Source: Streptomyces sp. NBC_01341 (GTDB lineage Bacteria > Actinomycetota > Actinomycetes > Streptomycetales > Streptomycetaceae). Taken from it: a stretch of DNA of 64,000 nt. The position numbers and the translations under genes are program-made. The stretch is taken from contig NZ_CP108364.1 of assembly GCF_035946055.1 (NCBI RefSeq), positions 682,001 to 746,000 on the forward strand. The letters are read 5' to 3'. The notes beneath the pieces are model-generated. The model did no database searches. It was not told where the DNA came from and saw only the letters and a program-made list of their open reading frames with translations. Positions 1-64,000 of this stretch are shown one piece after another (position 1 is the stretch's first letter; every line of letters begins with the position of its first letter).

Positions 1-599
1 AGGGGTACGGACGGGTCGTGCACCGCCAGCCGCTCCTCGGTGAACGCCACCCGGTCCCGGCACCAGTCGTCCACGGCCGGGTAGGGGTCGGGGTGGAGCA
101 GGTACTCGTCGGTGCAGACGACGCCGGCCTCGTGCGCCCGGGCCAGGGACTCCTCCTTGGTCGACGTCCCCGGGGCCCTGAAGGTGTAGTCGTACAGGGT
201 GAACACGGGCGCCACGGCGACGGGACCCTCCGCCCCCTGCCAGTGCGGGTACGGGTCCTCCGGTGTGGTGACCCCCAACTCCCGGCAGACCCGCACGAGG
301 TGCTCGTACCGCGCTCGGCCCCTCAGGCGTACCGGGTCCTTGTCCACGGTCCACAGTTCGTGGTTCCCGGGCGTCCACACCACACGGGCGAAGCGGCGGG
401 TCAGGACTGCCAGCGCGTTCTCGACCTCTTCGGCCTGCTCCGCCACGTCTCCCGCGACGATCAGCCAGTCCGCGTCGGAGGTGGGGCGCAACCGGTCGGC
501 GATCGGGCGGTTGTCCGCGATGCCGACGTGGAGGTCGCTGACGGCGAGGAGCCGCCCCTCCCCCTTCGGCGTCCGGGGGACGTCACTGAGTGGACTCAT
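1..599 (-). CDS. metallophosphoesterase (3' end outside window)
   Basis: This is a calcineurin-like metallophosphoesterase whose C-terminus runs off the left edge. Reading from an ATG at 599, the protein has an Asp-Leu-His metal motif at residues 22-24, Gly-Asp at 50-51 and Gly-Asn-His-Glu at 78-81. These are three of the ordered blocks that bind the dinuclear metal centre in this superfamily. About 199 residues are visible and no stop codon is reached. No signal peptide is seen, so it is probably cytoplasmic. The natural substrate cannot be told from the sequence. The fold call is firm and the specific role is unknown. Confidence 0.85.
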   Translation of the reverse strand, partial: MSPLSDVPRTPKGEGRLLAVSDLHVGIADNRPIADRLRPTSDADWLIVAGDVAEQAEEVENALAVLTRRFARVVWTPGNHELWTVDKDPVRLRGRARYEHLVRVCRELGVTTPEDPYPHWQGAEGPVAVAPVFTLYDYTFRAPGTSTKEESLARAHEAGVVCTDEYLLHPDPYPAVDDWCRDRVAFTEERLAVHDPSVP

Positions 600-822
600 T
601 GTTCGAATTTACCGCTTCGGTGGATCTCCCCCGCACCGCCTCGCTCGACGTGCTCTCCGTCCGTGCGGCCGGGATGATGGGCGGGATGCCGGTCCCCGGC
701 CGTGATTGCCTGGCGGGCAGCAGGGCAGGTGCCGTTCACGCGTGCAGGCCGGAACACGGACTCACCCGCCCCTCGGCGGAGCGCGAAGACCGACGCGACC
801 GTTCTCGACGGAAGGACCCGCC

Positions 823-1194
823 ATGCCCATCGCCACGTACTGTCTCGTCGCTCTCGACTGCCCGGACCCCCGAGCACTGGCCGGCTTCTACCAGGCCGTC
901 CTCGGCGGTGAGATCAGGAACGACAGCGACGACTGGTACGTCCTCCACACGCCGGACGGCACGCGCATCGCCTTCCAGAGGGCCCCGGATCACTCACCGC
1001 CGGACTGGCCCCGTGGCGACCGCGGTTCACAGCAGGCGCACCTCGACCTCGACGTGACCGACATCGGCCGGGCGCAGGAAGAGGTACTCGCACTCGGGGC
1101 GAGCCCCCTGGACCTGGACGACCGTGGCGGGGAGCGCGGCTTCCGGGTGTACGCCGACCCGGCGGGCCATCCCTTCTGTCTCTGTGTCAAGTGA
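823..1194 (+). CDS. VOC (glyoxalase/bleomycin-resistance fold) protein
   Basis: A 123-residue single-domain vicinal oxygen chelate protein. It opens with a beta strand and the segment DPRALAGFYQAVLGGEI, typical of the first beta-alpha-beta-beta-beta module. It ends with DPAGHPFCLCVK, the usual 'DP-GHPF' closing strand of Streptomyces VOC proteins. I chose the ATG at 823 because a purine-rich GGAAGGA lies just upstream and everything further upstream in frame is non-conserved. Members include lyases, dioxygenases and resistance proteins. Nothing in the neighbourhood identifies the substrate. It stands alone, convergent with the BLIP-like gene. Confidence 0.8.
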   Translation: MPIATYCLVALDCPDPRALAGFYQAVLGGEIRNDSDDWYVLHTPDGTRIAFQRAPDHSPPDWPRGDRGSQQAHLDLDVTDIGRAQEEVLALGASPLDLDDRGGERGFRVYADPAGHPFCLCVK

Positions 1195-1327
1195 CCGTGC
1201 GCGGACACGGCCCCCGCCCGCGGCTCGTCCGGCCGGCAGGGTACGGGCGGGGTGGCGCCCCGCACACCGGTGGCGTCCGGGCGGGCCGGGTGACGCGGCG
1301 GCCGCCACCGGTGCCGGACCGCCTCCG

Positions 1328-1888
1328 TCAGGTCAGGCTGCGCTGGTAACGGTAGGTCAGCCTGCCGTCGGTGAAGTCGAAGTAGGCGGTGGGCGGGAAG
1401 AGCCCGGTGGCCGCCTTGCAGGCGTATTTCTCGACGAAGCCCGTGGTGGCGGGCCAGTTCGCATAACTCTGTCCCTGCACGACACAGGAGTCCTTGGGAA
1501 CGACTGCCCAGACCTGGGCCTCACTCATTCCCAGAGCGGTCTTGTTGTAGTGGGACAGCCTCATGGACGGAGTCTTCGGCTTGTACAGCAACTCGTTGCG
1601 CTTGGAGTACAGCTTGCCGTCATCGGTGAAGTCGAAGCCTCCGTAAGGGGCGTAGTCGCTCGACTCGGTGAAGCAGAGGATCGAGTCACCTATGACGCCG
1701 CCGGTGTCGCACGCCGGCTCGCCGCCGCCGATCTCCCAGACCTCGTCGAAGGTCATGCCGAACTGGATCTGCTCGTATCTCCCGACCGAGAAACCGGAAT
1801 TCGCCTCTGCGGCCGATGTCGTCGCGACGAGGGCCGCCGCGGCGGCGGCGAGCGCGACTCCCGCACGTGCAATCCGGGTCTTCACCAC
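1328..1888 (-). CDS. secreted BLIP-like protein (beta-lactamase-inhibitor family fold)
   Basis: About 186 residues with a signal peptide: KTR, a long Ala/Val core, then a cut near AEA-NSG. The mature protein has two repeats, each starting with a short helix motif: IQFGMTFDEVWEIGG in the first and TALGMSEAQVW in the second. This matches the tandem-domain architecture I recall for the beta-lactamase inhibitory protein BLIP of S. clavuligerus, including the paired cysteines around GDSILC and the closing FTDG strand. BLIP Asp49 appears conserved (SDYAPY). Several other contact residues are replaced (His148, Trp150, Arg160 and Trp162 become Tyr, Asp, Tyr and Arg). The start is one of two adjacent GTGs (1888 or 1885) behind a GAAAGGA ribosome site. 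Inhibitory activity is uncertain. Confidence 0.8.
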   Translation of the reverse strand: MVKTRIARAGVALAAAAAALVATTSAAEANSGFSVGRYEQIQFGMTFDEVWEIGGGEPACDTGGVIGDSILCFTESSDYAPYGGFDFTDDGKLYSKRNELLYKPKTPSMRLSHYNKTALGMSEAQVWAVVPKDSCVVQGQSYANWPATTGFVEKYACKAATGLFPPTAYFDFTDGRLTYRYQRSLT

Positions 1889-2229
1889 GTGTGTCCTTTC
1901 GTCGATGCCCCCGGGCACGCGCCTCGTCCTGGACACGATGGGGCGGTCCGTGCGGTGCGGGGGGCCGGCACCTGCTGCGCACGTCAGGCCCGCAGGCGTG
2001 GCCCCCGCCACCGGGCGCGACGTTATGGTCCGCCGCTCTCCGCCCCGTCTCCGGGCCGGCGCCGTGGCCGGGAAGCGCCAGTGCGTGCAGGCGCGTTCGT
2101 CCGCACACCGAACGCCCCTCACCCGGCGGGCAGCGCTGCCGCCCTCCCGACATCCCAGGGGCTGCGGGAGGGCGGTTCCGAGACCGTGCGTCGAGCGCCG
2201 CGGACCCTGCCCCGTCACCGCGGCGGCGC
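1889..2229. other. intergenic, upstream of the BLIP-like gene
   Basis: No gene with a credible start, ribosome site or conserved product was found on either strand. The part next to 1888 must hold the promoter of the BLIP-like gene, but no clear -35/-10 pair stands out. The part near 2230 would hold the 3' end signal of the epoxide hydrolase gene. Confidence 0.5.
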
Positions 2230-3405
2230 TCAGCCCTTCGGAGCCGTCCGGTAGGGGCGGAAGAAGGTGCGGAGCTCCTCCGCGTAGATCTCGGGCTCCT
2301 CGAACGCGGCGAAGTGTCCACCGCGGGCGGGTTCGGTGAGGCTCACCAGGTTCGTCGTACGTTCCAGCCATGCCCGCGGAGGGCGGACGACGTCGCCGGC
2401 GAAGAGTGAGAAGCCGGACGGCACCTCCACCCGGCGGGCGAGCTGAGCGGGCGGAATGGCGGCGTTCGCGCGGTACATGCGCATCGACGAGCCGATCGTC
2501 CCCGTGAGCCAGTAGAGCATCACGTTCGTCAGGATCTCGTCCTTCGTGAAGCTCCGCTCGATCTCGCCGCCGCAGTCGCTCCACGCCTGAAGCTTCTCCA
2601 CGATCCAGGCGGCGAGGCCGGCCGGCGAGTCGTTCAGGCCCACGGCCGCCGTCTGGGGCTTGGTGCGGTGCATGGCGGCGTACGCGCCCTCGGTGGCGCT
2701 CCAGGAGGCGACGCCCTCCATCCAGGCACGCTCCTCGGGCGTGAGGCCGCCCGGGTCGCCGCCGAAGGCGGGCAGGCCGCCGTCTGTCCGGTGGACGGCC
2801 ACGACGCGGTCGGGGTGGTCGAGTGCCAGGTACCGGCTCACGTGGCTGCCGATGTCCCCGCCGGCCGCACCGAAGCGGGTGTATCCGAGAACGGTCATGA
2901 GCTCGGACCACAGACCCGCTACGGCGATGGAGTCGAGGGGCTCGTCCGTGGGCCGGTCGGAGTATCCGAAGCCCGGCGCGTCGGGCACCACCACGTCGAA
3001 GGCGTCGGCGGGGTCCGCGCCGTGGGCCCCCGGGTCGGTGAGGAGCGGGATGACCTTGGTGTAGCGCCAGAAGGAGTCCGGCCATCCGTGGCTGAGGATC
3101 AGCGGCAGTGCGTTCGGCGCGGGTCCGGCCGCCCGCACGTGAACGTAGTGGATCCCGAGGCCGCCCAGGAGGACGCGGAAGCGGGGGAACCGCGAGAGGG
3201 CCGCCTCCTGCGCGGGCCAGTCGAAGTCCTCGGCCCAGTAGGCGACGAGCTCGCGGAGCCAGGCGAGGTCGGTGCCCTGCGACCACCCCGCGTCCTCGGG
3301 GCTGTCGGGCCAGCGCGTACCGCGCAGCCGTGCGCGCAGGTCGTCGAGCGCCGCGGGGGCGGTCTGCTGGATGAACGGCTCGGGGCGGGGCTCGGCGTCC
3401 GGCAT
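2230..3405 (-). CDS. epoxide hydrolase family protein (EHN-type alpha/beta hydrolase)
   Basis: A 391-residue alpha/beta hydrolase with the N-terminal extension typical of microsomal-type epoxide hydrolases (residues 8-115, containing RLRGTRWPD). The oxyanion motif HGWPD is at 106-110. The nucleophile elbow is GGDIGS with Asp184, and the catalytic His lies in GGHFAAFEEP near the C-terminus. An aspartate nucleophile is what distinguishes epoxide hydrolases from esterases of this fold. The reaction would be hydrolysis of an epoxide to a diol; the substrate is unknown. An in-frame ATG at 3414 is an alternative start. It is divergent from the MDMPI-type gene with about 160 bases between. Confidence 0.87.
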   Translation of the reverse strand: MPDAEPRPEPFIQQTAPAALDDLRARLRGTRWPDSPEDAGWSQGTDLAWLRELVAYWAEDFDWPAQEAALSRFPRFRVLLGGLGIHYVHVRAAGPAPNALPLILSHGWPDSFWRYTKVIPLLTDPGAHGADPADAFDVVVPDAPGFGYSDRPTDEPLDSIAVAGLWSELMTVLGYTRFGAAGGDIGSHVSRYLALDHPDRVVAVHRTDGGLPAFGGDPGGLTPEERAWMEGVASWSATEGAYAAMHRTKPQTAAVGLNDSPAGLAAWIVEKLQAWSDCGGEIERSFTKDEILTNVMLYWLTGTIGSSMRMYRANAAIPPAQLARRVEVPSGFSLFAGDVVRPPRAWLERTTNLVSLTEPARGGHFAAFEEPEIYAEELRTFFRPYRTAPKG

Positions 3406-3565
3406 GAGGATCATCCTAGGGGCCGCTCCGCCCCTGCCGTGGGTCCTGCCGGAGGTGGCGGGGGCAGGCACGGAGGTCGCGGGGACGCCGCGTCCGGCGG
3501 ACGATGAGTTCGCGCGCTCCCCGGGGTCTGCAAGGGCGGACAGCAGCGCCGCCGAAGGAGGAGCC

Positions 3566-4195
3566 GTGGAGAAGGACGACGTCTGGGACATGGTGCACGC
3601 GGAGCGCGCGGCACTGATCGAGGACCTGGCCGGCCTCGACGACGACCGGTGGCGGACGCCCTCGCTGTGCGAGGGGTGGACCGTGCACGACGTGGTGGCC
3701 CATCTGGTCGACACGGCCCGGACGACGCGACTCGGATTCGTGGTCGCGCTGGCACGGGCGCGGTTCGACTTCGACGGGCAGAACGCACTCGGTGTGGAAC
3801 GCGAACGCGGGGACACTCCGCAGGAGACCCTGCGACGGCTCCGCCGGGCGGCGCCCCGGACGTCCACTCCTCCGGCGCCGCTCGTCAGCCGCCTCGTCGA
3901 GGAGATCGTCCACGGCGAGGACATCCGCCGCCCCCTGGGACTCACGCGCGCCTATCCGCAGAGGGCCGTCGTCGGAGCGCTCCGGCTCCAGACGCGCACG
4001 TCGGCGTCGTTCGGCGGAGCGAAGGAGTTGGTGGCGCGCGTACGCCTCACAGCGACCGACGCGGATCTGGTGATCGGTACCGGGCAGGAGGCCGCGGGCC
4101 CCGCACTCGGCCTTTTGCTGGCTGTCTCGGGCCGCCGGGTGGCACTGGACGATCTCACCGGGGCAGGCGTGACGACGCTGACCCAACATATCTGA
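3566..4195 (+). CDS. maleylpyruvate isomerase-family (DinB-like four-helix) protein
   Basis: A 209-residue protein of the actinobacterial TIGR03083 / MDMPI_N type. The GTG start follows AAGGAGGA at good spacing. The segment CEGWTVHDVVAHLVD (about residues 38-52) is the signature of the family, with a His that belongs to the usual three-His metal site; EEIVHGEDIRRPLG supplies another. The C-terminal part resembles the SCP2-like half of these proteins. Characterised relatives are mycothiol-dependent isomerases and transferases, but most are uncharacterised, so no substrate is given. The gene stands alone between the epoxide hydrolase and merR genes. Confidence 0.8.
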   Translation: MEKDDVWDMVHAERAALIEDLAGLDDDRWRTPSLCEGWTVHDVVAHLVDTARTTRLGFVVALARARFDFDGQNALGVERERGDTPQETLRRLRRAAPRTSTPPAPLVSRLVEEIVHGEDIRRPLGLTRAYPQRAVVGALRLQTRTSASFGGAKELVARVRLTATDADLVIGTGQEAAGPALGLLLAVSGRRVALDDLTGAGVTTLTQHI

Positions 4196-4249
4196 CGGCC
4201 CGCCATGAGAGCTGCTCCCGCAGGTCCGCCGGCACAGGAGCGACCAGCC

Positions 4250-4261
4250 GGGGGGGGGGGG
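4250..4261. repeat. homopolymeric tract of 12 G
   Basis: An uninterrupted run of twelve G residues in the 79-base convergent gap between the MDMPI-type gene and merR. It is 13 bases from the merR stop codon, outside both coding regions. Tracts this long are prone to slippage and to length errors in sequencing. Confidence 0.9.
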
Positions 4262-4274
4262 AGTGCGGGCCCGC

Positions 4275-5240
4275 TCAGTCGCGCTGAACGGCCGCCGACG
4301 TCCGCGACTCGGATTCCAGGGCGGCCAGCAGCCAGTCGTGCGCGGTGCCGGGTGTCGGCTCGGGCCGGTCGGCGTGTGGGCTGACGAGCTCGGCCGTCAG
4401 CTCCCAGTACCGGTCGATGCGCGGGTCCGCCGCCAGCCGCCCGGCGAGCGCGCGGCGGAAACCCGGGGTGTCGGCGACGTCGCCCGCTCGCGCGTAGGCG
4501 TCCACGAACCCTTCCAGTGCCTCCCCAGCGTGCGGCCCGCTGCCCCGGCGCATCTGCACGGCCGCGAGGTCGTACGCCTCGGCAAGGCCCGCGTACAGCA
4601 CGGCCGACTCGCGGGCGCCCGCCGATCGGTGCGCGTGGGGCTGGGTGGGCGCGTCGCCGTCGCAAGGGCCGGTCACCATGGCGTACAGCCGGGCGAAGGC
4701 GAGCACCTGGGCGGGTCCGGGGTCCTCGGGGGGCTGCGGGACAGCCGCGTCGAGGAAGGCGCTGACAGACCGCGCCGGCATCCGCGGTGGCAGCCACGCA
4801 CGCCAGAACCTCGCGAGAGGAGCGGTGTTCGGGGGCGCGGCGACGGCTCCGACCAGAAGCAGACGGCCGGGGCGGTCGGACGGCGGACTCTCCTGTACGG
4901 CGCGGAGAGCGGCCTCTCTCCAGCGCAGGGCCGCGAGCTGTGAACCGAGCTCGGCCAACTGCCCTGCGACCGCGTCCTCCAGTGCTCCGCCGGTCCGGCC
5001 CGCGTCGTCGTCCTCGAGGACGCGGTGCACGGTGGAGACGGGCAGGTCCAGGGTGCGCAGGGAGCGGATCAGTCGCAGCCGTTCCAGGGCGTCGGGGCCG
5101 TAGCGGCGGTGCCCGCCGGGGCTGCGGGACGCCTCGGGCAGGAGACCGCGGTCGGAGTAGAAGCGGACCGTCTTGACGCTGACCGCCGCGCGCCGGGCGA
5201 GCTCGCCGATGCCGCACAGACCGTCCCACGACGAGAACAC
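4275..5240 (-). CDS. MerR family transcriptional regulator
   Basis: A 321-residue regulator. Residues about 9-77 form a MerR winged helix: CGIGELARRAAVSVKTVRFY, then DRGLLPEASRSPGGHRRY, with the usual dimerisation helix after it. The roughly 240-residue C-terminal part is helical, lacks the metal-binding cysteines of metal-sensing MerR proteins and probably binds an organic ligand. The GTG start at 5240 has a strong GGAGGGAGG ribosome site that lies inside the spacer of the divergent promoter at 5241-5271. This is the expected target for a MerR protein that also controls itself. The likely target gene is the adjacent tandem alpha/beta hydrolase. Confidence 0.9.
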   Translation of the reverse strand: MFSSWDGLCGIGELARRAAVSVKTVRFYSDRGLLPEASRSPGGHRRYGPDALERLRLIRSLRTLDLPVSTVHRVLEDDDAGRTGGALEDAVAGQLAELGSQLAALRWREAALRAVQESPPSDRPGRLLLVGAVAAPPNTAPLARFWRAWLPPRMPARSVSAFLDAAVPQPPEDPGPAQVLAFARLYAMVTGPCDGDAPTQPHAHRSAGARESAVLYAGLAEAYDLAAVQMRRGSGPHAGEALEGFVDAYARAGDVADTPGFRRALAGRLAADPRIDRYWELTAELVSPHADRPEPTPGTAHDWLLAALESESRTSAAVQRD

Positions 5241-5271
5241 TTGAACCTCCCTCCGGGGGAGTTCCTACGGT
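5241..5271 (+). promoter_or_regulatory. MerR-type promoter/operator with 19-bp spacer
   Basis: TTGAAC (5241-5246) and TACGGT (5266-5271) are separated by 19 bases, the overlong spacing that MerR activators correct by DNA distortion. The spacer carries an imperfect dyad: GAACCTCCC at 5243-5251 and GGGGAGTTC at 5256-5264, with 7 of 9 positions pairing. The promoter points toward the hydrolase gene at 5337. On the other strand the same bases supply the merR ribosome binding site. Confidence 0.75.
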
Positions 5272-5336
5272 ACCGGCGAGAAGGGCCGGCCGGAGGTCGT
5301 GCCGGTCCGCGGACGACGGCGTACCGAGGAGAGACC

Positions 5337-6860
5337 ATGACCGTGTTCATCCTGGTGTCAGGCATGTTCACCGGACCGCACGTGTGGCACGACACGGCTG
5401 CGCGGCTGAACGCAGCGGGGTCCGGCGTCCGTACCGTGACGCTCGGCGGGCTCGGTGGAACCCCCGCCGCGCCGGGTGTGGTCGTCGATCTGGAGTCGCA
5501 CATCGCGGACGTCGTCGCGGTGATCGACTCGGTCCAGCGGGATGCGCACGCGGACATCGTCCTGGTCGGCCACGACTACGGCATCCACCCCGTGCTGGGC
5601 GCCGCCGATCGTCGGGCCGCGTCGATCGCCCGGATCGTCCACCTGGACTCGGGGCTGCCGAGGGACGGCGTCCCCGCCCTGGCCGCCGTCGCCGACCGGC
5701 AGTTGCGCGAAGAGGTGATGCGGCGGTCGGCCGGGGGCGGGGGCGCGGCAGCCGAACTCCCGCCCCCGGCACGTGAGGAGTGGCAGCTCTGGGGCAGTGT
5801 CGCCGGCGTGCCGGACGCGGCCCTGGACCGGCTCACCGAGTTGGCCGGGCCTCAACCGCTGGGCACGCTGCTCCAGCCGCTGAGCCTGACCGGGGCTCTC
5901 GCCCCGGTCCCCCTCACCGGCGTACTGTGCACGGCCGGCGGGGCGGGGATCGGACTGGTCCAGACCCGCGTGGATCTGGGAGAGCCCTCGCTGCAGGCAT
6001 GGGCCGGTCCCCGGGTGACGTTCTTCGAACTGTCCACCGGGCACTGGCCGATGCTGTCCACCCCGGACGAGCTGGCACGGACGCTGCTCCGGGCCGCCGC
6101 CGGCGAAGGGCACCGGCTCACTCCCGCGAACGCCGCCGGGCCTCCGGCGCATCTGCGGCCTTTCCTGCTGGACGTGCCCACGGCACCCGTCGAGCGGGTC
6201 GCCCACGTCGATCTTCATCTGCCCTCCGCACCGGGCCCCCGTCCGGCGGTCCTCATCGTGCACGGAGGTCCGGTCCCGGCGGGAGTCCGCCCGGCCCCCA
6301 GGGAGTGGCCGGGCATGACGGGGTACGCCCGTTACGCGGCCTCACAAGGGGTGATGGGCGTGACGGTCGACCACCGCCTGCACGACGTGGCGGACTACGA
6401 GCGGGCCGCGGCGGACGTCGCGGCAGCGGTGGACCTGGTCCGGTCGGATCCCCGGGTGGACGCGGACCGGATCGCACTGTGGTTCTTCTCGGGCAGCGGC
6501 CTCATGAGTGCCGAGTGGCTGGTGGCGCCCCCACCGTGGCTGCGCTGCCTGGCGGCCAGCTACCCGGTCATGGCGCCGCTGCCCGGCTGGGGCCGCGTGG
6601 GAAGCCGGTTCCGCCCGGCGGACGCGGTCGCCCACGCCGGTGACCTGCCCGTCGTGCTGGTGCGCGCCGGGCTGGAGACCGACGGGATCGCCGTCACCGT
6701 GCAGGAGTTCCTGGACTCGGCGAAGCGGCACGGGGCGAACGTCGAGGTGGTCGACGTGCCGGACGGCCACCACAGCTTCGAGGCGGTCGATCCCACCGAC
6801 GCGTCGCGCGAGGCCGTGCACCGGGCGGTGCGTGCCGTGCTGGGGCGTCTGACGGCCTGA
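5337..6860 (+). CDS. tandem alpha/beta hydrolase (two hydrolase domains fused)
   Basis: A 507-residue protein with two alpha/beta-hydrolase domains in series. Domain one (about 1-255) resembles small esterases of the MhpC/EstC kind, but its nucleophile elbow reads LVGHDYG with Asp80 where Ser is usual. Its histidine is in STGHWPM. Domain two (about 285-507) resembles dienelactone-hydrolase and acyl-thioesterase-like proteins, with HGG oxyanion residues, FFSGSG as the elbow and DGHHSFE carrying the histidine. The ATG at 5337 follows GAGGAGA. The MerR-type promoter upstream suggests induction by a small molecule that the enzyme may then degrade. The substrate is unknown. Confidence 0.8.
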   Translation: MTVFILVSGMFTGPHVWHDTAARLNAAGSGVRTVTLGGLGGTPAAPGVVVDLESHIADVVAVIDSVQRDAHADIVLVGHDYGIHPVLGAADRRAASIARIVHLDSGLPRDGVPALAAVADRQLREEVMRRSAGGGGAAAELPPPAREEWQLWGSVAGVPDAALDRLTELAGPQPLGTLLQPLSLTGALAPVPLTGVLCTAGGAGIGLVQTRVDLGEPSLQAWAGPRVTFFELSTGHWPMLSTPDELARTLLRAAAGEGHRLTPANAAGPPAHLRPFLLDVPTAPVERVAHVDLHLPSAPGPRPAVLIVHGGPVPAGVRPAPREWPGMTGYARYAASQGVMGVTVDHRLHDVADYERAAADVAAAVDLVRSDPRVDADRIALWFFSGSGLMSAEWLVAPPPWLRCLAASYPVMAPLPGWGRVGSRFRPADAVAHAGDLPVVLVRAGLETDGIAVTVQEFLDSAKRHGANVEVVDVPDGHHSFEAVDPTDASREAVHRAVRAVLGRLTA

Positions 6861-6922
6861 CCGGCCGGCTCGGGGCAGCCCCGGGGTCGTCGCCCGCACG
6901 GCGTGCTCAGGGGCGGCCCGGT

Positions 6923-7849
6923 TCACACGCCCCGGGACGGCCGGAAGGTGGCGCGGTAGTCCCGGGGCGACGATCCGGTGACCCGTTTGAAGGCCGTACT
7001 GAGCGCGCTCTCGGACCCGTAGCCGACCGCGCGGGCGATGGTGGCGACCGTTCCCGTGTCCTCACGCAGGTGCCGGGAGGCGAGCTCGACGCGCCAGCGG
7101 GTGAGGTAGTCGAGCGGCCCGCAGCCGACCATGTCCTTGAAGCGTGCGGCCAGGGTGGACCTGGACACCGCGCCCGCCTCTGCGAGCTCGGCCACGGTCC
7201 ACCGGTACTCGGGCCGCCGGTGCATGGACGTCAGGGCGGCGGCCACCGCCGGGTCCGTGAGGCCGGCCAGCCAGCCCGACACCGCGTGCGGCTCGCGGGC
7301 GAGGTGCACACGCAGGACGTGGACGAGCATGACGACGGCCAGGTGCTCGGCGACCAGTGTCGAGGCCATCCCTCCTCGCCGGAGCTCCTGGTCGATCTGC
7401 TCGAGCGCCCACTGGAGGGTGTCGGCGCCGGCGGTGCCCGCCGGCACGTGGACGACCGCGGGCAGGCCTTCGAGCAGCAGTGACCGCGCCCGGTCGCCGA
7501 AGGAGAAGCGCCCGCCCACGAGAAGGACCTCGTCCGAGCCGTCGCCCGTCCGCGCGACCCCGCCCTCGGTGCGGGAGTAGACGTGCTCGGCGTCGACCGC
7601 GAAGGCTCCGGGGTCGCTGCGCAGGGTGAATCGCCGTGGCTGGGTGAGCAGGTAGCAGTCCCCGGCTGCGAGGGCGATCGCCTCGTGGGCCCCTTCCACC
7701 TCCAGGTGGCACGCGCCACGCCGTACGGCGTTGAACTTCACCCCGGTCGGCGCTTCGAAGCGCAGGGCCCACCGCCCTCCGGCGACAAGGCTCGACGACA
7801 GGTGACTGCGTGTGTCCAGCAATGCCAGTACGTCCTCCAAGGGATCCAT
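6923..7849 (-). CDS. AraC family transcriptional regulator (cupin sensor domain)
   Basis: A 308-residue regulator. The N-terminal half is the AraC-type cupin_6 ligand domain (about residues 1-190, with the beta-rich block VKFNAVRRGACHLEVEG). The C-terminal 100 residues carry two helix-turn-helix motifs ending in FKRVTGSSPRDYRATFR, the family signature. The ATG at 7849 has GGGAG upstream; a longer frame exists but is not conserved in character. The gene is divergent from the SDR gene starting at 7974, so that gene is its probable target. Confidence 0.9.
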   Translation of the reverse strand: MDPLEDVLALLDTRSHLSSSLVAGGRWALRFEAPTGVKFNAVRRGACHLEVEGAHEAIALAAGDCYLLTQPRRFTLRSDPGAFAVDAEHVYSRTEGGVARTGDGSDEVLLVGGRFSFGDRARSLLLEGLPAVVHVPAGTAGADTLQWALEQIDQELRRGGMASTLVAEHLAVVMLVHVLRVHLAREPHAVSGWLAGLTDPAVAAALTSMHRRPEYRWTVAELAEAGAVSRSTLAARFKDMVGCGPLDYLTRWRVELASRHLREDTGTVATIARAVGYGSESALSTAFKRVTGSSPRDYRATFRPSRGV

Positions 7850-7973
7850 CAGCACTCCCGTTCTGGACGATCGAGCACGTTCATCGGACTCAACATCATA
7901 GATACTCCGTAACGCCATCGGTAACGTCGGGAAGCGACAGGTACTCCCCACCTCCTACACGGAAGGGTTTCCC
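7850..7973. promoter_or_regulatory. divergent promoter region between araC-type and SDR genes
   Basis: This 124-base gap is AT-richer than its surroundings around 7890-7910. On the minus strand TATGAT (7900-7895) would serve as a -10 for the regulator, with TTACCG 18 bases further upstream as a weak -35. The SDR side has GGAAGGG as ribosome site before the GTG. No clean inverted repeat for the regulator was found. Confidence 0.35.
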
Positions 7974-8945
7974 GTGCGAGACCACCAGCGACTGACCACG
8001 CCGTTCCACTCCCATGCCACGGCCGCCGAAGTCCTCGACGGCGCGGACCTCACCGGGCTCCGTGCCGTCGTCACCGGGGGAGCTTCCGGGATCGGCACCG
8101 AAACCGTGCGGGCCCTGACGACCGCGGGTGCGGAGGTGACCGTCGCCACCCGGGACCCGGTCTCCGCCGGGGCGACGGTCCGCGAACTCGACTCCCTTCC
8201 CGGCCCGGGGTCGGTGCGGGCCGCTGCGCTCGACCTGTCCGACCTGACGTCCGTCGAGGCCTTCGCCGGAAGCTGGCAGGGGCCACTCGACGTACTCGTC
8301 GCCAACGCGGGCGTCATGGCCGTGCCGGAGCGCCGGGTCAGCCGAGAGGGCTGGGAGCTGCAGCTCGCGACCAACCACCTCGGCCATTTCGCCCTGGCGA
8401 CGGCTCTGCACCCCCGTCTGCGCGCGGCGGGGTCGGCGCGCATCGTGATCGTCAGCTCGGGTGCGCACCTCACCGCGGCCTTCGACTTCGAGGACCCCCA
8501 GTTCGAACGACGGCCGTACGACCGCTGGACGGCCTATGCCCAGTCCAAGACCGCCGACGTACTCCTCGCGGTGGGTGCACGGCGGTGGACCTCCGACGGG
8601 ATCACCGCCAACGCCCTCAACCCGGGGTGGATCAGCACCCGGCTCCAGCGCCATCTCGACGACGACACCATGCGTGCGCTGGGCGCCGTCGACGAGAAGG
8701 GCGACATCATCCCCCAGCCCTACTACAAGGAGCCGCACCAGGGAGCCTCCACATCCGTGCTCCTCGCCGCCTCCCCGCTGCTGAAGGGCGTCACCGGCCG
8801 CTATTTCGAGGACAACCAGGAGGCGCGGCTCGTCGTGGGTCCGGAGGAGGCCCCGGGCGGCGTCGCGGCGCACGCACTCGATCCGCGGGCGGCGGACCGC
8901 CTCTGGGACTACGCGTCCGAAACCGTCGAAGCGGCGCGCGCGTAG
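7974..8945 (+). CDS. SDR family oxidoreductase (retinol dehydrogenase/WWOX-like)
   Basis: A 323-residue short-chain dehydrogenase. The cofactor motif TGGASGIG is at residues 34-41, the NAG motif at 111-113, the catalytic Ser at about 161-162 and YAQSK (Tyr188, Lys192) completes the active site. Arg60 after the second strand suggests NADP(H). The length and the long C-terminal segment resemble the WWOX/retinol dehydrogenase-like group that Streptomyces often pairs with a regulator. The GTG start follows GGAAGGG. Substrate unknown. It is divergent from the AraC-type regulator gene. Confidence 0.87.
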   Translation: MRDHQRLTTPFHSHATAAEVLDGADLTGLRAVVTGGASGIGTETVRALTTAGAEVTVATRDPVSAGATVRELDSLPGPGSVRAAALDLSDLTSVEAFAGSWQGPLDVLVANAGVMAVPERRVSREGWELQLATNHLGHFALATALHPRLRAAGSARIVIVSSGAHLTAAFDFEDPQFERRPYDRWTAYAQSKTADVLLAVGARRWTSDGITANALNPGWISTRLQRHLDDDTMRALGAVDEKGDIIPQPYYKEPHQGASTSVLLAASPLLKGVTGRYFEDNQEARLVVGPEEAPGGVAAHALDPRAADRLWDYASETVEAARA

Positions 8946-9059
8946 CGCGGCGGAGTGAAGCCCCGGCCGGCCGGGGCGCTGCCCGGCACTCGTTCCGCGG
9001 GTTTCGGCATGGCGACGCGCTGCGCACCCGAGCCCGCGCGGTGGCACGCCGCCGGCTGA

Positions 9060-9191
9060 TGACCCGCCCGCTTCGCGGGCACACGGGTCACACGATGAGG
9101 GGATCTCCGTGGCGGCTGCTGGCTTCGGAGCCCCGAACGTGATCGGGTTGACAACCCGTCAGCCTTACGGGAACCAAGCCGAAGGACACGG
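9060..9191 (+). promoter_or_regulatory. structured leader ahead of the FAD oxidoreductase gene
   Basis: Three hairpins can be drawn in the 130 bases before the ATG at 9192. The first has an outer stem of 7 bp (9060-9066 with 9084-9090) around an inner stem of 5 bp with loop TTC (9067-9079). The second is a small GGCT/AGCC stem at 9121-9132. The third is CGGGTT/AACCCG at 9144-9158 with a 3-base loop. It does not match a riboswitch consensus I can recognise. It may be an attenuator, or the first hairpin may simply end the upstream transcript. Confidence 0.4.
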
Positions 9192-10454
9192 ATGACGAAC
9201 CGACAGCACCCGCAGCCGGACGCCCTCGTCGTCGGCGCCGGCCTCGCGGGACTGGCCTGCGCACTCGACCTCAGCCGCGCGGGTCTCCGCGTCGAGCTGC
9301 TGGAGGCGTCCGACGGCGTGGGCGGACGGATGCGGACGGACCGCAAGGACGGCTTCCTGCTGGACCGCGGTTTCCAGGTCTTCAACACCTCGTACCCGCA
9401 GGTGAAACGCCGTGTCGACCTGCGCGCACTGCGCCTTCGGCCGTTCACCCCCGGTCTCGTCGCCCGGACCCCGTCGGGGCGGGTGCGTATCACGGACCCC
9501 ACCCGGCGTCCCCGAGACGCGGCGGAGTTGCTGCCCGGCCGTGTCCTGTCGGCCCGGGACCTGGCCGCGCTGGCGTCACTCACCGCGCGTGACGTGCTGC
9601 TCCCGGCGAAGCGTCTGGGCCGGACGACCGACCGCACCGCCGCGGAGGCGCTCGTCCGCGCCGGGCTCTCGCCCCGGGCGATCGACGAACTGATGCGGCC
9701 TTTCCTGTCAGGGGTGTTCCTGGAGGAGGGGCTGGAGACCTCGGCGCGCTTCCTCCACCTGGTCTGGCGCAGCATGGCGCGGGGCACGCTCTGCCTTCCT
9801 TCCCAAGGCATCGGGGCGGTGCCGGCCCAGCTCGCGGCCCGTCTGCCGGACGGCGTCCTGCGGCTCGGTTCGCCCGTCGCCGGGATCACGGACTCCGGGG
9901 TGCTGCTCGCGGACGGACGCGAACAGGCGGCAGCCCGCGTTGTCGTGGCCACGGATTCCGCCGCGGCGGCGCGCCTGCTGCCCGGCCTGCCCGTTCCGGG
10001 CAGCAGGACGGTGACGACGTACTACCACGCGGCCGAACGGTCCCCGCTGAGCGAGCCGACCCTGGTGGTCGACGGCGGTCTGGCCATCCTGAACAGCTGT
10101 GTGCTCACCGAGGTCGTTCCCGGCTACGCTCCCCCGGGCACCGCGCTGGTGTCCACGTCGGTCCTCGGTGCGGGGCCTGCCGGGGGTGAGCCGACGGTCC
10201 GCGCCCGGCTGGCGGAGCTGTACGACACGGACACGAGTGTCTGGGACCCGGTCGCCTCGTACACCGTGGAGGGGGCCCTCCCCGCCATGCTGCCGCCCTG
10301 GCCACTGAGCCGTACGACGCGTTTCGTGCCGGGGCGTTACGTCTGCGGGGACCACCGGGCCACCGGATCGGTGCAGGGGGCGCTCGCCTCGGGCAGCAGG
10401 GCCGCACGCGAGGTGATGGCCGACCGTGCGGCGGCGCGGGCCACCAGGACGTGA
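9192..10454 (+). CDS. FAD-dependent amine-oxidase-fold oxidoreductase at head of the carotenoid operon
   Basis: A 420-residue flavoprotein. GAGLAG at 15-20, Glu38 and GGRMRTD at 44-50 form the FAD-binding fingerprint of the protoporphyrinogen oxidase / phytoene desaturase superfamily. The C-terminal YVCGDHRATGSVQGALASG is the second flavin-contact segment. The ATG follows GAAGGA. It precedes crtY by about 46 bases on the same strand, so co-transcription is likely. It is not CrtI or CrtU, which are present separately. A role in carotenoid tailoring or an unrelated amine/porphyrin oxidation are both possible. Confidence 0.8.
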   Translation: MTNRQHPQPDALVVGAGLAGLACALDLSRAGLRVELLEASDGVGGRMRTDRKDGFLLDRGFQVFNTSYPQVKRRVDLRALRLRPFTPGLVARTPSGRVRITDPTRRPRDAAELLPGRVLSARDLAALASLTARDVLLPAKRLGRTTDRTAAEALVRAGLSPRAIDELMRPFLSGVFLEEGLETSARFLHLVWRSMARGTLCLPSQGIGAVPAQLAARLPDGVLRLGSPVAGITDSGVLLADGREQAAARVVVATDSAAAARLLPGLPVPGSRTVTTYYHAAERSPLSEPTLVVDGGLAILNSCVLTEVVPGYAPPGTALVSTSVLGAGPAGGEPTVRARLAELYDTDTSVWDPVASYTVEGALPAMLPPWPLSRTTRFVPGRYVCGDHRATGSVQGALASGSRAAREVMADRAAARATRT

Positions 10455-10500
10455 CCGGGCCCTCGCGAGGTCCCTGCCGGGCCGGGGGGCCGTACGGACG

Positions 10501-11733
10501 GTGCCCCCGGTGAGCCCCTCGCCGGCCGGACAGGACCGGGTGGACGACGCCGTGGTCGTCGGCGGCGGCGCGGCGGGACTCTGCCTGGCGGACCGGCTCA
10601 CCGGGGCCGGGGTCGGCGTGACCCTGGTCGAGGCGCCCGACGGACCGCTGCGCCCGGCGGAGCGCACCTGGTGCTACTGGGAGGCCGGCTCCGGTGCCCG
10701 CGAGGAGGCGGTCGTCGCCTCGTGGCGCCGTCTGCGCGTGCGCGGGCCCGACGGCCGCACCGTCGAGTCGGACCCCGCGCCCCTGCGCTACCGGATGGTC
10801 CGCTCGGGGGCGTTCGAGCAAGCGGTCCACGCGCGGCTGCGGGCCTCCCCCGGGGCCCGCGTCCTGCGTGCCACCGCCCACGAGGTGCGCGACGCGCCGT
10901 GCGGCGCGGAGGTGCGCTGCACGACGGCCGACGGCCGTCCACTGACGCTGCGTGGCCGGCGTGTCTTCGACTCCCGGCCCGTGCCGTCCGCACCACCGCA
11001 CCGCACCCTGCTGCTGCAGCACTTCCGCGGCTGGTTCGTGCGCACCGCCGCTCCCGCGTTCGATCCGGGCGTGGCCGACCTCATGGACTTCCGGGTCCCG
11101 CAGCCGCGTCACGGCCTCGCGTTCGGCTATGTGCTGCCGCTCGCGGCGGACCGGGCGCTGGTGGAGTACACGGAGTTCTCCCGCAGTCCGCTGACGACGG
11201 CGGCGTACGAGCAGGCCCTGCGGCACTACTGCGCCGACGTGCTGAGGCTGGGCCCGCTGACGGTGGAGTCGGCCGAGCAGGGCGTCATCCCCATGACCGA
11301 CGCGCGTTTTCCGGGGAGGACCGGGTCCGCGGTCTTCCGCATCGGGGCGGCCGGGGGCGCCACCCGGCCGGCCACCGGCTACACGTTCGCGGCCGTGCGG
11401 CGGCAGAGCGGCGCCATCGCCACCGCGCTGAGCCGCGACCGCGACCGCCCGTTCGTGCTGCCGGCGCCTCACGGCCGCAGGGCCCTCGCCATGGACGCCG
11501 TCCTGCTCCGTGCCCTGGACACGGGTCGTGTCGACGGGCCGCGCTTCTTCACCGACCTCTTCCACCGCGTCCCGATGGAGCGGATGCTGCGCTTCCTCGA
11601 CGGCGGGAGCACGCCGTGGGAGGAGTTCGGCATCGGTCTGCGCACGCCCGTGGGGCCGATGCTCCGCACCGCGGCCGAACTGCCCTTCCTCGCCCGCCGG
11701 ACCGCCGGCCGATCCGAAGAGAGCCTTCGATGA
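10501..11733 (+). CDS. crtY: lycopene beta-cyclase
   Basis: A 410-residue CrtY/CrtL-type cyclase that would convert lycopene to beta-carotene at the membrane face. The dinucleotide motif VVVGGGAAGLCLA lies near the N-terminus. PAERTWCYWE, and FDSRP further on, are typical of bacterial CrtY. The C-terminal half has RFPGRTGSAVFRIGAAGGATRPATGYTF, broken here only by my reading, which is the conserved cyclase block. The start is uncertain: GTG at 10501 is used, while GTG at 10540 behind AGGA is a good alternative that would put the cofactor motif at the extreme N-terminus. The stop overlaps the crtT start (ATGA). Confidence 0.9.
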   Translation: MPPVSPSPAGQDRVDDAVVVGGGAAGLCLADRLTGAGVGVTLVEAPDGPLRPAERTWCYWEAGSGAREEAVVASWRRLRVRGPDGRTVESDPAPLRYRMVRSGAFEQAVHARLRASPGARVLRATAHEVRDAPCGAEVRCTTADGRPLTLRGRRVFDSRPVPSAPPHRTLLLQHFRGWFVRTAAPAFDPGVADLMDFRVPQPRHGLAFGYVLPLAADRALVEYTEFSRSPLTTAAYEQALRHYCADVLRLGPLTVESAEQGVIPMTDARFPGRTGSAVFRIGAAGGATRPATGYTFAAVRRQSGAIATALSRDRDRPFVLPAPHGRRALAMDAVLLRALDTGRVDGPRFFTDLFHRVPMERMLRFLDGGSTPWEEFGIGLRTPVGPMLRTAAELPFLARRTAGRSEESLR

Positions 11734-12467
11734 CCCTGTTGCGTGACCACGATCTCGCCCGCGCCTTCGACCACGCGTCGCACACCTACGACCGGCTCAC
11801 CGGGCTCAACCCGGGATACCGCTCCGGCCTCCTCCGCTCGGCGCACCGCCTCCGTCTGCAGCGCGGCGGCAAGGGGCTGCGGGTGCTCGACGTGGGGTGC
11901 GGAACGGGCGCGTCGACACGGGCGCTGCTGCGGGCCGCCCCGTATGCGGGGATCACCGCGATCGACGCGTCCGAGGGCATGCTGGAGCGGGCCCGCTCCA
12001 AACGCTGGCCGCCGAACGTCCGCTTCCTGCACCGGTCCGCCGAGGAGCTCTCCACCACGGACGACGACGGGACGTACGACGCGGTCTTCGCCGCCTACCT
12101 CTTCCGCAACGTCACCGACCCCGGGACGGTCCTCGAAGCCGCGCGCGCGCTGCTGATCCCCGGGGGCCGGATGCTGGCCCACGAGTACAGCCTCAGCGGG
12201 TCACCCGCGCACCGGGCCCTGTGGAACGCGGTCTGCCGGGGCGTCATCGTCCCGGCGGGCACCCTGACCGGGGACCGGGAGCTCTACCGCCATCTGTGGC
12301 ACAGCGTCCTCGCGTTCGACACGGCCGCCGACTTCGCGGCCCGGATCTCCCGCGCCGGATTCCCCTTCGTGCGGGTCCTCCCCGGCGCCGGCTGGCAGAC
12401 CGGGATCGTGCACACCTTCCTGGCCCGCAACGGTACGGGGCGCGGCACGGCGGGGGCGTCGTCATGA
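11730..12467 (+). CDS. crtT: class I SAM-dependent methyltransferase of the carotenoid cluster
   Basis: A 245-residue methyltransferase with motif I VLDVGCGTGAS (about residues 51-61) and an acidic residue after the second strand (TAIDAS). It resembles the UbiE/COQ5 group. It sits between crtY and crtU with ATGA overlaps on both sides, the place occupied by crtT in the S. coelicolor and S. griseus isorenieratene clusters. That synteny, not a known reaction, is the basis for the symbol. Its exact substrate in the pathway is not settled to my knowledge. Confidence 0.85.
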   Translation: MTLLRDHDLARAFDHASHTYDRLTGLNPGYRSGLLRSAHRLRLQRGGKGLRVLDVGCGTGASTRALLRAAPYAGITAIDASEGMLERARSKRWPPNVRFLHRSAEELSTTDDDGTYDAVFAAYLFRNVTDPGTVLEAARALLIPGGRMLAHEYSLSGSPAHRALWNAVCRGVIVPAGTLTGDRELYRHLWHSVLAFDTAADFAARISRAGFPFVRVLPGAGWQTGIVHTFLARNGTGRGTAGASS

Positions 12468-14026
12468 GCGGCCGGGGAGGCCGCGCGGGAGCGGCACGGC
12501 ACGGGCGCGACCGCCGGGCGGAGGTCGTCCTGCCGGCCCCGGGCCGTGCGCGTCTCACCGGCGACGCGCCGTCCACGGCGGTGATCGGCGGTGGGATCGC
12601 CGGGCTCGCTGCGGCGACGGCGCTCGCGGAGCGGGGTGTCCGCGTGACCCTGTACGAGCGGGAGCCGGCACTCGGCGGCCGGCTCGCCGGGTGGCCCGTG
12701 CGGCTCGCCGACGGGTCCGGGGTGACGATGAGCCGTGGCTTCCACGCCTTCTTCCGCCAGTACTACAACCTGCGCGGTCTGCTGCGTCGTACCGACCCGG
12801 GGCTGGACGCGCTCACACCGCTCCCGGACTACCCGCTGCGGCACCGCAGCGGCATGACGGACGGTTTCGCGCGGGTGCCGAGGACACCGCCCTGGAGCGC
12901 CCTCGGGTTCGTCGCACTCAGCCCGACGTTCGGGTGGCGTGACCTCGCCGCGATGAATCCCCGGGCGGCCCTGCCCCTGCTCGACGTGCGGGTCCCCGAG
13001 GTGTACGAGCGATTCGACGGGATCAGCGCATCCGACTTCCTGCACCGGATCAACTTCCCCGAAGCCGCACACCACCTGGCCTTCGAGGTGTTCTCCCGGA
13101 GCTTCTTCGCCGATCCGCGCGAGCTGTCCGCCGCGGAACTGCTGGTGATGTTCCACATCTACTTCCTGGGCTCGTCGGAGGGCCTCCTCTTCGACGTGCC
13201 CAGCGAGCCCTTCCCCCAGGCGCTCTGGGAGCCGCTGGGCGGCTATCTGCGCGGGCTCGGCAGCGAGGTGCGCACCGGCACCCCGGTCCGCCGCGTGCGT
13301 CCGGCCGGGGGCGGGGACTTCACGGTCGAGACCGACGGGTCGGCTGCCCGCCACCAGGCGGTGGTCCTCGCGCTGGACACCGGCGGGCTGCGCCATGTCG
13401 TCGGGGCGTCCGAGGAGTTGGGGGACGCGGGATGGCGTGCGGACATCGCCGCGCTGCGCACCGCGCCTCCGTTCCTCGTCTCACGTCTGTGGCTGGACCG
13501 GCCTGTGCGCGGGGACCGCGCCGGGTTCCTCGGCACCAGTGGCTACGACGGTCTCGACAACATCAGTGTCCTCGACCGCTGGGAGGGCGAGTCGGCACGC
13601 TGGGCCGCGCGGTCAGGAGGCTCCGTGGTCGAACTCCATGCCTACGCCGTCGACGAACGCGCCGAACGCAAGGAAGTCCAGGGACGGATCCTCGACCGCC
13701 TCCACGAGGTCTACCCCGAGACGGCGGACGCCCGGATCGTCGACGCGCGGCACGAATGGCGGGCGGACTGCCCGGTCTTCTCCGTCGGCGGCTACCCCAG
13801 GCGGCCCGCCGTGCGGACGCCGCATGCGCGGCTCGTGCTGGCGGGGGACCTCGTCCGCACCGGCCTGCCCGTCGCGCTGATGGAACGCGCGGCGACGTCG
13901 GGGTTCCTCGCCGCCAACGAGCTGCTCGCCGGGTGGGGCATCCGCGGGCAGGTGCTGTGGACGGTGCCACGCGCGGGGCGTTCCAGGACGCTCAGCGCGC
14001 TGGCCGGCGCGGCCTCACGCCGCTGA
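12464..14026 (+). CDS. crtU: beta-carotene desaturase/methyltransferase (isorenieratene synthase)
   Basis: A 520-residue phytoene-desaturase-fold enzyme. AVIGGGIAGLAAATALAERG is the FAD fingerprint, and GFHAFFRQYYNLR and the long central block are typical of CrtU. CrtU desaturates the beta-ionone rings and shifts a methyl group, turning beta-carotene into isorenieratene. The C-terminal ARLVLAGDLVRTGLPVALME closes the flavin site. The start ATG overlaps the crtT stop. The first 30 residues are charged and low in conservation. It ends against a convergent terminator shared with the opposite crt operon. Confidence 0.9.
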   Translation: MSGRGGRAGAARHGRDRRAEVVLPAPGRARLTGDAPSTAVIGGGIAGLAAATALAERGVRVTLYEREPALGGRLAGWPVRLADGSGVTMSRGFHAFFRQYYNLRGLLRRTDPGLDALTPLPDYPLRHRSGMTDGFARVPRTPPWSALGFVALSPTFGWRDLAAMNPRAALPLLDVRVPEVYERFDGISASDFLHRINFPEAAHHLAFEVFSRSFFADPRELSAAELLVMFHIYFLGSSEGLLFDVPSEPFPQALWEPLGGYLRGLGSEVRTGTPVRRVRPAGGGDFTVETDGSAARHQAVVLALDTGGLRHVVGASEELGDAGWRADIAALRTAPPFLVSRLWLDRPVRGDRAGFLGTSGYDGLDNISVLDRWEGESARWAARSGGSVVELHAYAVDERAERKEVQGRILDRLHEVYPETADARIVDARHEWRADCPVFSVGGYPRRPAVRTPHARLVLAGDLVRTGLPVALMERAATSGFLAANELLAGWGIRGQVLWTVPRAGRSRTLSALAGAASRR

Positions 14027-14049
14027 GGCCCCGAGCGGCCGGGCGCTCG

Positions 14050-14129
14050 GAGCCTGTCGGGTGGCCGTCGATCGGGAAGCGTGCGTGCCGGGGCGTGACC
14101 GCCCGATCAGGGGGTCACCCGGCAGGCTC
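14050..14129. terminator. convergent nested hairpin between the two crt operons
   Basis: GAGCCTGTCGGGTG (14050-14063) pairs with CACCCGGCAGGCTC (14116-14129) with a single G-T wobble. Inside lies a second stem, GATCGGG with CCCGATC. The right arm ends one base before the stop codon of the Rieske gene, so the structure can serve both converging operons. Confidence 0.7.
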
Positions 14130-15137
14130 TCAGCCGGGGAAGCGCCCGGAGCTCCGCAGCGACCAGCGGCGTTCGGCGTACGCCAGGTCGTCGCGCCAGA
14201 GCCGGGCCGCCGTCCGCCGCATCAGCGGACGCAGGGCCGGGGCCGCGGCGCGCGCGACGGCGAAGCCCCGCCGGCCGGAGGCCGCGACGACGGCCTCGAC
14301 CACGGCCGTCCTGGGCCGGGCGGCGCCCGGCGCGGTGAGAGGCGTGGCATGGGTCTCCACCACCGAGCCCATCCCCTCGCCGTCCGTGATGTGCATGACG
14401 ACGGTACGCGGTCCGGGCGCGGTGAAGACGGCCCGTACGGGCACGACCAGCCGCCCGGCCACCTTGAACGAGACGTCGACGGCGAATCCGTCGTCACCGC
14501 CGTCCTCGGGCGTGCGGACGACCTTCAGCCCGACGAAGGCGTACGGATGGAACCACGAGCCGTGCCAGGGGTCGAGCCGGTTCGCGACCACGTCCTGGGG
14601 TTCGCAGCGGCCCACCGCGGTGAACACCGCGTCCACCGCGCTCCCGGTGCGGGGCCGCACCGGGACGACCGGGCGCTCCAGCGGTGGTTCGCCGCCTTCG
14701 GCATCCAGCCTGACCCAGACCAGCACCCCGTCGTCGTGCACGGGATACGGCTGCCATCCGGCGAACGCCCCACCGTCCAGCGCCAGTCCGTGCCAGTGGC
14801 ACAGGAGCGTCCCGCACGCCACCCGGCTGTCGCGCAGCGGAGCTCCGAGGTGGGGGCACTCACCGGGGCCGGCGCGCAGTGTGCCGTCCCCGCCCCGCCA
14901 CAGGACGATCTCCCGGCCCGCGACCGTGCGGCCGTAGGGGCGGTCCCGGGCGGCTGTCTCCCGGGAGGCGCCGACGACATACCAGTTGCCCGAGGGACGT
15001 GCCGCGGCCCGGGCGAGCGCCTCGGCGATCAGCGCCGGTCTGGCCTCGCGCCAGGTCGGGGCCTGCCGTTCCCAGCGGGGGGAGCGTCGCAGGCGGAGGG
15101 GCGGGGTCCATGCGGGCCTCGTGCGCGGTCCGTTCAT
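14130..15137 (-). CDS. crtV: Rieske [2Fe-2S] oxygenase-like protein of the carotenoid operon
   Basis: A 335-residue protein with a Rieske cluster motif Cys-Pro-His ... Cys-His-Trp-His separated by 16 residues ([11 protein letters not shown] then LLCHWHG). The downstream half holds [13 protein letters not shown], which could provide histidines for a mononuclear iron, and a beta-rich ligand domain. Members of this type are annotated DUF5914 in Streptomyces. The ATG overlaps the crtB stop (ATGA), so it is the last gene of crtE-I-B-V. The symbol rests on position only; the published naming of crtV varies. A ring-hydroxylating or electron-transfer role in aryl-carotenoid formation is inference. 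Confidence 0.7.
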
Positions 15138-16114
15138 CTGGGGGCGCCCTCCTTCCCCGCGATCGGCACGGGCATCGGTGGACGTGTCAGCGCGCGTGCC
15201 CGCAGGATGCCCGCGAGTCCCGCCGCCGCGACGGCCGCCCGCCGCCGCCGGGATACGGCGGCACGCCGGTGCAGCACGGCGTAACCACCGCCGGCGATCG
15301 CATCCAGGATTCCCCCGTACAGCGTGAACGCCGTACGGATGCAGGGCCGTACGCGTGCTTCCAGCATGTCGATGCCCGGCTCCGCCTCGCGGTACACGGT
15401 GCGGATCATGGCGTCGGCGTCGACGAGTGCCGCCCGGATGCGCGGGTCGTTCCGTCCCGTACGCCGGCTCCACCGCAGGAGGGCCTGGTCCACGCCGTGC
15501 GCGGCGAGCATGTCCTTCGGCAGGTAGACACGGCCCCGGTCCAGGTCCTCCCCCACGTCCCTCAGGAAGTTCGTCAGCTGGAAGGCCACACCGAGGGCGG
15601 CCGCGTGGGGCGCCGCCTCCGCACGGTCCACGACCGTCCCGAGCACCGGCAGCATCTGCAGCCCGATGACCGCGGCCGAGCCGTGCATGTAGGCGCGCAG
15701 GTCCGCGTACGTCGGGTAGTCCGTGACGCTCAGATCGCTGCGCATGGACACGAGGAAGTCCGCGAAGAGCCCGTGGTCGATGGCGTAGCGCTCGGCGGTG
15801 TCCGCCACGGCCCGGACCACGGGTTCGTCGCCGCCCCCGGTTCGCAGTCCGTGGGCCAGGTCGTCCTCCAGCAGCCTCAGCAGGCGGTCCCGCTCCTCGG
15901 GGGGCTCCTGGCGGTCCAGGTCGTCGACGATGTCGTCGGCCCACCGGGCGAAGCCGTACAGCGCGTGCACGGCGCACCGGCGTTCCACCGGCAGGAGACG
16001 GGTGGCCAGGAAGTACGTCCGGCCGTGCCGGGCGTTGAGCACGCGGCACCGGCTGTAGGCCGCCCGCAGGGCGGGGCCGGTGATCCCGGCGGCGTCCAGT
16101 TCACGTCGGTTCAT
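15134..16114 (-). CDS. crtB: phytoene synthase
   Basis: A 326-residue squalene/phytoene synthase that joins two geranylgeranyl diphosphates. The first aspartate-rich motif is DDIVDD. The second block is [20 protein letters not shown] with the DxxxD metal-binding aspartates. [15 protein letters not shown] and the Arg-rich C-terminus are characteristic. The ATG at 16114 overlaps the crtI stop (ATGA), showing translational coupling. Longer in-frame extensions upstream lie within crtI and are not real. Confidence 0.95.
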
Positions 16115-17643
16115 CGGCGCTGCCCTTCTGTGACGGGTCGGCGGCGCGTGCGGGCCCCACTGCGGAGGCCCGTGACGCGGGCCGCCGCGAGCTTGCCGCT
16201 CACGAGGACGGTCGGTACGCCGACCCCGGGTGTCGTCCCGCACCCGGCGAGCACGACGTTCTCGTCACCGCGCACGAGGTTGCGGGGCCGGAAGGGGCCG
16301 GTCTGCGCGAAGGTGTGGGACACGGAGAACGGTGTGCCCGCCGCGTGCCCCTGGGCCGTCCAGTCCACCGGGGTCACCAGCAGTTCCCGGTCCATGGACG
16401 CCTCGAATCCGTCGAGCCCCCGGCGCTCCAGTTCGGCCAGGAGGCTGTCGCGGTAGCGCGGTCCCAGTCCACGCCAGGTGCCTGCCGACGGGCCGGTCGT
16501 GGTGTTGGGGCAGGGGGCGAGGACGTAGTGGAGGTGCTTGCCCTCAGGGGCGAGGGACGGGTCGTGCGTGGTCGGCCGGGTGATGAGGAGGGACGGGTCG
16601 CTCATGAGCCGCCCGGCGCGGGTCAGTTCGTCGAAGGTGTTCTCCCAGGCGGCCCCGAAGGAGATCGTGTGGTGGGCCAGCTCCGGCCAGGTACGGTCCG
16701 TGCCGGCGTGCAGGACCACCGCGGAGGGCGAGTGGCGCAGCCGCACCGGGCGGCGCGGTGCCCGGCCGAGGAGGCGGTGGACGACGGGCAGGTCCGGCGT
16801 CAGGACCACCGCGTCGCAGGTGATGCGTTCCCCCGAGGCCAGGTGCACCGCCTTCACCCGGCCTGCCGAGCGTTCGAGGCTGGTGACCTCGGCGGACCAG
16901 TGGAAGCGTCCGCCGGCGTCGGCGGCCGCGTCCGCCATCGCCCGGGGAAGGGCGTGCATGCCGCCCTTCGGGAACCAGACCCCCGCGACGGTGTCCATGT
17001 AGGCGATGACGGCGTACGCGGCGAGGGCGCGGGCGGGTGCCACGCCCGCGTACAGCGCCTGGAAGGAGAACACCCGGCGGAGGCGGGGGTCCGAGAGGAA
17101 GCGGCCGATCTGCGGATCCAGCCTGCCGAAGCCGCCCAAGGCGGCGAGCCGCGCCAGGTCCGGGTGCAGGAGCTGGAGGGGTGAGTCGAAGTTGGTGTCG
17201 ATGAAGCGGCGCATCTGGACGCGGTAGAGGCGTTCCAGCCAGCCGCGCAGACGACGGTATCCGGCGGCCTCCGCGGGGCCGGCGAACCGTCGCACCTCGG
17301 CTTCCATGGCCTCGCCGTCGGTGTGGACGTCCACCTGGCTGCCGTCCGCGAAGCGGGCCCGGTAGGCGGGATGCAGCGCGACGAGCTCGACCCGCCGGTG
17401 AAGACTGTCCCCGACGGCGGCGAAGGCCTCGTCGGCGAGGTGCGGCATGGTCAGGACCGTCGGCCCGGTGTCCACGCGGTAGCCGCCGAGTTCGAGCCGT
17501 CCCGCCCGGCCGCCGGGTCCGGCGTCGCGTTCGACGACGGTCACCCGGCGCCCCGCGCCGAGAAGGTGCAGTGCGGCCGCGAGTCCGGACAGGCCGGCGC
17601 CCACCACCACCACATGGTCCGTGGGACCGGGCAGGGCCCTCAT
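16111..17643 (-). CDS. crtI: phytoene desaturase
   Basis: A 510-residue CrtI-type desaturase that converts phytoene to lycopene. [19 protein letters not shown] is the N-terminal FAD fold with [12 protein letters not shown] after it. The C-terminal [20 protein letters not shown] is the family signature. It shares four bases with crtE upstream and with crtB downstream (both ATGA), so the three are one transcript. The protein is membrane-associated by family knowledge; no transmembrane helix is required. Confidence 0.95.
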
Positions 17644-18812
17644 GCGTCCTCCTCGCGGATCTCGCGGCCGTCCCGGACCTCACCGGCGGACGCGGTACCC
17701 ACGGCTGCGGCCACCAGTGACGCGAATTCGCGCCGGGCCGGCTCGTCGGCGCCGGCATCCGCGAAGTGCCGCAGACCGGCTGACGCCAGGTCCGCGATCT
17801 CGTCCTCCACCTCCGCCCGCGCACCCGTGCGTTCGAGGGCCGCGCGCATCCTGTCGGCCCTGTCCGCGGACGCCGCGCCATCCGGGCCGAGTGCGTCCAG
17901 CGCCTCCGCGTCCCCCGACTCCGCGGCGCGGCGGAGGCCGACGGCGAGCAGGTAGGTGGGCTTACGTCCTCGCAGGTCCTCGTCCGCCGGCTTACCCGTC
18001 ACGGCCGGGTCCCCGAAGGCGCTCAGCAGGTCGTCGCGGAGCTGGAAGGCGACCCCCGCGCAGCGTCCGGCGGACCGCAGGGCGCCCATGGTGCGGGAGT
18101 CGGCGCCCGCCAGGGACGCGCCGAGGGCAAGCGGCCGCTCGACGGTGTAGAGCGCGCTCTTCAGCGTCGCGATGTTCAGGGCCTGGCCCGGATCGCACGC
18201 CCCGGTCGCCTGCGCCCGCATGTCGAGGTACTGCCCGGCGACCATCTCACCGCGCATCGCCTGCCACTCCCGGTGCAGCACCCCGCCGTAGGCGGTGACG
18301 AGCGCCGTCTCGGTGAGCAGGTCGTCGGCCCACACCAGTGCCAGGTCCCCGGCCAGCACGGCGGCGGTGGCCGAGAAGGACGCGGCGGATCCGCCCATGC
18401 GGGCCGCCCGGTGGACACGGGCGAAGTCCTCGTGCACGGCCGGTGCGCCTCTGCGTACCGGCGATCCGTCCATGACGTCGTCGTGCATGAGTGCGCAGCC
18501 CTGGAGCAGCTCCAGAGCCGCTGCGACGCGCAGCGGCGTCTCCGGGTCGCCGGTCCCGCCGGCGGCCAGCCATCCGCACCACACGAATGCGGTCCGCAGC
18601 CGCTTGCCGCCGTTCAGGACGAACCCGGCGACGCGGGCCGCGACCTCCTCCGCGAACACCGTGTCCAGCAGTCCGGCCTCCCGGAGCCTGGTGGCCAGAT
18701 GGTCCGCCAGGACGGTTCCGACGGCCCCGGTGGCCTCGCCGGCCGTGTACGGGGGTCCGCCGGAGCCGGTGCCTGCGGCGGTGCCGGTCGGCGTCGCCCG
18801 TGGACCGAGCAT
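17640..18812 (-). CDS. crtE: geranylgeranyl diphosphate synthase
   Basis: A 390-residue trans-isoprenyl diphosphate synthase. The first aspartate-rich motif is HDDVMDGSPVRRG and the second is FQLRDDLLSAFGD. GGKRLRTAFVW is the conserved basic block before them. It makes GGPP for crtB. The ATG at 18812 follows GAAAGGGG at good spacing; an upstream in-frame GTG at 18851 has no such site and adds a non-conserved stretch. The first 30 residues are Gly/Thr-rich. It is the first gene of the minus-strand crt operon. Confidence 0.95.
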   Translation of the reverse strand: MLGPRATPTGTAAGTGSGGPPYTAGEATGAVGTVLADHLATRLREAGLLDTVFAEEVAARVAGFVLNGGKRLRTAFVWCGWLAAGGTGDPETPLRVAAALELLQGCALMHDDVMDGSPVRRGAPAVHEDFARVHRAARMGGSAASFSATAAVLAGDLALVWADDLLTETALVTAYGGVLHREWQAMRGEMVAGQYLDMRAQATGACDPGQALNIATLKSALYTVERPLALGASLAGADSRTMGALRSAGRCAGVAFQLRDDLLSAFGDPAVTGKPADEDLRGRKPTYLLAVGLRRAAESGDAEALDALGPDGAASADRADRMRAALERTGARAEVEDEIADLASAGLRHFADAGADEPARREFASLVAAAVGTASAGEVRDGREIREEDA

Positions 18813-18900
18813 GGAGAGCCCCTTTCGCCCGGTGCCCGCTTCCGCGTCCACCGGCGCTTCCGGCCGCGGGGATCCCGGTCAGGCCTATACCTGCCCTGCG

Positions 18901-18925
18901 GACGGCACGGTCGGTGCGGAGTTCA
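18901..18925 (-). promoter_or_regulatory. candidate ECF-sigma promoter for the crtE operon
   Basis: On the minus strand TGAAC (18925-18921) is followed after 16 bases by CGTC (18904-18901), the common layout of extracytoplasmic-function sigma promoters. It lies about 90 bases before the crtE ATG. In S. coelicolor crt genes depend on the ECF factor LitS, but I do not recall its consensus well enough to call this a LitS site. Confidence 0.4.
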
Positions 18926-19024
18926 CCCGGATGCCGGGGAAAGGGCGGAGCGGGGGCCCGTTCCAGGCGCTTGTTCGACGCGCCGCGCGGGGGACAGTCT
19001 CGATTGCGCCCACGGCCCACGGGC

Positions 19025-19513
19025 TCAGTGCCGCGCGACGGCGCGCACCGGGTGTTTGCTCATGATCGAGACACGGTTGAAGGCGTTCATGGTGAGGGCG
19101 ACCCAGATCACGGCCGATATCCCCTCGTCGGAGAGGGCCGCGCGCGCGGCTGCGTAGGCGTCCTCCTGCAGGGCCGCGTCGGCCGGCTGGGTGGTCGCCT
19201 CCGCCAGGGCGAGGGCGGCCCGCTCCTGCAGGCTGAAGAGCTCGGTGTCGCGCCACGCGGCCAGCACCCCGAGGCGCTGCGACGTCTCGCCCGCGCGCAG
19301 AGCGGCCCTGGTATGGACGTCCAGGCAGTAGGCGCAGCCGTTGATCTGGGACACCCGGAGATTGACCAGTTCGACCAGCGCCCGGTCCAGTCCCGCCTCG
19401 GCGGCGACGGTGCGCACGGCCTCGGCCGTCGCGGACAGGGCGTGGTACGCCTGGGGACTCTGCTTGTCGATGTAGACCCGCCCGGCCGCGCGGGCCGCCT
19501 CCGTGCCGTTCAC
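19025..19513 (-). CDS. carboxymuconolactone decarboxylase family (AhpD-like) protein
   Basis: A 162-residue helical protein with NGCAYCLDVHTRAAL, the Cys-x-x-Cys-x3-His motif of the AhpD/CMD family. AhpD is a thiol-disulfide protein that reduces alkyl hydroperoxide reductase components, and this CxxC version suggests redox rather than decarboxylase activity. The GTG start follows GAGGAG. It is divergent from the pirin gene; a palindromic AT-rich site between them suggests shared control. A general peroxidase-like protective role is inference. Confidence 0.87.
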   Translation of the reverse strand: MNGTEAARAAGRVYIDKQSPQAYHALSATAEAVRTVAAEAGLDRALVELVNLRVSQINGCAYCLDVHTRAALRAGETSQRLGVLAAWRDTELFSLQERAALALAEATTQPADAALQEDAYAAARAALSDEGISAVIWVALTMNAFNRVSIMSKHPVRAVARH

Positions 19514-19590
19514 TGCGTACTCCTCACCGGGACGCGCCGCGTCCCTCGTACCGGCCGTGCGCCCGCGTGGGCCCCGGCTTATGATCGAGC

Positions 19591-19613
19591 ATGATTGTTG
19601 AACATGTAATCAT
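19591..19613. promoter_or_regulatory. palindromic operator between AhpD-like and pirin genes
   Basis: ATGATT (19591-19596) and AATCAT (19608-19613) form perfect inverted arms 11 bases apart. Inside is a second small dyad TGTT-G-AACA. Such AT-rich repeats are unusual in this GC-rich DNA and look like a MarR-family site. Half-site ATGAT also occurs at 19581. Confidence 0.55.
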
Positions 19614-19637
19614 CCTTGCCGCACAGGGGGTCCCCCG

Positions 19638-20636
19638 ATGAGCGGCGGCGGCACGGGTCGCACCGCGCCGGGGGCGGAGACCAGCGCCGGCGGCGAGCCG
19701 GCCTCCGCCGCCCGCGTGGAGGTCCTTGCGGCCCGTGACGTCCCCCTGGGCGGCCCTCGGGCGATGACGGTACGCCGCACGCTGCCCCAGAGGGCGCGCA
19801 CGCTCATCGGCGCCTGGTGCTTCATCGACCACTTCGGCCCCGATGACGTCGCCGAGACGGGCGGGATGGACGTGGCCCCACACCCGCACATCGGTCTGCA
19901 GACGGTGAGCTGGCTGTTCAGCGGGGAGATCGAGCACCGCGACAGCCTGGGCAGCCACGCCCTCGTGCGTCCCGGCGAACTGAACCTCATGACCGGCGGC
20001 CGGGGGATCAGCCACACCGAGGTCTCCACCCCGGACACCACGTCCCTGCACGGCGTACAGCTCTGGGTCGCCCTTCCCGACGCGCACCGGCACACCGGCC
20101 GGGACTTCCGCAGCCACACCCCGGGACCCGTCCGCCTCGACGGGGCCGTGGTCCGGGTCTTCCTCGGGTCCCTCGCCGGGGCCACCTCGCCCGTCCCGGC
20201 CTTCACACCGCTGCTCGGCGCGGAGATCGTCCTGCAGCCGCGCGCGACCACGACGCTGGACGTCGACCCGGCCTTCGAGCACGGCCTGCTGGTCGACCGG
20301 GGGGACATCCGGGTCGCGGGCACGGTGCTGCGTCCCGCCGAGCTCGGATACCTGGCCCCGGGGAGCAGCACGATGACGCTCACCAACGAGACGGACACCG
20401 CCGCCAGGGCCGTGCTCGTGGGCGGCACCCCGTTCGGCGAGGAGATCGTCATGTGGTGGAACTTCGTCGGCCGCAGCCATCAGGACATCGTCGAGGCGCG
20501 TCTCGACTGGGAAGCCGCCTCCGACCGGTTCGGCCGTGTCGAGGGCTACCCCGGGGCCCGTATCCCCGCCCCCGCGCTCCCCAACGCCACCATCGCACCG
20601 CGTCGCAACCCGCCGCACTCGAAAGGCACACGATGA
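19638..20636 (+). CDS. pirin family protein
   Basis: A 332-residue bicupin. The N-terminal cupin holds the metal ligands of pirins: PHPHIGLQTVSWLF (two His), GEIEHRDSLG (His) and a Glu in the GRGISHTEVS segment. Known members are quercetinases or redox-linked regulators. LHGVQLWVALP is also typical. The start is an ATG preceded by a GGGGG stretch. The gene overlaps the following GNAT gene by four bases (ATGA), so the two are coupled. It is divergent from the AhpD-like gene, which fits an electrophile or oxidative-stress unit. Confidence 0.9.
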   Translation: MSGGGTGRTAPGAETSAGGEPASAARVEVLAARDVPLGGPRAMTVRRTLPQRARTLIGAWCFIDHFGPDDVAETGGMDVAPHPHIGLQTVSWLFSGEIEHRDSLGSHALVRPGELNLMTGGRGISHTEVSTPDTTSLHGVQLWVALPDAHRHTGRDFRSHTPGPVRLDGAVVRVFLGSLAGATSPVPAFTPLLGAEIVLQPRATTTLDVDPAFEHGLLVDRGDIRVAGTVLRPAELGYLAPGSSTMTLTNETDTAARAVLVGGTPFGEEIVMWWNFVGRSHQDIVEARLDWEAASDRFGRVEGYPGARIPAPALPNATIAPRRNPPHSKGTR

Positions 20637-20974
20637 ACCGGCCCTCCGCCGCTCCGGCCGTCCAGCGCGTCGGCGAACGGCACCGCTACGAGATACACGT
20701 CGACGGCGTCCGTGCCGGTCTCACCGCCTACCGCGACCGTGACGGACAGCGCGTCTTCTTCCACACCGAGATCGACGACGCCTTTGCCGGTCAGGGACTG
20801 GCCTCCGTCCTCGTGCGGGAGGCACTGAACGACGTACGGACCTCGGGCAGGCGCATCGTGCCGGTCTGCCCCTACGTGGCGAAGTTCCTCAAGAAGCATG
20901 GGGAGTTCGCCGACATCACCGACCCCGTCACGCCCGAGGTCCTGCAGTGGCTGGAGACCGCACTGGCACGCTGA
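20633..20974 (+). CDS. small GNAT N-acetyltransferase (YidJ/Acetyltransf_CG type)
   Basis: A 113-residue minimal GNAT domain. FFHTEIDDAFAGQGLASVLV is the acetyl-CoA binding strand and loop of the PF14542 group, followed by VCPYVAKFLKKHGEFADI, which is also diagnostic. These proteins lack the N-terminal part of normal GNATs, and their substrates are not known. It is translationally coupled to the pirin gene. Confidence 0.87.
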   Translation: MNRPSAAPAVQRVGERHRYEIHVDGVRAGLTAYRDRDGQRVFFHTEIDDAFAGQGLASVLVREALNDVRTSGRRIVPVCPYVAKFLKKHGEFADITDPVTPEVLQWLETALAR

Positions 20975-21314
20975 CCGCCGGCGCGCCCGTCCTCGCCGGC
21001 CGTGCGGCGGGGACCGGGCCGCGGCCGCCGGGGCCTCTGGCCGGCCGCGGCTCACCCCGTGACGCCGGCGGGATCCTCGCGCGCCCCACCAGCCTCGAAA
21101 ATCCCGTATGTCCCAGGGGTTTCGGAGACCGGCGTTTCAGCCAATCCGGCGATGACCCGGGGACGCCCCGGAACAGCGACCGCGCGCCGGGGGCCTTGCG
21201 GCCCAACGGCTTCAGTACGTCCGGAATCGAGTGCGTTCGATTCCCGTGGGGCGTCGTTATGCCGTGCACTGCCGAGCCGTTGGGGTGCGGCACCCACCCG
21301 AGGAGAGACGCACG
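20975..21314. other. intergenic, upstream of ABC exporter; contains a coupled mini-ORF
   Basis: No normal gene is seen. A 19-codon reading frame from ATG 21259 ends at 21318, its stop overlapping the exporter GTG as GTGA. Near 21233 the sequence GTTCGATTCCCG looks like a tRNA T-loop, but the flanking arms do not pair, so no tRNA is called. Confidence 0.4.
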
Positions 21315-23204
21315 GTGACTGTGACCGACACTCCGGCCGCGGACGCGGGGGCTCCTCCCCCGCCGCCTCCCGCCACCATCACCTTCGAGGGCAAGCACGG
21401 ACGGAATCCGCTGGCGGAAGCGGGTTTCGGCGCGATGTGCGGACGGCTTCCCGCCGTCCTCGCGCACACTGCGCGAAGCGCGTGGGCGGTCGACAGGACC
21501 GGCGCCGCGCTGCTTCTCGTCTGCCAGGTACTGACGGGCGCGGCGGCCGCCGTCGTCCTCGCGTGCACCGCGCGGGCCATGACGCACCTCCTCGGGCCGG
21601 GTCCGGTGTCCGAACGCCTGCATGCCTCGTTGCCCGTCCTGCTCGTCGTGGCGGCGGCTGCCGGCACCGGACGCGCCTGCGGCGCCCTCGCCTCGTACGC
21701 GGATGCCCGGATCACGCCGCTGCTGACGACCGAGGCGGATATCGCACTGGTCTCGGCGGTGTGCCGGGTGGAGTCCTCCGCGTACGGCGAGGACGGGTTC
21801 GCGGACCGTCAGGAGGCCGCCGAGGTCGGCGTCACCAGGACCCGCATGATGGTGCAGGACGCCCAGCGGTTCATGGCGGCCGTCGTCCGCATGATCGCGG
21901 CGACCGGTGTCATCACGGTCCTGCACTGGATGATGCTCCCGCTGCTCCTGCTCGCGGTGCTCCCGGCCGGCGTCGGAGCCGTGCTGTCCGCGCGGGTCGA
22001 CTACGAAACCCATTACACCAACGTCGGCGACCGCAACGTGCGTTCCATGATGCGCTGGTGGGCCACCTACTCACGATACGGCGACGAGGTCCGGGCCAAC
22101 GGCATGACCGGCTACCTGGTCCACTGGTACCGCGCCCTGTCCGAGCGGATCGACCGCCGCACACTCACCGCGGCCCCGCGCATGCTGCGGATCGTCCTGA
22201 CGACCAGCGCGACGGGGGGTGTGTTCCTGCTCTGCGCCTGGGCCGTCCTCGCCTGGCTGGCCGTCACGGGGCGGGTGGCCCTGCCGGTCGCCGCGACCGC
22301 GGTCGTCGCCGTGCAGACCGCGCTCGCCGCGCTGTCGCAGTTCGTGATCCACGGCGCCGCGATGTTCCACACCTCGTTGTACCTCGCGGACATGCGCGCC
22401 TTCCTCGACCTGGCCGCCGAGCGCGCCCCCGAGCGGGGCGCCGCGACCATCCCCGACCGGGTGGACGAGATCCGGCTCGACGAGGTCGTCTACCGCTATC
22501 CCGGGAAGAGTGAACCCGCCGTCGCCGGCGTCTCGCTCACGCTGCGCCGCGGGGAGATCGTGGCCGTCGTCGGCGAGAACGGGTCGGGCAAGTCGACACT
22601 GGCGAAACTCGTCACCGGCATTCTCCTCGCCGACAAGGGGCGGGTCATGTGGGACGGCACCGATCTCGCCGAGGCCGACCCCGACTCGGTCTGGACACGC
22701 ACCGCCCTCGTCCCCCAGAACTTCGCCTGCTGGCCGCTGCGCGCCCGCGAGAACATCACGCTCGGCCGGCCCAGGACGTACGACGACGGCCCCGTGTGGG
22801 ATGCCGTCGACGCCGTGGGCATGCGTGAGGCGGTGGAGAAGCTGCCGCAGCGGCTCGACACCCTGCTGGCCAAGGAACTGTGGGGAGGGGCTGAGCTGTC
22901 CGGGGGCCAGTGGCAGCGTCTGGTGTGCGGCCGGGCGCTCTACCGGCAGACCCCGCTGATCATCCTCGACGAGCCCACCTCGCAGATGGACGCGCGCGGG
23001 GAGCACCAGATCTTCCTGGAGATCAAGCGCATCGCCTCCGAACGCATGACTGTCGTCGTCACCCACCAGCTCGAGAACACCCGCTTGGCCGACCGCGTCG
23101 TCGTCATGAGCGAGGGACGCGTGACCGAGCAGGGGACGTACGACGAACTCGTCCACGCGGGGGGCCTGTTCGCCGAACTCGTCGCGCTGGCGAAGGACCG
23201 GTAA
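21315..23204 (+). CDS. ABC transporter, fused permease and ATPase (exporter type)
   Basis: A 629-residue half-transporter. Residues about 60-340 hold the membrane domain with roughly six hydrophobic segments. The ATPase domain has Walker A GENGSGKST, signature LSGGQWQR, Walker B LIILDEP and the switch VVTHQLE. The GTG start follows GAGGAGAG. The soluble N-terminus has a run of prolines. No biosynthetic genes are beside it, so the exported compound is unknown. Two copies would form a homodimer by family rule. Confidence 0.88.
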   Translation: MTVTDTPAADAGAPPPPPPATITFEGKHGRNPLAEAGFGAMCGRLPAVLAHTARSAWAVDRTGAALLLVCQVLTGAAAAVVLACTARAMTHLLGPGPVSERLHASLPVLLVVAAAAGTGRACGALASYADARITPLLTTEADIALVSAVCRVESSAYGEDGFADRQEAAEVGVTRTRMMVQDAQRFMAAVVRMIAATGVITVLHWMMLPLLLLAVLPAGVGAVLSARVDYETHYTNVGDRNVRSMMRWWATYSRYGDEVRANGMTGYLVHWYRALSERIDRRTLTAAPRMLRIVLTTSATGGVFLLCAWAVLAWLAVTGRVALPVAATAVVAVQTALAALSQFVIHGAAMFHTSLYLADMRAFLDLAAERAPERGAATIPDRVDEIRLDEVVYRYPGKSEPAVAGVSLTLRRGEIVAVVGENGSGKSTLAKLVTGILLADKGRVMWDGTDLAEADPDSVWTRTALVPQNFACWPLRARENITLGRPRTYDDGPVWDAVDAVGMREAVEKLPQRLDTLLAKELWGGAELSGGQWQRLVCGRALYRQTPLIILDEPTSQMDARGEHQIFLEIKRIASERMTVVVTHQLENTRLADRVVVMSEGRVTEQGTYDELVHAGGLFAELVALAKDR

Positions 23205-23339
23205 CGCCGCAGGATCCACGGCTCGCCAGGGAGCCGGGGGGGCGTGGTGCGGGCGGGGGGCCGCCGGGGACCTCTGCCGCACCTCTCCTCACTCCGTCCG
23301 AAGAGCAGAAAGGATGCGCGGCCCGGCCCGGACCGGCCC

Positions 23340-23488
23340 GTAGGGTGGAAGGTGCAGCTGGTCCGCCCCGCCCGCCGGGCGGGAGCGTCGCACGAGGGAA
23401 CCCGGTGGGGATCCGGGACTGCCCCGCAGCCCTTCGCGCTCTCGTCCCGTCCCCGGGATCTCAGGGATCCATCGCGCGAAGGAGATCT
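23340..23488 (+). promoter_or_regulatory. cobalamin (B12) riboswitch upstream of metE
   Basis: The region contains the conserved core GAGGGAACCCGGTG ... ATCCGGGACTGCCCCGCA (about 23394-23428), which is the central B12-riboswitch core, with the GGTGC upstream element at 23351-23355. The classical downstream B12 box is not obvious. Its place before metE, the B12-independent methionine synthase, fits repression when cobalamin is available and the B12-dependent enzyme can work. The 3' boundary is approximate and reaches the GAAGGAG ribosome site. Confidence 0.82.
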
Positions 23489-23490
23489 CC

Positions 23491-25809
23491 GTGACCCTCC
23501 AGTCCACAGCCGCGGCGGCGCGGTCCACCGTGCACGGCTACCCCCGGCAGGGGCAGCACCGGGAACTGAAGAAGGCGGTCGAAGGCTACTGGAAGGGCGG
23601 CGTCACCGCTGACGACCTGCGCGCCACCGCGGCCGGACTGCGGCGCAGCAACTGGCTGCAGCTCGCCGGGGCCGGCATCGACGAGGTCCCGACCGGTGAC
23701 TTCTCGCTCTACGACCACGTGCTCGACACCAGCGTCATGGTCGGAGCGATCCCCGACCGCCACCGGGAGACGGTTGCCGCCGACCCGCTAGACGGGTACT
23801 TCGCGATGGCGCGCGGCACCCAGGACGTCGCACCACTCGAGATGACCAAGTGGTTCGACACCAACTACCACTACCTGGTGCCGGAGCTGGGCCCCGGCAC
23901 CGTCTTCGCCGCCGACTCCACCAGGCAGGTCGCCGAACTCACGGAGGCCGTAGCCCTGGGCCTGACCGCGCGGCCCGTGCTCGTCGGGCCGGTCACCTAT
24001 CTGCTCCTCGCCAAGGCGGCCCCCGGTGTGGCCGAGGACTTCGACCCGCTCACGCTCCTGGACCGCCTGCTGCCGGTGTACGCCGAAGTCCTCGCCGACC
24101 TGCGGGCGGCCGGGGCCGGGTGGGTGCAGCTCGACGAGCCCGCCCTCGTCCAGGACCGCTCCCGGGCCGAACTCGGCGCGTGCGAGCGCGCCTACCGCGC
24201 CCTCGGCTCGCTCACCGACCGGCCGAAGCTGCTCGTCGCCTCCTATTTCGGCCGCCTCGGCGAGGCTCTGCCACTGCTGGCCAAGGCACCGGTGGACGGC
24301 CTCGCTCTCGACTTCACCGAGACCGCCGCCGTCCAGGTGGACGACCTGGCCGCCGTCGGCGGACTGCCCGGGAAGCGTCTGGTCGCGGGGGTCGTGAACG
24401 GCCGCAACGTCTGGATCAACGACCTGGAAAGGTCCATGTCGACCCTCGGCACCCTGCTGGGGCTGGCGGGCCGGGTCGACGTGGCGTCCTCGTGCTCCCT
24501 GCTGCACGTCCCGCTCGACGCCGCCGCCGAGCGGGAGATCGATCCGCAGGTGCTGCGCTGGCTGGCCTTCGCCCGGCAGAAGACCGAGGAGATCGTGACG
24601 CTCGCCGCGGGGCTGGCCCGGGGCACCGGCGCCGTCGCGGCCGCACTGGCGGCCAACCGGGCGGACCTCGCTTCCCGCCACACCTCCCCCGTCACCCGCG
24701 ATCCGGCCGTGCGGGCCCGTACGGCCGGGGTGACCGGGGCGGACGCCCGACGCACCCTGCCCTACGGGAAACGGGCCGCGTCGCAGCGCGCCCGGCTCGG
24801 CCTGCCCCTGCTGCCGACGACCACCATCGGTTCGTTCCCGCAGACCGGCGAGCTGCGCGCCGCACGGGCCGGTCTGCGGGCCGGACGCATCGACGCGGCC
24901 GCGTACGACGAGCGCATCAGGGCCGAGATCCAGGAGGTGATCACGTATCAGGAGAAGGCCGGCCTGGACGTGCTGGTCCACGGCGAGCCCGAACGCAACG
25001 ACATGGTGCAGTACTTCGCCGAGCAACTGACCGGTTACCTGGCCACCCGGCACGGCTGGGTGCAGTCCTACGGCACCCGCTACGTCCGCCCCCCGGTGCT
25101 GGCCGGCGACGTCTCCCGCCCCGAGCCGATGACCGTGGGCTGGACGGCGTACGCCCAGTCCCTCACCGACCGTCCGGTCAAGGGCATGCTCACCGGTCCG
25201 GTCACCATGCTGGCCTGGTCCTTCGTGCGTGACGACCAGCCGCTCGGGGACACCGCCCGCCAGGTCGCGCTCGCCCTGCGCGACGAGGTCCACGACCTGG
25301 AGGCGGCGGGCACGCCGGTCATCCAGGTGGACGAGCCCGCACTGCGGGAAACGCTGCCCCTGCGCGGCGCGGACCGGCCCGCCTACCTGAACTGGGCCAC
25401 CGAAGCGTTCCGGCTGACGACCAGCGGGGTACGCCCGGACACGCAGGTCCACACGCACATGTGCTACGCCGAGTTCGGCGACATCGTCCAGGCCATCGAC
25501 GACCTCGACGCCGACGTCATCAGCCTGGAGGCCGCCCGCTCCCACATGCAGGTCGCCCATGAACTCGCCGCCCACGGATACCCGCGCGAGGCCGGGCCCG
25601 GGGTGTACGACACCCACTCGCCCCGCGTGCCGACCGCCGAGGAGGCGGCGGGCCTGCTGCGCGCCGGACTGCGGGCGATCCCGGCGGAGCGACTGTGGGT
25701 CAATCCGGACTGCGGTCTCAAGACGCGGGGCTGGCCGGAGACCAGGGCGTCGCTGGAGAGCCTGGTCGCGGCGGCACGGACCGTGCGGGGCGAGCTCTCC
25801 GCGTCCTGA
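23491..25809 (+). CDS. metE: cobalamin-independent methionine synthase
   Basis: A 772-residue MetE that transfers a methyl group from 5-methyltetrahydropteroyl-triglutamate to homocysteine. It has the two-barrel length of the family. Zinc ligands are visible as HTHMCYAEFGD in the C-terminal barrel and the final Cys in NPDCGLKTRGW. LPTTTIGSFPQT is the start of the second barrel. The GTG start follows GAAGGAG. Expression is likely controlled by the cobalamin riboswitch directly upstream, and a strong hairpin follows the gene. Confidence 0.96.
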   Translation: MTLQSTAAAARSTVHGYPRQGQHRELKKAVEGYWKGGVTADDLRATAAGLRRSNWLQLAGAGIDEVPTGDFSLYDHVLDTSVMVGAIPDRHRETVAADPLDGYFAMARGTQDVAPLEMTKWFDTNYHYLVPELGPGTVFAADSTRQVAELTEAVALGLTARPVLVGPVTYLLLAKAAPGVAEDFDPLTLLDRLLPVYAEVLADLRAAGAGWVQLDEPALVQDRSRAELGACERAYRALGSLTDRPKLLVASYFGRLGEALPLLAKAPVDGLALDFTETAAVQVDDLAAVGGLPGKRLVAGVVNGRNVWINDLERSMSTLGTLLGLAGRVDVASSCSLLHVPLDAAAEREIDPQVLRWLAFARQKTEEIVTLAAGLARGTGAVAAALAANRADLASRHTSPVTRDPAVRARTAGVTGADARRTLPYGKRAASQRARLGLPLLPTTTIGSFPQTGELRAARAGLRAGRIDAAAYDERIRAEIQEVITYQEKAGLDVLVHGEPERNDMVQYFAEQLTGYLATRHGWVQSYGTRYVRPPVLAGDVSRPEPMTVGWTAYAQSLTDRPVKGMLTGPVTMLAWSFVRDDQPLGDTARQVALALRDEVHDLEAAGTPVIQVDEPALRETLPLRGADRPAYLNWATEAFRLTTSGVRPDTQVHTHMCYAEFGDIVQAIDDLDADVISLEAARSHMQVAHELAAHGYPREAGPGVYDTHSPRVPTAEEAAGLLRAGLRAIPAERLWVNPDCGLKTRGWPETRASLESLVAAARTVRGELSAS

Positions 25810-25815
25810 GCCGCC

Positions 25816-25863
25816 GGGGGGGTACCGGCCGGGCGTTCCCGGGGGGCCCCGGCCGGTGCCCCC
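25816..25863 (+). terminator. metE terminator hairpin
   Basis: GGGGGGGTACCGGCCGGG (25816-25833) pairs with CCCCGGCCGGTGCCCCC (25847-25863) with a 13-base loop. It lies seven bases after the metE stop and just before the siderophore-gene remnants. Confidence 0.75.
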
Positions 25864-25897
25864 GCCTCGTGGGCCGCGTCCGCATCAGCGAGGTGGT

Positions 25898-25966
25898 TCA
25901 GCGGGCGAGGCAGCAGTCCCCGCACGTCGAACCGGCCGGAGTGCGGTAGTAGAGACAGCAGCTGTT
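25898..25966 (-). pseudogene. C-terminal remnant of FhuF-type (2Fe-2S) siderophore reductase
   Basis: Only the last 22 codons survive. They spell Cys-Cys-x10-Cys-x2-Cys (CCLYYRTPAGSTCGDC), the exact iron-sulfur motif at the end of FhuF-like ferric-siderophore reductases, and end in a stop. Upstream the frame runs straight into antisense of the permease with no related sequence. The body of the gene has been lost, apparently by the same deletion that beheaded the permease. Confidence 0.75.
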
Positions 25967-25970
25967 CGGG

Positions 25971-26668
25971 GTGACGCTGTTCGGCCCGGTCTCGCTGTCG
26001 GTCGCCGCGTTCGCCGGAGCACTGGGCGCCCTGCTGCTCGTGTACGCCACCGCTCGTACGGGGGGCCGGATCAGCTCCGTACGCCTGGTGCTGTCCGGTG
26101 TGGCGATCGCGGCGGTGCTCACCGCGGGGCTGGACCTGCTCCTGCTGACCACGGACCGGGGCAACGAGGCCCGCGCGGTGCTCGCCTGGACCCTCGGCGG
26201 CCTCGGCGGGGTCAGCTGGGCGACGCTCTGGCTGCCCGGCGCGGCTCTGCTGCTGGGCATCGCCGTCCTGTCCGTGCAGTCGCGCAATCTGAACCTGCTG
26301 CTGGCGGGCGAGGAGGCTGCCACCACCATGGGACTGGACGTGGCCCGCTTCCGCTCCCGCATGTTCGTGCTGCTGTCCCTCATCACGGGTGTACTGGTCG
26401 CCGCGTCGGGACCCATCGGCTTCGTCGGCCTGATGCTGCCCCACATCGTGCGCCTTGCCTTTTCGTCGGCGGTGACCACCGCCGCGTGCTGCCCACCGCC
26501 GCGCTCGGCGGGGCGGTCTTCCTCGTGTGGGCGGACATCGCCGGGCGCGTCGTGGCCGCGCCCATGGAGATCCCTGTCGGGGTGCTCACCGCGCTGTGCG
26601 GCGGGCCCTTCTTCCTCTGGCTCATGCGCCGCGACGCGCGGCGCGGCACCGGCGAAGGAGTGGCATGA
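25971..26668 (+). pseudogene. truncated and frameshifted FecCD-type siderophore permease
   Basis: The reading frame begins in the middle of a FecCD permease: the first roughly 100 residues, including the NPLADP segment, are missing. Hydrophobic segments and SVRLVLSGVAIAAVLTAG follow normally. Near 26460 the frame changes: IGFVGLMLPHIVRL continues in another frame as VGGDHRRVLPTAALGGAVF and ends FFLWLMRRDARRG. A single missing T in the TTTT run would explain this. The end overlaps the ATPase start (ATGA), the normal arrangement for an uptake operon. It is unlikely to make a working permease. Confidence 0.85.
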
Positions 26669-27468
26669 CCGCGACCGCACTCGTCATCGACGGGGTCACG
26701 CTCACCGCCGGGGCCCGTCGCCTGGTCAGGGACGTCTCGTTGACCGCGCGGCCCGGTGAGGTGATCGGCCTCGTGGGCCCCAACGGCAGCGGCAAGTCCA
26801 GCCTGCTGCGCGCCGTCTACCGTGTCCTGCGTCCCGCCACCGGCGAGGTCCGGGTCGACGGACAGGACGCCTGGGCGCTGCCGGTGCGCCGGCTGGCACG
26901 CGCGGTGGCGGCGGTGACGCAGGAGTCGGGGGCCGAATTCGACCTCACGGTGCGCGAAGTGGTGGCCATGGGGCGTACTCCGCACAAACGGCTGCTCGCG
27001 GGAGACACCGCCGAGGACGCCGAGCTGACCGCGTCGGCCCTCGCCGCCGTGGACGTCACCGAACTGGCGGGACGCCCCTTCGACCGCTTGTCGGGCGGTG
27101 AGCGTCAGCGTGTCCTCATCGCGCGGGCCCTCGCCCAGGAGCCCACGCTCCTGGTCCTGGACGAGCCGACCAACCACCTCGACATCCGGCACCAGTTGTC
27201 GGTCCTCGGTACGCTGCGGCGCCTGCCGGCGACCGTCCTGGTCGCCCTGCACGACCTCAATCTCGCCGCCCGCCACTGCGACCGCCTGTACATCCTGGAC
27301 GACGGCGAGGTCGTCGCCTCCGGCGCGCCCGCCGACGTGCTGACACCGGTGTTGCTGGCCGAGGTGTACGGCGTGACCGGCGAGGTCGCCGTCCATCCCC
27401 TGACGGGCGCGCCGCAGGTGACGTTCCTGCCCGGCCTGCCGGACCCGGGCGTGCCCGCGGAAGGGTGA
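26665..27468 (+). CDS. iron-siderophore ABC transporter ATP-binding protein (FecE/FhuC type)
   Basis: A 267-residue stand-alone ATPase. Walker A GPNGSGKSS is followed by LLRAVYRVLRPATGEV, the Q-loop region, signature LSGGERQR and Walker B LLVLDEPTNHLD. The pattern and length match the siderophore/haem/B12 importer subfamily. The ATG overlaps the stop of the permease remnant. The ATPase frame is intact, but its permease partner is broken, and no binding protein is nearby, so it may be stranded unless it serves another permease. A strong terminator follows. Confidence 0.9.
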   Translation: MTATALVIDGVTLTAGARRLVRDVSLTARPGEVIGLVGPNGSGKSSLLRAVYRVLRPATGEVRVDGQDAWALPVRRLARAVAAVTQESGAEFDLTVREVVAMGRTPHKRLLAGDTAEDAELTASALAAVDVTELAGRPFDRLSGGERQRVLIARALAQEPTLLVLDEPTNHLDIRHQLSVLGTLRRLPATVLVALHDLNLAARHCDRLYILDDGEVVASGAPADVLTPVLLAEVYGVTGEVAVHPLTGAPQVTFLPGLPDPGVPAEG

Positions 27469-27475
27469 GCGCGGA

Positions 27476-27507
27476 AGGACCCGCCCCTCGTCCGAGGGGC
27501 GGGTCCT
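27476..27507. terminator. bidirectional terminator between ATPase and GH92 genes
   Basis: A perfect 15-bp inverted repeat starting AGGACCCGCCCC at 27476 and ending at 27507, with only TC between the arms. The flanking genes converge on it. Confidence 0.85.
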
Positions 27508-27521
27508 GGTTGCCGCAGCGG

Positions 27522-29870
27522 TCAGTCGAGGGCCGGCGGCGCCGCGTCCGCCGATGTGCCCCAGTCGGAGGGAGCCGTGCCGACCTCGAAGGACAGGTCG
27601 CGGGTGCCGCGGATGTCCTCGGTGGTCAGGTAGGTCTTCCCGTATGCCGCCCCGTCGGTCCGCGCCGACCGTATGTAGCGCGCCGAGTCGGAGGTACCGG
27701 GGGCCTTCACCGTCAGACGGCCCTTGGGGTAGTAGCGCCGGTCGAGGGTGAGGTCCACCCGTTCGAAGACGGGCGTGGAGAGACCCCAGGTGTCCGTGCC
27801 CGGCTGGACCGGGAAGATCCCGATGGAGGACAGGACGTTCCACGCCGACATCGTCCCGAGGTCGTCGTTCCCGGTCATGCCGGTCGGGGCGTCGGTGAAG
27901 AGGGTGAGCGCCGCGTGCACCACGTCGGTCGTCCTCGACGGCCGGCCGGTGGAGAGGTAGGTGTACGGGGCGATCAGGTCGGGCTCGTTCTGCGGGTTGT
28001 ACTTGTCCGCGTTGTAGTAGTCGTACGGCCCGTTCACCCACACCTCGCGGGCGGTCTTCGCCGGGTCCTTCACCAGTTGGTCGTAGGCGAAGAACGAGTC
28101 GAGGCGCTCGTTGGCGGCCTGCGTCCCGCCGATCAGGGAGACCATGCCGGGCAGGTCCTGGGGCACGAGCCACTGGTACTGCCAGGACGTGCCCTCGTGG
28201 AAGCCCTCGCTCTGTGCCGGGTCGGCGGGTCCGGTGAAGTCGCCGCTCACGTCACGGGCCCGGAAGAAGCCGGTCGAACTGTCGAAGATCTTCCGGTAGT
28301 TCTGGGCGCGCTGTGTGTACCGCGCGGCGTCGTCCTCGTGGCCCAGCTCCTTCGCCATCTGTCCGAGCATCGCGTCGGACAGGGCGTACTCCAGGGTCGC
28401 GGACGCGCCGTGGTCGTAGTCGGAGTCGCCGGGCTTCGCGTGCGGGCGGCCCTTGATGTAGGGAGCGAAACCGTCGGCCAGGTACTCCTTGTTGGCCTCG
28501 CGGCCGACGGGGGCGGAGCCGGCCGGGGGCACACCGTCGGCGTTCTTCCTGAGCGCGCGGTACGCCTGCTCCTCGTATCCCTTGAGCAGACCCTGCTGGT
28601 AGGCGTTGGTGAGGAACGGGGTGACGGGGTCGCCCGTCATGATGTTCGTCTCGACCGTGCCGTAGCCCCATTTGGGCAGCCAGCCGCTGTCCTCGTCGAT
28701 CTTGATGACGGAGATCGCCATGTCCCGGGACTCACTCGGCGCGAGGAGCGACAGCAGCTGGGCCTGGGTGCGGTAGGTGTCCCAGAGCGACCAGTTCTGG
28801 TAGTAGGTGAAGCCCTCGGCCCGGTGGGTCTTCTGGTCCCAGCCGGTGTAGCGGCCGTCGACGTCGCTGCCGACGTTCGGTGCGAGGAACGAGCGGTAGA
28901 GGGACGAGTAGAAGGTCCGGCGGAGGGTCTCGCTGCCGCCCTGCGCCTTGACCTCGCCGAGCCTGTCCTCCCACGCGGCCTGCGCGGCGCGCGCGACCTT
29001 GTCGTACGAACGGCCGCCTTCGGCACGGAGGTTGCCGGCCGCGCCCTTCGCGTCGACGTACGAGATCGCCGTGGTCGCCTCGACGGTGCGGTCCTTGGTG
29101 GTGTCGAAGCGCAGGTAGGCACCGTTGCGCTCGCTGCCGGCCGCTGAGGCCTTCGATCCCTCGGCGACCTTCTCGCCCTTCCACGTGCCCGAGGTGGTGA
29201 AGGGCCGGTCGAAGCGGGTGATCGTGTAGACCGTGTACGGCTTGGTGTCCTGGCAGAAGCCGCTGCCGGTGATGGCGGTGCGCACCGTGCGCCTGTCCAG
29301 GATCTCGACCTCGGTGTTCACCGTCTTGTGCAGCGACTGGCCCGCGTTGATGAGGACGTTGGCCTTGTCGGTGGCGGGAAAGGTGTAGCGCTGCACGCCG
29401 GTGCGTTCGGTGGCGCTCAGTTCGGCCTTGATGCCGGTCTTGAGGCCGACGGTGTACGTGCCGGGGCTCGCCTTCTCGTCGTCGTGGCTGAACTCGGCCG
29501 CGTAGGCGGCGTTGTCCGTGGACGTGATGTCACCGGTCGTGGGCAGCACCGGCAGGTCTCCGCCGAGCCCGCAGCCCACCCCGGAGATGTGGACGGTGGA
29601 GAAGCCTCTGATGTGGTTCTCCGAATAGTCGTACCCGGTGTTGTGGCCGGTGTCGGGCGAGAACTGCACCATGCCGAACGGAACCGCCGCGCCGGGATAG
29701 GTGTTGCCCTCGTTCTCGGTTCCGATGAACGGGTTGACGAGATCGGTCAGCCGGCCGTGCTCGGCGTGCGCCCCTCCGTCCGCCGTGGCGGGCGTGGCGA
29801 CGGCGCCGCCGAGGAGCGCGGCCGTGGCGGCCGCCGTCCCCGCACCGCGTAGCAAGTGGGTCCATCTCAT
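27522..29870 (-). CDS. secreted GH92 glycoside hydrolase (alpha-mannosidase family)
   Basis: A 782-residue secreted enzyme. Residues 1-30 are a signal peptide (hydrophobic Ala/Leu core, cut near ATA-DGG). The body has the GH92 landmarks VNPFIGTENEGNTYPGA near the N-terminus, GFSTVHISGVGCG, YYQNWSLWDTYRTQ and GNDDLGTMSAWNVLSSIG, the last carrying the catalytic-site acidic residues. GH92 enzymes are calcium-dependent exo-mannosidases. A palindromic site typical of LacI-family repressors lies 27 bases before the start, suggesting sugar induction. It likely trims mannosidic glycans outside the cell. Confidence 0.93.
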   Translation of the reverse strand: MRWTHLLRGAGTAAATAALLGGAVATPATADGGAHAEHGRLTDLVNPFIGTENEGNTYPGAAVPFGMVQFSPDTGHNTGYDYSENHIRGFSTVHISGVGCGLGGDLPVLPTTGDITSTDNAAYAAEFSHDDEKASPGTYTVGLKTGIKAELSATERTGVQRYTFPATDKANVLINAGQSLHKTVNTEVEILDRRTVRTAITGSGFCQDTKPYTVYTITRFDRPFTTSGTWKGEKVAEGSKASAAGSERNGAYLRFDTTKDRTVEATTAISYVDAKGAAGNLRAEGGRSYDKVARAAQAAWEDRLGEVKAQGGSETLRRTFYSSLYRSFLAPNVGSDVDGRYTGWDQKTHRAEGFTYYQNWSLWDTYRTQAQLLSLLAPSESRDMAISVIKIDEDSGWLPKWGYGTVETNIMTGDPVTPFLTNAYQQGLLKGYEEQAYRALRKNADGVPPAGSAPVGREANKEYLADGFAPYIKGRPHAKPGDSDYDHGASATLEYALSDAMLGQMAKELGHEDDAARYTQRAQNYRKIFDSSTGFFRARDVSGDFTGPADPAQSEGFHEGTSWQYQWLVPQDLPGMVSLIGGTQAANERLDSFFAYDQLVKDPAKTAREVWVNGPYDYYNADKYNPQNEPDLIAPYTYLSTGRPSRTTDVVHAALTLFTDAPTGMTGNDDLGTMSAWNVLSSIGIFPVQPGTDTWGLSTPVFERVDLTLDRRYYPKGRLTVKAPGTSDSARYIRSARTDGAAYGKTYLTTEDIRGTRDLSFEVGTAPSDWGTSADAAPPALD

Positions 29871-29896
29871 GGGAAGAACGCCTCTTTCCAGCCGTA

Positions 29897-29908
29897 GACA
29901 ACGTTGTC
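29897..29908. promoter_or_regulatory. LacI-family-type operator upstream of GH92 gene
   Basis: GACAACGTTGTC is a perfect 12-bp palindrome with the central CG typical of LacI/GalR operators. It sits 27 bases before the GH92 start codon, where a repressor would block transcription. Confidence 0.7.
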
Positions 29909-30169
29909 AGGTCGCACTGCGCGATCATTCTTGGCCTGTATGCGTGTACCCGTCAAGAGTTGTGGCCGGGCCCGTGAGGGACCTCCACCGGTCGGCCACG
30001 AGCGGCGAGGGGTGCCCACGGCCCTGACGGCGGCGTCACCGGAACCCGCCCGACGCCCCGGCCTCCGGACGTCGCGGGGCGCCGGCGGATCGCCGCCCGT
30101 CGGCTGCGGTCCGCGAGAGCCGGACCTCCCCCACCCCCGGCGGACCGAGAGGCGCGGGCTTAAGCACCC

Positions 30170-30772
30170 TCAGCGCAGCGAGGCGTACACGATGAGGTTG
30201 TCCACGGGATGCCCGTCGGCGTCGAAGGCCCCGTCGCACGTGATCAGACGGAGAACACGCGCGTCGGTCGGTCCGTAGACCTTGTCGGTGGGAAAGGTCT
30301 TCTTGCTGACGGTCTGCGTGCCGGTGACCCTGAAGTGCGTCTGCCTGCCCGCCGCGTCGGACACGGCGATGTCCGCGCCCCGGTCTATCCGGTGCAGGTC
30401 GTGGAAGACGGCCTTGCCGAACCGTGTGTCGTTGTGCCCGATGAGCACGGCGGCGCCCGGCTCGCCGGGTACGGCGCCGCCCGCGTACCAGCCGGCCGTC
30501 ATGCCCTTCTCGGCCGGCGGGACCTCCACCGTGCCGTCCTCGTTCAGCCCCAGTCTCAGCAGGCCGCTGTCTATCCCGAGCGACGGAACGGTCAGCCGTG
30601 ACGGTGCCGGAGCCTTCGGCGACTGCGGCTCCGGGGAATGGCGCGGGAGTGCACCGCCGGACGCCTGCGGCGCGTCTGCCGCGCCGCAGGCGGTGACGGG
30701 GGCGATCAGCAGACAGACGGCTGCCGCGATCGCGGCGGACCGCCGCGACGGGCGCGGAGTGAAGGGGGGCAT
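30170..30772 (-). CDS. class F sortase
   Basis: A 200-residue transpeptidase. The N-terminus has a basic start and a hydrophobic segment ending VTACG, which could be a lipobox as well as a membrane anchor. The catalytic residues are His in VLIGHNDT, Cys in LRLITCDGAF and the C-terminal Arg. Class F sortases attach proteins to the actinobacterial cell wall. The ATG at 30772 has GGAG before it. The gene directly upstream on the same strand encodes a protein with a C-terminal anchor and is the likely substrate. Confidence 0.88.
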   Translation of the reverse strand: MPPFTPRPSRRSAAIAAAVCLLIAPVTACGAADAPQASGGALPRHSPEPQSPKAPAPSRLTVPSLGIDSGLLRLGLNEDGTVEVPPAEKGMTAGWYAGGAVPGEPGAAVLIGHNDTRFGKAVFHDLHRIDRGADIAVSDAAGRQTHFRVTGTQTVSKKTFPTDKVYGPTDARVLRLITCDGAFDADGHPVDNLIVYASLR

Positions 30773-30853
30773 GAGTACTCCGGTGCGGTGGACGAGCGGG
30801 GGACGTACGGCGGATGGCGCCGCTCCCGGTGGGAACGGCGCCATCGTGCGGGA

Positions 30854-31228
30854 TCAGCCGTTGCGCTGAGCAGCGGTCCGGCGGCGTACGACGAGGACCC
30901 CGGCGCCCGCGAGCAGCACCGCTCCCGCCGCCGTGCCGTACAGCGCCGTGCCGGCGGCGTCCTGGGCGGGGCGCTCCCCGGCGTCGACACCGCCGCGGGG
31001 CATGCGGCTCGCGGGCATGGGCTCCGGTGCGGGAGTCGGCCTCCCGGTGCGGGCCGCCTGCCTGGGCTCCGGCGTGGCGGTGCGCTCTGCGGGCGCCGCC
31101 GAGGCGGTGGCGGGCTCGGCGGGCACCGGGGTGGGCGTGCCGTCGGCCAGGGCCGCGGCGGACGGGAGGAGCACCGCACCGGCCGCCAGGGCGGTGAGGA
31201 CGGCGGTGCGCACGATGGGACGGGACAT
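30854..31228 (-). CDS. small surface protein with C-terminal membrane anchor (likely sortase partner)
   Basis: A 124-residue exported protein: signal peptide (cut near ALA-DGT), a Pro/Ala/Thr-rich linker, the motif PRGGVDAGERPAQD, one hydrophobic helix and a VVRRR tail. This is the layout of a cell-wall sorting signal but without a canonical LPxTG. GGVDAG-like motifs recur in proteins encoded beside class F sortases in Streptomyces, as far as I recall. The ATG follows GGAGT in the reverse strand. It is upstream of, and probably co-transcribed with, the sortase gene. Confidence 0.75.
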   Translation of the reverse strand: MSRPIVRTAVLTALAAGAVLLPSAAALADGTPTPVPAEPATASAAPAERTATPEPRQAARTGRPTPAPEPMPASRMPRGGVDAGERPAQDAAGTALYGTAAGAVLLAGAGVLVVRRRTAAQRNG

Positions 31229-31331
31229 GAAGGACTCCGATTCCGGCTCGGCGTTCTGTGGTGCCCGTGCGCGTGTGCGCGCCGGGCGGCCGAGCGTCCC
31301 CTCAGAGTGGAGTGGAGTTGTGAGGAAGCTG

Positions 31332-33425
31332 TCAGGCCGCTGTGTTCGTCGGATCAGGGCCTGCCGCAGGAAGCCGGAGGGTGAAGACGGAGCCCTCCCC
31401 CACGGTGCTGACCACGTCGGCCGTCCCTCCGTGTGCCTCGACGAGTTTGCGGACGATCGCCAGTCCCAGGCCGCTGCCGCCCGTGCGGCGGCTACGTGAC
31501 TTCTCGGCACGCCAGAACCGGTCGAAGACGTGGGGCAGGTCCTCCGGCGCGATCCCCGTGCCGGTGTCGGCGACCTCCACCACCGCGTCCTGGCCCGCCT
31601 TCCCGGCTCTGTCCGCGTACACCCGCAGAACCACCCGTCCGCCCGCCGGGGTGTGGCGCACGGCGTTGGTCACCAGGTTGCCGATCGCCTGACGCAGCCT
31701 CACCGGGTCGGCGACGAGCCCGGGGACGGGGTCATGCCCGGCGTGCGGTTCCACGTCCAGGGTGACACCTGCGGCCTCGGCCGGCGCCTGGTGGGCGGCG
31801 ACGACGTGGGCGAGCAGTTCGTCGATCCGCACCGCTTGCGGGTGAAGCCGCAGCGCTCCGGCGTCGGCCGCGGCCAGGTCCTGGAGGTCGTCGATGATGT
31901 GCTGCAGTTGCACGGCCTCCTCCAGGAGCGAGGAGACGAACGTCGCGTCCGGGTCGGCGATGCCGTCCTGCGCCCCCTCCAGCCACCCACGGATGTTGCT
32001 CAGCGGGGTGCGCAGTTCGTGCGCGACGTCGCTCACCATCACCTTGCGCTGTTCCTCCAGGCGGGCGCGGTGGGCCGACATGTCGTTGAAGGCGGCCGCC
32101 AGGCGGCCGATCTCGTTGTCGGCGGCGACGACCACATGTGACGGGTCCTCCCCGTCGCGCATCCGCTGGGCGGCGCCGGTGAGCGCGTGGAGCGGCCGTA
32201 CGAGCCGGGCACCGGCGAGGACCGAGGCCCCGACGGTGAGTGCCAGGACCAGTGCGGCGACGCCGGTGATCTTCGCCGTGTTCGCCGACGACAGCTCGAA
32301 GCCCGGGACGGCACCGCCGCCGGGGTCGCTGATGAACAGCAGCGCCGGGGACGCCACGTACGAACTGAGCTGCTCCTGACGCGCGATGGCGACGCAGGAG
32401 GCGATGTCGCGGTCGTTCTCGCTGTCGGGTGGCAGTGCCGGGCCGGGCACCGGCGTCGCGGCCTGGCGGGGCCGAGCGGTGGACCGCTCGGCCGGCACCG
32501 GCGCCTCTCCGTCGACGCCGTCGGCGGGTGCGGCTGTCGGGACGGGTGTGCGGGGAAAGCCGGGGGCGGGCATGGGGGTGGGCTCACGGTAGGCCGCCGA
32601 GGAGCGCGATTCCGCGGCCGTGTTCCAGGAGAGATCGAGGTCGAGACGCACGGCTTCGCGCCCCTGCCGGTCCAGGCACGCGTCCACGAGTTCGTTCAGC
32701 GCCGTGAGCGCCTTGCGCTCGGTGGTCGTGGGGCGGTCGAGTGCGTCCATGGAGCACCGGGTGCTCCGTGTGCGGTCGGGATCGTTGCCCACCACCGCTA
32801 TGCGGGGGCGCCCGCTCGGTCCCTCCACGACGTCGGAGGCGATCCCGAAACGGCTGAGGCAGAGCACCGCCGCGTCGGCGGCGCGCTTCAGCGACACACG
32901 CTCGGCCTCGGGCAGCCGGAACGGGCCGACGGCCCGCGGGTCGACGCGGTCGCTCGTGGAGCGCGGCTCCCCGCCCGCTCCGGGTGCCGCGACGGTCACG
33001 GACCCCGCTTCGGACCCCGGTGTCACGGCGGCCACGGACAGCGGGTCCACGACCGCGGACGCCTGGGGCGGCAGTGGCGGCGGGGACGGTGTGGACCCGG
33101 CCGAGTCGGCGATGATCGCCCGGCTCTGGGTCGTGAGGGTGATCCGCCGGTCGGACTCGTCGGCCAGACCGTCGACGGTGGCCCCCACCCCTTGCCAGCC
33201 GGGGTGTTCGGCCGCGTAGGCGAGCAGCGTGTCCAGGACCCGGGTGTCCGCCGCGAGGTTGCGCCCCTGCTCCTGTTCGATGGCACCGGATGTCGTCTGC
33301 ACGGCCAGCCAGGCAGTCGCGGCCACCGAACAGGCCGCCACGAGCGCAGACACAGCCAGCATCCGGCCCAGCAGGCTCTTTCGCAGGGGCAGCCTGTGGC
33401 CGGCGTGGTCAGAGCGACGCGGCAC
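31332..33425 (-). CDS. membrane sensor histidine kinase with large extracytoplasmic domain
   Basis: A 697-residue kinase. A transmembrane helix at about 20-42 and a second near 395-418 enclose an extracytoplasmic region of about 350 residues that is Pro-rich in places and contains four cysteines. A HAMP linker follows, then the H-box SDVAHELRTPLSNIRGW, the N-box NLVTNAVRHT, DTGTGI and GGSGLGLAIV. The GTG start overlaps the response-regulator gene by 17 bases, so the pair forms one two-component unit. The signal is unknown; the nearby sortase operon is a possible target but there is no direct evidence. Confidence 0.92.
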   Translation of the reverse strand: MPRRSDHAGHRLPLRKSLLGRMLAVSALVAACSVAATAWLAVQTTSGAIEQEQGRNLAADTRVLDTLLAYAAEHPGWQGVGATVDGLADESDRRITLTTQSRAIIADSAGSTPSPPPLPPQASAVVDPLSVAAVTPGSEAGSVTVAAPGAGGEPRSTSDRVDPRAVGPFRLPEAERVSLKRAADAAVLCLSRFGIASDVVEGPSGRPRIAVVGNDPDRTRSTRCSMDALDRPTTTERKALTALNELVDACLDRQGREAVRLDLDLSWNTAAESRSSAAYREPTPMPAPGFPRTPVPTAAPADGVDGEAPVPAERSTARPRQAATPVPGPALPPDSENDRDIASCVAIARQEQLSSYVASPALLFISDPGGGAVPGFELSSANTAKITGVAALVLALTVGASVLAGARLVRPLHALTGAAQRMRDGEDPSHVVVAADNEIGRLAAAFNDMSAHRARLEEQRKVMVSDVAHELRTPLSNIRGWLEGAQDGIADPDATFVSSLLEEAVQLQHIIDDLQDLAAADAGALRLHPQAVRIDELLAHVVAAHQAPAEAAGVTLDVEPHAGHDPVPGLVADPVRLRQAIGNLVTNAVRHTPAGGRVVLRVYADRAGKAGQDAVVEVADTGTGIAPEDLPHVFDRFWRAEKSRSRRTGGSGLGLAIVRKLVEAHGGTADVVSTVGEGSVFTLRLPAAGPDPTNTAA

Positions 33426-34131
33426 GTGCGGAGCCCTTCCGCGGATCCGTGAGCTTGTAGCCGACGCCGAAGACGGTGAGCAGCCGCACGGGACGCCTGG
33501 GGGCGGGCTCGATCTTCTTACGGAGGTTCATGATGTGGACGTCGACGGTACGGCTGCTGATGTACCGGTCGAAGCCATGGAGTTCGGCGAGCAGTTGTTC
33601 CCGCGTGAACACCCGGTCCGGCTCGGCAGCCATCGTCGAAAGGAGCCTGAATTCGCCCGGCGTGCACTCGACCCCCACGCCGTCGACCGCTACCTCGTGG
33701 CGCAGGGGGTCGACGGCCAGCGCGCCCACGGCAAGGACGTGACCGTTCTCGCGGTCGGCGTCCCTCCGGGTGCGGCGCAGGAGCGTACGTACGCGCGCCA
33801 TGAGTTCCCGCGGGCTGTACGGCTTCGTCATGTAGTCGTCGGCGCCGAGGTCGAGCCCGAGCAGCAGGTCGTCCTCGGTGGCCCGTGCGGTCAGCATGAG
33901 GACGGCCGTCTCCCGTCCCTCGGCACGGAGGATGCGGACCACGTCGAGCCCGTCGGCCCGGGGCATCATCACGTCGAGTACCAGCAGGTCGGGCGAACCC
34001 TGCCGGGCCTGTTCCAGCGCGGCGAGGCCGTCCGACACCACGGTGACCGCGTGCCCCTCGCGTTCGAGGTAGCGGCGGATCAGCTCGGCCTGTTTCGCGT
34101 CGTCTTCCGCGACTATGACGTGTGCGCACAC
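33409..34131 (-). CDS. OmpR/PhoB-type response regulator
   Basis: A 240-residue regulator. The receiver domain has the acidic pair in VAEDDAKQ, the phospho-acceptor Asp53 in LLVLDVMMP, Thr in MLTARA and Lys in YMTKPYS. The C-terminal winged helix has TPGEFRLLSTMA and RTVDVHIMNLRKKIE, the PhoB-type DNA-binding signature. It is encoded upstream of and overlapping the sensor kinase gene. The GTG start is the first of the frame and gives a standard-length receiver domain. Confidence 0.95.
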   Translation of the reverse strand: MCAHVIVAEDDAKQAELIRRYLEREGHAVTVVSDGLAALEQARQGSPDLLVLDVMMPRADGLDVVRILRAEGRETAVLMLTARATEDDLLLGLDLGADDYMTKPYSPRELMARVRTLLRRTRRDADRENGHVLAVGALAVDPLRHEVAVDGVGVECTPGEFRLLSTMAAEPDRVFTREQLLAELHGFDRYISSRTVDVHIMNLRKKIEPAPRRPVRLLTVFGVGYKLTDPRKGSARAASL

Positions 34132-34305
34132 GGGGACGATCGTAAGGGAGCCCCGGACTCACAGGCGCAGGCGGCCGGGAGGCCCGCCGGTGGAGGTGCG
34201 CGGTTCCCCTGCGCGTCCGGCGGGCCCCCGGACACACTGTGCTCCTGCCCCGCGCGTGCGCGTCCCCCGCACCGGTCGCCGCATTTTCACGCGAACCGCA
34301 CATGA

Positions 34306-34349
34306 CTGCGGGGCGGTCCCGGACCTCCTGGTCCGGGACCGCCCCGCAG
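34306..34349. terminator. strong terminator hairpin
   Basis: CTGCGGGGCGGTCCCGGACC (34306-34325) pairs perfectly over 20 bp with 34330-34349 across the loop TCCT. It ends the small hydrophobic protein gene and insulates the response regulator promoter. Confidence 0.88.
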
Positions 34350-34370
34350 CACCGTGGGGACGAACAGGCG

Positions 34371-34541
34371 TTACCAGCGGTACCAACGGCCACGTCGGCC
34401 ACCGGTACCGGCGGAACGCATGACGAAACCGAGCAGCCAGACGGCGAGCACGATCACGGCGACGATCCACAGGGCCTTCAGTGCGAACCCGGCTCCGAAG
34501 AGAACCAGGGCGAGAAGCAGGACGAGAAGCAGGGGAACCAT
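34371..34541 (-). CDS. small hydrophobic membrane protein
   Basis: A 56-residue protein: two closely spaced hydrophobic helices (MVPLLLVLLLALVLFGAG and LWIVAVIVLAVWLLG) and a basic tail ending RGRWYRW. This is a widespread Streptomyces family called only 'hydrophobic protein'. The ATG has a textbook GGAGG site nine bases upstream. Function is unknown; such small membrane proteins are often stress-induced, but no specific promoter element was identified here. Confidence 0.88.
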   Translation of the reverse strand: MVPLLLVLLLALVLFGAGFALKALWIVAVIVLAVWLLGFVMRSAGTGGRRGRWYRW

Positions 34542-34802
34542 AGTTATCAACCTCCGAAAAGGCGGGTGCCCCGGCACCTCCCGCCCATGCCTGCGAATTT
34601 ATCTGTTTCTTATTCGTCGCGGCGGGCATGCGATCTCGCCTGTTCAGGGCCCGCCCCGCCCCTCACAGTCGCCGCAGCGGGTGCGCCGGGCGACCTAACC
34701 GACCGCGGACAATTCGGGGCGGCAACCGCGCGACCCGCGCCACGTCTCCACGTCGGGGCCGTCCTCGATGCCACGTCGAGACCGTCCTCGATCGATCCGC
34801 GA
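34542..34802. other. intergenic, upstream of the small hydrophobic protein
   Basis: An AT-rich patch at about 34596-34620 (GAATTTATCTG and following) probably includes the promoter of the 56-residue membrane protein. The motif CCGTCCTCGAT occurs twice (near 34759 and 34786). No gene is supported. Confidence 0.45.
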
Positions 34803-34985
34803 TCAGCTCCAGTTCGAGCAGACCCAGGACACCCCTTCTCCCACCGAGGAAGGAACGCAGATGCGGATCCGCCAGACATCCCGGTCCAGGTCCGCGCCGG
34901 CGCTCTGGTTCCTTCCCCCGTGGAGGTGATAGGTCGTGCCGTCGTTGCAGTACTGGTAGTCGCCCGGCGCAGGAAGCGCGGGGAA
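34803..34985 (-). pseudogene. 3' fragment of a small secreted cysteine-containing protein
   Basis: A frame with strongly GC-rich third positions ends in a stop at 34803. Its C-terminal part contains DYQYCNDGTTYHLHGG, DLDRDVWRIRICVPSSVG and WVCSNWS, with three cysteines, as in small exported Streptomyces proteins. No in-frame start codon, ribosome site or signal peptide is found upstream; the sequence before about 34985 loses coding character. It looks like the tail of a lost gene. A very short gene with an unusual start cannot be excluded. Confidence 0.5.
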
Positions 34986-35188
34986 TCGGTCTCCGTGCCG
35001 CCCGAGAGGATCGCGCAGTGGGTCAGGCCGCGATCGGATACCGGCCGGGCGTCCGTCTCGGCCGGCGCCCCGTCCGGCTCGGTCTCCGCCACGAATGAGG
35101 CGAAGTACCCGGCGGCAGCGAGCGCTCGCTGACGCCCGTACGCCGGGCCGGCTCGCCGATTCGCACGACGCGGAACACGCCGTGCGCC
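34986..35188. other. intergenic, no gene seen
   Basis: This stretch separates the secreted-protein fragment from the promoter of the ene-reductase gene. No conserved reading frame or clear structure was found; it may hold degraded sequence of the lost 5' part of the fragment. Confidence 0.4.
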
Positions 35189-35220
35189 TTGATTCTCACA
35201 CCGGTGTCAGGTTTTACGGT
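35189..35220 (+). promoter_or_regulatory. promoter/operator of the ene-reductase gene, leaderless start
   Basis: TTGATT (35189-35194) and TACGGT (35215-35220) are 20 bases apart. The perfect palindrome ACACCGGTGT (35198-35207) lies between them. The -10 ends only six bases before the ATG, so the transcript would be leaderless, in line with the lack of a ribosome site. The palindrome could be bound by the TetR-type regulator whose remnant follows the gene, or by a MerR-type protein. Confidence 0.5.
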
Positions 35221-35226
35221 ACGTGC

Positions 35227-36324
35227 ATGACCTCCGAGACCACGACGTCGCTCCTCCTCTCCCCCGCCCGCCTCGGCCGGCACGAGTTGGCCAACCGCCT
35301 GGTCATGGCGCCCATGACCCGCAACCGTGCAGAGGCCGACGGCACCGCCACCCCGCTGATGGCCGAGTACTACGCCCAGCGCGCCGGTGCGGGCATGATC
35401 ATCGCCGAGGCGTCGACCCCCAGCCCGGTCGGCCGGACCTACCCGAACATCACCGCCCTGCACTCCGACGCCCACACCGACGGCTGGCGGCGGGTCACCG
35501 AGGCCGTCCGGGCAGCCGGCGGCGGACCGATGTTCCTCCAGATCCAGCACGGCGGACGTGTCGGCCACCCCGACACCAGCGGCTTCACCCCGATCGCCCC
35601 CTCTCCGATCCCGCTGCCCGAACCGATCCATACACCGACGGGCCGCCAGGAGGCGGTCACCCCGCGGGAGATGACTCCCGAGGACATCCGGACCACCATC
35701 CGCGACTTCGCCGCCACAGCACGCCGGGCCGTCGACGCCGGCTTCGCCGGGGTCGAGGTGCACAGCGCCAACGGCTACCTGCTGCACCAGTTCCTGGCCC
35801 CGAACACCAACCTCCGTAGCGACGCCTACGGCGGCAGCGTCGGGAACCGCATCCGCTTCACGTCCGAGGTGACCGACGCCGTCGTCGAAGCGATCGGTGC
35901 CGAGCGGACCGGTCTGCGCATCTCCCCCGGCCACGCAGTCAACGGCGTCACGGACACCGACGCCGACGTCCTCTACCCTGCGCTGCTCGCGGCCAACGCG
36001 GACAAGGGCCTGGCCTACCTCCACGTCGCCTTCGCCTCCCCCGGACAACCGCTCTTCGCCCGCCTCCGCGAGATCTGGCCGGGCACTCTCATCGCCAATC
36101 CGGTGCTGCCCGCGGCCGGGATCCCCGCCGACGGGGGCAGGGAGGCGGCCGAACGTCTGCTCGCCGCGGGCGCCGACCTCATCGCGCTGGGCCGCCCGTT
36201 CCTCGCCAATCCGGACCTCGTCGAACGACTGCGCACCGGTGCACCCGTCAACGCCGTACGGTCCAGGTACGCGATGTACACCGGCGGGCCCGTCGGATAC
36301 ACCGACTACCCCACGCACGGCTGA
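35227..36324 (+). CDS. old yellow enzyme-type ene-reductase (NADH:flavin oxidoreductase)
   Basis: A 365-residue FMN-dependent alkene reductase of the NemA/OYE family, which reduces activated C=C bonds or nitro-compounds. LANRLVMAPMTRNRA is the N-terminal FMN segment, FLQIQHGGRVGHPD follows, and VHSANGYLLHQFLAPNTN contains the His/Asn pair that binds the substrate carbonyl. ALGRPFLANPDLVERL is the C-terminal phosphate-binding part. The gene is intact with a complete family length. A headless TetR frame follows in the same reading phase. Confidence 0.94.
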   Translation: MTSETTTSLLLSPARLGRHELANRLVMAPMTRNRAEADGTATPLMAEYYAQRAGAGMIIAEASTPSPVGRTYPNITALHSDAHTDGWRRVTEAVRAAGGGPMFLQIQHGGRVGHPDTSGFTPIAPSPIPLPEPIHTPTGRQEAVTPREMTPEDIRTTIRDFAATARRAVDAGFAGVEVHSANGYLLHQFLAPNTNLRSDAYGGSVGNRIRFTSEVTDAVVEAIGAERTGLRISPGHAVNGVTDTDADVLYPALLAANADKGLAYLHVAFASPGQPLFARLREIWPGTLIANPVLPAAGIPADGGREAAERLLAAGADLIALGRPFLANPDLVERLRTGAPVNAVRSRYAMYTGGPVGYTDYPTHG

Positions 36325-36333
36325 GCCGGACCG

Positions 36334-36837
36334 GTGTGCCGACGCGAGGTGGAGGTCCTGGGCGCGGTCCTGGGCGGTGCCGGCACCCCCGTCGAACGCA
36401 TCGCGGCCGGCGTCCAGGTCTTCGCCCGGCGCGCTCTGGAGAACCGGGGGCTGGCCTACGCACTGCTCGCGGCCCCGGCCGAACCGTCCGTCGGCGGCGA
36501 GCGCCTGGAATTCCGCCGCCGGTACCGCGAACTCTTCGCCGAGGTGACCGCGGAAGGCATGGCACAGGGGGTACTGCCACCCCAGAACGCCGACGTGACC
36601 GCGGCGGCGCTCACCGGTGCGGTCGGCGAAGTCCTGGTCGCGCCGCTCGGCGCCCCGGAGGGCGGCGACACCACGGAACTGCTCTCCGACCTCACCGCGA
36701 TGGCTCTGCTCTGCGCTGCGCTGCGCGGGAGCCCCACGCGCTCTTCCACCACCACCGTCCGTCCCAGCACCGGAGGGCCTCCATGTCCGCGACCCACGTC
36801 CCGTACAGCCGCCCCTCGGGGACCACGCACGAGGTGA
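36334..36837 (+). pseudogene. TetR-family regulator lacking its DNA-binding domain
   Basis: The frame begins immediately after the ene-reductase stop with CRREVEVLGAVLGGAG, which matches the region just after the helix-turn-helix of a TetR protein. The ligand-binding half follows normally (LENRGLAYALLAAPAEP, RRYRELFAEV). The roughly 60-residue N-terminal helix-turn-helix is absent, and no ribosome site precedes the GTG. It ends by overlapping the next gene's start region. A deletion has fused the ene-reductase end to the TetR core, so it cannot act as a normal repressor. Confidence 0.8.
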
Positions 36838-38440
36838 CCAATCAGCCACCGCCGCTGACGGGCCATGACGTCGCCGACGACCCCGTGCTGCTCGACGGCG
36901 TACGCCGCGAGGGCGCGGAGTGGTGCCTGGAGGCCCTGCACGGAGGTGCAGCGCTGGGCGGATGAGGCCAACCGCCACGAGCCCGTGCTGCGGACCCACG
37001 ACCGCTACGGGCACCGCGTCGACGAGGTGGACTTCCACCCCGCCTATCACTCCCTCATGGACGTGGCCATCGGGGAAGGGCTCGGCGGCGCCCCCTGGGG
37101 GGATGCGCGTCCCGGAGCGCATGTGGCGCGCGCGGCAGATGCGCGTCCCGGAGCGCATGTGGCGCGCGCGGCCGGCTTCATGGTGTGGAGCAGCGCCGAG
37201 GCGGGCCACGGCTGCCCCGTCTCCATGACCTATGCGGCGGTGCCGGCCCTGCGCCACTCCCCCGGTCTCGCGAAGCTGTACGAGCCCTTGCTGACCAGCC
37301 GTGCGTGCGACGCCGGCCTGCGCGCCCCGGCCGGGAAGCGCGGATTGCTCGCGGGCATGGGCATGACCGAGAAGCAGGGCGGCACCGACGTACGCTCCAA
37401 CACGACCGCCGCGACGGAACAGCGCGACGGCACCTGGCGGCTGCGTGGCCACAAGTGGTTCACCAGCGCGCCGATGAACGACCTGTTCCTGGTGCTCGCG
37501 CAGGCACCGGCCGGGCTCTCGTGCTTCCTGGTCCCGCGCGTCCTGCCGGACGGGAGCCGCAACACCTTCCGTATCCAACGGCTGAAGGACAAGCTCGGCA
37601 ACCGCTCCAACGCCAGCAGCGAGCCCGAGTTCGACGACACCGTGGCCTGGCTCGTCGGGGACGAGGGCAGGGGTGTGCGCACCATCATCGACATGGTCAC
37701 GATGACCCGGCTGGACTGCGTGCTGGGGTCCGCCGCCGGCACGCGCGCCGCGCTGGCGCAGGCCGCCCATCACGCACGCCACCGGACCGTGTCCGGTGCG
37801 AAGCTCGCCGACCAGCCGCTCATGCGCAACGTCCTCGCCGATCTCGGTCTGGAGTCCGAGGCGGCGACCACCCTCGCCCTGCGCCTGGCCGGGGCGACGG
37901 ACCGTGCGCAGCGCGGTGACACCCAGGAGCGCGCCTTCCTCCGCCTCGCCACGGCGATCGGCAAGTACTGGGTGTGCAAGCGCCAGTCGGCCGCCGTCGC
38001 GGAGGCCCTCGAATGCCTCGGTGGCAACGGCTACGACGAGGCGTCCGGCATGCCCCGCCTCTACCGCGAGGCCCCGCTCAACGGCATCTGGGAGGGCTCG
38101 GGCAACGTCAACGCCCTGGACATGCTGCGCGCTCTGGCGCGTGAGCCCGAGTCCCTCCACGCCTTCCGTGCGGAGATCGAGGCCGCCGCGGGGGCGGACG
38201 CGCGGCTCGACGCGGCCTGGCGCGAACTGCAGGGGGAGTTCGCGCTTACCGAGGACGCCCCGCTGCGCGCCCGCCGCGTGATCGAGCGCGGCTCTCGTGC
38301 TGCAGGGGTCCCTGCTCGTCCGCCACGCACCGCACGCCGTCGCCGACGCCTTCTGCGCGTCGCGTCTGGCGGGCGACCACGGCCTCGCGTTCGGCACCCT
38401 GCCGCCCGGCTCCGACTTCACGGCGCTGCCGGGGGCGGCT
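36783..38440 (+). pseudogene. degenerate AidB-like acyl-CoA dehydrogenase
   Basis: The ATG at 36783 has GGAGG upstream and begins correctly (THEVTNQPPPLTGHDV). After LEALH (about 36944) a few residues are missing and the frame changes to EVQRWADEANRHEPVLRTHD. The body is well preserved: GMGMTEKQGGTDVRSNTT, GHKWFTSAPM, QRLKDKLGNRSNASSE, ECLGGNGYDEASGMPRLYRE. DARPGAHVARAA is duplicated in tandem. Near 38290 the frame changes again to ALVLQGSLLVRHAPHAVADA. The natural stop is lost, the last frame running into the arsR frame. At least two frameshifts make it non-functional. Confidence 0.9.
37102..37173 (+). repeat. 36-bp tandem duplication inside the acyl-CoA dehydrogenase pseudogene
   Basis: Two adjacent copies (37102-37137 and 37138-37173) differ only at the last base. 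Each encodes DARPGAHVARAA in frame; relatives of this enzyme family have the segment once. Confidence 0.95.
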
Positions 38441-38488
38441 CCCCGTCTGACCTCTTTCGCCCGGAGGATCGTGCGAACCCCCTTGCCC

Positions 38489-38512
38489 AATGGTCAAGAA
38501 TCGTTGACCATT
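38489..38512. promoter_or_regulatory. ArsR-type operator, probably autoregulatory
   Basis: AATGGTCAA (38489-38497) and TTGACCATT (38504-38512) are perfect inverted arms separated by GAATCG. The right arm ends six bases before the ATG of the regulator gene, so binding would block its transcription or translation. Confidence 0.75.
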
Positions 38513-38518
38513 ACTCGC

Positions 38519-39058
38519 ATGCCTACCGCCGATCTCCCCGAGACGTTTCACGTCACCACGGACGAGCAACTGCGCGCCGTCTCCAGTCTCACGCGCCACC
38601 GGATCATGGCCGTCCTCCGCTTCGAGCCCGCGACGATCACGCAGATCGCCGAGCGCGTGGGCCTCGCGAAGGGGAGCTCCAGCTATCACGTGCGGCTGCT
38701 GGAGCGGGCCGGCCTGGTGAAGGTGGTACGGACACGGAAGGTCCGGGGCGTCACCGAGCGGTACTACGCCATGGCCGCCCGGTCGATCGCGCTGCCGGAC
38801 CCGGGCGAGGGAGGTCCGGACATGCTGATGCGGCATGCGGTGGCGGACCTGGAGGCGGCGCCGGCGGGCGCCGAGCGGCACGTGCGGATGGCACACCTGC
38901 GGCTCACCGACGAGCAGTTCGCCCAACTGGGAGCGCGGCTGCAGGAAGTGGCTGACGAGTTCCGGGAGCTGTCCGATCCTTCGCTGCCGGACGCGTCACT
39001 CGTCTTCGCGCTGTTCCGCCCGGCTCAGCCGAAGCAGACCGAGGAGGGTGCCAAGTGA
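38519..39058 (+). CDS. ArsR-type winged-helix regulator
   Basis: A 179-residue regulator. SSLTRHRIMAVLRFEPATIT and ERVGLAKGSSSYHVRLLERA form an ArsR-like winged helix at about residues 20-85, with a longer C-terminal effector part containing acidic helices. No cysteine metal motif is present, so it probably senses an organic compound. The ATG at 38519 is placed by the operator and domain boundary; the frame also extends upstream into acyl-CoA dehydrogenase debris. GTGA overlap with the MFS gene makes it the first gene of a regulator-exporter pair. Confidence 0.87.
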   Translation: MPTADLPETFHVTTDEQLRAVSSLTRHRIMAVLRFEPATITQIAERVGLAKGSSSYHVRLLERAGLVKVVRTRKVRGVTERYYAMAARSIALPDPGEGGPDMLMRHAVADLEAAPAGAERHVRMAHLRLTDEQFAQLGARLQEVADEFRELSDPSLPDASLVFALFRPAQPKQTEEGAK

Positions 39059-40350
39059 CCACGAACGCAGGCACGTTGCCGAACGGGTTCGGACGGTTGT
39101 GGACCGCGCAGACGGTGTCCTCGCTCGGCGACGGGGTGACCCAGGCCGCGTTACCCCTGATCGCGTTGACGTTGACGCGGGATCCGATGGCGCTCGCCGT
39201 CGTCACGGCCGCGGGGACGCTGCCGTGGCTGCTCTTCGGGGTGCTCGGCGGTGCGCTGGTGGATCGCTGGGACCGTCGGCGCACGATGTGGGTCGCGGAC
39301 GCCGTGCGTGCGGCGCTGCTCGCGATACCGGCGGTGGCGGCCGCGCTCGACGTGCTGAGCATTCCGCTGCTCGCGGCCGCAGCCTTCCTGCTCGGCCTCG
39401 GCGGGCTTTTCTTCGACACGGCCGCCACGGCCTACCTGCCGGATCTGCTCCGCCGCGACCCCGCGCTCCTGGAACGCGCCAACTCCCGTCTGCGCGGCGC
39501 CCAGACCGCCATGTCCGGCTTCGTGGGGCCGCCTGCGGGCAGTGTGCTGCTCGCGCTCGGGCGAACGGTTCCGCTGCTGGCCGACGCGGTGTCGTTCCTG
39601 CTCTCCGCGCTGCTCGTCCGCACGCTGCCCGCCATGCCCCGCCCGGTGCCGGAGGTCCGCGAGTCGCTGCTTCGGCAGGCGCGGGCCGGGGCCTCGTACG
39701 TCTTCCGGGACCGGGTACTGCTCGGGCTCGCACTCCGCCCGGCGGTCGGGAACATCGCCTTCATCGCGGTGGAGACCGTCCTCGCGCTCTTCGCTCACGA
39801 ACGCCTCGGTATCGACGCCTATGGCTTCGGACTGCTCCTCACGGCGGAGGCCACAGGGGGTCTGCTCGGTGCGGGCATCGCCTCCCACCTCGGCCGACGA
39901 CTCGGCACCGGCACCGCCATGACCTGCACGGCCGCCGTGGAAGGGCTTGCCGTCCTGGGCCTGGCCGTTGCCCGGAACCCGTACGTCGCGGGGCTGGCGC
40001 TCGCCGTCTGCGGGGCCGGCATGGGCGCCACGATGGTGCTCGGGCCCTCCCTCCGGCAGGCGATCGTCCCCACCGGCCTGATGGGCCGGGTCGCCTCGAC
40101 CTCCCGCATGCTGGCCATGTGCGCGGCCCCCGTCGGCGCCTTCCTCGCCGGCTGGCTGGCCACCGCGTACGACATCCGCACCCCGCTCTACGCCGCCGCA
40201 GGCCTCCTCCTGGCGACGACGGCCGTCACGGCGTCCATGACCGGCAACCGGCGGGTCGAAGCGGCGCTGCGAGCCGCCGCCCCGGCTGTCGGTCCGGATC
40301 ACCCGGTATCCAAGGACCCGGCCCAGGAGAGTGCGCCCGGCTTGCTGTGA
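39055..40350 (+). CDS. MFS efflux transporter
   Basis: A 431-residue membrane protein with about twelve hydrophobic helices. RLWTAQTVSSLGDGVTQAALP and the loop GGALVDRWDRRRTMWVAD (the MFS motif between helices 2 and 3) place it in the EntS/MefA-like exporter group. The GTG start overlaps the regulator's stop (GTGA). It is likely induced when the ArsR-type repressor releases its operator, and would export the inducing compound. The substrate is unknown. Confidence 0.9.
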   Translation: MTTNAGTLPNGFGRLWTAQTVSSLGDGVTQAALPLIALTLTRDPMALAVVTAAGTLPWLLFGVLGGALVDRWDRRRTMWVADAVRAALLAIPAVAAALDVLSIPLLAAAAFLLGLGGLFFDTAATAYLPDLLRRDPALLERANSRLRGAQTAMSGFVGPPAGSVLLALGRTVPLLADAVSFLLSALLVRTLPAMPRPVPEVRESLLRQARAGASYVFRDRVLLGLALRPAVGNIAFIAVETVLALFAHERLGIDAYGFGLLLTAEATGGLLGAGIASHLGRRLGTGTAMTCTAAVEGLAVLGLAVARNPYVAGLALAVCGAGMGATMVLGPSLRQAIVPTGLMGRVASTSRMLAMCAAPVGAFLAGWLATAYDIRTPLYAAAGLLLATTAVTASMTGNRRVEAALRAAAPAVGPDHPVSKDPAQESAPGLL

Positions 40351-40560
40351 CGCCTGCCGCGAGAGCGTCGCGACAAGCCTTCCCGCACCGGTCGGCCATG
40401 ACAGAACTCGGCGGCGCTCCCCGCACCGCGACTGCCCGTGCGCGGAGCCAATGGGCGGCCCGTGCTCGCGGACGTATCCTCACCGGCGCGGGAAGGACCG
40501 CGGAACCAGGGCGCGAAGGACCGCGGAAGGAACCCCGGGCGTTCGGCAGCCGGGTGCCGG

Positions 40561-42573
40561 TCACCGTACCGACTGCATCGTCCCTCCGCCGCGCAGCCTC
40601 GCGCTCGCCCGGAACACCGCGTCGCGCGGGGCGGGGACCGCCAGGGTCCGGCCCTTGGAGGCTCCTCGCACCGAGCCCGCCACCTGGATGCCCGTAGCCG
40701 CCCGGCTGCCCGCGGCCAGCACGTACCAGGCACCCGTCGGCGACCTCCAACGGGTTGCGGCCACGACGTGCTGGCCGAAGCGGCTGCACAGGGCGGTGTT
40801 CCGCCGGTCGGCGACGACCTCCGCCGGAGCCGTGGCGGACGTCGCGGGAGGGACGAACTGCACGAGGACCCGCCCCTGTCCCCGCCAGGTGTCCGCCCTG
40901 GTGCACACCCAGCTCGCGCCGGCGCGGATGCCGGGAAGCGACTGCTCGGCGAACTGCCAGTGGTTGACCGCGCGTACCCCTGAGCCTCGCAGGCCCTGGA
41001 GCGAGCATGCGGTGCGCGCCCAGCCGACCAGCGCGTCGGTGCCCGTCGCCTCGCGCGGCTGCCTCGCCGGTGCGCCGGATCCGGGCTTCGGTGTGTGGGT
41101 CAGGTGCACGGGCGAGAGATCCCCGAGATCCGTCACGAGGAACGCGTGCTTCTCCACGATCCTCTCCGAGGACCGCAGCTGCATCACCGGCCAGGAGCCG
41201 CATCCGCCGCCGCCCGCCGGACCGGACACCGCCGCCGTGACCCCGTCCTCGTCGACGTCCAGCGGTCGTGCCGGACTGTCGGGGGTGAGGAGGTCGCGCG
41301 TCGCGGACTCCGCGATCCACGGCGCCAGCAGAAACCTGGCGGCGCCGCCCGAGCGGCTGACGACGACCGCCGCGGCCGTGGTGACATCCGCGTCGTCGAC
41401 CCTGGCGAAGTCGAGTTCGGGGACCCCGCCCCGGGACCGTGGCTCGGCGTACCTGACGACCCGTACGCCTCCGTCATGGAACAGCACCACGGCCTCGCCG
41501 CCCAGATCACCCGCGAAGAGCAGCCGCGGAGACTGTGCCGGCGGTACGTCGGGGGTGCCCGGGGCCCGGGTGACGGCGGCGCCCGCAGGAGGCCGGGCCC
41601 AGGCACCGAGTGCGCGTGCGAGCAGGGCCTCGTCGTCGGTGCGGCCGCCACGCGGCGCCCAGGCACTGAAGTCCACGCGTGAGGTGTCGGCCCACTGACC
41701 GGCGGGCGTCCGCGCCAGGGCGACAGGATCCAGCGCTCCGACGACCGGCGTCGCACGCGGGGCGACGGCGGGCGGTCCGGAGTGGCCGGGCCCGGTGGCC
41801 GCGTCGAGGGCGAGACCTCCCGCCACGGCGAAGAGGGCGACCGCCGCCGTCCCCGCTCGTCTCCGGTTCCGGCGCCGCAGCAGGTCACTGGGCCGGGTCT
41901 GCACCGTGCAGGGATCGAACTCCGGCGACCGGAGCAGCGTCCGCACCCGGTCGTGGTCGCTTCCCGCGATCTCTCCGGCCACCCTCACGGCGTCGGCGGG
42001 AGCGGCGGCACCCGCCTCGCCGAGCAAGGTGCGCGTGCTGTCCTCGGACAGGGACTCCAGGAGCAGCAGCCCCAGGGCCGCACGGGCGGGCCCCGTCACC
42101 TCCGCCACCACCCGGTCCAGGGTGAACTCCTCGATCCCGCCCGCCCGTGGGAAGAGCCGGAGCCCCCGCACCACCGGCATCGAGGGACGCAGCGTCGCGG
42201 GCGGCGGAACGCGCGCGGGCCACCAGCGGGGGCGTGAGTCGTAGGCCAGCGCGGAGCGTACGACCCGAAGGCGGACTCCGGCGTACGCGGGCGCCTGCGG
42301 ACCGCCGCCGTGGCCGGCGGAACCGGCGGTCCGGGGGGCGGGAACGGTTCCCTCGCCCTGTCCGGGCGCCGTGGGCGCGCCGCCGTACAGCGCGCGTTGC
42401 ACCACGGCGTGCGCGGCGAGCACCCTGCGGTGCCTGCCGAGGCTCGGCGGCAGCGTGAGGTAGGCCAGACGCACGAGGCGCGGATAGTGCTCGACGAGTG
42501 CGGCCTCTGCCTCCTTCACGTCGAGACGCGCACCGTTGCCGAGGATGCGAAGCGGCGAGGGGTGGAGCGGCAT
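40561..42573 (-). CDS. single-span membrane protein with sigma-like cytoplasmic part, function unknown
   Basis: A 670-residue protein. Residues about 22-62 (EAALVEHYPRLVRLAYLTLP and on) resemble ECF sigma region 2. Residues 160-190 (RAALGLLLLESLSEDSTRTL then LGE) resemble region 4. A basic cluster RRRNRRR and one transmembrane helix at about 240-258 follow. The remaining 400 residues would lie outside the cell and contain four cysteines. I do not recognise a named family. The likely topology is cytoplasmic N-terminus, extracytoplasmic C-terminus. The sigma-like match is weak and may mark a regulator that no longer binds polymerase. It is divergent from an acyl-CoA dehydrogenase gene. Confidence 0.75.
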   Translation of the reverse strand: MPLHPSPLRILGNGARLDVKEAEAALVEHYPRLVRLAYLTLPPSLGRHRRVLAAHAVVQRALYGGAPTAPGQGEGTVPAPRTAGSAGHGGGPQAPAYAGVRLRVVRSALAYDSRPRWWPARVPPPATLRPSMPVVRGLRLFPRAGGIEEFTLDRVVAEVTGPARAALGLLLLESLSEDSTRTLLGEAGAAAPADAVRVAGEIAGSDHDRVRTLLRSPEFDPCTVQTRPSDLLRRRNRRRAGTAAVALFAVAGGLALDAATGPGHSGPPAVAPRATPVVGALDPVALARTPAGQWADTSRVDFSAWAPRGGRTDDEALLARALGAWARPPAGAAVTRAPGTPDVPPAQSPRLLFAGDLGGEAVVLFHDGGVRVVRYAEPRSRGGVPELDFARVDDADVTTAAAVVVSRSGGAARFLLAPWIAESATRDLLTPDSPARPLDVDEDGVTAAVSGPAGGGGCGSWPVMQLRSSERIVEKHAFLVTDLGDLSPVHLTHTPKPGSGAPARQPREATGTDALVGWARTACSLQGLRGSGVRAVNHWQFAEQSLPGIRAGASWVCTRADTWRGQGRVLVQFVPPATSATAPAEVVADRRNTALCSRFGQHVVAATRWRSPTGAWYVLAAGSRAATGIQVAGSVRGASKGRTLAVPAPRDAVFRASARLRGGGTMQSVR

Positions 42574-42801
42574 GGGTGGGTGCCTTCCGAGCCGTGGGCG
42601 GAAACCGTCACTGGGGCAAACGAGCCAATCGTGTGACGGTCACATCAGCCCGGTCGGCGCGCTCTCCCCGGGCGCGGCGGGGGCGCGCGGGGGCCGGCCC
42701 GGTTCCGCGGCAGGGCCCGGTCGGTATTCCCCGTGGATCAGCGGGTAGGCGGTCGCTCTGGAAAGAGCGGGATCAGAACATGTGGTGAGAGGGCGGACGC
42801 G

Positions 42802-43983
42802 ATGGCCGGCGGCATGCTGGAAGAGGACCTGTACCGTTTCGAGGCGCTGCTGGACGAGGGAGAGCGCAAGACGCTCCATCACGTCCGGGAGTTCCTGCAC
42901 GAGGAAGTCGCCCCGCACGCGGACACCTGGTGGGGCAAGGCGTCGTTCCCCCACCATCTGATCCCGCGCTTCGGGGAGCTGGGCATCGCCGGTCTGGCGT
43001 ACGAGGAGTGCGGCACCACCACCGCGAGCAGCCTGCTGAGCGGCTTCATCGCGATGGAGATGGCGCGGGTCGACGCCTCGATGGCCACGTTCTACGGGGT
43101 GCACGCGGGGCTCGCCATGGGCAGCATCGCCCGCTGCGGCTCCGAGGAGCAGCGTCGTCGCTGGCTGCCCGCCATGGGCCGGATGGAGCAGATCGGGGCG
43201 TTCGCGCTGACCGAACCCCAGGGCGGGTCCGATGTGGCGGCGGGTCTGCGGACCACCGCACGGCGCGAGGGCGACACCTGGGTGCTGAACGGGGAGAAGC
43301 GGTGGATCGGCAACGCCACCTTCGCCGATCTCGTGGTCGTCTGGGCCAGGGAGGAGGGCGGGGAGGGCGGTGTGCTCGGCTTCGTGGTCGACAGTTCGAC
43401 CCCGGGGTTCTCGGCCCGCCTCATCGAGAACAAGATCGCTCTGCGCACCGTGGAGAACGCCGACATCGTGCTGGAGGACTGCCGTGTGCCGGAGGAGGAC
43501 AGGCTCCAGGAGGCACACGGGTTCCGGGACACCGCCGACGTGCTGCGGCACACCAGGAGCGGTGTGGCCTGGGAGGCGGTGGGCGTGATGCTGGCGGCGT
43601 ACCGCATCGCCCTGGACTACACCCGCGAGCGCGAACAGTTCGGCGGTCCCGTCGCCCGCTTCCAGCTGGTCCAGGACCTGCTGGTCCGCATGCTCAGCGA
43701 TGCCACGTCCTGTCTCGGCATGGTCGTGAGGCTGGCCCAGCTGGAGGACGAGGGCACCTTCCGTGACGAGCACTCGGCGATGGCCAAGGCGCACTGCACC
43801 ACGAGGATGCGCGAGGTCGTCGGATGGGGCCGTGAACTGCTGGCGGGCAACGGCATCGTGCTCGACTACAGCATCGGCCGTTTCGTCGCCGACGCGGAGG
43901 CGCTCTACTCCTACGAGGGGACACGGGAGATCAACACCCTCATCACCGGTCGCGCGATCACCGGCATCGGCGCCTTCGTCTGA
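42802..43983 (+). CDS. acyl-CoA dehydrogenase (glutaryl-CoA dehydrogenase-like)
   Basis: A 393-residue FAD enzyme, intact and unrelated in detail to the pseudogene at 36.8 kb. ALTEPQGGSDVAAGLRTTAR and WVLNGEKRWIGNATFADL are the FAD-binding segments. YEGTREINTLITGRAITG near the C-terminus carries the likely catalytic-base Glu. Substrate length cannot be deduced. The ATG at 42802 gives a normal N-terminal helical domain; a long upstream frame is not conserved. Confidence 0.92.
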   Translation: MAGGMLEEDLYRFEALLDEGERKTLHHVREFLHEEVAPHADTWWGKASFPHHLIPRFGELGIAGLAYEECGTTTASSLLSGFIAMEMARVDASMATFYGVHAGLAMGSIARCGSEEQRRRWLPAMGRMEQIGAFALTEPQGGSDVAAGLRTTARREGDTWVLNGEKRWIGNATFADLVVVWAREEGGEGGVLGFVVDSSTPGFSARLIENKIALRTVENADIVLEDCRVPEEDRLQEAHGFRDTADVLRHTRSGVAWEAVGVMLAAYRIALDYTREREQFGGPVARFQLVQDLLVRMLSDATSCLGMVVRLAQLEDEGTFRDEHSAMAKAHCTTRMREVVGWGRELLAGNGIVLDYSIGRFVADAEALYSYEGTREINTLITGRAITGIGAFV

Positions 43984-44015
43984 GCCGGCGGCTCGCCCGG
44001 GTCCGCCCCGGGTGA

Positions 44016-44084
44016 GCAGCGAAGGAGCCCCGGTGCCCCGGACCGTCATCGCGTTCGGTCCGGTGCACCGGGGCTCTTCGCTGC
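44016..44084. terminator. bidirectional terminator between acyl-CoA dehydrogenase and DUF6411 genes
   Basis: GCAGCGAAGGAGCCCCGGTG from 44016 pairs with the strand ending GGGGCTCTTCGCTGC at 44084, with an inner GGACCG/CGGTCC extension and a 10-base loop. The flanking genes converge. Confidence 0.85.
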
Positions 44085-44108
44085 GGGGGACACCCGGCGG
44101 CCGCGCCG

Positions 44109-44351
44109 TCAGAAGGGCATACGGCCCCGGGCGCGGCGACCGGCCGAGCCGCTGTGGCCGACGGCCTTGGAACTGCTGCGGAAGGGCTTGCTGAAGATCC
44201 GGCCGAGCACGCCGGGGGCCTTGCCGCCCGCACGCGATCCAAGTCCCAGGGTGCGCTGCGTACCGCGTTCCGGGTGACGGGACAGCCGCGGGACGAAGAA
44301 GGCCAGGACGGCCAGGACGACGCATACGGCAACGATGCCGACTACCACCAT
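44109..44351 (-). CDS. DUF6411 small membrane protein
   Basis: An 80-residue protein with one N-terminal helix (MVVVGIVAVCVVLAVLAFFV) followed by a basic, Ser/Gly-rich tail (RGTQRTLGLGSRAGGK ... RRARGRMPF). It matches the Streptomyces DUF6411 family as I remember it. The ATG follows GAGGAG. The short helix plus positive tail suggests an inner-membrane anchor with a cytoplasmic tail. Function is unknown. Confidence 0.8.
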   Translation of the reverse strand: MVVVGIVAVCVVLAVLAFFVPRLSRHPERGTQRTLGLGSRAGGKAPGVLGRIFSKPFRSSSKAVGHSGSAGRRARGRMPF

Positions 44352-44681
44352 GACGAACTCCTCACATCGACGTCGGACCTGCCGTGTGCCCGACGCCGCG
44401 CCCTGTATGCCGACGACGGACCTCCGGTGTCGGCCCGCCCCCGGGTCGGCGGGCGGGCCGACACCGCCCGAGCTGCCCCACCCGAGCGCCCGACCCTGGG
44501 CGCCGGGCAGGTTGTCCTACTTACCTGAACCCTTCAAGTCAGCCTGTAGGCCTCTTCCGTGACGATTCATCAGGTCCATTCGAATGGCGCAGAGATCCCG
44601 GAACCGTGGAGCGCCGCAGGCCGTTCTTCATGCCAATACACAGCCGCCGAGCTACGGCGACGACGACGGAGGAGACGCACT
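44352..44681. other. divergent intergenic region
   Basis: It must contain promoters for the DUF6411 gene (minus) and the small hypothetical gene (plus). A possible minus-strand pair is CTGACT (44542-44537) and TAGGAC (44519-44514), 17 bases apart. No gene is supported. Confidence 0.4.
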
Positions 44682-44882
44682 GTGAAGAAGACGGTCGGGT
44701 GGGCCCAGGACGGCGACGACTGGACGATCACCGTGAACGGGACCCTGTACCGGGCCATCGAGCGCCCGGAGGGCGGGCGGGTGCACAACTACCTCGTGCG
44801 CGGGAACGACCTGGATGCCGAGTTCACCAGCCTGGGGCGTGGCCTCAGAGCGATCCGGGCACACGAGTCCACCGTGAACTGA
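44682..44882 (+). CDS. hypothetical 66-residue protein
   Basis: A short soluble protein beginning VKKTVGWAQDGDDWTITVNG and ending RAIRAHESTVN. The GTG start is chosen because GGAGGAG lies seven bases upstream; the longer frame adds an Arg-run that is not credible. The alternating pattern suggests a small beta-rich domain. No named family recognised and no conserved neighbour. Confidence 0.7.
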   Translation: MKKTVGWAQDGDDWTITVNGTLYRAIERPEGGRVHNYLVRGNDLDAEFTSLGRGLRAIRAHESTVN

Positions 44883-45202
44883 CGCTGCATCCGCGGGGAA
44901 GGCGCCAGGGCACCGCCACGCGCCGGTGCCCGACGCCGCCGCCCCGCCGGCTGCCGTCGCCGCGTGACTTCCCCCGCGACCGGCTGCGCCGCGACGACGG
45001 CCCGCGCTACGGCGACCGGGTGGCAGTATCGGCCCGTTCCCGAACTGCCGGAGCCGATGGCCGGGGTCGGCCCGGCCGTCCGGTACACCGTACGGAGGAA
45101 CCGGGGCCGGGCCGTGGCCCGCCGCCCGGCGTCCCGCACCCTTCGCCCTGCCCGCGTGACCGGCACCGGTGCGACGACGCAGAGACGGACAGGGAGGCCG
45201 CA
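44883..45202. other. intergenic, no gene seen
   Basis: About 320 bases of GC-rich DNA between a small hypothetical gene and the oxidoreductase gene. Open frames exist but have no start with ribosome site and no recognisable motif. It ends with AGGGAGG, the ribosome site of the next gene. Confidence 0.45.
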
Positions 45203-46840
45203 GTGCCGGACGCAGTGGTGATCGGGGCGGGTCCCAACGGCCTGGTCGCGGCGAACCTGCTGGCAGACGCCGGCTGGAGCGTGGAGGTTCTGGAGGCGCA
45301 GCCGGAACCGGGCGGAGCGGTCCGCAGCGATCGCGGGGTGCATGCCGACTACGTGAGCGACGTGTTCAGCTCGTTCTACCCCCTGGCTGCCGCCTCCCCG
45401 ATCCTGGCGGATCTGGAGCTCCAGCGGGAAGGGCTGCGGTGGGTCCACGCGCCGCGCGTGCTCGCACACCCCCTGCGGGACGGCCGGTGCGCGGTCCTGG
45501 AGCGCCGGTGCGCGGACACCGCCGCGGGGCTGGACGCGCTGACCCCGGGTGACGGGGAGTCCTGGCTCGGCCTGCACGACGTGTGGAACCGCCTCGGCCC
45601 GGACATCGTTGGAGCCCTGTTCACGCCGTTCCCGCCCGTCAGGTCCGTGGCCCGGCTCGCGGTTCGGCTGCGGGCGGCGGGGGGACTGCGGCTGGCCAGG
45701 TCTCTGGTGCTGCCCGTGCGACGACTGGGCGACGAGGAGTTCAGCGGCGAGGCCGGGAAGCTGCTTCTGGCCGGCAACGCGCTGCACGCCGATCTCGCGC
45801 CGGAGGCGGCGGGGAGCGGCGGTTACGGCTGGCTCATGTCGATGCTGGGCCAGACCTACGGCTTCCCCGTACCGGCCGGTGGTGCCGGGGCACTCACGCG
45901 GGCCCTGGTCAGCCGGCTGGAGCGGCGTGGCGGTGCGGTGCGCTGCGGGGAGCGGGTGACACGTGTGCTGGTGCGTGGGGGCAGGGCTGTGGGGGTCCGG
46001 ATTTCAGGAGGCGAGGACGTGCCCGCGTCCCGTGCGGTGATCGCCGGCGTTTCGGCTCCGGCACTGTACGAAGAGCTGGTCGAACCGCAGCACCTGCCTG
46101 CCCGGGTGCTGGCCGACCTGCGGCGCTTCCAGTGGGACTTCGCCACGTTCAAGGTCGACTGGGCGCTGGACGGGCCCGTGCCATGGACCGCTCACGAAGC
46201 ATCAGGTGCGGGCACGGTGCACCTGGCCGACGGCGTGAACGGCCTCACGAGGTTCGCCGCGCAGATCAGCATGGGGCAGGTCCCCGACCGCCCCTTCCTG
46301 CTGTTCGGCCAGATGACCACCGCCGACCCGACCCGCTCGCCCATGGGCACGGAGTCGGCCTGGGCCTACACCCACGTGCCGCACCGGATCGGAGGGGACG
46401 CGGGGGACGACGGACTGACCGGCCTCTGGGACCGCCGGGAGCGGGAAGCCATGGGCGACCGGATCGAGGCCGAGGTGGAACGGTGGGCACCGGGATTCCG
46501 CTCCCGCGTCGTGGCCCGCCGGCTGCTGGCGCCGCCCACCCTGCAGAACCTCGACGCCAACCTGCGCGGGGGCGCGATCAACGGCGGTACGGCATCGATG
46601 CACCAGCAGCTGGTCTTCCGGCCCACGCCGGGCGCGGGCAGACCGGAGACCCCGGTCAAGGGCCTCTACCTCGCGTCGGCCTCCGCCCACCCCGGTGGTG
46701 GTGTGCACGGGGCACCGGGGGCGAACGCGGCCCACGCCGCGCTCCGCGCCGGATTCCCCGCCGACCTCATCAGCCGGGCACAGCGCGCACTCGGCCGCAG
46801 GAGCAGGAAAGGCGCCCCGGAGGACGGCATCGGCGCCTGA
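45203..46840 (+). CDS. phytoene-desaturase-like FAD/NAD(P) oxidoreductase
   Basis: A 545-residue flavoprotein. VVIGAGPNGLVAANLLADAG is the FAD fold at the extreme N-terminus, and LYLASASAHPGGGVHGAPG near the end is the second flavin motif seen in CrtI/retinol-saturase-like proteins (COG1233). It is not part of the crt cluster 27 kb away and is a stand-alone member, so a carotenoid substrate should not be assumed. The GTG start follows AGGGAGG. The SDR and alcohol dehydrogenase genes downstream on the same strand might act with it, but gaps are over 200 bases. Confidence 0.88.
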   Translation: MPDAVVIGAGPNGLVAANLLADAGWSVEVLEAQPEPGGAVRSDRGVHADYVSDVFSSFYPLAAASPILADLELQREGLRWVHAPRVLAHPLRDGRCAVLERRCADTAAGLDALTPGDGESWLGLHDVWNRLGPDIVGALFTPFPPVRSVARLAVRLRAAGGLRLARSLVLPVRRLGDEEFSGEAGKLLLAGNALHADLAPEAAGSGGYGWLMSMLGQTYGFPVPAGGAGALTRALVSRLERRGGAVRCGERVTRVLVRGGRAVGVRISGGEDVPASRAVIAGVSAPALYEELVEPQHLPARVLADLRRFQWDFATFKVDWALDGPVPWTAHEASGAGTVHLADGVNGLTRFAAQISMGQVPDRPFLLFGQMTTADPTRSPMGTESAWAYTHVPHRIGGDAGDDGLTGLWDRREREAMGDRIEAEVERWAPGFRSRVVARRLLAPPTLQNLDANLRGGAINGGTASMHQQLVFRPTPGAGRPETPVKGLYLASASAHPGGGVHGAPGANAAHAALRAGFPADLISRAQRALGRRSRKGAPEDGIGA

Positions 46841-47060
46841 GTCGAGGCACGGACGTTCGCAGAGGCGGCGTCCGTCCGCGGTTGCGACCGTCCCGGGCCC
46901 TCTCACACGTCCTCGCGCACATCTCGCGGATGCACCTTGAGCCCCGTATGCCCAGAATGGGCCGTGCTGCAGATGTGGACCTTCCGGTCGTCGACCCTCC
47001 GGTCCGCACACCTGGCGGTGCGGCGCACTCCCGCGGCCGCACCCCGTCGAGGAGGCCCAT

Positions 47061-47939
47061 GTGACCGGCACAGATCGTCCTCTGCACGACCGCGTCGCCG
47101 TCGTCACCGGTGCGGCGAGGGGCCTGGGCGCGGGCATGGCACGGGAACTGGCGCGGCGAGGCGCCAGAGTTGCCCTGCTCGGCCGGGAGGAAGCCACGCT
47201 GGCCGAGGTGCGGGACACGATTCCCGGAGGAGCCCGGTGCTGGGAGGTGGATATCACCGACGACGCCCGGATGGGCCAGGTCGCCGACGAGGTCAGGGAT
47301 CGCCTGGGGCCCGCCTCGATCGTCGTCGCGAACGCGGGACTGGCGGAGGGCGGCCCCTTCGGCGAGTCCGATCCGGCGACCTGGCGGCGCGTGATCGAGG
47401 TCAATCTGACCGGCAGCGCGATCACCGCCCGAGCGTTCCTGCCCCAGCTGCGGGCCACCGGGGGGTATTACCTGCAGGTCGCCTCCCTCGCCTCCATCGG
47501 TGCGGCACCCATGATGAGCGCGTACTGCGCCTCCAAGGCCGGCGTGGAGTCGTTCGCCCATTCGCTGCGCGCCGAGCTGGCCCATGAGGGCGTCGGCGTG
47601 GGAATCGCCTATCTGAACTGGACGGACACGGACATGATCCGCGGCGCGGACGAACACCCGGTGCTGCGGGAACTGCGCGCGCACATGCCCAGGCCCGCAC
47701 GCAGGGTCTACCCGGTCGAGTACGTGGCCGGGCGGCTGGTGCGCGCCGTCGAGAACCGCCGAGCCGCCGTGTACGCCCCCGCGTGGCTGCGCGCCACCCA
47801 AGTCGTGCGCGCCGCCATGCCGCCGGTCGTCACAGCGCTGTCCAAGCGCGAGATCCCCCGGCTGCAGCGGGAGACGTCCTTCGAGGGAACGGGACTCCTC
47901 GGCGCCGGCGGCCGGGCGGACCTCGACGGCCGGGCGTGA
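47061..47939 (+). CDS. SDR family oxidoreductase
   Basis: A 292-residue classical short-chain dehydrogenase. VAVVTGAARGLGAGMARELA is the cofactor fold, NAGLAEGGPFG the NAG motif, and the active site is QVASLASIG (Ser) with YCASKAG (Tyr, Lys). The C-terminal roughly 50 residues form an extra helical tail (PPVVTALSKREIPRLQ) as in membrane-associated SDRs. The GTG start follows GAGGAGG. Substrate unknown. Confidence 0.9.
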   Translation: MTGTDRPLHDRVAVVTGAARGLGAGMARELARRGARVALLGREEATLAEVRDTIPGGARCWEVDITDDARMGQVADEVRDRLGPASIVVANAGLAEGGPFGESDPATWRRVIEVNLTGSAITARAFLPQLRATGGYYLQVASLASIGAAPMMSAYCASKAGVESFAHSLRAELAHEGVGVGIAYLNWTDTDMIRGADEHPVLRELRAHMPRPARRVYPVEYVAGRLVRAVENRRAAVYAPAWLRATQVVRAAMPPVVTALSKREIPRLQRETSFEGTGLLGAGGRADLDGRA

Positions 47940-48264
47940 TCCGGCGCCCACTGCGGTGACGACGCCCTGCCTCACATCGCTGACCTGCGGCGACCGCACG
48001 GACAGGGGACCGAGGTGCGGTGAGCGACGACTGACGGGACAGTGGGTGAGGGACAGGCCCGGCCGCTTCGGCGTCCGGTCGCGGAGAAGCCCGTGGCGGG
48101 GCCGGACCTGTGAGGAGCAACCGCGCAGGCCCGGCCGGAGCGCACCGGACTCCCACAGCGTGCCGGGTCGCCGGGCGGCGGGCCCCGAACGCGTCACCCG
48201 ACGCGGCGGGTCGCCTCCGAGCAGCGCGAGACCCGCCCGGACGTCCGGTGGAAGGAGTCGGAGC
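47940..48264. other. intergenic, no gene seen
   Basis: Between the SDR and the alcohol dehydrogenase. No convincing reading frame, promoter or hairpin was recognised; the last bases hold GAAGGAG, the ribosome site of the next gene. Confidence 0.45.
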
Positions 48265-49449
48265 ATGCGCGCACTGACGTGGCAGGGCAAGAGGGACGTG
48301 CGGGTGGAGACCGTCCCGGACCCGAGGATCGAGGATCCGACCGACATCATCGTCCGGATCACGTCCACCGGTATCTGCGGCTCGGATCTGCACCTGTACG
48401 AGGTCCTGGGCCCCTACCTCGACCCCGGCGACATCCTCGGCCACGAACCGATGGGCATCGTGGAGGAGATCGGCCCGGAGGTGACCTCCCTGGTCCCCGG
48501 AGACCGGGTGGTGATTCCCTTCAACAACTCCTGCGGGCACTGCTTCATGTGCGACCGGGGCCTGCAGTCACAGTGCGAGACCACGCAGGTCCGCGCTCGT
48601 GGGATGGGCGCCGCCCTCTTCGGCTACACCAAGCTCTACGGCCAGGTGCCCGGTGGACAGGCCGAGCTCCTGCGCGTGCCGTTCGGGAACAGTCTGCCGA
48701 TCAAGGTGCCCCACGGGCCCGCGGACGACCGGTTCGTCTACCTGTCGGACGTGCTGCCCACCGCGTGGCAGGCCGTGGAGTACGCGTCGGTCCCGCCCGG
48801 CGGGACGGTGACCGTCCTGGGGCTCGGACCCATCGGCGCGATGGCGGCCCGCATCGCCCTGCACCGCGGCGCCGGCATGGTGGTCGGCGTCGACCTCGTC
48901 CCCGAGCGCCTGGCGCGTTCCGAGGCGGACGGTGTGAAGTGCCTCGACCTGCGCCGGCACGGCAGGGAGCTCGGCGATGTCATCCGGGATCTGACGGAAG
49001 GTCGTGGAACGGACGCGGTGATCGACGCGGTGGGCATGGAGGCACACGGGGCTCCCGTCGCGAAGGCCGCTCACTGGGCGGTGGGGCTGTTGCCCGATGC
49101 CGTGGGCGAGCGCCTCATGGAGACCATGGGGGTCGACCGGCTGGCCGCGTTCCGGGCGGCGGTCGACATCGTGCGGCGCGGTGGCACCGTCTCGGTCTCC
49201 GGCGTGTACGGAGGGGCGGCCGACCCGCTGCCGATGCTGACCATGTTCGACAAGCAGCTCCAGTTCAGGATGGGACAGGCCAACGTCAAGCACTGGGTCG
49301 ACGACATCCTGCCGCTGCTGAGCGACGAGGACCCGCTGGGCGTCGACACCTTCGCGACGCACCGGCTGCCGCTCGAAGCGGGCCCGGAGGCGTACAGGAC
49401 CTTCCAGGACAAGCGGGACGGGATGATCAAGACGCTGCTGGTTCCCTGA
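48265..49449 (+). CDS. zinc-dependent alcohol dehydrogenase (formaldehyde dehydrogenase-like)
   Basis: A 394-residue medium-chain dehydrogenase. Catalytic zinc ligands are Cys and Asp in TGICGSDLHLYE and His-Glu in LGHEPMG. The structural zinc site is the four cysteines of CGHCFMCDRGLQSQC. VLGLGPIGAMAARIALHRGA binds the nucleotide, with VDLVPER after the second strand favouring NAD(H). The overall pattern resembles glutathione-independent formaldehyde dehydrogenases and threonine-dehydrogenase-like proteins. The ATG follows GAAGGAG. Confidence 0.92.
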   Translation: MRALTWQGKRDVRVETVPDPRIEDPTDIIVRITSTGICGSDLHLYEVLGPYLDPGDILGHEPMGIVEEIGPEVTSLVPGDRVVIPFNNSCGHCFMCDRGLQSQCETTQVRARGMGAALFGYTKLYGQVPGGQAELLRVPFGNSLPIKVPHGPADDRFVYLSDVLPTAWQAVEYASVPPGGTVTVLGLGPIGAMAARIALHRGAGMVVGVDLVPERLARSEADGVKCLDLRRHGRELGDVIRDLTEGRGTDAVIDAVGMEAHGAPVAKAAHWAVGLLPDAVGERLMETMGVDRLAAFRAAVDIVRRGGTVSVSGVYGGAADPLPMLTMFDKQLQFRMGQANVKHWVDDILPLLSDEDPLGVDTFATHRLPLEAGPEAYRTFQDKRDGMIKTLLVP

Positions 49450-49585
49450 CGGCGGAGGCGGGGTGGTCTGACGCGCCGGACGGGGCCAGTTGCCTGCCCC
49501 TCTCCCACGCTGCCGCACCACGCGCGCCACGGACCCGGCGGCCACCAGTGCCGGGGCCGCCGGCAAGAGCGGTCTCGCTTGGCGC

Positions 49586-51031
49586 TCAGCCCCGGAACGT
49601 CTCCAGCAGCCTGAGCCAGATCTCGCTGATCGTCGGGTAGGCGGGCACCGCGTGCCACAGGCGTTCGATGGGAACCTCGCCCGCGACGGCGACCGTCGCG
49701 GAGTGCAGCAGTTCCCCGATGCCGGGTCCCACGAAGGTCACACCGAGCAGGATCCCGCGGTCGAGGTCGACGACCATCCTGGCCCGGCCCGTGTAGCCGT
49801 CGGCGTACAGACCCGATCCGGCGACGGAGGCCAGGTCGTAGTCGACGGCGCGGACCCGGTGGCCCGCCGCCTCCGCCTCGGCGAGGGTGAGGCCGACCGA
49901 CGCCGCCTCCGGGTCGGTGAACACGACCTGGGGCACGGCCGAGTGGTCGGCCGTGGCCGCGTGCGCCCCCCAGCGGTCCGTCTCCAGCAGGGGTGTCTCC
50001 TGCGCGCGGGCGGCGATCGCGGCTCCGGCGATGCGTGCCTGGTACTTGCCCTGATGGGTGAGCAGGGCGCGGTGGTTGACGTCGCCGACCGCGTACAGCC
50101 AGTCGCTGCCCGCCACCCGGCAGCTGTCGTCGACCGTCAGCCAGGAGCCGGGCTCGATCCCCACCGTGCCGGTGCCCAGGTCGTCGGTGCGAGGGGCGCG
50201 GCCGGTGGCGAAAAGGATCTCGTCGGTCTCCAGCCTCTCCCCGTTGTCGAGTTCGACGGTGACGGGACCGTCGTGGCCCCTCCCCCGCACTTCGGTGGCC
50301 GACACCCCCGTCATGATCCGGACACCGGCCTCGGTCAGGGAGCCGGCGACGAGTTCACCCGCGAAAGGTTCCATCTTCGGCAGCAGCCGTTCACCGCGGA
50401 TCAGCATCGTGACCTGGGTACCGAGTCCCTGCCAGACGGTGGCCATCTCCACGCCGACCACTCCCCCGCCCACGACGACGAGCCGGCCGGGCACCTTCTT
50501 CGCGCTGGTCGCCTCGCGGCTTGTCCACGGCCGGACGTCCTCGATACCCGGGAGAGCGGGGACGACGGCCCGGCTGCCGGTGCAGACGGCCACGGCGTGC
50601 CGCGCGCCGAGGTGCCGCACCGACCCGTCCGGGGCGGTGACGGAGACCTGACGGGCACCGGTCAGCCTGCCCGTGCCGCGGTAGACGTCCGCGCCGATGG
50701 ATTCCAGCCATGCGAGCTGGCCGTCGTCCTTCCAGTGCGCTGCCGTCTCGTCGCGGTGCGCGAGGACGGCGTCCGCGTCGAGCGGGCCCTGCACCGCTCC
50801 GCTCAGCCCGGGCACCCGGCGCGCGTCGGCGCGTGCCACGATCGGCCGCAGCAGGGCCTTGCTGGGCATACAGGCCCAGTACGAGCACTCGCCGCCGATC
50901 AACTCGGCCTCGATCACGGCGGTACTGAGTCCGGCGGCCCGGGTGCGGTCCGCCACGTTCTCCCCCACGGGGCCCGCCCCGATGACCACGACGTCGTATT
51001 CGATGCTCTTCGCAACATCATCATCAGTCAT
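49586..51031 (-). CDS. pyridine nucleotide-disulfide oxidoreductase (lipoamide dehydrogenase/MerA-like)
   Basis: A 481-residue flavoprotein. VVIGAGPVGENVADRTRAAG binds FAD. The redox disulfide is GGECSYWACMPSKALLRP, a Cys-x4-Cys as in lipoamide dehydrogenases. VVVGGGVVGVEMATVW binds NAD(P)H. The C-terminal interface domain ends PAYPTISEIWLRLLE with the His-Pro pair of the family replaced by HAVPAYPT. The start has little ribosome-site character, so a leaderless transcript is possible. It is divergent from the thioredoxin gene with 115 bases between, suggesting a linked redox role. Confidence 0.9.
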   Translation of the reverse strand: MTDDDVAKSIEYDVVVIGAGPVGENVADRTRAAGLSTAVIEAELIGGECSYWACMPSKALLRPIVARADARRVPGLSGAVQGPLDADAVLAHRDETAAHWKDDGQLAWLESIGADVYRGTGRLTGARQVSVTAPDGSVRHLGARHAVAVCTGSRAVVPALPGIEDVRPWTSREATSAKKVPGRLVVVGGGVVGVEMATVWQGLGTQVTMLIRGERLLPKMEPFAGELVAGSLTEAGVRIMTGVSATEVRGRGHDGPVTVELDNGERLETDEILFATGRAPRTDDLGTGTVGIEPGSWLTVDDSCRVAGSDWLYAVGDVNHRALLTHQGKYQARIAGAAIAARAQETPLLETDRWGAHAATADHSAVPQVVFTDPEAASVGLTLAEAEAAGHRVRAVDYDLASVAGSGLYADGYTGRARMVVDLDRGILLGVTFVGPGIGELLHSATVAVAGEVPIERLWHAVPAYPTISEIWLRLLETFRG

Positions 51032-51076
51032 GGGAACAGTGTGGTGGCGGGTGTGCGCCGGAGCCACATGGGCAGG

Positions 51077-51102
51077 CGGAATAGCTCGAGCGAACCCACC
51101 GT
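51077..51102 (+). promoter_or_regulatory. sigma-R-type promoter of the thioredoxin gene
   Basis: GGAAT (51077-51081), 18 bases, then GTT (51100-51102): an exact match to the GGAAT-N18-GTT consensus of SigR, the thiol-oxidative-stress sigma factor of Streptomyces. It starts a leader of about 40 bases before the thioredoxin ATG. Confidence 0.85.
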
Positions 51103-51146
51103 TGAGCCGGACAGGTCCGAACGGTCCCAGGAAGAGGTAACAGAGT

Positions 51147-51530
51147 ATGAGCACCGTAGAGCTCACCAAGGAAAACTTCGATCAGGTCGTGAGCGACAAC
51201 GAATTTCTGCTGATCGACTTCTGGGCTTCCTGGTGTGGTCCGTGTCGGCAGTTCGCGCCGGTCTACGACTCGGCTTCCGAGCGCCACCCCGACCTGGTCT
51301 TCGCCAAGGTCGACACGGAGGCGCAGCAGGAGCTGGCAGCGGCCTTCGAGATCCGTTCCATCCCCACGCTGATGATCGTCCGCGACAACGTCGCGGTCTT
51401 CTCCCAGCCCGGTGCCCTTCCCGAGGCCGCCCTGGAGGACGTCATCGGGCAGGCGCGCAACCTGGACATGGACGAGGTGCGCAAGTCCGTGGAGGAGCAG
51501 AAGCAGGCACAGCAGCAGGAGCAGCAGTAG
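51147..51530 (+). CDS. trxC: thioredoxin
   Basis: A 127-residue thioredoxin with active site ASWCGPCRQFAPVYD at about residues 26-40 and the cis-proline in SIPTLMIV. The C-terminal tail after residue 108 is an unusual Gln/Glu-rich extension (EEQKQAQQQEQQ). The SigR-type promoter and the divergent disulfide oxidoreductase match the S. coelicolor trxC locus as I recall it, which is the basis for the symbol. It reduces protein disulfides in the cytoplasm during oxidative stress. Confidence 0.93.
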   Translation: MSTVELTKENFDQVVSDNEFLLIDFWASWCGPCRQFAPVYDSASERHPDLVFAKVDTEAQQELAAAFEIRSIPTLMIVRDNVAVFSQPGALPEAALEDVIGQARNLDMDEVRKSVEEQKQAQQQEQQ

Positions 51531-51557
51531 TCCTTGAGCCTGTGCGGCAGACGTGAT

Positions 51558-51585
51558 GAAGGCCCGGCCGGACGGCCGGGCCTTC
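51558..51585 (+). terminator. thioredoxin gene terminator
   Basis: GAAGGCCCGGCC (51558-51569) and GGCCGGGCCTTC (51574-51585) form a perfect 12-bp stem with loop GGAC, 27 bases after the stop. Confidence 0.85.
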
Positions 51586-51650
51586 GTCGTGGACGACCAC
51601 CGCCGGTTGTGGTTGAGGGCCGTGGCGGCCGGGAACCCGTGGGAGGGCTG

Positions 51651-51956
51651 CTACCCGGCCCGGTCGTCCTCGCCCGTTCCTCCGGTGCCGCGGGCCCGCT
51701 CCGCGATTCTGGCCGTGAGCCCGTAGTCGAGTTCCGAACCGTCGACCAGCAGGGCCTCGACGGTGTGGGTCGCCGGGTTGATGTCCGCCGCCATACCCTC
51801 TCCCTCGTAGCGCGGGTATCCGGACTCCCCGGTGTCCCCCGTGGCATCGACGACCGCGGAGCGGATGGCCGTGTCCGGCTCCGGAGCGCGGACGGCGGAT
51901 CCCTGCGGTTCCGGGAACAGCAGGATCTCGTAGCTCTGCGGATGGCTCATGCGCAT
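51651..51956 (-). CDS. hypothetical acidic protein
   Basis: About 101 residues (99 from the second ATG at 51950), acidic, starting MSHPQSYEILLFPEPQG and containing DYGLTARIAERA and EGMAADINPATH. Two ATGs are six bases apart; TAGCGT lies seven bases before the second, so a leaderless start there is plausible. No named family is recognised and it has no operon partner. Codon use is normal for the window, supporting a real gene. Confidence 0.65.
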   Translation of the reverse strand: MRMSHPQSYEILLFPEPQGSAVRAPEPDTAIRSAVVDATGDTGESGYPRYEGEGMAADINPATHTVEALLVDGSELDYGLTARIAERARGTGGTGEDDRAG

Positions 51957-52021
51957 GACGCTAGGCATCCGGGCCGGGTCCCGCACCTCGTGCACAGCGC
52001 CACGGCCGTCGTCCCGCCCCG

Positions 52022-52563
52022 TCAGGTGGACTCGCGTGCCACCGCCTCGGCCCGCAGGAGAAAATGGCGCTCCGGTGTCCCGCCGGGGTTCTGGACCAGC
52101 CGGTCGATCATCTCCGCCAGCGGCTGTGTGGTCGCCAGGTACGTCCTGACGCTGCCGAGCCGGGGCCGGAGGTGTCCGCCGAGTATCAGGTCGTCGGCGC
52201 CGATCACCGCCGTCTCGGCGGGGAGGTCCACTCCCGTGTCCTGGAGGGCTCTCATCAGGAGCATCGCGTACTCGTCGTCGTAGGCGAACACCGCGTCCAG
52301 CCCCAGCGGGAGGCGAGGTCGCCGGGCGATGTCTCGTCGTACCGCAGGGGCAGTGGCCGGATGTGGGCCGCCGCGTGCGGGACGTAGCCGAGGTCGGCGG
52401 CCGCCGCCTCCCTGACCCGGCAGCGGGTGGATTCGCTGATCCGCACGGTCGTGTTGTCGTTCAGCGCGTACGACACGGTGGCCCGCGAGACTCCGGCGAG
52501 CCGCGCCACGTCGGCGCTGGCCGGGACGGAGGTACCGGCGGGCTTCTCGGGTAACCGGCTCAT
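52022..52563 (-). pseudogene. LacI-family regulator with internal deletion
   Basis: The N-terminal DNA-binding domain is intact: DVARLAGVSRATVSYALNDN then SESTRCRVREAAAADLGYVP. After residue 65 about 170 residues of the periplasmic-binding-like domain are missing, and the frame shifts. The C-terminal part resumes in another frame as LPLGLDAVFAYDDEYAMLLM and ends with the normal DDLILGGHLRPRLGSV region. As it stands only a DNA-binding stub with an unrelated tail would be made. It lies upstream of, and on the same strand as, nothing it obviously regulates. Confidence 0.85.
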
Positions 52564-52630
52564 GGCGTCCGGCAGTCTTCCAGACCGGTCCGCCCCGGCG
52601 GCGGGCCGGGGCACCGCGCGGAAGCGGGTG

Positions 52631-53755
52631 TCAGCGGCCGGCGAGTACCGGCCAGATTCCCGGGTCCTCGAAGTTCAGCGCCCACAGTGCCGTGTTGGTG
52701 ACGCCGTGCTTGCGCAGCACGGGCAGGTGGGTGGCGACCCCGAGTGCGTCCTGATACCAGACCTCCCGGGGTTCGTCGCCGTCGTCGTAGGTGAAGTACG
52801 GCGTGCCCGATACGGCGTCGAGGCGGTAGGGGGCGCCCTGTTCGGCGCGCAGTGCTTCGGCCTGCTTCCACGTGACGTGCTTCGTGGGGGCCGTACTGGC
52901 GCTGTCGGCGGGCCAGTCCCATCCGTAGGCGGGCAGCCCCATTTCCAGTCTGCCGGCCGGGACGACGGCTGTGGCACGGGTGAGGATGTCGTCGTACCAG
53001 CGGGTGTCTGCGAGCGGGCCGGGGTCGCCGCCGGACCAGTGCAGGTTGTAGCCCATGATGCGGATCCGGTCGGCGACACGCCCGAGGGCGGCGTAGTCCC
53101 AGATGCGTCCGGTCGTCGCGGTCCTGGGGAAGACCGTGATCACGCATTCCTTGGCGAGCGTGTGCAGGCGGGCGCAGAGGTCCGCGGCCAGGGCGGTGAA
53201 CCCGTCGCGCACGGAGGCGTAGGTGGCGTCGCCCGTGGTGGCGATGGATTCGTAGTCGAGGTCGAGGCCGTCGTAGTCGCGGGTCGCGGCGGTGCGCATC
53301 AGCGCGTCGGCGTGCTCCGTGCGCCGCGCGGGGCTGGTGAGGATCGCCGCCAGGGCGCCGGACTTCATCGTCTCCATGACCGTCGGGACCACTTTGATGC
53401 CGGCCCGGTGCAGTCCGTCGATGACGCGGCGCTCGCCGGCGCCCGGGTGGGAGTCGATCCGGCCGGCGGAAATCGCCTGGTACCAAAAGGGACTGACGGT
53501 GTGCAGTTGACCGGCATGGAGCAGGGCGTCCTGGTAGGCGCCCTCCTGGTCCCAGTAGGGAAGCCATCCGGACACCGTACGGGCCGCGGGCTCGGCGGAT
53601 CCACCGGCCGGCCCTGAAGCTGAACCGGAGGTCGAGGTCGCGGGGGGTGGCGGCGCTGACGCGGCGACAGGAACCGCCTGCAGCAGGGCCGCCGTCAGGA
53701 GCCCGGTCGCGGTGACGGCGCGGGCGAGCCGCGGGAGGACGGAAGAGGTGAGCAT
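52631..53755 (-). CDS. secreted GH18-type glycoside hydrolase
   Basis: A 374-residue secreted protein with a signal peptide (cut near VAA-SAP), a Pro/Ser/Gly linker to residue 58 and a GH18 barrel. The catalytic motif DYDGLDLDYE carries the acid Glu of the DxxDxDxE signature. GYNLHWSGGDPGP and WDWPADS follow along the barrel. The group resembles chitinase-like and spore-germination (YaaH-type) hydrolases that cleave beta-1,4 GlcNAc polymers. The substrate could be chitin or peptidoglycan-like. The ATG at 53755 begins the signal peptide. Confidence 0.9.
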   Translation of the reverse strand: MLTSSVLPRLARAVTATGLLTAALLQAVPVAASAPPPPATSTSGSASGPAGGSAEPAARTVSGWLPYWDQEGAYQDALLHAGQLHTVSPFWYQAISAGRIDSHPGAGERRVIDGLHRAGIKVVPTVMETMKSGALAAILTSPARRTEHADALMRTAATRDYDGLDLDYESIATTGDATYASVRDGFTALAADLCARLHTLAKECVITVFPRTATTGRIWDYAALGRVADRIRIMGYNLHWSGGDPGPLADTRWYDDILTRATAVVPAGRLEMGLPAYGWDWPADSASTAPTKHVTWKQAEALRAEQGAPYRLDAVSGTPYFTYDDGDEPREVWYQDALGVATHLPVLRKHGVTNTALWALNFEDPGIWPVLAGR

Positions 53756-53826
53756 GGGACTGAGCCTGCGGCTCCGTCCGCGGACCCGCTCCGCGGACTG
53801 GGCCGTACAGGTTCTACGGTGTGGTG

Positions 53827-54294
53827 ATGACGTTCCAGCAGGCCAACCACAGCAGCGACAGCTCGACCGACTTCCCCGGCCGCAGTGGCCCGAACGCGAC
53901 GGCGGAGGCCGACCCCCGTGACACGGGGCCTGTCCGCACCTCGTACGCCCCCGACCGCGACGGCGATCCGGACCCCGGCGAGATCGTGTGGACCTGGGTG
54001 CCGTTCGAGGAGAACGACGGCCGCGGCAAGGACCGGCCCGTCCTCGTCGTGGCGCGCGAGGCGGGGGGCACGCTCCTCGCGGTGCAGCTGTCGAGCAAGC
54101 AGCACGAACGGGACCACGAATGGGTCGCGCTGGGCGCCGGCCCCTGGGACAGTTCCGGCCGGCCGTCCTGGGCCGATCTGGACCGCGTGCTGCGGGTGCA
54201 CGAGGACGGGATGCGGCGCGAGGCGTGCGCTCTGGACCGGGACAGGTTCGACCTGGTCGCGGGGCGGCTGCGGGAGCGTTACGGCTGGAGCTGA
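53827..54294 (+). CDS. PemK/MazF-family endoribonuclease toxin (orphan)
   Basis: A 155-residue protein whose C-terminal 110 residues match the PemK/MazF fold: PGEIVWTWVPFEENDG, GKDRPVLVVARE and LSSKQHERDHEW are the conserved strands. The N-terminal roughly 45 residues are a charged, disordered extension. TACGGT lies six bases before the ATG, so the transcript may be leaderless. No antitoxin gene is adjacent, so a normal toxin-antitoxin pair is not supported. Its 3' end overlaps the convergent PARG-like pseudogene by 16 bases. Confidence 0.85.
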   Translation: MTFQQANHSSDSSTDFPGRSGPNATAEADPRDTGPVRTSYAPDRDGDPDPGEIVWTWVPFEENDGRGKDRPVLVVAREAGGTLLAVQLSSKQHERDHEWVALGAGPWDSSGRPSWADLDRVLRVHEDGMRREACALDRDRFDLVAGRLRERYGWS

Positions 54295-55114
54295 CCCGCG
54301 AAGGCCCGGGTGAAGGCGTCCCGGGTCGCCGAGTCCGGGCCCCGGTCCGGGATTCCGAAGACGATCTGCTCGAAGTGGCCCGCGAACCGTCCGCCGTCGG
54401 CGAGCAGCGAGTGGAACGCCTGGGCCACCTCACCGGGGTCGTTCATGAAGACACCGCAGCCCAGGCGCCCAGCACCAGCCGGCGGTAGCCGCGCGTAACG
54501 GCGACCTCGAACACCCGTTCGGCACGGCGCGCCAGCGCGGCGGGGATCCCGGCCGCCGACTCCGGTTCGCGGCGGCGGATGACTCCGGCGTTGGGCGCGG
54601 GCGACGTGAGGAAGCCGGCGGCGTACGGCGTGTCGAGGAGTCGGCCTCGGTCGTCGCGGAAGACCGGCACACCGGGTGAGTGGATGACCCGGTCGGTGTA
54701 GAAGGCGCTGCGTTCGGCACGATGGTGCGCGTAGTACTCCGGGGCCCGCAGCAGGGTGGCGTGGAGGGCTGAGCCACGGCACAGCGACTCCTCCTGGGCC
54801 TGCGCGCCGTTCAGGTAGCCGCCGCCCGGGTTGCGCGCGGAGGCGTAGTTCAGCACGGCGACCCTGGCCGGGGACTCGGCCGTCATCCGGCGGGCGGCCC
54901 GCAGGCTCGTCTCCCCCGTCACCTCGACGACCGGGACGCGGTCGGTGTCCACCACGGCCACGGGCACCGGCTCCGGACCGTGGAGCCGCGTGCCGGAGAG
55001 GGCGGCCGCCAGGGCGCGCTCGATGGACACCTCGCGGCCCCCGGGCGTGCGATAGCGGCCGGCCAGGACGATGTTCTCGGTCTCGCGCGCGATGCCGCGC
55101 AGCCGTGCGCTCAT
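54279..55114 (-). pseudogene. frameshifted TIGR02452 (microbial PARG-like) gene
   Basis: From ATG 55114 the protein runs correctly through the ADP-ribose-binding features NYASARNPGGGYLNGAQAQ and EESLCRGS to RRLVLGAW. The frame then stops shortly after, at 54443. The family's C-terminal part continues in another frame as GCGVFMNDPGEVAQAFHSLL and ends at 54279. One G missing from a GGGG run at about 54460 explains this. Microbial PARGs remove ADP-ribose from proteins. Either the gene is recently inactivated or the base is a sequencing error. It is divergent from egtA. Confidence 0.85.
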
Positions 55115-55259
55115 GGGCGCGCCCCCGTGTGGTGCATACGGGGCATGCTGGACGCGGTGGCGGCATGGAGGCAAGCGGTTTTCATGGCGCGGGGGCACCC
55201 TTGTGCGAACCCCCAGTAAGGGTTTGGGTGGAAGGAAGCACCCGAAGAGGAGGCCCAGC

Positions 55260-56558
55260 ATGCCCCCGGAAACGCACGGCCGGCCCGGCCCGCCCGCCGA
55301 GGCGACGCCCCTCGGCGAGGAGGAGGCGGAGGATCTGCTCCGCGGCATATGTTTCAAGACGGGACCGCCCCGGACGGTCGGCGTGGAGTTGGAATGGCTC
55401 ATCCACGACCGTGAGCACCCCGAGGCAGCCGTTTCACCCGAGCGCCTCCGCGCCGCCGCCGACGCCGTGCGCGCCACGCCGCTGGACGCGGCGCTGACCT
55501 TCGAGCCGGGCGGCCAGCTGGAGCTCAGCTCCCAGCCCGCCGGCTCGCTGATGGCGTGTGTCGATGCCGCAGCAGCGGACCTCGTCTCCGTACGCGACAC
55601 CCTGGGACACGCCGGACTGACCCTGTCCGGTCTCGGGGTCGACCCGTGGCACCCTCCGCGGCGTCTGCTCCAGGAACCCCGCTACGCGGCCATGGAAGCG
55701 GCCCTCGACCGGTCGGGGCCGTCCGGCCGGGCGATGATGTGCACCACCGCGTCGGTCCAGGTCTGCCTGGACGCCGGCGAGGAGGAGCCCGGCCCGCTCG
55801 GCTACGGGCGGCGCTGGCAGCTCGCGCACCTGCTGGGTGCCGTGCTGGTGGCGGCCTTCGCCAATTCGCCCTTCCGGGAGGGGCGGCGCAGCGGCTGGCG
55901 CTCGACCCGGCAGGCCCTGTGGGCGGATCTCGACCCCCACAGGTCGCTGGCACCGCAGAGCCGCCTCGGGCCGCGCCACGCCTGGACCGCGCACGCGCTC
56001 GACACGCCCGTGATGTGCATCCGGGAGGACGGTGCCCCGTGGGGCGTACCGGCCGGGCTGACGTTCCGGGAGTGGATCCGGGGCGGCGGACCCCGGCCCC
56101 CGGTCCGGGCGGACCTGGACTACCACGTCACGACCCTGTTCCCGCCGGTGCGCCCGCGCGGGCACCTGGAGCTGCGCATGATCGACGCCCAGTCCGGCAC
56201 CGACGGCTGGCTCGTGCCGCTGGCCGTCACCACCGCCCTGTTCGACGACCCGGAGGCGGCGGAGACGGTGTACCGCACCGTGAAGCCCCTGGCCGAGACG
56301 GCGGGCCTCACGGCCGCGCCCCGCAATCCGCTCTGGACCGCCGCGGCCCGCGACGGTCTGAGCGACCCGGAACTCGCCGCGGCCGCCGCTGCCTGCTTCG
56401 CGACGGCGCTGGAGGCGCTGCCGCGGATCGGTGCCGACGCCCACGTCATCGACACGGTGGCGGCCTTCGACGACCGCTATACGGCCCGCGGCCGATGTCC
56501 GGCCGACGATCTGGCCGACCCCTCACACGCACCTCACGGAAAGGGCCTGGTCCGATGA
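55260..56558 (+). CDS. egtA: ergothioneine biosynthesis glutamate-cysteine ligase
   Basis: A 432-residue GCS2-type ligase that joins glutamate and cysteine to give gamma-glutamylcysteine, the sulfur donor for ergothioneine. GVELEWLIHD is the N-terminal nucleotide-binding strand, TFEPGGQLELSSQP the Glu-rich catalytic strand, and RGHLELRMIDAQ the later metal-ligand strand. The ATG follows GAGGAGG. It overlaps egtB by four bases (ATGA) and heads the operon. The divergent gap to the PARG-like pseudogene holds an ACCCTT/AAGGGT inverted repeat (55197-55223) of unknown meaning. Confidence 0.94.
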   Translation: MPPETHGRPGPPAEATPLGEEEAEDLLRGICFKTGPPRTVGVELEWLIHDREHPEAAVSPERLRAAADAVRATPLDAALTFEPGGQLELSSQPAGSLMACVDAAAADLVSVRDTLGHAGLTLSGLGVDPWHPPRRLLQEPRYAAMEAALDRSGPSGRAMMCTTASVQVCLDAGEEEPGPLGYGRRWQLAHLLGAVLVAAFANSPFREGRRSGWRSTRQALWADLDPHRSLAPQSRLGPRHAWTAHALDTPVMCIREDGAPWGVPAGLTFREWIRGGGPRPPVRADLDYHVTTLFPPVRPRGHLELRMIDAQSGTDGWLVPLAVTTALFDDPEAAETVYRTVKPLAETAGLTAAPRNPLWTAAARDGLSDPELAAAAAACFATALEALPRIGADAHVIDTVAAFDDRYTARGRCPADDLADPSHAPHGKGLVR

Positions 56559-57895
56559 CCGACTCCCCCGCTCCGTCCACCGGCCGGGAGCACGACGCGG
56601 AGATACTGCGCGAGCGCGCCCTGGCAGCCCTTCTCGCGGCCCGCGAGCGCACCGCCCTCCTCACTGACAGCGTCGACGACGACGAACTGACGGCGCAGCA
56701 CTCCCCACTGATGTCGCCCCTGGTCTGGGATCTGGCGCACATCGGCAACCAGGAGGAGCTGTGGCTGCTGCGGGCCGTGGGAGGCAGGGAGGCCCTGCGC
56801 CCGGAGATCGACGGACTGTACGACGCCTTCGAGCACTCCCGGGCCAGCCGTCCTTCACTGCCCCTCCTCGCACCCGCCGAGGCCCGCACCTACGCCGCCG
56901 ACGTGCGCGGCCGGGCCCTGGACATCCTCGGCGGTGCGCCGCTGCACGGCGGGGGCCGCCCCCTCGAACAGGCCGGCTTCGCCTTCGGCATGGTCGCCCA
57001 GCACGAACAGCAGCACGACGAGACGATGCTGATCACTCATCAGCTGCGTTCGGGGCCCGCGGTGCTCAGCGCGCCGGAGCCCCCCGGCCCCACGGACGCC
57101 GCCTCCCTGCCGGCCGAGGTCCTCGTCCCGGGAGGCCCGTTCACCATGGGCACCTCGACCGAGCCGTGGGCCCTGGACAACGAGAGGCCCGCTCACCGGC
57201 GCGAGGTGGCGGCGTTCCACATCGACACCGCGCCGGTCACCTGTGGCGCCTATCAGCGCTTCGTCGAGGACGGCGGCTACGGGGACGCCCGCTGGTGGGC
57301 GCCCGACGGCTGGGCCATGGTCCGCGAACACGGTCTGGAAGCCCCCCTGTTCTGGCACCGGGACGCCGGCCAGTGGCTGCGCAGGCGTTTCGGGGTCACC
57401 GAGCCGGTGCCCGCGGACGAGCCGGTGCTCCATGTCAGCTGGTACGAGGCCGACGCTTACGCACGCTGGGCCGGCAGGCGGCTGCCGACCGAGCCGGAGT
57501 GGGAGAAGGCCGCCCGACACGACCCCGCCTCGGGCCGTTCGCTGCGCTACCCCTGGGGTGACGACGACCCGACCGCCGAGCGGGCCAACCTGGGCCAGCG
57601 CCACCTGCGTCCGGCCGCCGCGGGAGCGTACGCGGCCGGCCGTTCCCCGGCGGGCGCCGGCCAGCTGATCGGCGACGTGTGGGAGTGGACGGCGAGCGAC
57701 TTCCTGCCCTACCCCGGTTTCGTGGCGTTCCCGTACCGCGAGTACTCCGAGGTGTTCTTCGGCCCCGGGCACAAGGTGCTGCGCGGCGGTTCGTTCGCCG
57801 TGGACCCGGTCGCGGTCCGCGGCACGTTCCGCAACTGGGACCTTCCCGTGCGCCGTCAGATCTTCTCCGGATTCCGCACCGCGAGGGACGCCTGA
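56555..57895 (+). CDS. egtB: ergothioneine sulfoxide synthase (iron-dependent)
   Basis: A 446-residue enzyme that links hercynine to gamma-glutamylcysteine through a C-S bond. The N-terminal DinB-like domain has the iron histidines in WDLAHIGNQEEL and AQHEQQHDET. The C-terminal domain is a formylglycine-generating-enzyme-like (FGE-sulfatase) fold, with RLPTEPEWEKAAR and KVLRGGSFAVDP. It begins with ATGA overlapping egtA and its stop overlaps the egtC start (TGATG), so the operon is tightly coupled. Confidence 0.95.
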   Translation: MTDSPAPSTGREHDAEILRERALAALLAARERTALLTDSVDDDELTAQHSPLMSPLVWDLAHIGNQEELWLLRAVGGREALRPEIDGLYDAFEHSRASRPSLPLLAPAEARTYAADVRGRALDILGGAPLHGGGRPLEQAGFAFGMVAQHEQQHDETMLITHQLRSGPAVLSAPEPPGPTDAASLPAEVLVPGGPFTMGTSTEPWALDNERPAHRREVAAFHIDTAPVTCGAYQRFVEDGGYGDARWWAPDGWAMVREHGLEAPLFWHRDAGQWLRRRFGVTEPVPADEPVLHVSWYEADAYARWAGRRLPTEPEWEKAARHDPASGRSLRYPWGDDDPTAERANLGQRHLRPAAAGAYAAGRSPAGAGQLIGDVWEWTASDFLPYPGFVAFPYREYSEVFFGPGHKVLRGGSFAVDPVAVRGTFRNWDLPVRRQIFSGFRTARDA

Positions 57896-58650
57896 TGTGC
57901 CGTCATATCGCTTACCTGGGGCCCTCGGTGTCCCTGGGCGAGGTACTCGTCGCGCCCTCGCACGGGCTGGTGCGCCAGTCGTGGGAGCCTCGGCGCCAGC
58001 GGTCCGGGACGGTGAACGCCGACGGCTTCGGGGTCGGCTGGTACGCGGAGGAGGACCCCGTCCCCGGCCGCTACCGGCGTGCCGGACCCGTCTGGGGCGA
58101 CGAGACGTTCGCCGATCTCGCCCGTGTGGTGCGCAGCACCGCGCTGCTCGCCGCCGTCCGTGACGCGACGTTCGCCGGCGCCGACGGTGAGGCGGCCGCG
58201 GCGCCCTTCACCGAAGGCCGCCTGCTCTTCAGCCACAACGGCGCGGTCCTGGGGTGGCCCGGCGCCCTGGCACCGCTGGCCGCCACCCTGCCGCCCGAGC
58301 GGCTGCTGTCGCTGGCCGCCCGGAGCGACTCGGCACTGCTCTGGGCACTCGTGCTGCACCGGACGTCCCGGGGCGACGAGATAGGGCAGGCGGTCGCCGA
58401 CACGGTTCTCGACGTCGCCGCCGCCGCCCCCGGCTCACGCCTCAATCTGCTGGTCACCGACGGCTCCACCGTCGTGGGGACCGCGTGGGGCGACTCCCTC
58501 TGGTATCTCCACGCCCCGGGCCGCCGCACGGTGGTGGCCTCGGAGCCGTACGACGACGATCCCGACTGGCGTGAGGTTCCGGACCGGACCCTGCTGGCCG
58601 CGACCCGCACCGATGTCCTCACGACCCCGCTCAAGGAGCCCTCTGCGTGA
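57895..58650 (+). CDS. egtC: gamma-glutamyl-hercynylcysteine sulfoxide amidohydrolase
   Basis: A 251-residue Ntn hydrolase. Cys2 after the initiator Met (MCRHIAYLG) is the N-terminal nucleophile of the class II glutamine amidotransferase fold. NADGFGVGWYA and FSHNGAVLGW are the substrate-binding strands. It removes the glutamyl group from the EgtB product. It shares bases with both egtB and egtD. Confidence 0.94.
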   Translation: MCRHIAYLGPSVSLGEVLVAPSHGLVRQSWEPRRQRSGTVNADGFGVGWYAEEDPVPGRYRRAGPVWGDETFADLARVVRSTALLAAVRDATFAGADGEAAAAPFTEGRLLFSHNGAVLGWPGALAPLAATLPPERLLSLAARSDSALLWALVLHRTSRGDEIGQAVADTVLDVAAAAPGSRLNLLVTDGSTVVGTAWGDSLWYLHAPGRRTVVASEPYDDDPDWREVPDRTLLAATRTDVLTTPLKEPSA

Positions 58651-59609
58651 GTCCCTTCCTGCTGACCCGCACCCTGCCGGCGGACGCGACGGACGCGGCG
58701 CTGCGCGCCGACGTGCGCAGCGGCCTGACCGCGCACCCGAAGACGCTGCCCCCGAAGTGGTTCTACGACGCGCACGGCAGCGACCTGTTCGAGGAGATCA
58801 CCCGGCTGGACGAGTACTACCCGACGCGTTGTGAACGCGAGATCCTGATCGCCCGAGCCGGAGAGATCGCCGCCGCCTCCGGGGCCCGCACACTGGTCGA
58901 ACTGGGCTCGGGCTCGTCCGAGAAGACCAGGCACCTCCTGGACGCACTGCCCGGACTCGACACCTACGTACCCGTCGATGTGAGCGAGAGCGCCCTCACC
59001 GGCGCCGCCGAGGCGCTGCTCGCCGAGCGCCCCGGTCTCTCCGTACACGCGCTCGTCGCCGACTTCACCCATGCCATCGACCTGCCCGACACCCCCGGCC
59101 CCCGGCTGGTGGTGTTCCTGGGCGGAACTCTCGGCAATCTCCTGCCCGGCGAGCGCGCCGTGTTCCTGCGCTCCGTGCGGGAGCGGCTGGCACCGGGTGA
59201 CGGCCTGCTGCTCGGCACGGACCTGGTCAAGGACGAGGCGACCCTGGTGACGGCCTACGACGACGCGGCCGGGGTGACGGCCGCGTTCAACAAGAACGTC
59301 CTGACCGTGGTCAACCGTGAGCTCGGGGCGGACTTCCCGGCCGACGACTTCGCCCATGTCGCCCTGTGGGACGCGGAGCACGAGTGGATCGAGATGAGGC
59401 TGCGTGCGCGCAGGGCGCTGACGGTGAAGATCCGGGATCTGGACCTCGTGGTGCAGTTCGAGGAAGGCGAGGAACTGCGCACGGAGGTCTCGGCGAAGTT
59501 CCGCGAAGAGGGGGTGCGCGCCGAGTTGGCGGCCGCCGGCATGCGGCTGGATCAGTGGTGGACGGACGAGGGCGGCAGGTTCGCGCTCTCATTGGCGACC
59601 GCGGACTGA
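58647..59609 (+). CDS. egtD: L-histidine N-alpha-methyltransferase
   Basis: A 320-residue methyltransferase that trimethylates histidine to hercynine with SAM. PPKWFYDAHGSDLFEEITRL is the family N-terminal signature, VELGSGSSEKTRHLLDAL binds SAM, and VFLGGTLGNLLPGERA and DAEHEWIEMRLRARR follow. The GTG start overlaps the egtC stop (GTGA). Its last 58 bases overlap the convergent acyltransferase gene. Confidence 0.95.
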   Translation: MSPFLLTRTLPADATDAALRADVRSGLTAHPKTLPPKWFYDAHGSDLFEEITRLDEYYPTRCEREILIARAGEIAAASGARTLVELGSGSSEKTRHLLDALPGLDTYVPVDVSESALTGAAEALLAERPGLSVHALVADFTHAIDLPDTPGPRLVVFLGGTLGNLLPGERAVFLRSVRERLAPGDGLLLGTDLVKDEATLVTAYDDAAGVTAAFNKNVLTVVNRELGADFPADDFAHVALWDAEHEWIEMRLRARRALTVKIRDLDLVVQFEEGEELRTEVSAKFREEGVRAELAAAGMRLDQWWTDEGGRFALSLATAD

Positions 59610-60391
59610 GCTGTACGCGCCAGTGTCCGCCGGTCGGGCTCGTCGACTGCGGAGATCTGCGGCAGGACGTGGATCTCCGCGGTGAGCCCGGCGGCGGTCA
59701 CCACCCGCCACAGGGAGGCGGCGAGCGGGTCGTCCCCGACGAACGCGACGGCCCCCGCCGCATCCGACCGCGTGGTCCGGTAGCGGATCCGGACAGGGCG
59801 GACGAGGGCGCCCGCGTCCACCGCCGCCTGGAAGGCTGCGGGCCGGAACCGGCCTCCGGCGCCGCGGCCGCACCAGGTGCTGCCCTGCGGAAAGACCGCC
59901 ACCCGTGATCCGGCACCCAGCGCTCCGGCGAGCGTGCGCACCGTGTCCGGCAGGGCGCGCAGCCGGTCACGCTCGATGAACAGCGTGCCCCCGAGCGTGG
60001 CGGCCGGCCCGAGGAGCGGCCAGGACCGTATCTCGCTCTTGGCCAGCATCCGGGCGGGGAGCACGGCGGCGATCAGCGGGATGTCCAGCCAGGAGACGTG
60101 GTCGGCGACCACGAGCTCCCCTCTCGAAGGCCGCGCGGATGGCACGGCGGCCCCGGTCACGCGTATGCGTACGCCGAAGGCCCGCACCACGGTGTGCGCC
60201 CACCGGCGGATCAGGCGGTCCCGGTGCGTCTGCCCGAGCAGCAGTGCGGCGGGCACGCACAGCACACCGAGGAGAGTGACGGCGCAACCGGCGACCAGCA
60301 GACCGGCGGCGGCGAGAGGCGGCCGTACGGCGTCCCCATGGTGCGCGCAGTCCCCCGGGGTACACGGCGCGACGGGCAGCCAGGCGCTCAT
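59552..60391 (-). CDS. olsA: 1-acyl-glycerophosphate-type acyltransferase (ornithine lipid O-acyltransferase OlsA)
   Basis: A 279-residue PlsC-family acyltransferase with an N-terminal hydrophobic segment of about 25 residues. The catalytic motif reads DHVSWLD in place of NHxxxxD, and FPQGSTW replaces FPEGTRS, variants seen in OlsA-like enzymes. It would add the second acyl chain to lyso-ornithine lipid. The pairing with olsB (ATGA overlap) is the main reason for the specific call. It overlaps egtD by 58 bases on the opposite strand. Confidence 0.82.
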   Translation of the reverse strand: MSAWLPVAPCTPGDCAHHGDAVRPPLAAAGLLVAGCAVTLLGVLCVPAALLLGQTHRDRLIRRWAHTVVRAFGVRIRVTGAAVPSARPSRGELVVADHVSWLDIPLIAAVLPARMLAKSEIRSWPLLGPAATLGGTLFIERDRLRALPDTVRTLAGALGAGSRVAVFPQGSTWCGRGAGGRFRPAAFQAAVDAGALVRPVRIRYRTTRSDAAGAVAFVGDDPLAASLWRVVTAAGLTAEIHVLPQISAVDEPDRRTLARTAQSAVANESANLPPSSVHH

Positions 60392-61221
60392 CGCGGCGGG
60401 GCCAGCGAGAGGAAGTGGCGCAGGTAGCGGGGGTCGGTGCGGCGCATGGAGAGCAGGACGTACAGGTCCGCGACGTCGAAGTCGGGATCGTGCGCGGGCG
60501 CCCCGCAGACCCAGGCGCCGAGCCGGAGGTAGCCGCGCAGCAGCGGCGGGAGAGCCGCCCGGGCGGCGGGCCCGCCACCGGGGTGACCGGAGGTGTCCCA
60601 GAGGCGGTGAGGGGTGACCCAGTACTCCTCGGGCGCCAGGTTGTGGGTCCGCACCGTGTCCCAGCTCCTTGCGGCCAGCGCGCCCCCGTCGGCGAGGGGT
60701 ACGGAGCAGCAGCCCGCGAGCCAGTTGTGGCCGGTGCGCTCCATGTAGCGGGCGAGTCCGGCCCAGATGAGGGCGATGACGGCGCCGTCCCGGTGGGCTG
60801 GGTGCACGCAGGACCTGCCCACCTCGACGAGGTCGTCACGGATCGGCCGGAGCCTTCCGAGGTCGAACTCGCCCTCCGCGTAGAGGCGGCCGGCGCGCCG
60901 GGCCCCCTCGGGGGGCAGCAGCCGGTAGGTGGCGACGACTTCCCCTGTGGCGTTCTCCCGCACGAGCAGGTGGTCGCAGTGGGCGTCGAAGGCGTCGGCG
61001 TCCAGGCCCGGTTCGAGGCTGTCGAGGCGCGCTCCGAGCTCGCCGGCGAACACCAGGTGGCGCAGGCGCTGTGCGGCACGTACGTCCTCGGGGCCGGTGG
61101 CCAGAGCGACGCGGTAACCGGAGTCGGCCGATGCCCGCCGGGGCGGGGGCACGACAGCGGGAGCCGGTACGGGTTCGGCGGTGGGTAGGTGCGCGGACGT
61201 GGAGAGGGGCAGCACGGTCAT
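60388..61221 (-). CDS. olsB: L-ornithine N-alpha-acyltransferase (GNAT-fold OlsB)
   Basis: A 277-residue GNAT-type acyl transferase. AQRLRHLVFAGELGARLD, FDAHCDHLLVREN, EVVATYRLLPPEGA and VGRSCVHPAHRDGAVIALIW are the OlsB landmarks. The enzyme transfers a 3-hydroxyacyl group from acyl carrier protein to ornithine. The next gene, olsA, completes ornithine lipid. The N-terminal roughly 35 residues are Pro/Ala-rich and non-conserved. The ATG at 61221 lies after GGAGA. Phosphate-free ornithine lipids typically rise under phosphate limitation. Confidence 0.85.
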   Translation of the reverse strand: MTVLPLSTSAHLPTAEPVPAPAVVPPPRRASADSGYRVALATGPEDVRAAQRLRHLVFAGELGARLDSLEPGLDADAFDAHCDHLLVRENATGEVVATYRLLPPEGARRAGRLYAEGEFDLGRLRPIRDDLVEVGRSCVHPAHRDGAVIALIWAGLARYMERTGHNWLAGCCSVPLADGGALAARSWDTVRTHNLAPEEYWVTPHRLWDTSGHPGGGPAARAALPPLLRGYLRLGAWVCGAPAHDPDFDVADLYVLLSMRRTDPRYLRHFLSLAPPR

Positions 61222-61336
61222 GGCGGTCTCCGGGGGACGGATCAGCGAGGGCGGCTGCCGGGCCTTCGCGGGTGGTGCGACGGCCCGGCCCCCTACTTCT
61301 TCCGTGACCGGCTGGATTCGACGTGACCGCTGTGGG

Positions 61337-61370
61337 GATCCGGGATGTGCGACGGCTGAATCCCCGGATC
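61337..61370. terminator. imperfect hairpin between olsB and the solute-binding protein gene
   Basis: GATCCGGGAT (61337-61346) pairs with ATCCCCGGATC (61360-61370) with one bulged base. It lies just after the stop of the binding-protein gene and before olsB, both on the minus strand. Confidence 0.45.
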
Positions 61371-61388
61371 GCCGCACGGGCTGTGAGG

Positions 61389-62642
61389 TCAGCCGCTGAT
61401 CAGTTTGGAGGTGATGCGGTCCGACGCCTTCCTGGCCTCTTCGGCCGGGTCGCCGCCCTGCAGTACGGCCGTCATGTACGGCTTGATCGGATTGTCCGCC
61501 TCCACTGCCGCCCAGTAGGGCGAATTGGGCGTGGCACGGCCCTCGGTGGCGCCTTCGGCCATGACGGAAGTTCCCTCCTGCCCGGCGACGGCCCGGGCGA
61601 GCGAGGGCTTGTTGGGCACGTAGCTCATGGCGCGGGCGAGCTCCGTCTGCCACTTCTCTCCGGCGAGCGCCTTCACGACCTCGACCCCCTCGCCGCGCTG
61701 GTCCGCGCCGTCCGGCACGATGAGGTCGGAGCCTCCGGTGAAGACGGCACCCGGCTTCTCCGTGGTCTTTCCGGGGATCGGGAAATAGCCGAGTTTCCCC
61801 TTGAGTTCCGGGTTCCGCTGCTCGATGAGGGCGGCGCTGCCGGGCACGGATACGATCTGTGCCACGTCTCCCTCCGCGAACACGTCGGTCTCCGGGGGTG
61901 TCTGTTCGTCGGCGTCCTTCGGTCCGTCGCCGAGGGCCTGGAGCCGTTTGTAGAAGTCCATGCCCCGCAGGGCGGCGGGCGAGTCGAGTGCCCCCTGCCA
62001 GTCACCGCCGCTGTCGTCGGCCAGCTCCCCGCCCTCGTCCCAGATGAAGCCGGCGAGGACGTACCAGTTCTGCCCGGCGAGGTAGATGCCCTGCTCGCTC
62101 GCGGTGTCCAGCTTCTCACTGACGTCCACCCACTCCTCGCGGGTCTCGGGAAGAGCCGTTATCCCGGCCTGCGCGAAGAGCTCCTTGTTGTAGATCACGA
62201 CTCGGTTGGCGGCGTACCAGGGGATTCCGTACTGTCCGCCGCTGACCTTGCCCGGCTCTGCGAGTCCGGGCAGCCAGTCCTCGCCCCCCAGGTCACGCAT
62301 CGACTCGAGGGTGAGGTCGCGCAGCTCGCCGGTCTCCGCGTACTGGGCGACCTGGGTGTTGCCGACCTCGATGACGTCGGGGGCGTCGTCACCGTCGAGC
62401 GTTTCCAGGACCTTGGGGCCGATGCCGCCCCACTCCTGGAGCACGAACTCCAGTTCGACCGAGGGATGCTCTGCCTCGTACGACGCCTTGAAGTCGTCGA
62501 GGAACTCCTCGGAAGCGCTGCCCTTCATCAGCCACACGGTCACCTCGCTGCTGCCGGCGTCCGAGCCGGGGAGGTGACCGCAGCCGCTCAGCACCACGGA
62601 GGAAACGAGTGCGACGGCTCCGGCCAGTTTGCGGATCTTCAC
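61389..62642 (-). CDS. sugar ABC transporter solute-binding lipoprotein (orphan)
   Basis: A 417-residue extracellular binding protein. The signal peptide ends in the lipobox VVLSGC, so the mature protein is a lipoprotein. VTVWLMKGSASEEFLDDF is the start of the family 1 binding fold, with GIPWYAANRVVIYNKELF and VFTGGSDLIVPDGAD later. GTG at 62642 is preferred for its AAGGTGG site; GTG at 62651 is an alternative. No permease or ATPase genes adjoin it, so it must use a distant transporter or has lost its partners. A palindrome at 62735 probably controls it. Confidence 0.9.
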   Translation of the reverse strand: MKIRKLAGAVALVSSVVLSGCGHLPGSDAGSSEVTVWLMKGSASEEFLDDFKASYEAEHPSVELEFVLQEWGGIGPKVLETLDGDDAPDVIEVGNTQVAQYAETGELRDLTLESMRDLGGEDWLPGLAEPGKVSGGQYGIPWYAANRVVIYNKELFAQAGITALPETREEWVDVSEKLDTASEQGIYLAGQNWYVLAGFIWDEGGELADDSGGDWQGALDSPAALRGMDFYKRLQALGDGPKDADEQTPPETDVFAEGDVAQIVSVPGSAALIEQRNPELKGKLGYFPIPGKTTEKPGAVFTGGSDLIVPDGADQRGEGVEVVKALAGEKWQTELARAMSYVPNKPSLARAVAGQEGTSVMAEGATEGRATPNSPYWAAVEADNPIKPYMTAVLQGGDPAEEARKASDRITSKLISG

Positions 62643-62734
62643 GGTGGCCACCTTCTGCGAAACGGCACGACAGCTCGACAGGACCCGGATGGGGGGACTG
62701 CGGGCGACGCTCGCACGGGTGTGTGCGTCGGAGT

Positions 62735-62748
62735 TTGGTATGTACCAA
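62735..62748. promoter_or_regulatory. GntR-type operator upstream of the solute-binding protein gene
   Basis: TTGGTATGTACCAA is a perfect inverted repeat (6-bp arms around TG) in an AT-rich island. It lies 93 bases before the GTG start and resembles GntR-family sites. Confidence 0.6.
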
Positions 62749-62846
62749 TGGCCCGGTCAAGCCCCGGACCCGCGTGAGCCAGGAGGTGGACACCTCGCGC
62801 GCGGACACGGAGTGAGGCACCGTGGAAACAGGAAAGGAGACAATTG

Positions 62847-63062
62847 ATGTCCAATCACACTTACCGGGTCACCGAGATCGTAGGAACCTCCGAGGAGGGG
62901 CTGGACGCGGCGATCCGGAACGGCGTCGCACGCGCCTCCGAGACTTTGCACAATCTCGACTGGTTCGAGATGACGCAGGTACGCGGGCACATCGAGAACG
63001 GCCGCATCGCCCACTACCAGGTGGGCCTCAAGGTCGGCTTCCGGCTCGACGGGGACGGCTGA
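62847..63062 (+). CDS. dodecin (flavin-storage protein)
   Basis: A 71-residue protein starting MSNHTYRVTEIVGTSEEG and containing NLDWFEMTQVRGHIENG, the dodecin core with the Trp that stacks on flavins. Dodecins assemble as dodecamers that bind riboflavin/FMN and limit flavin phototoxicity. The ATG follows AGGAG with normal spacing. It is a single gene followed by a hairpin. Confidence 0.93.
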   Translation: MSNHTYRVTEIVGTSEEGLDAAIRNGVARASETLHNLDWFEMTQVRGHIENGRIAHYQVGLKVGFRLDGDG

Positions 63063-63064
63063 GG

Positions 63065-63093
63065 ACGGCGCCGTTCCGGCGTGCCGGCGCCGT
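63065..63093 (+). terminator. dodecin gene terminator
   Basis: ACGGCGCCG (63065-63073) and CGGCGCCGT (63085-63093) form a 9-bp stem immediately after the dodecin stop. Confidence 0.7.
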
Positions 63094-63304
63094 TCTCGGA
63101 CCGCGTGCCACCCACCGCCCGCACCTCGGAACCCCGTTCGCCCCGGGTTCTTCAGTCGCGGGGGGTGGCACGCCGCGCTGTGGGTAGCCGCAGAAGTGCT
63201 GCCGGTGACCGCCGTTCGGCGAGCAGTCCACCGGGACCGGTCACGGCCGGCACCGGTGTGCCGTCACGCACGCGCACCGGGACGAACGACGAAAGGACAG
63301 ACGG

Positions 63305-63874
63305 ATGACGGACCAGGATCTCGACGGGCGCCGCGTACTGGCGATCGTGACCAACTACGGCGTCGAGCAGGACGAACTCGTCGTGCCCGTACGGAAGCTG
63401 CGGGACGCGGGAGCGACCGTGGACGTCGCGGCGGTCTCCACGGACCCCATCCGGACGCTCGTGGGCGACAAGGATCCGGGAGAGACCGTCCGCCCCTCGT
63501 TCACCCTGACCGACGCGGACCCGGCCGGCTACGACATGCTGCTCGTGCCCGGCGGAACCCTCAACGCCGACACGCTCAGGCTGCAGGACGCCACCGGGGA
63601 GATCGTCCGGTCGTTCACCACGACAGGCAGGCCCGTGGCGGCCATCTGTCACGGCCCCTGGGCACTGGTCGAATCGGATGTCCTGAAGAACAAGACCCTC
63701 ACGTCGTACGCATCGCTCCGGACGGACATCCGCAACGCCGGCGGCAGTTGGGTCGACGAATCCGTCGTCAGGGACGACACCGGCGGCTGGGCCCTGATCA
63801 CCTCGCGTGACCCGGACGACCTGGACGACTTCCTCGGCGTGATCGGCAAGGAACTCGCGGCGGTGGATTCCTGA
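63305..63874 (+). CDS. DJ-1/PfpI family protein (class I glutamine-amidotransferase-like)
   Basis: A 189-residue protein. VLAIVTNYGVEQDELVVPV opens the fold and AAICHGPWALVES contains the nucleophile-elbow Cys with the following His. DMLLVPGGTLNADTL is the loop before it. Members are peptidases, deglycases or glyoxalase-like stress proteins; which one cannot be told. The ATG follows GAAAGGA. It stands alone between the dodecin gene and a partial gene at the right edge. Confidence 0.9.
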   Translation: MTDQDLDGRRVLAIVTNYGVEQDELVVPVRKLRDAGATVDVAAVSTDPIRTLVGDKDPGETVRPSFTLTDADPAGYDMLLVPGGTLNADTLRLQDATGEIVRSFTTTGRPVAAICHGPWALVESDVLKNKTLTSYASLRTDIRNAGGSWVDESVVRDDTGGWALITSRDPDDLDDFLGVIGKELAAVDS

Positions 63875-63876
63875 TC

Positions 63877-64000
63877 TCAGCGTCCGAGGGCCTTGCGCAA
63901 CTGCTCCTTGTTCATCGAGGAGCGGCCCTCGACGTTGCGCTTCCTGGCCTCCTCGTACAGCTGGTCCCTGGTGGGCCCCTGCGCTCCGCTGTGCGAACGC
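63877..64000 (-). CDS. partial SAP/Rho-N-like protein ('plasmid stabilization' family)
   Basis: Only the last about 40 codons are in the window. They read TRDQLYEEARKRNVEGRSSM then NKEQLRKALGR and a stop at 63877. This is a SAP/Rho-N-type helix-extended-loop-helix as found at the end of Streptomyces proteins labelled plasmid stabilization or ChaB-like. The function is unknown. The start lies beyond the right edge. Confidence 0.75.
   Translation of the reverse strand, partial: RSHSGAQGPTRDQLYEEARKRNVEGRSSMNKEQLRKALGR

Follow-up and report, generated by a model that had tools for sequence, protein, structure and literature searches.

A BLIP-I orthologue in Streptomyces sp. NBC_01341 and the association of BLIP-family genes with ccaR-bearing clavulanate-type clusters

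The physiological job of the beta-lactamase inhibitory proteins (BLIPs) has been open since their discovery, with self-regulation, development and help for secreted beta-lactams as the candidate roles. The stretch of the Streptomyces sp. NBC_01341 chromosome analysed here (64,000 nucleotides, hereafter the window) carries a BLIP-family gene, whose product had been taken in a preliminary description for a BLIP-fold protein with an altered binding surface. The locus raises two questions: whether the protein is still an inhibitor, and what its host would use it for.

The gene and its product

The open reading frame runs on the minus strand from 1888 to 1328 and encodes a secreted protein of 186 amino acids; the preliminary description had placed it correctly but left out the strand. 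Its features are as follows.

1328..1888, minus strand: complete open reading frame of the BLIP-I orthologue
1330-1328, minus strand: stop codon TGA
1894..1900, minus strand: ribosome-binding site GAAAGGA, kept in orthologues
1802..1888, minus strand: Sec-type signal peptide, residues 1-29, ending AEA (from the sequence)
1331..1801, minus strand: predicted mature inhibitor, 157 amino acids, two tandem alpha/beta domains
1655..1657, minus strand: codon of Asp78 of the precursor, by alignment Asp49 of BLIP and BLIP-I, in the loop entering the beta-lactamase active site

Two tandem GTG starts, at 1888 and 1885, follow the ribosome-binding site at distances of 5 and 8 nt. Cleavage before NSGF makes Asp residue 49 of the mature protein, matching the published BLIP-I numbering. 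The signal peptide, the Asp49 equivalent and the paired cysteines, all recognized earlier, are indeed present, the last as C60, C72, C135 and C157 of the precursor (by sequence and alignment).

Pfam BLIP (PF07467) is the sole family in the reading frame (125.6 bits, E=2.2e-36; gathering cut-off 26.7). Among solved structures, BLIP-I matches best by sequence (3GMV, E=5.8e-87), followed by BLP (6e-39) and BLIP (2.6e-24); the alignment to 3GMV is gapless and runs end to end over 156/156 residues, with a mature-chain identity of 81%. The two tandem domains proposed earlier can be seen in the AF2 model (pLDDT 92.7, pTM 0.86) as two consecutive helix-helix-four-strand (HHEEEE) units, and no other fold fits the model better: the top Foldseek matches are apo and TEM-1-bound BLIP-I (3GMV and 3GMW, TM 0.95; rmsd 1.3 for 3GMV), and matches 1-16 are all BLIP, BLIP-I or BLP. 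In the protein tree the window protein groups with its counterparts from genomes G478, G052 and G622 and with BLIP-I (support 99/99), its closest relative being the G478 protein (94% identity), and BLP, a long branch, falls outside this clade. The mature protein encoded by K. papulosa NRRL B-16504 (L003) is identical to 3GMV in every letter. Against four orthologues, the dN/dS of the window gene is 0.12-0.25. The window protein is a BLIP-I orthologue under purifying selection. It is a new member of a known group, and the genus-wide link of BLIP genes with ccaR-bearing clusters and a promoter repeat is the more interesting result.

The contact surface

The preliminary description based its altered surface on the apparent replacement of His148, Trp150, Arg160 and Trp162 of BLIP. 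The replacements are real: the alignment reads Tyr, Asp, Tyr and Arg at these positions. However, BLIP-I has Ser, His, Tyr and Arg there and so is itself without all four BLIP residues, yet it inhibits TEM-1 with a Ki of about 0.05 nM (0.047-0.062 nM), more strongly than BLIP does (PMC6121496). The altered surface does not follow, because BLIP had been the sole reference; once BLIP-I is taken as the proper standard, the anomaly of a BLIP with a broken surface vanishes.

The BLIP positions used for alanine scanning stood in for the contacts of BLIP-I. They number 23 (PMC5340008). At 19/23 of them the window protein equals BLIP-I; the differences are G to S at 48, Y to L at 74, S to Y at 148 and H to D at 150, and those at 148 and 150 alter the chemistry. 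Asp49, Tyr50, Tyr53 and Glu73 are all kept. There are 29 substitutions relative to BLIP-I in all, 4/23 at contact positions and 25/133 elsewhere (p=1), which rules out a faster evolution of the interface.

The preliminary description had also offered another penicillin-binding target or a non-inhibitory relative such as BLP. BLP does share the fold (42-43% identity, TM 0.93), and the four differing contacts would suit a BLP-like protein with some other role; but positions 49, 53, 73, 141 and 142, which are diagnostic of BLP, read Asp, Tyr, Glu, Gly and Leu exactly as in BLIP-I, so that BLP identity is excluded, and BLP stands apart in the tree, although on a long branch. We regard a BLP-like non-inhibitor as very improbable, and with 19/23 contacts BLIP-I-like and the BLP-breaking positions unlike BLP, nothing in the surface points to either suggestion. 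Since the contacts are kept at the inhibitor positions and dN/dS is low, this BLIP-I orthologue is most likely an inhibitor, with class A beta-lactamases as its predicted targets, and inhibition resembling that of TEM-1 by BLIP-I would be expected.

The clavulanate-type cluster and the promoter repeat

A search of the host genome for class A beta-lactamases led, by way of a Cpe/orf12-like protein, to a complete clavulanic acid cluster 209 kb from the BLIP gene (G000:868-898 kb; L052, L054). The cluster contains gcaS, oppA genes, cpe, a P450 gene, cad, claR, a class B-like gene, a SARP gene (ccaR), oat, ceaS, bls, pah, cas and a PBP gene (L054 12517-14187), with ccaR and the class B-like gene sitting between the oppA-gcaS and oat-cas blocks. 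The bls product matches beta-lactam synthetase (E=2.9e-202) and the cas product clavaminate synthase (E=1e-169); the ccaR orthologue (L054 3104-3919) has a BTAD domain, the class B-like gene was also checked against Pfam, and the remaining genes are presumably what their order and sequence features indicate. The layout is that of the S. flavogriseus group, whose type of cluster has been reported as non-producing (PMC9146315), and the small-molecule partner may therefore not be made in laboratory conditions. For the class A enzyme of the host (L025:1300-2253), a lipobox (LTAC) predicts a lipoprotein; its omega loop (ETDLS) has Ser where Asn170 is usual.

BLIP genes and such clusters occur together well beyond this host. 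Among 393 Streptomyces genomes, one per species, BLIP (called at E<=1e-10) was found in 9, and 9/9 carry a beta-lactam synthetase, which is present in 24/393 (p=2e-12). Eight more genomes have weak PF07467 matches (E 1e-3 to 1e-10), with a synthetase in 1/8. Sampling the order again, with 392 genomes and partial overlap with the first draw, gave BLIP in 10, five of them absent from the first draw, and a synthetase in 10/10 of these and 20/392 of all (p=9e-15). The synthetase alone is no proof of clavulanate production, as it can also serve other clavams. Across both draws, 22/35 bls-positive genomes have a ccaR orthologue no more than 30 kb from bls, and BLIP is present in 14/22 of these versus 0/13 of those without a linked ccaR (p=1e-4; this value and the two above overstate independence because the genomes are related). 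Some clavulanate-cluster strains have close orthologues of BLIP-I, with 75-94% identity to the window protein.

Common descent, or linked genes being transferred horizontally together, might create this association with no functional coupling. The BLIP gene is indeed only about 6-7 kb from bls in G217, G001 and G449, and relatedness among the genomes means that the events are not independent; but in the host, G478, G052, G072, G622 and G208 the two are 36 kb to nearly 2 Mb apart. What is conserved at the window locus, moreover, is the gene with its promoter alone.

1325..2059, no strand assigned: conserved unit of the gene and about 170 bp of its promoter, the extent of DNA similarity with G052 and K. 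papulosa

Outside this unit the flanks are unrelated between the window, G052 and K. papulosa. Those in the window encode a glyoxalase-like protein and an epoxide hydrolase, neither of which is known to be linked to beta-lactams. G478 has the same flanking genes with the BLIP gene between them (90-94%), and the placement of the gene is therefore not very recent; a search for a syntenic empty site as a mark of recent insertion found none, G023 having only the epoxide hydrolase in common. With the promoter repeat, too, kept in divergent clades, linkage without coupling seems to us improbable, and functional coupling is the reading that we prefer. The conserved upstream block was also considered as a repeated element and rejected as such, being single-copy in the host genome.

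The block reads GAGACGG GGCG GAGAGCG GCGGACCA TAACGT and contains two predicted elements.

2034..2051, minus strand: predicted SARP (CcaR-like) site, heptamers GAGACGG and GAGAGCG with an 11-bp period, in a block conserved in orthologues
2020..2025, minus strand: predicted -10 box TAACGT, 8 bp past the second heptamer (from the sequence)

A spacing of 8 bp separates SARP heptamers from the -10 box, and TAACGT or TAGCGT occurs at the same spacing in G052, K. papulosa and G208. SARP sites are heptameric repeats overlapping the -35 region (PMC10972967); a scan for sigma-70-like promoters gave nothing. The pattern RAGA-N7-RAGA, defined on nine BLIP loci, recurs in 9/9 held-out loci from bls-positive genomes and thus in 18/18 BLIP-family promoters overall, an effective sample below 18 because these loci form perhaps six independent clades. 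It is present in 1.1% of random 320-bp windows and in 0/3 mappable weak Pfam-BLIP genes of bls-negative genomes. Over the 18 promoters, the period of 11 stands alone, no other exceeding 3/18, and of 768 tetramer classes RAGA comes out on top. Upstream of ceaS, at a distance of 71-78 bp, the same repeat is found in every BLIP-positive genome (14/14) and in four of the nine BLIP-negative bls genomes tested; in the other five, no ccaR is linked to bls. In S. clavuligerus, a ccaR mutant expresses less blip, which has a putative heptamer 104 bp upstream (PMC3992018). The repeat at the window gene fits a predicted control by CcaR, which would bind at the two heptamers.

Several relatives differ in arrangement or sequence. 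In G217 and G001 the BLIP-family gene lies within the clavulanate cluster, adjoining the class B-like gene and ccaR (L034:8542-9129, L035:946-1536). In G647 a second SARP gene (G647:C30:92377-94932) is found about 1.4 kb away from the BLIP gene; the clavulanate cluster of this genome is on a different contig. A divergent BLIP-fold subfamily (L012, L022, L023, L060) is about 25% identical to the window protein; the Asp49-Tyr50 loop is missing from it, whereas the SARP-like repeat is still present in its promoters. In G052 and G072 it occurs beside a BLIP-I gene, and it is possibly a non-inhibitory or differently aimed paralogue. The weak Pfam-BLIP proteins of bls-negative Streptomyces (L014, L019, L020), which are without the repeat, probably belong to another branch of the fold.

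On balance we lean towards a wider reading, in which the BLIP family would form an arm of the clavulanic acid pathway that is conserved, inherited and regulated together with it throughout Streptomyces. On this reading BLIP-family genes would be confined to species with a ccaR-bearing clavulanate-type cluster, and each, including those of the subfamily without Asp49-Tyr50, would keep the CcaR-type repeat at whatever chromosomal place it occupies. A link between BLIP and ccaR was known in one species, as an expression change, and is seen here across the genus.

Proposed role and relation to known systems

The best explanation of the locus, to which we give a probability of roughly 0.85, is a BLIP-I orthologue predicted to block beta-lactamase, paired with a clavulanic-acid-type cluster and probably switched by CcaR. 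The SARP activator CcaR of the cluster would turn the BLIP gene on. In the predicted mechanism the tandem domains of the mature protein close around a beta-lactamase like a clamp, its Asp49-Tyr50 loop enters the active site, and beta-lactam hydrolysis is blocked. The cell would thus secrete two beta-lactamase inhibitors at once, one a protein and one a small molecule, which is the ecological role proposed here. The explanation builds on the family, the fold, BLIP-I orthology, the key loop, purifying selection, the co-occurrence with bls and cluster-linked ccaR, and the common promoter repeat.

The main target might instead be a PBP or the host's own cell-wall beta-lactamase, the role being self-regulation of the wall or of development and not the disarming of competitors. 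BLIP is a weak inhibitor of an Enterococcus PBP, and a link of BLIP-I to morphological differentiation has been described (PMC6121496); the latter report, Kang et al. 2000 as cited there, names such roles in its title, and to that extent would suggest a cell-wall role besides beta-lactamase. Modulation of the host beta-lactamase has been proposed for BLIP (PMC9146315), and candidate targets are at hand here in the class A lipoprotein and in the PBP encoded within the clavulanate cluster. Yet the BLIP gene tracks the clavulanate cluster in both distribution and promoter, and a clear copy is found in only about 2-3% of the sampled genomes, whereas PBPs are universal. We consider a self-directed role unlikely, though the most serious of the alternatives, and keep to the pairing with the clavulanate-type cluster.

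A review from 2022 described blip genes as very rare and reported only proteins of <40% identity from newly found clavulanate-cluster strains (PMC9146315). Our survey finds close BLIP-I orthologues in such strains, with BLIP nested near-perfectly in ccaR-bearing clavulanate genomes. This nesting and the common promoter repeat make the pairing of a protein with a small-molecule inhibitor directly testable, and studies of class A beta-lactamase specificity gain a naturally occurring BLIP-I variant in the window sequence.

Of the known systems, BLIP-I of Streptomyces exfoliatus SMF19 (3GMV, 3GMW) is the nearest, having the same fold, Asp49-Tyr50 loop and residues 160 and 162 and differing in the 29 substitutions, four of them at contacts, and in its gene neighbourhood. 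BLIP of Streptomyces clavuligerus (1JTG) shares the fold, Asp49, Tyr50, Tyr53, Glu73 and the disulfide cysteines at about 36% identity, but its Phe36, His41, Lys74, Trp112, Phe142, His148, Trp150, Arg160 and Trp162 are all changed in the window protein. BLP of the same species (3GMX), which has no inhibitory activity, has the same fold and Tyr50 in common with BLIP-I and the window protein, but carries His49, Gln53, Met73, Glu141 and Arg142. As to control, blip of S. clavuligerus also belongs to a clavulanate producer and is CcaR-dependent (PMC3992018). The CcaR regulon, governed by the SARP activator of cephamycin C and clavulanic acid, has its likeness in the host genome in the predicted site with its 11-bp-period heptamer repeat and in the ccaR orthologue, and the BLIP-I gene of K. 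papulosa carries the same conserved upstream promoter block as the window gene.
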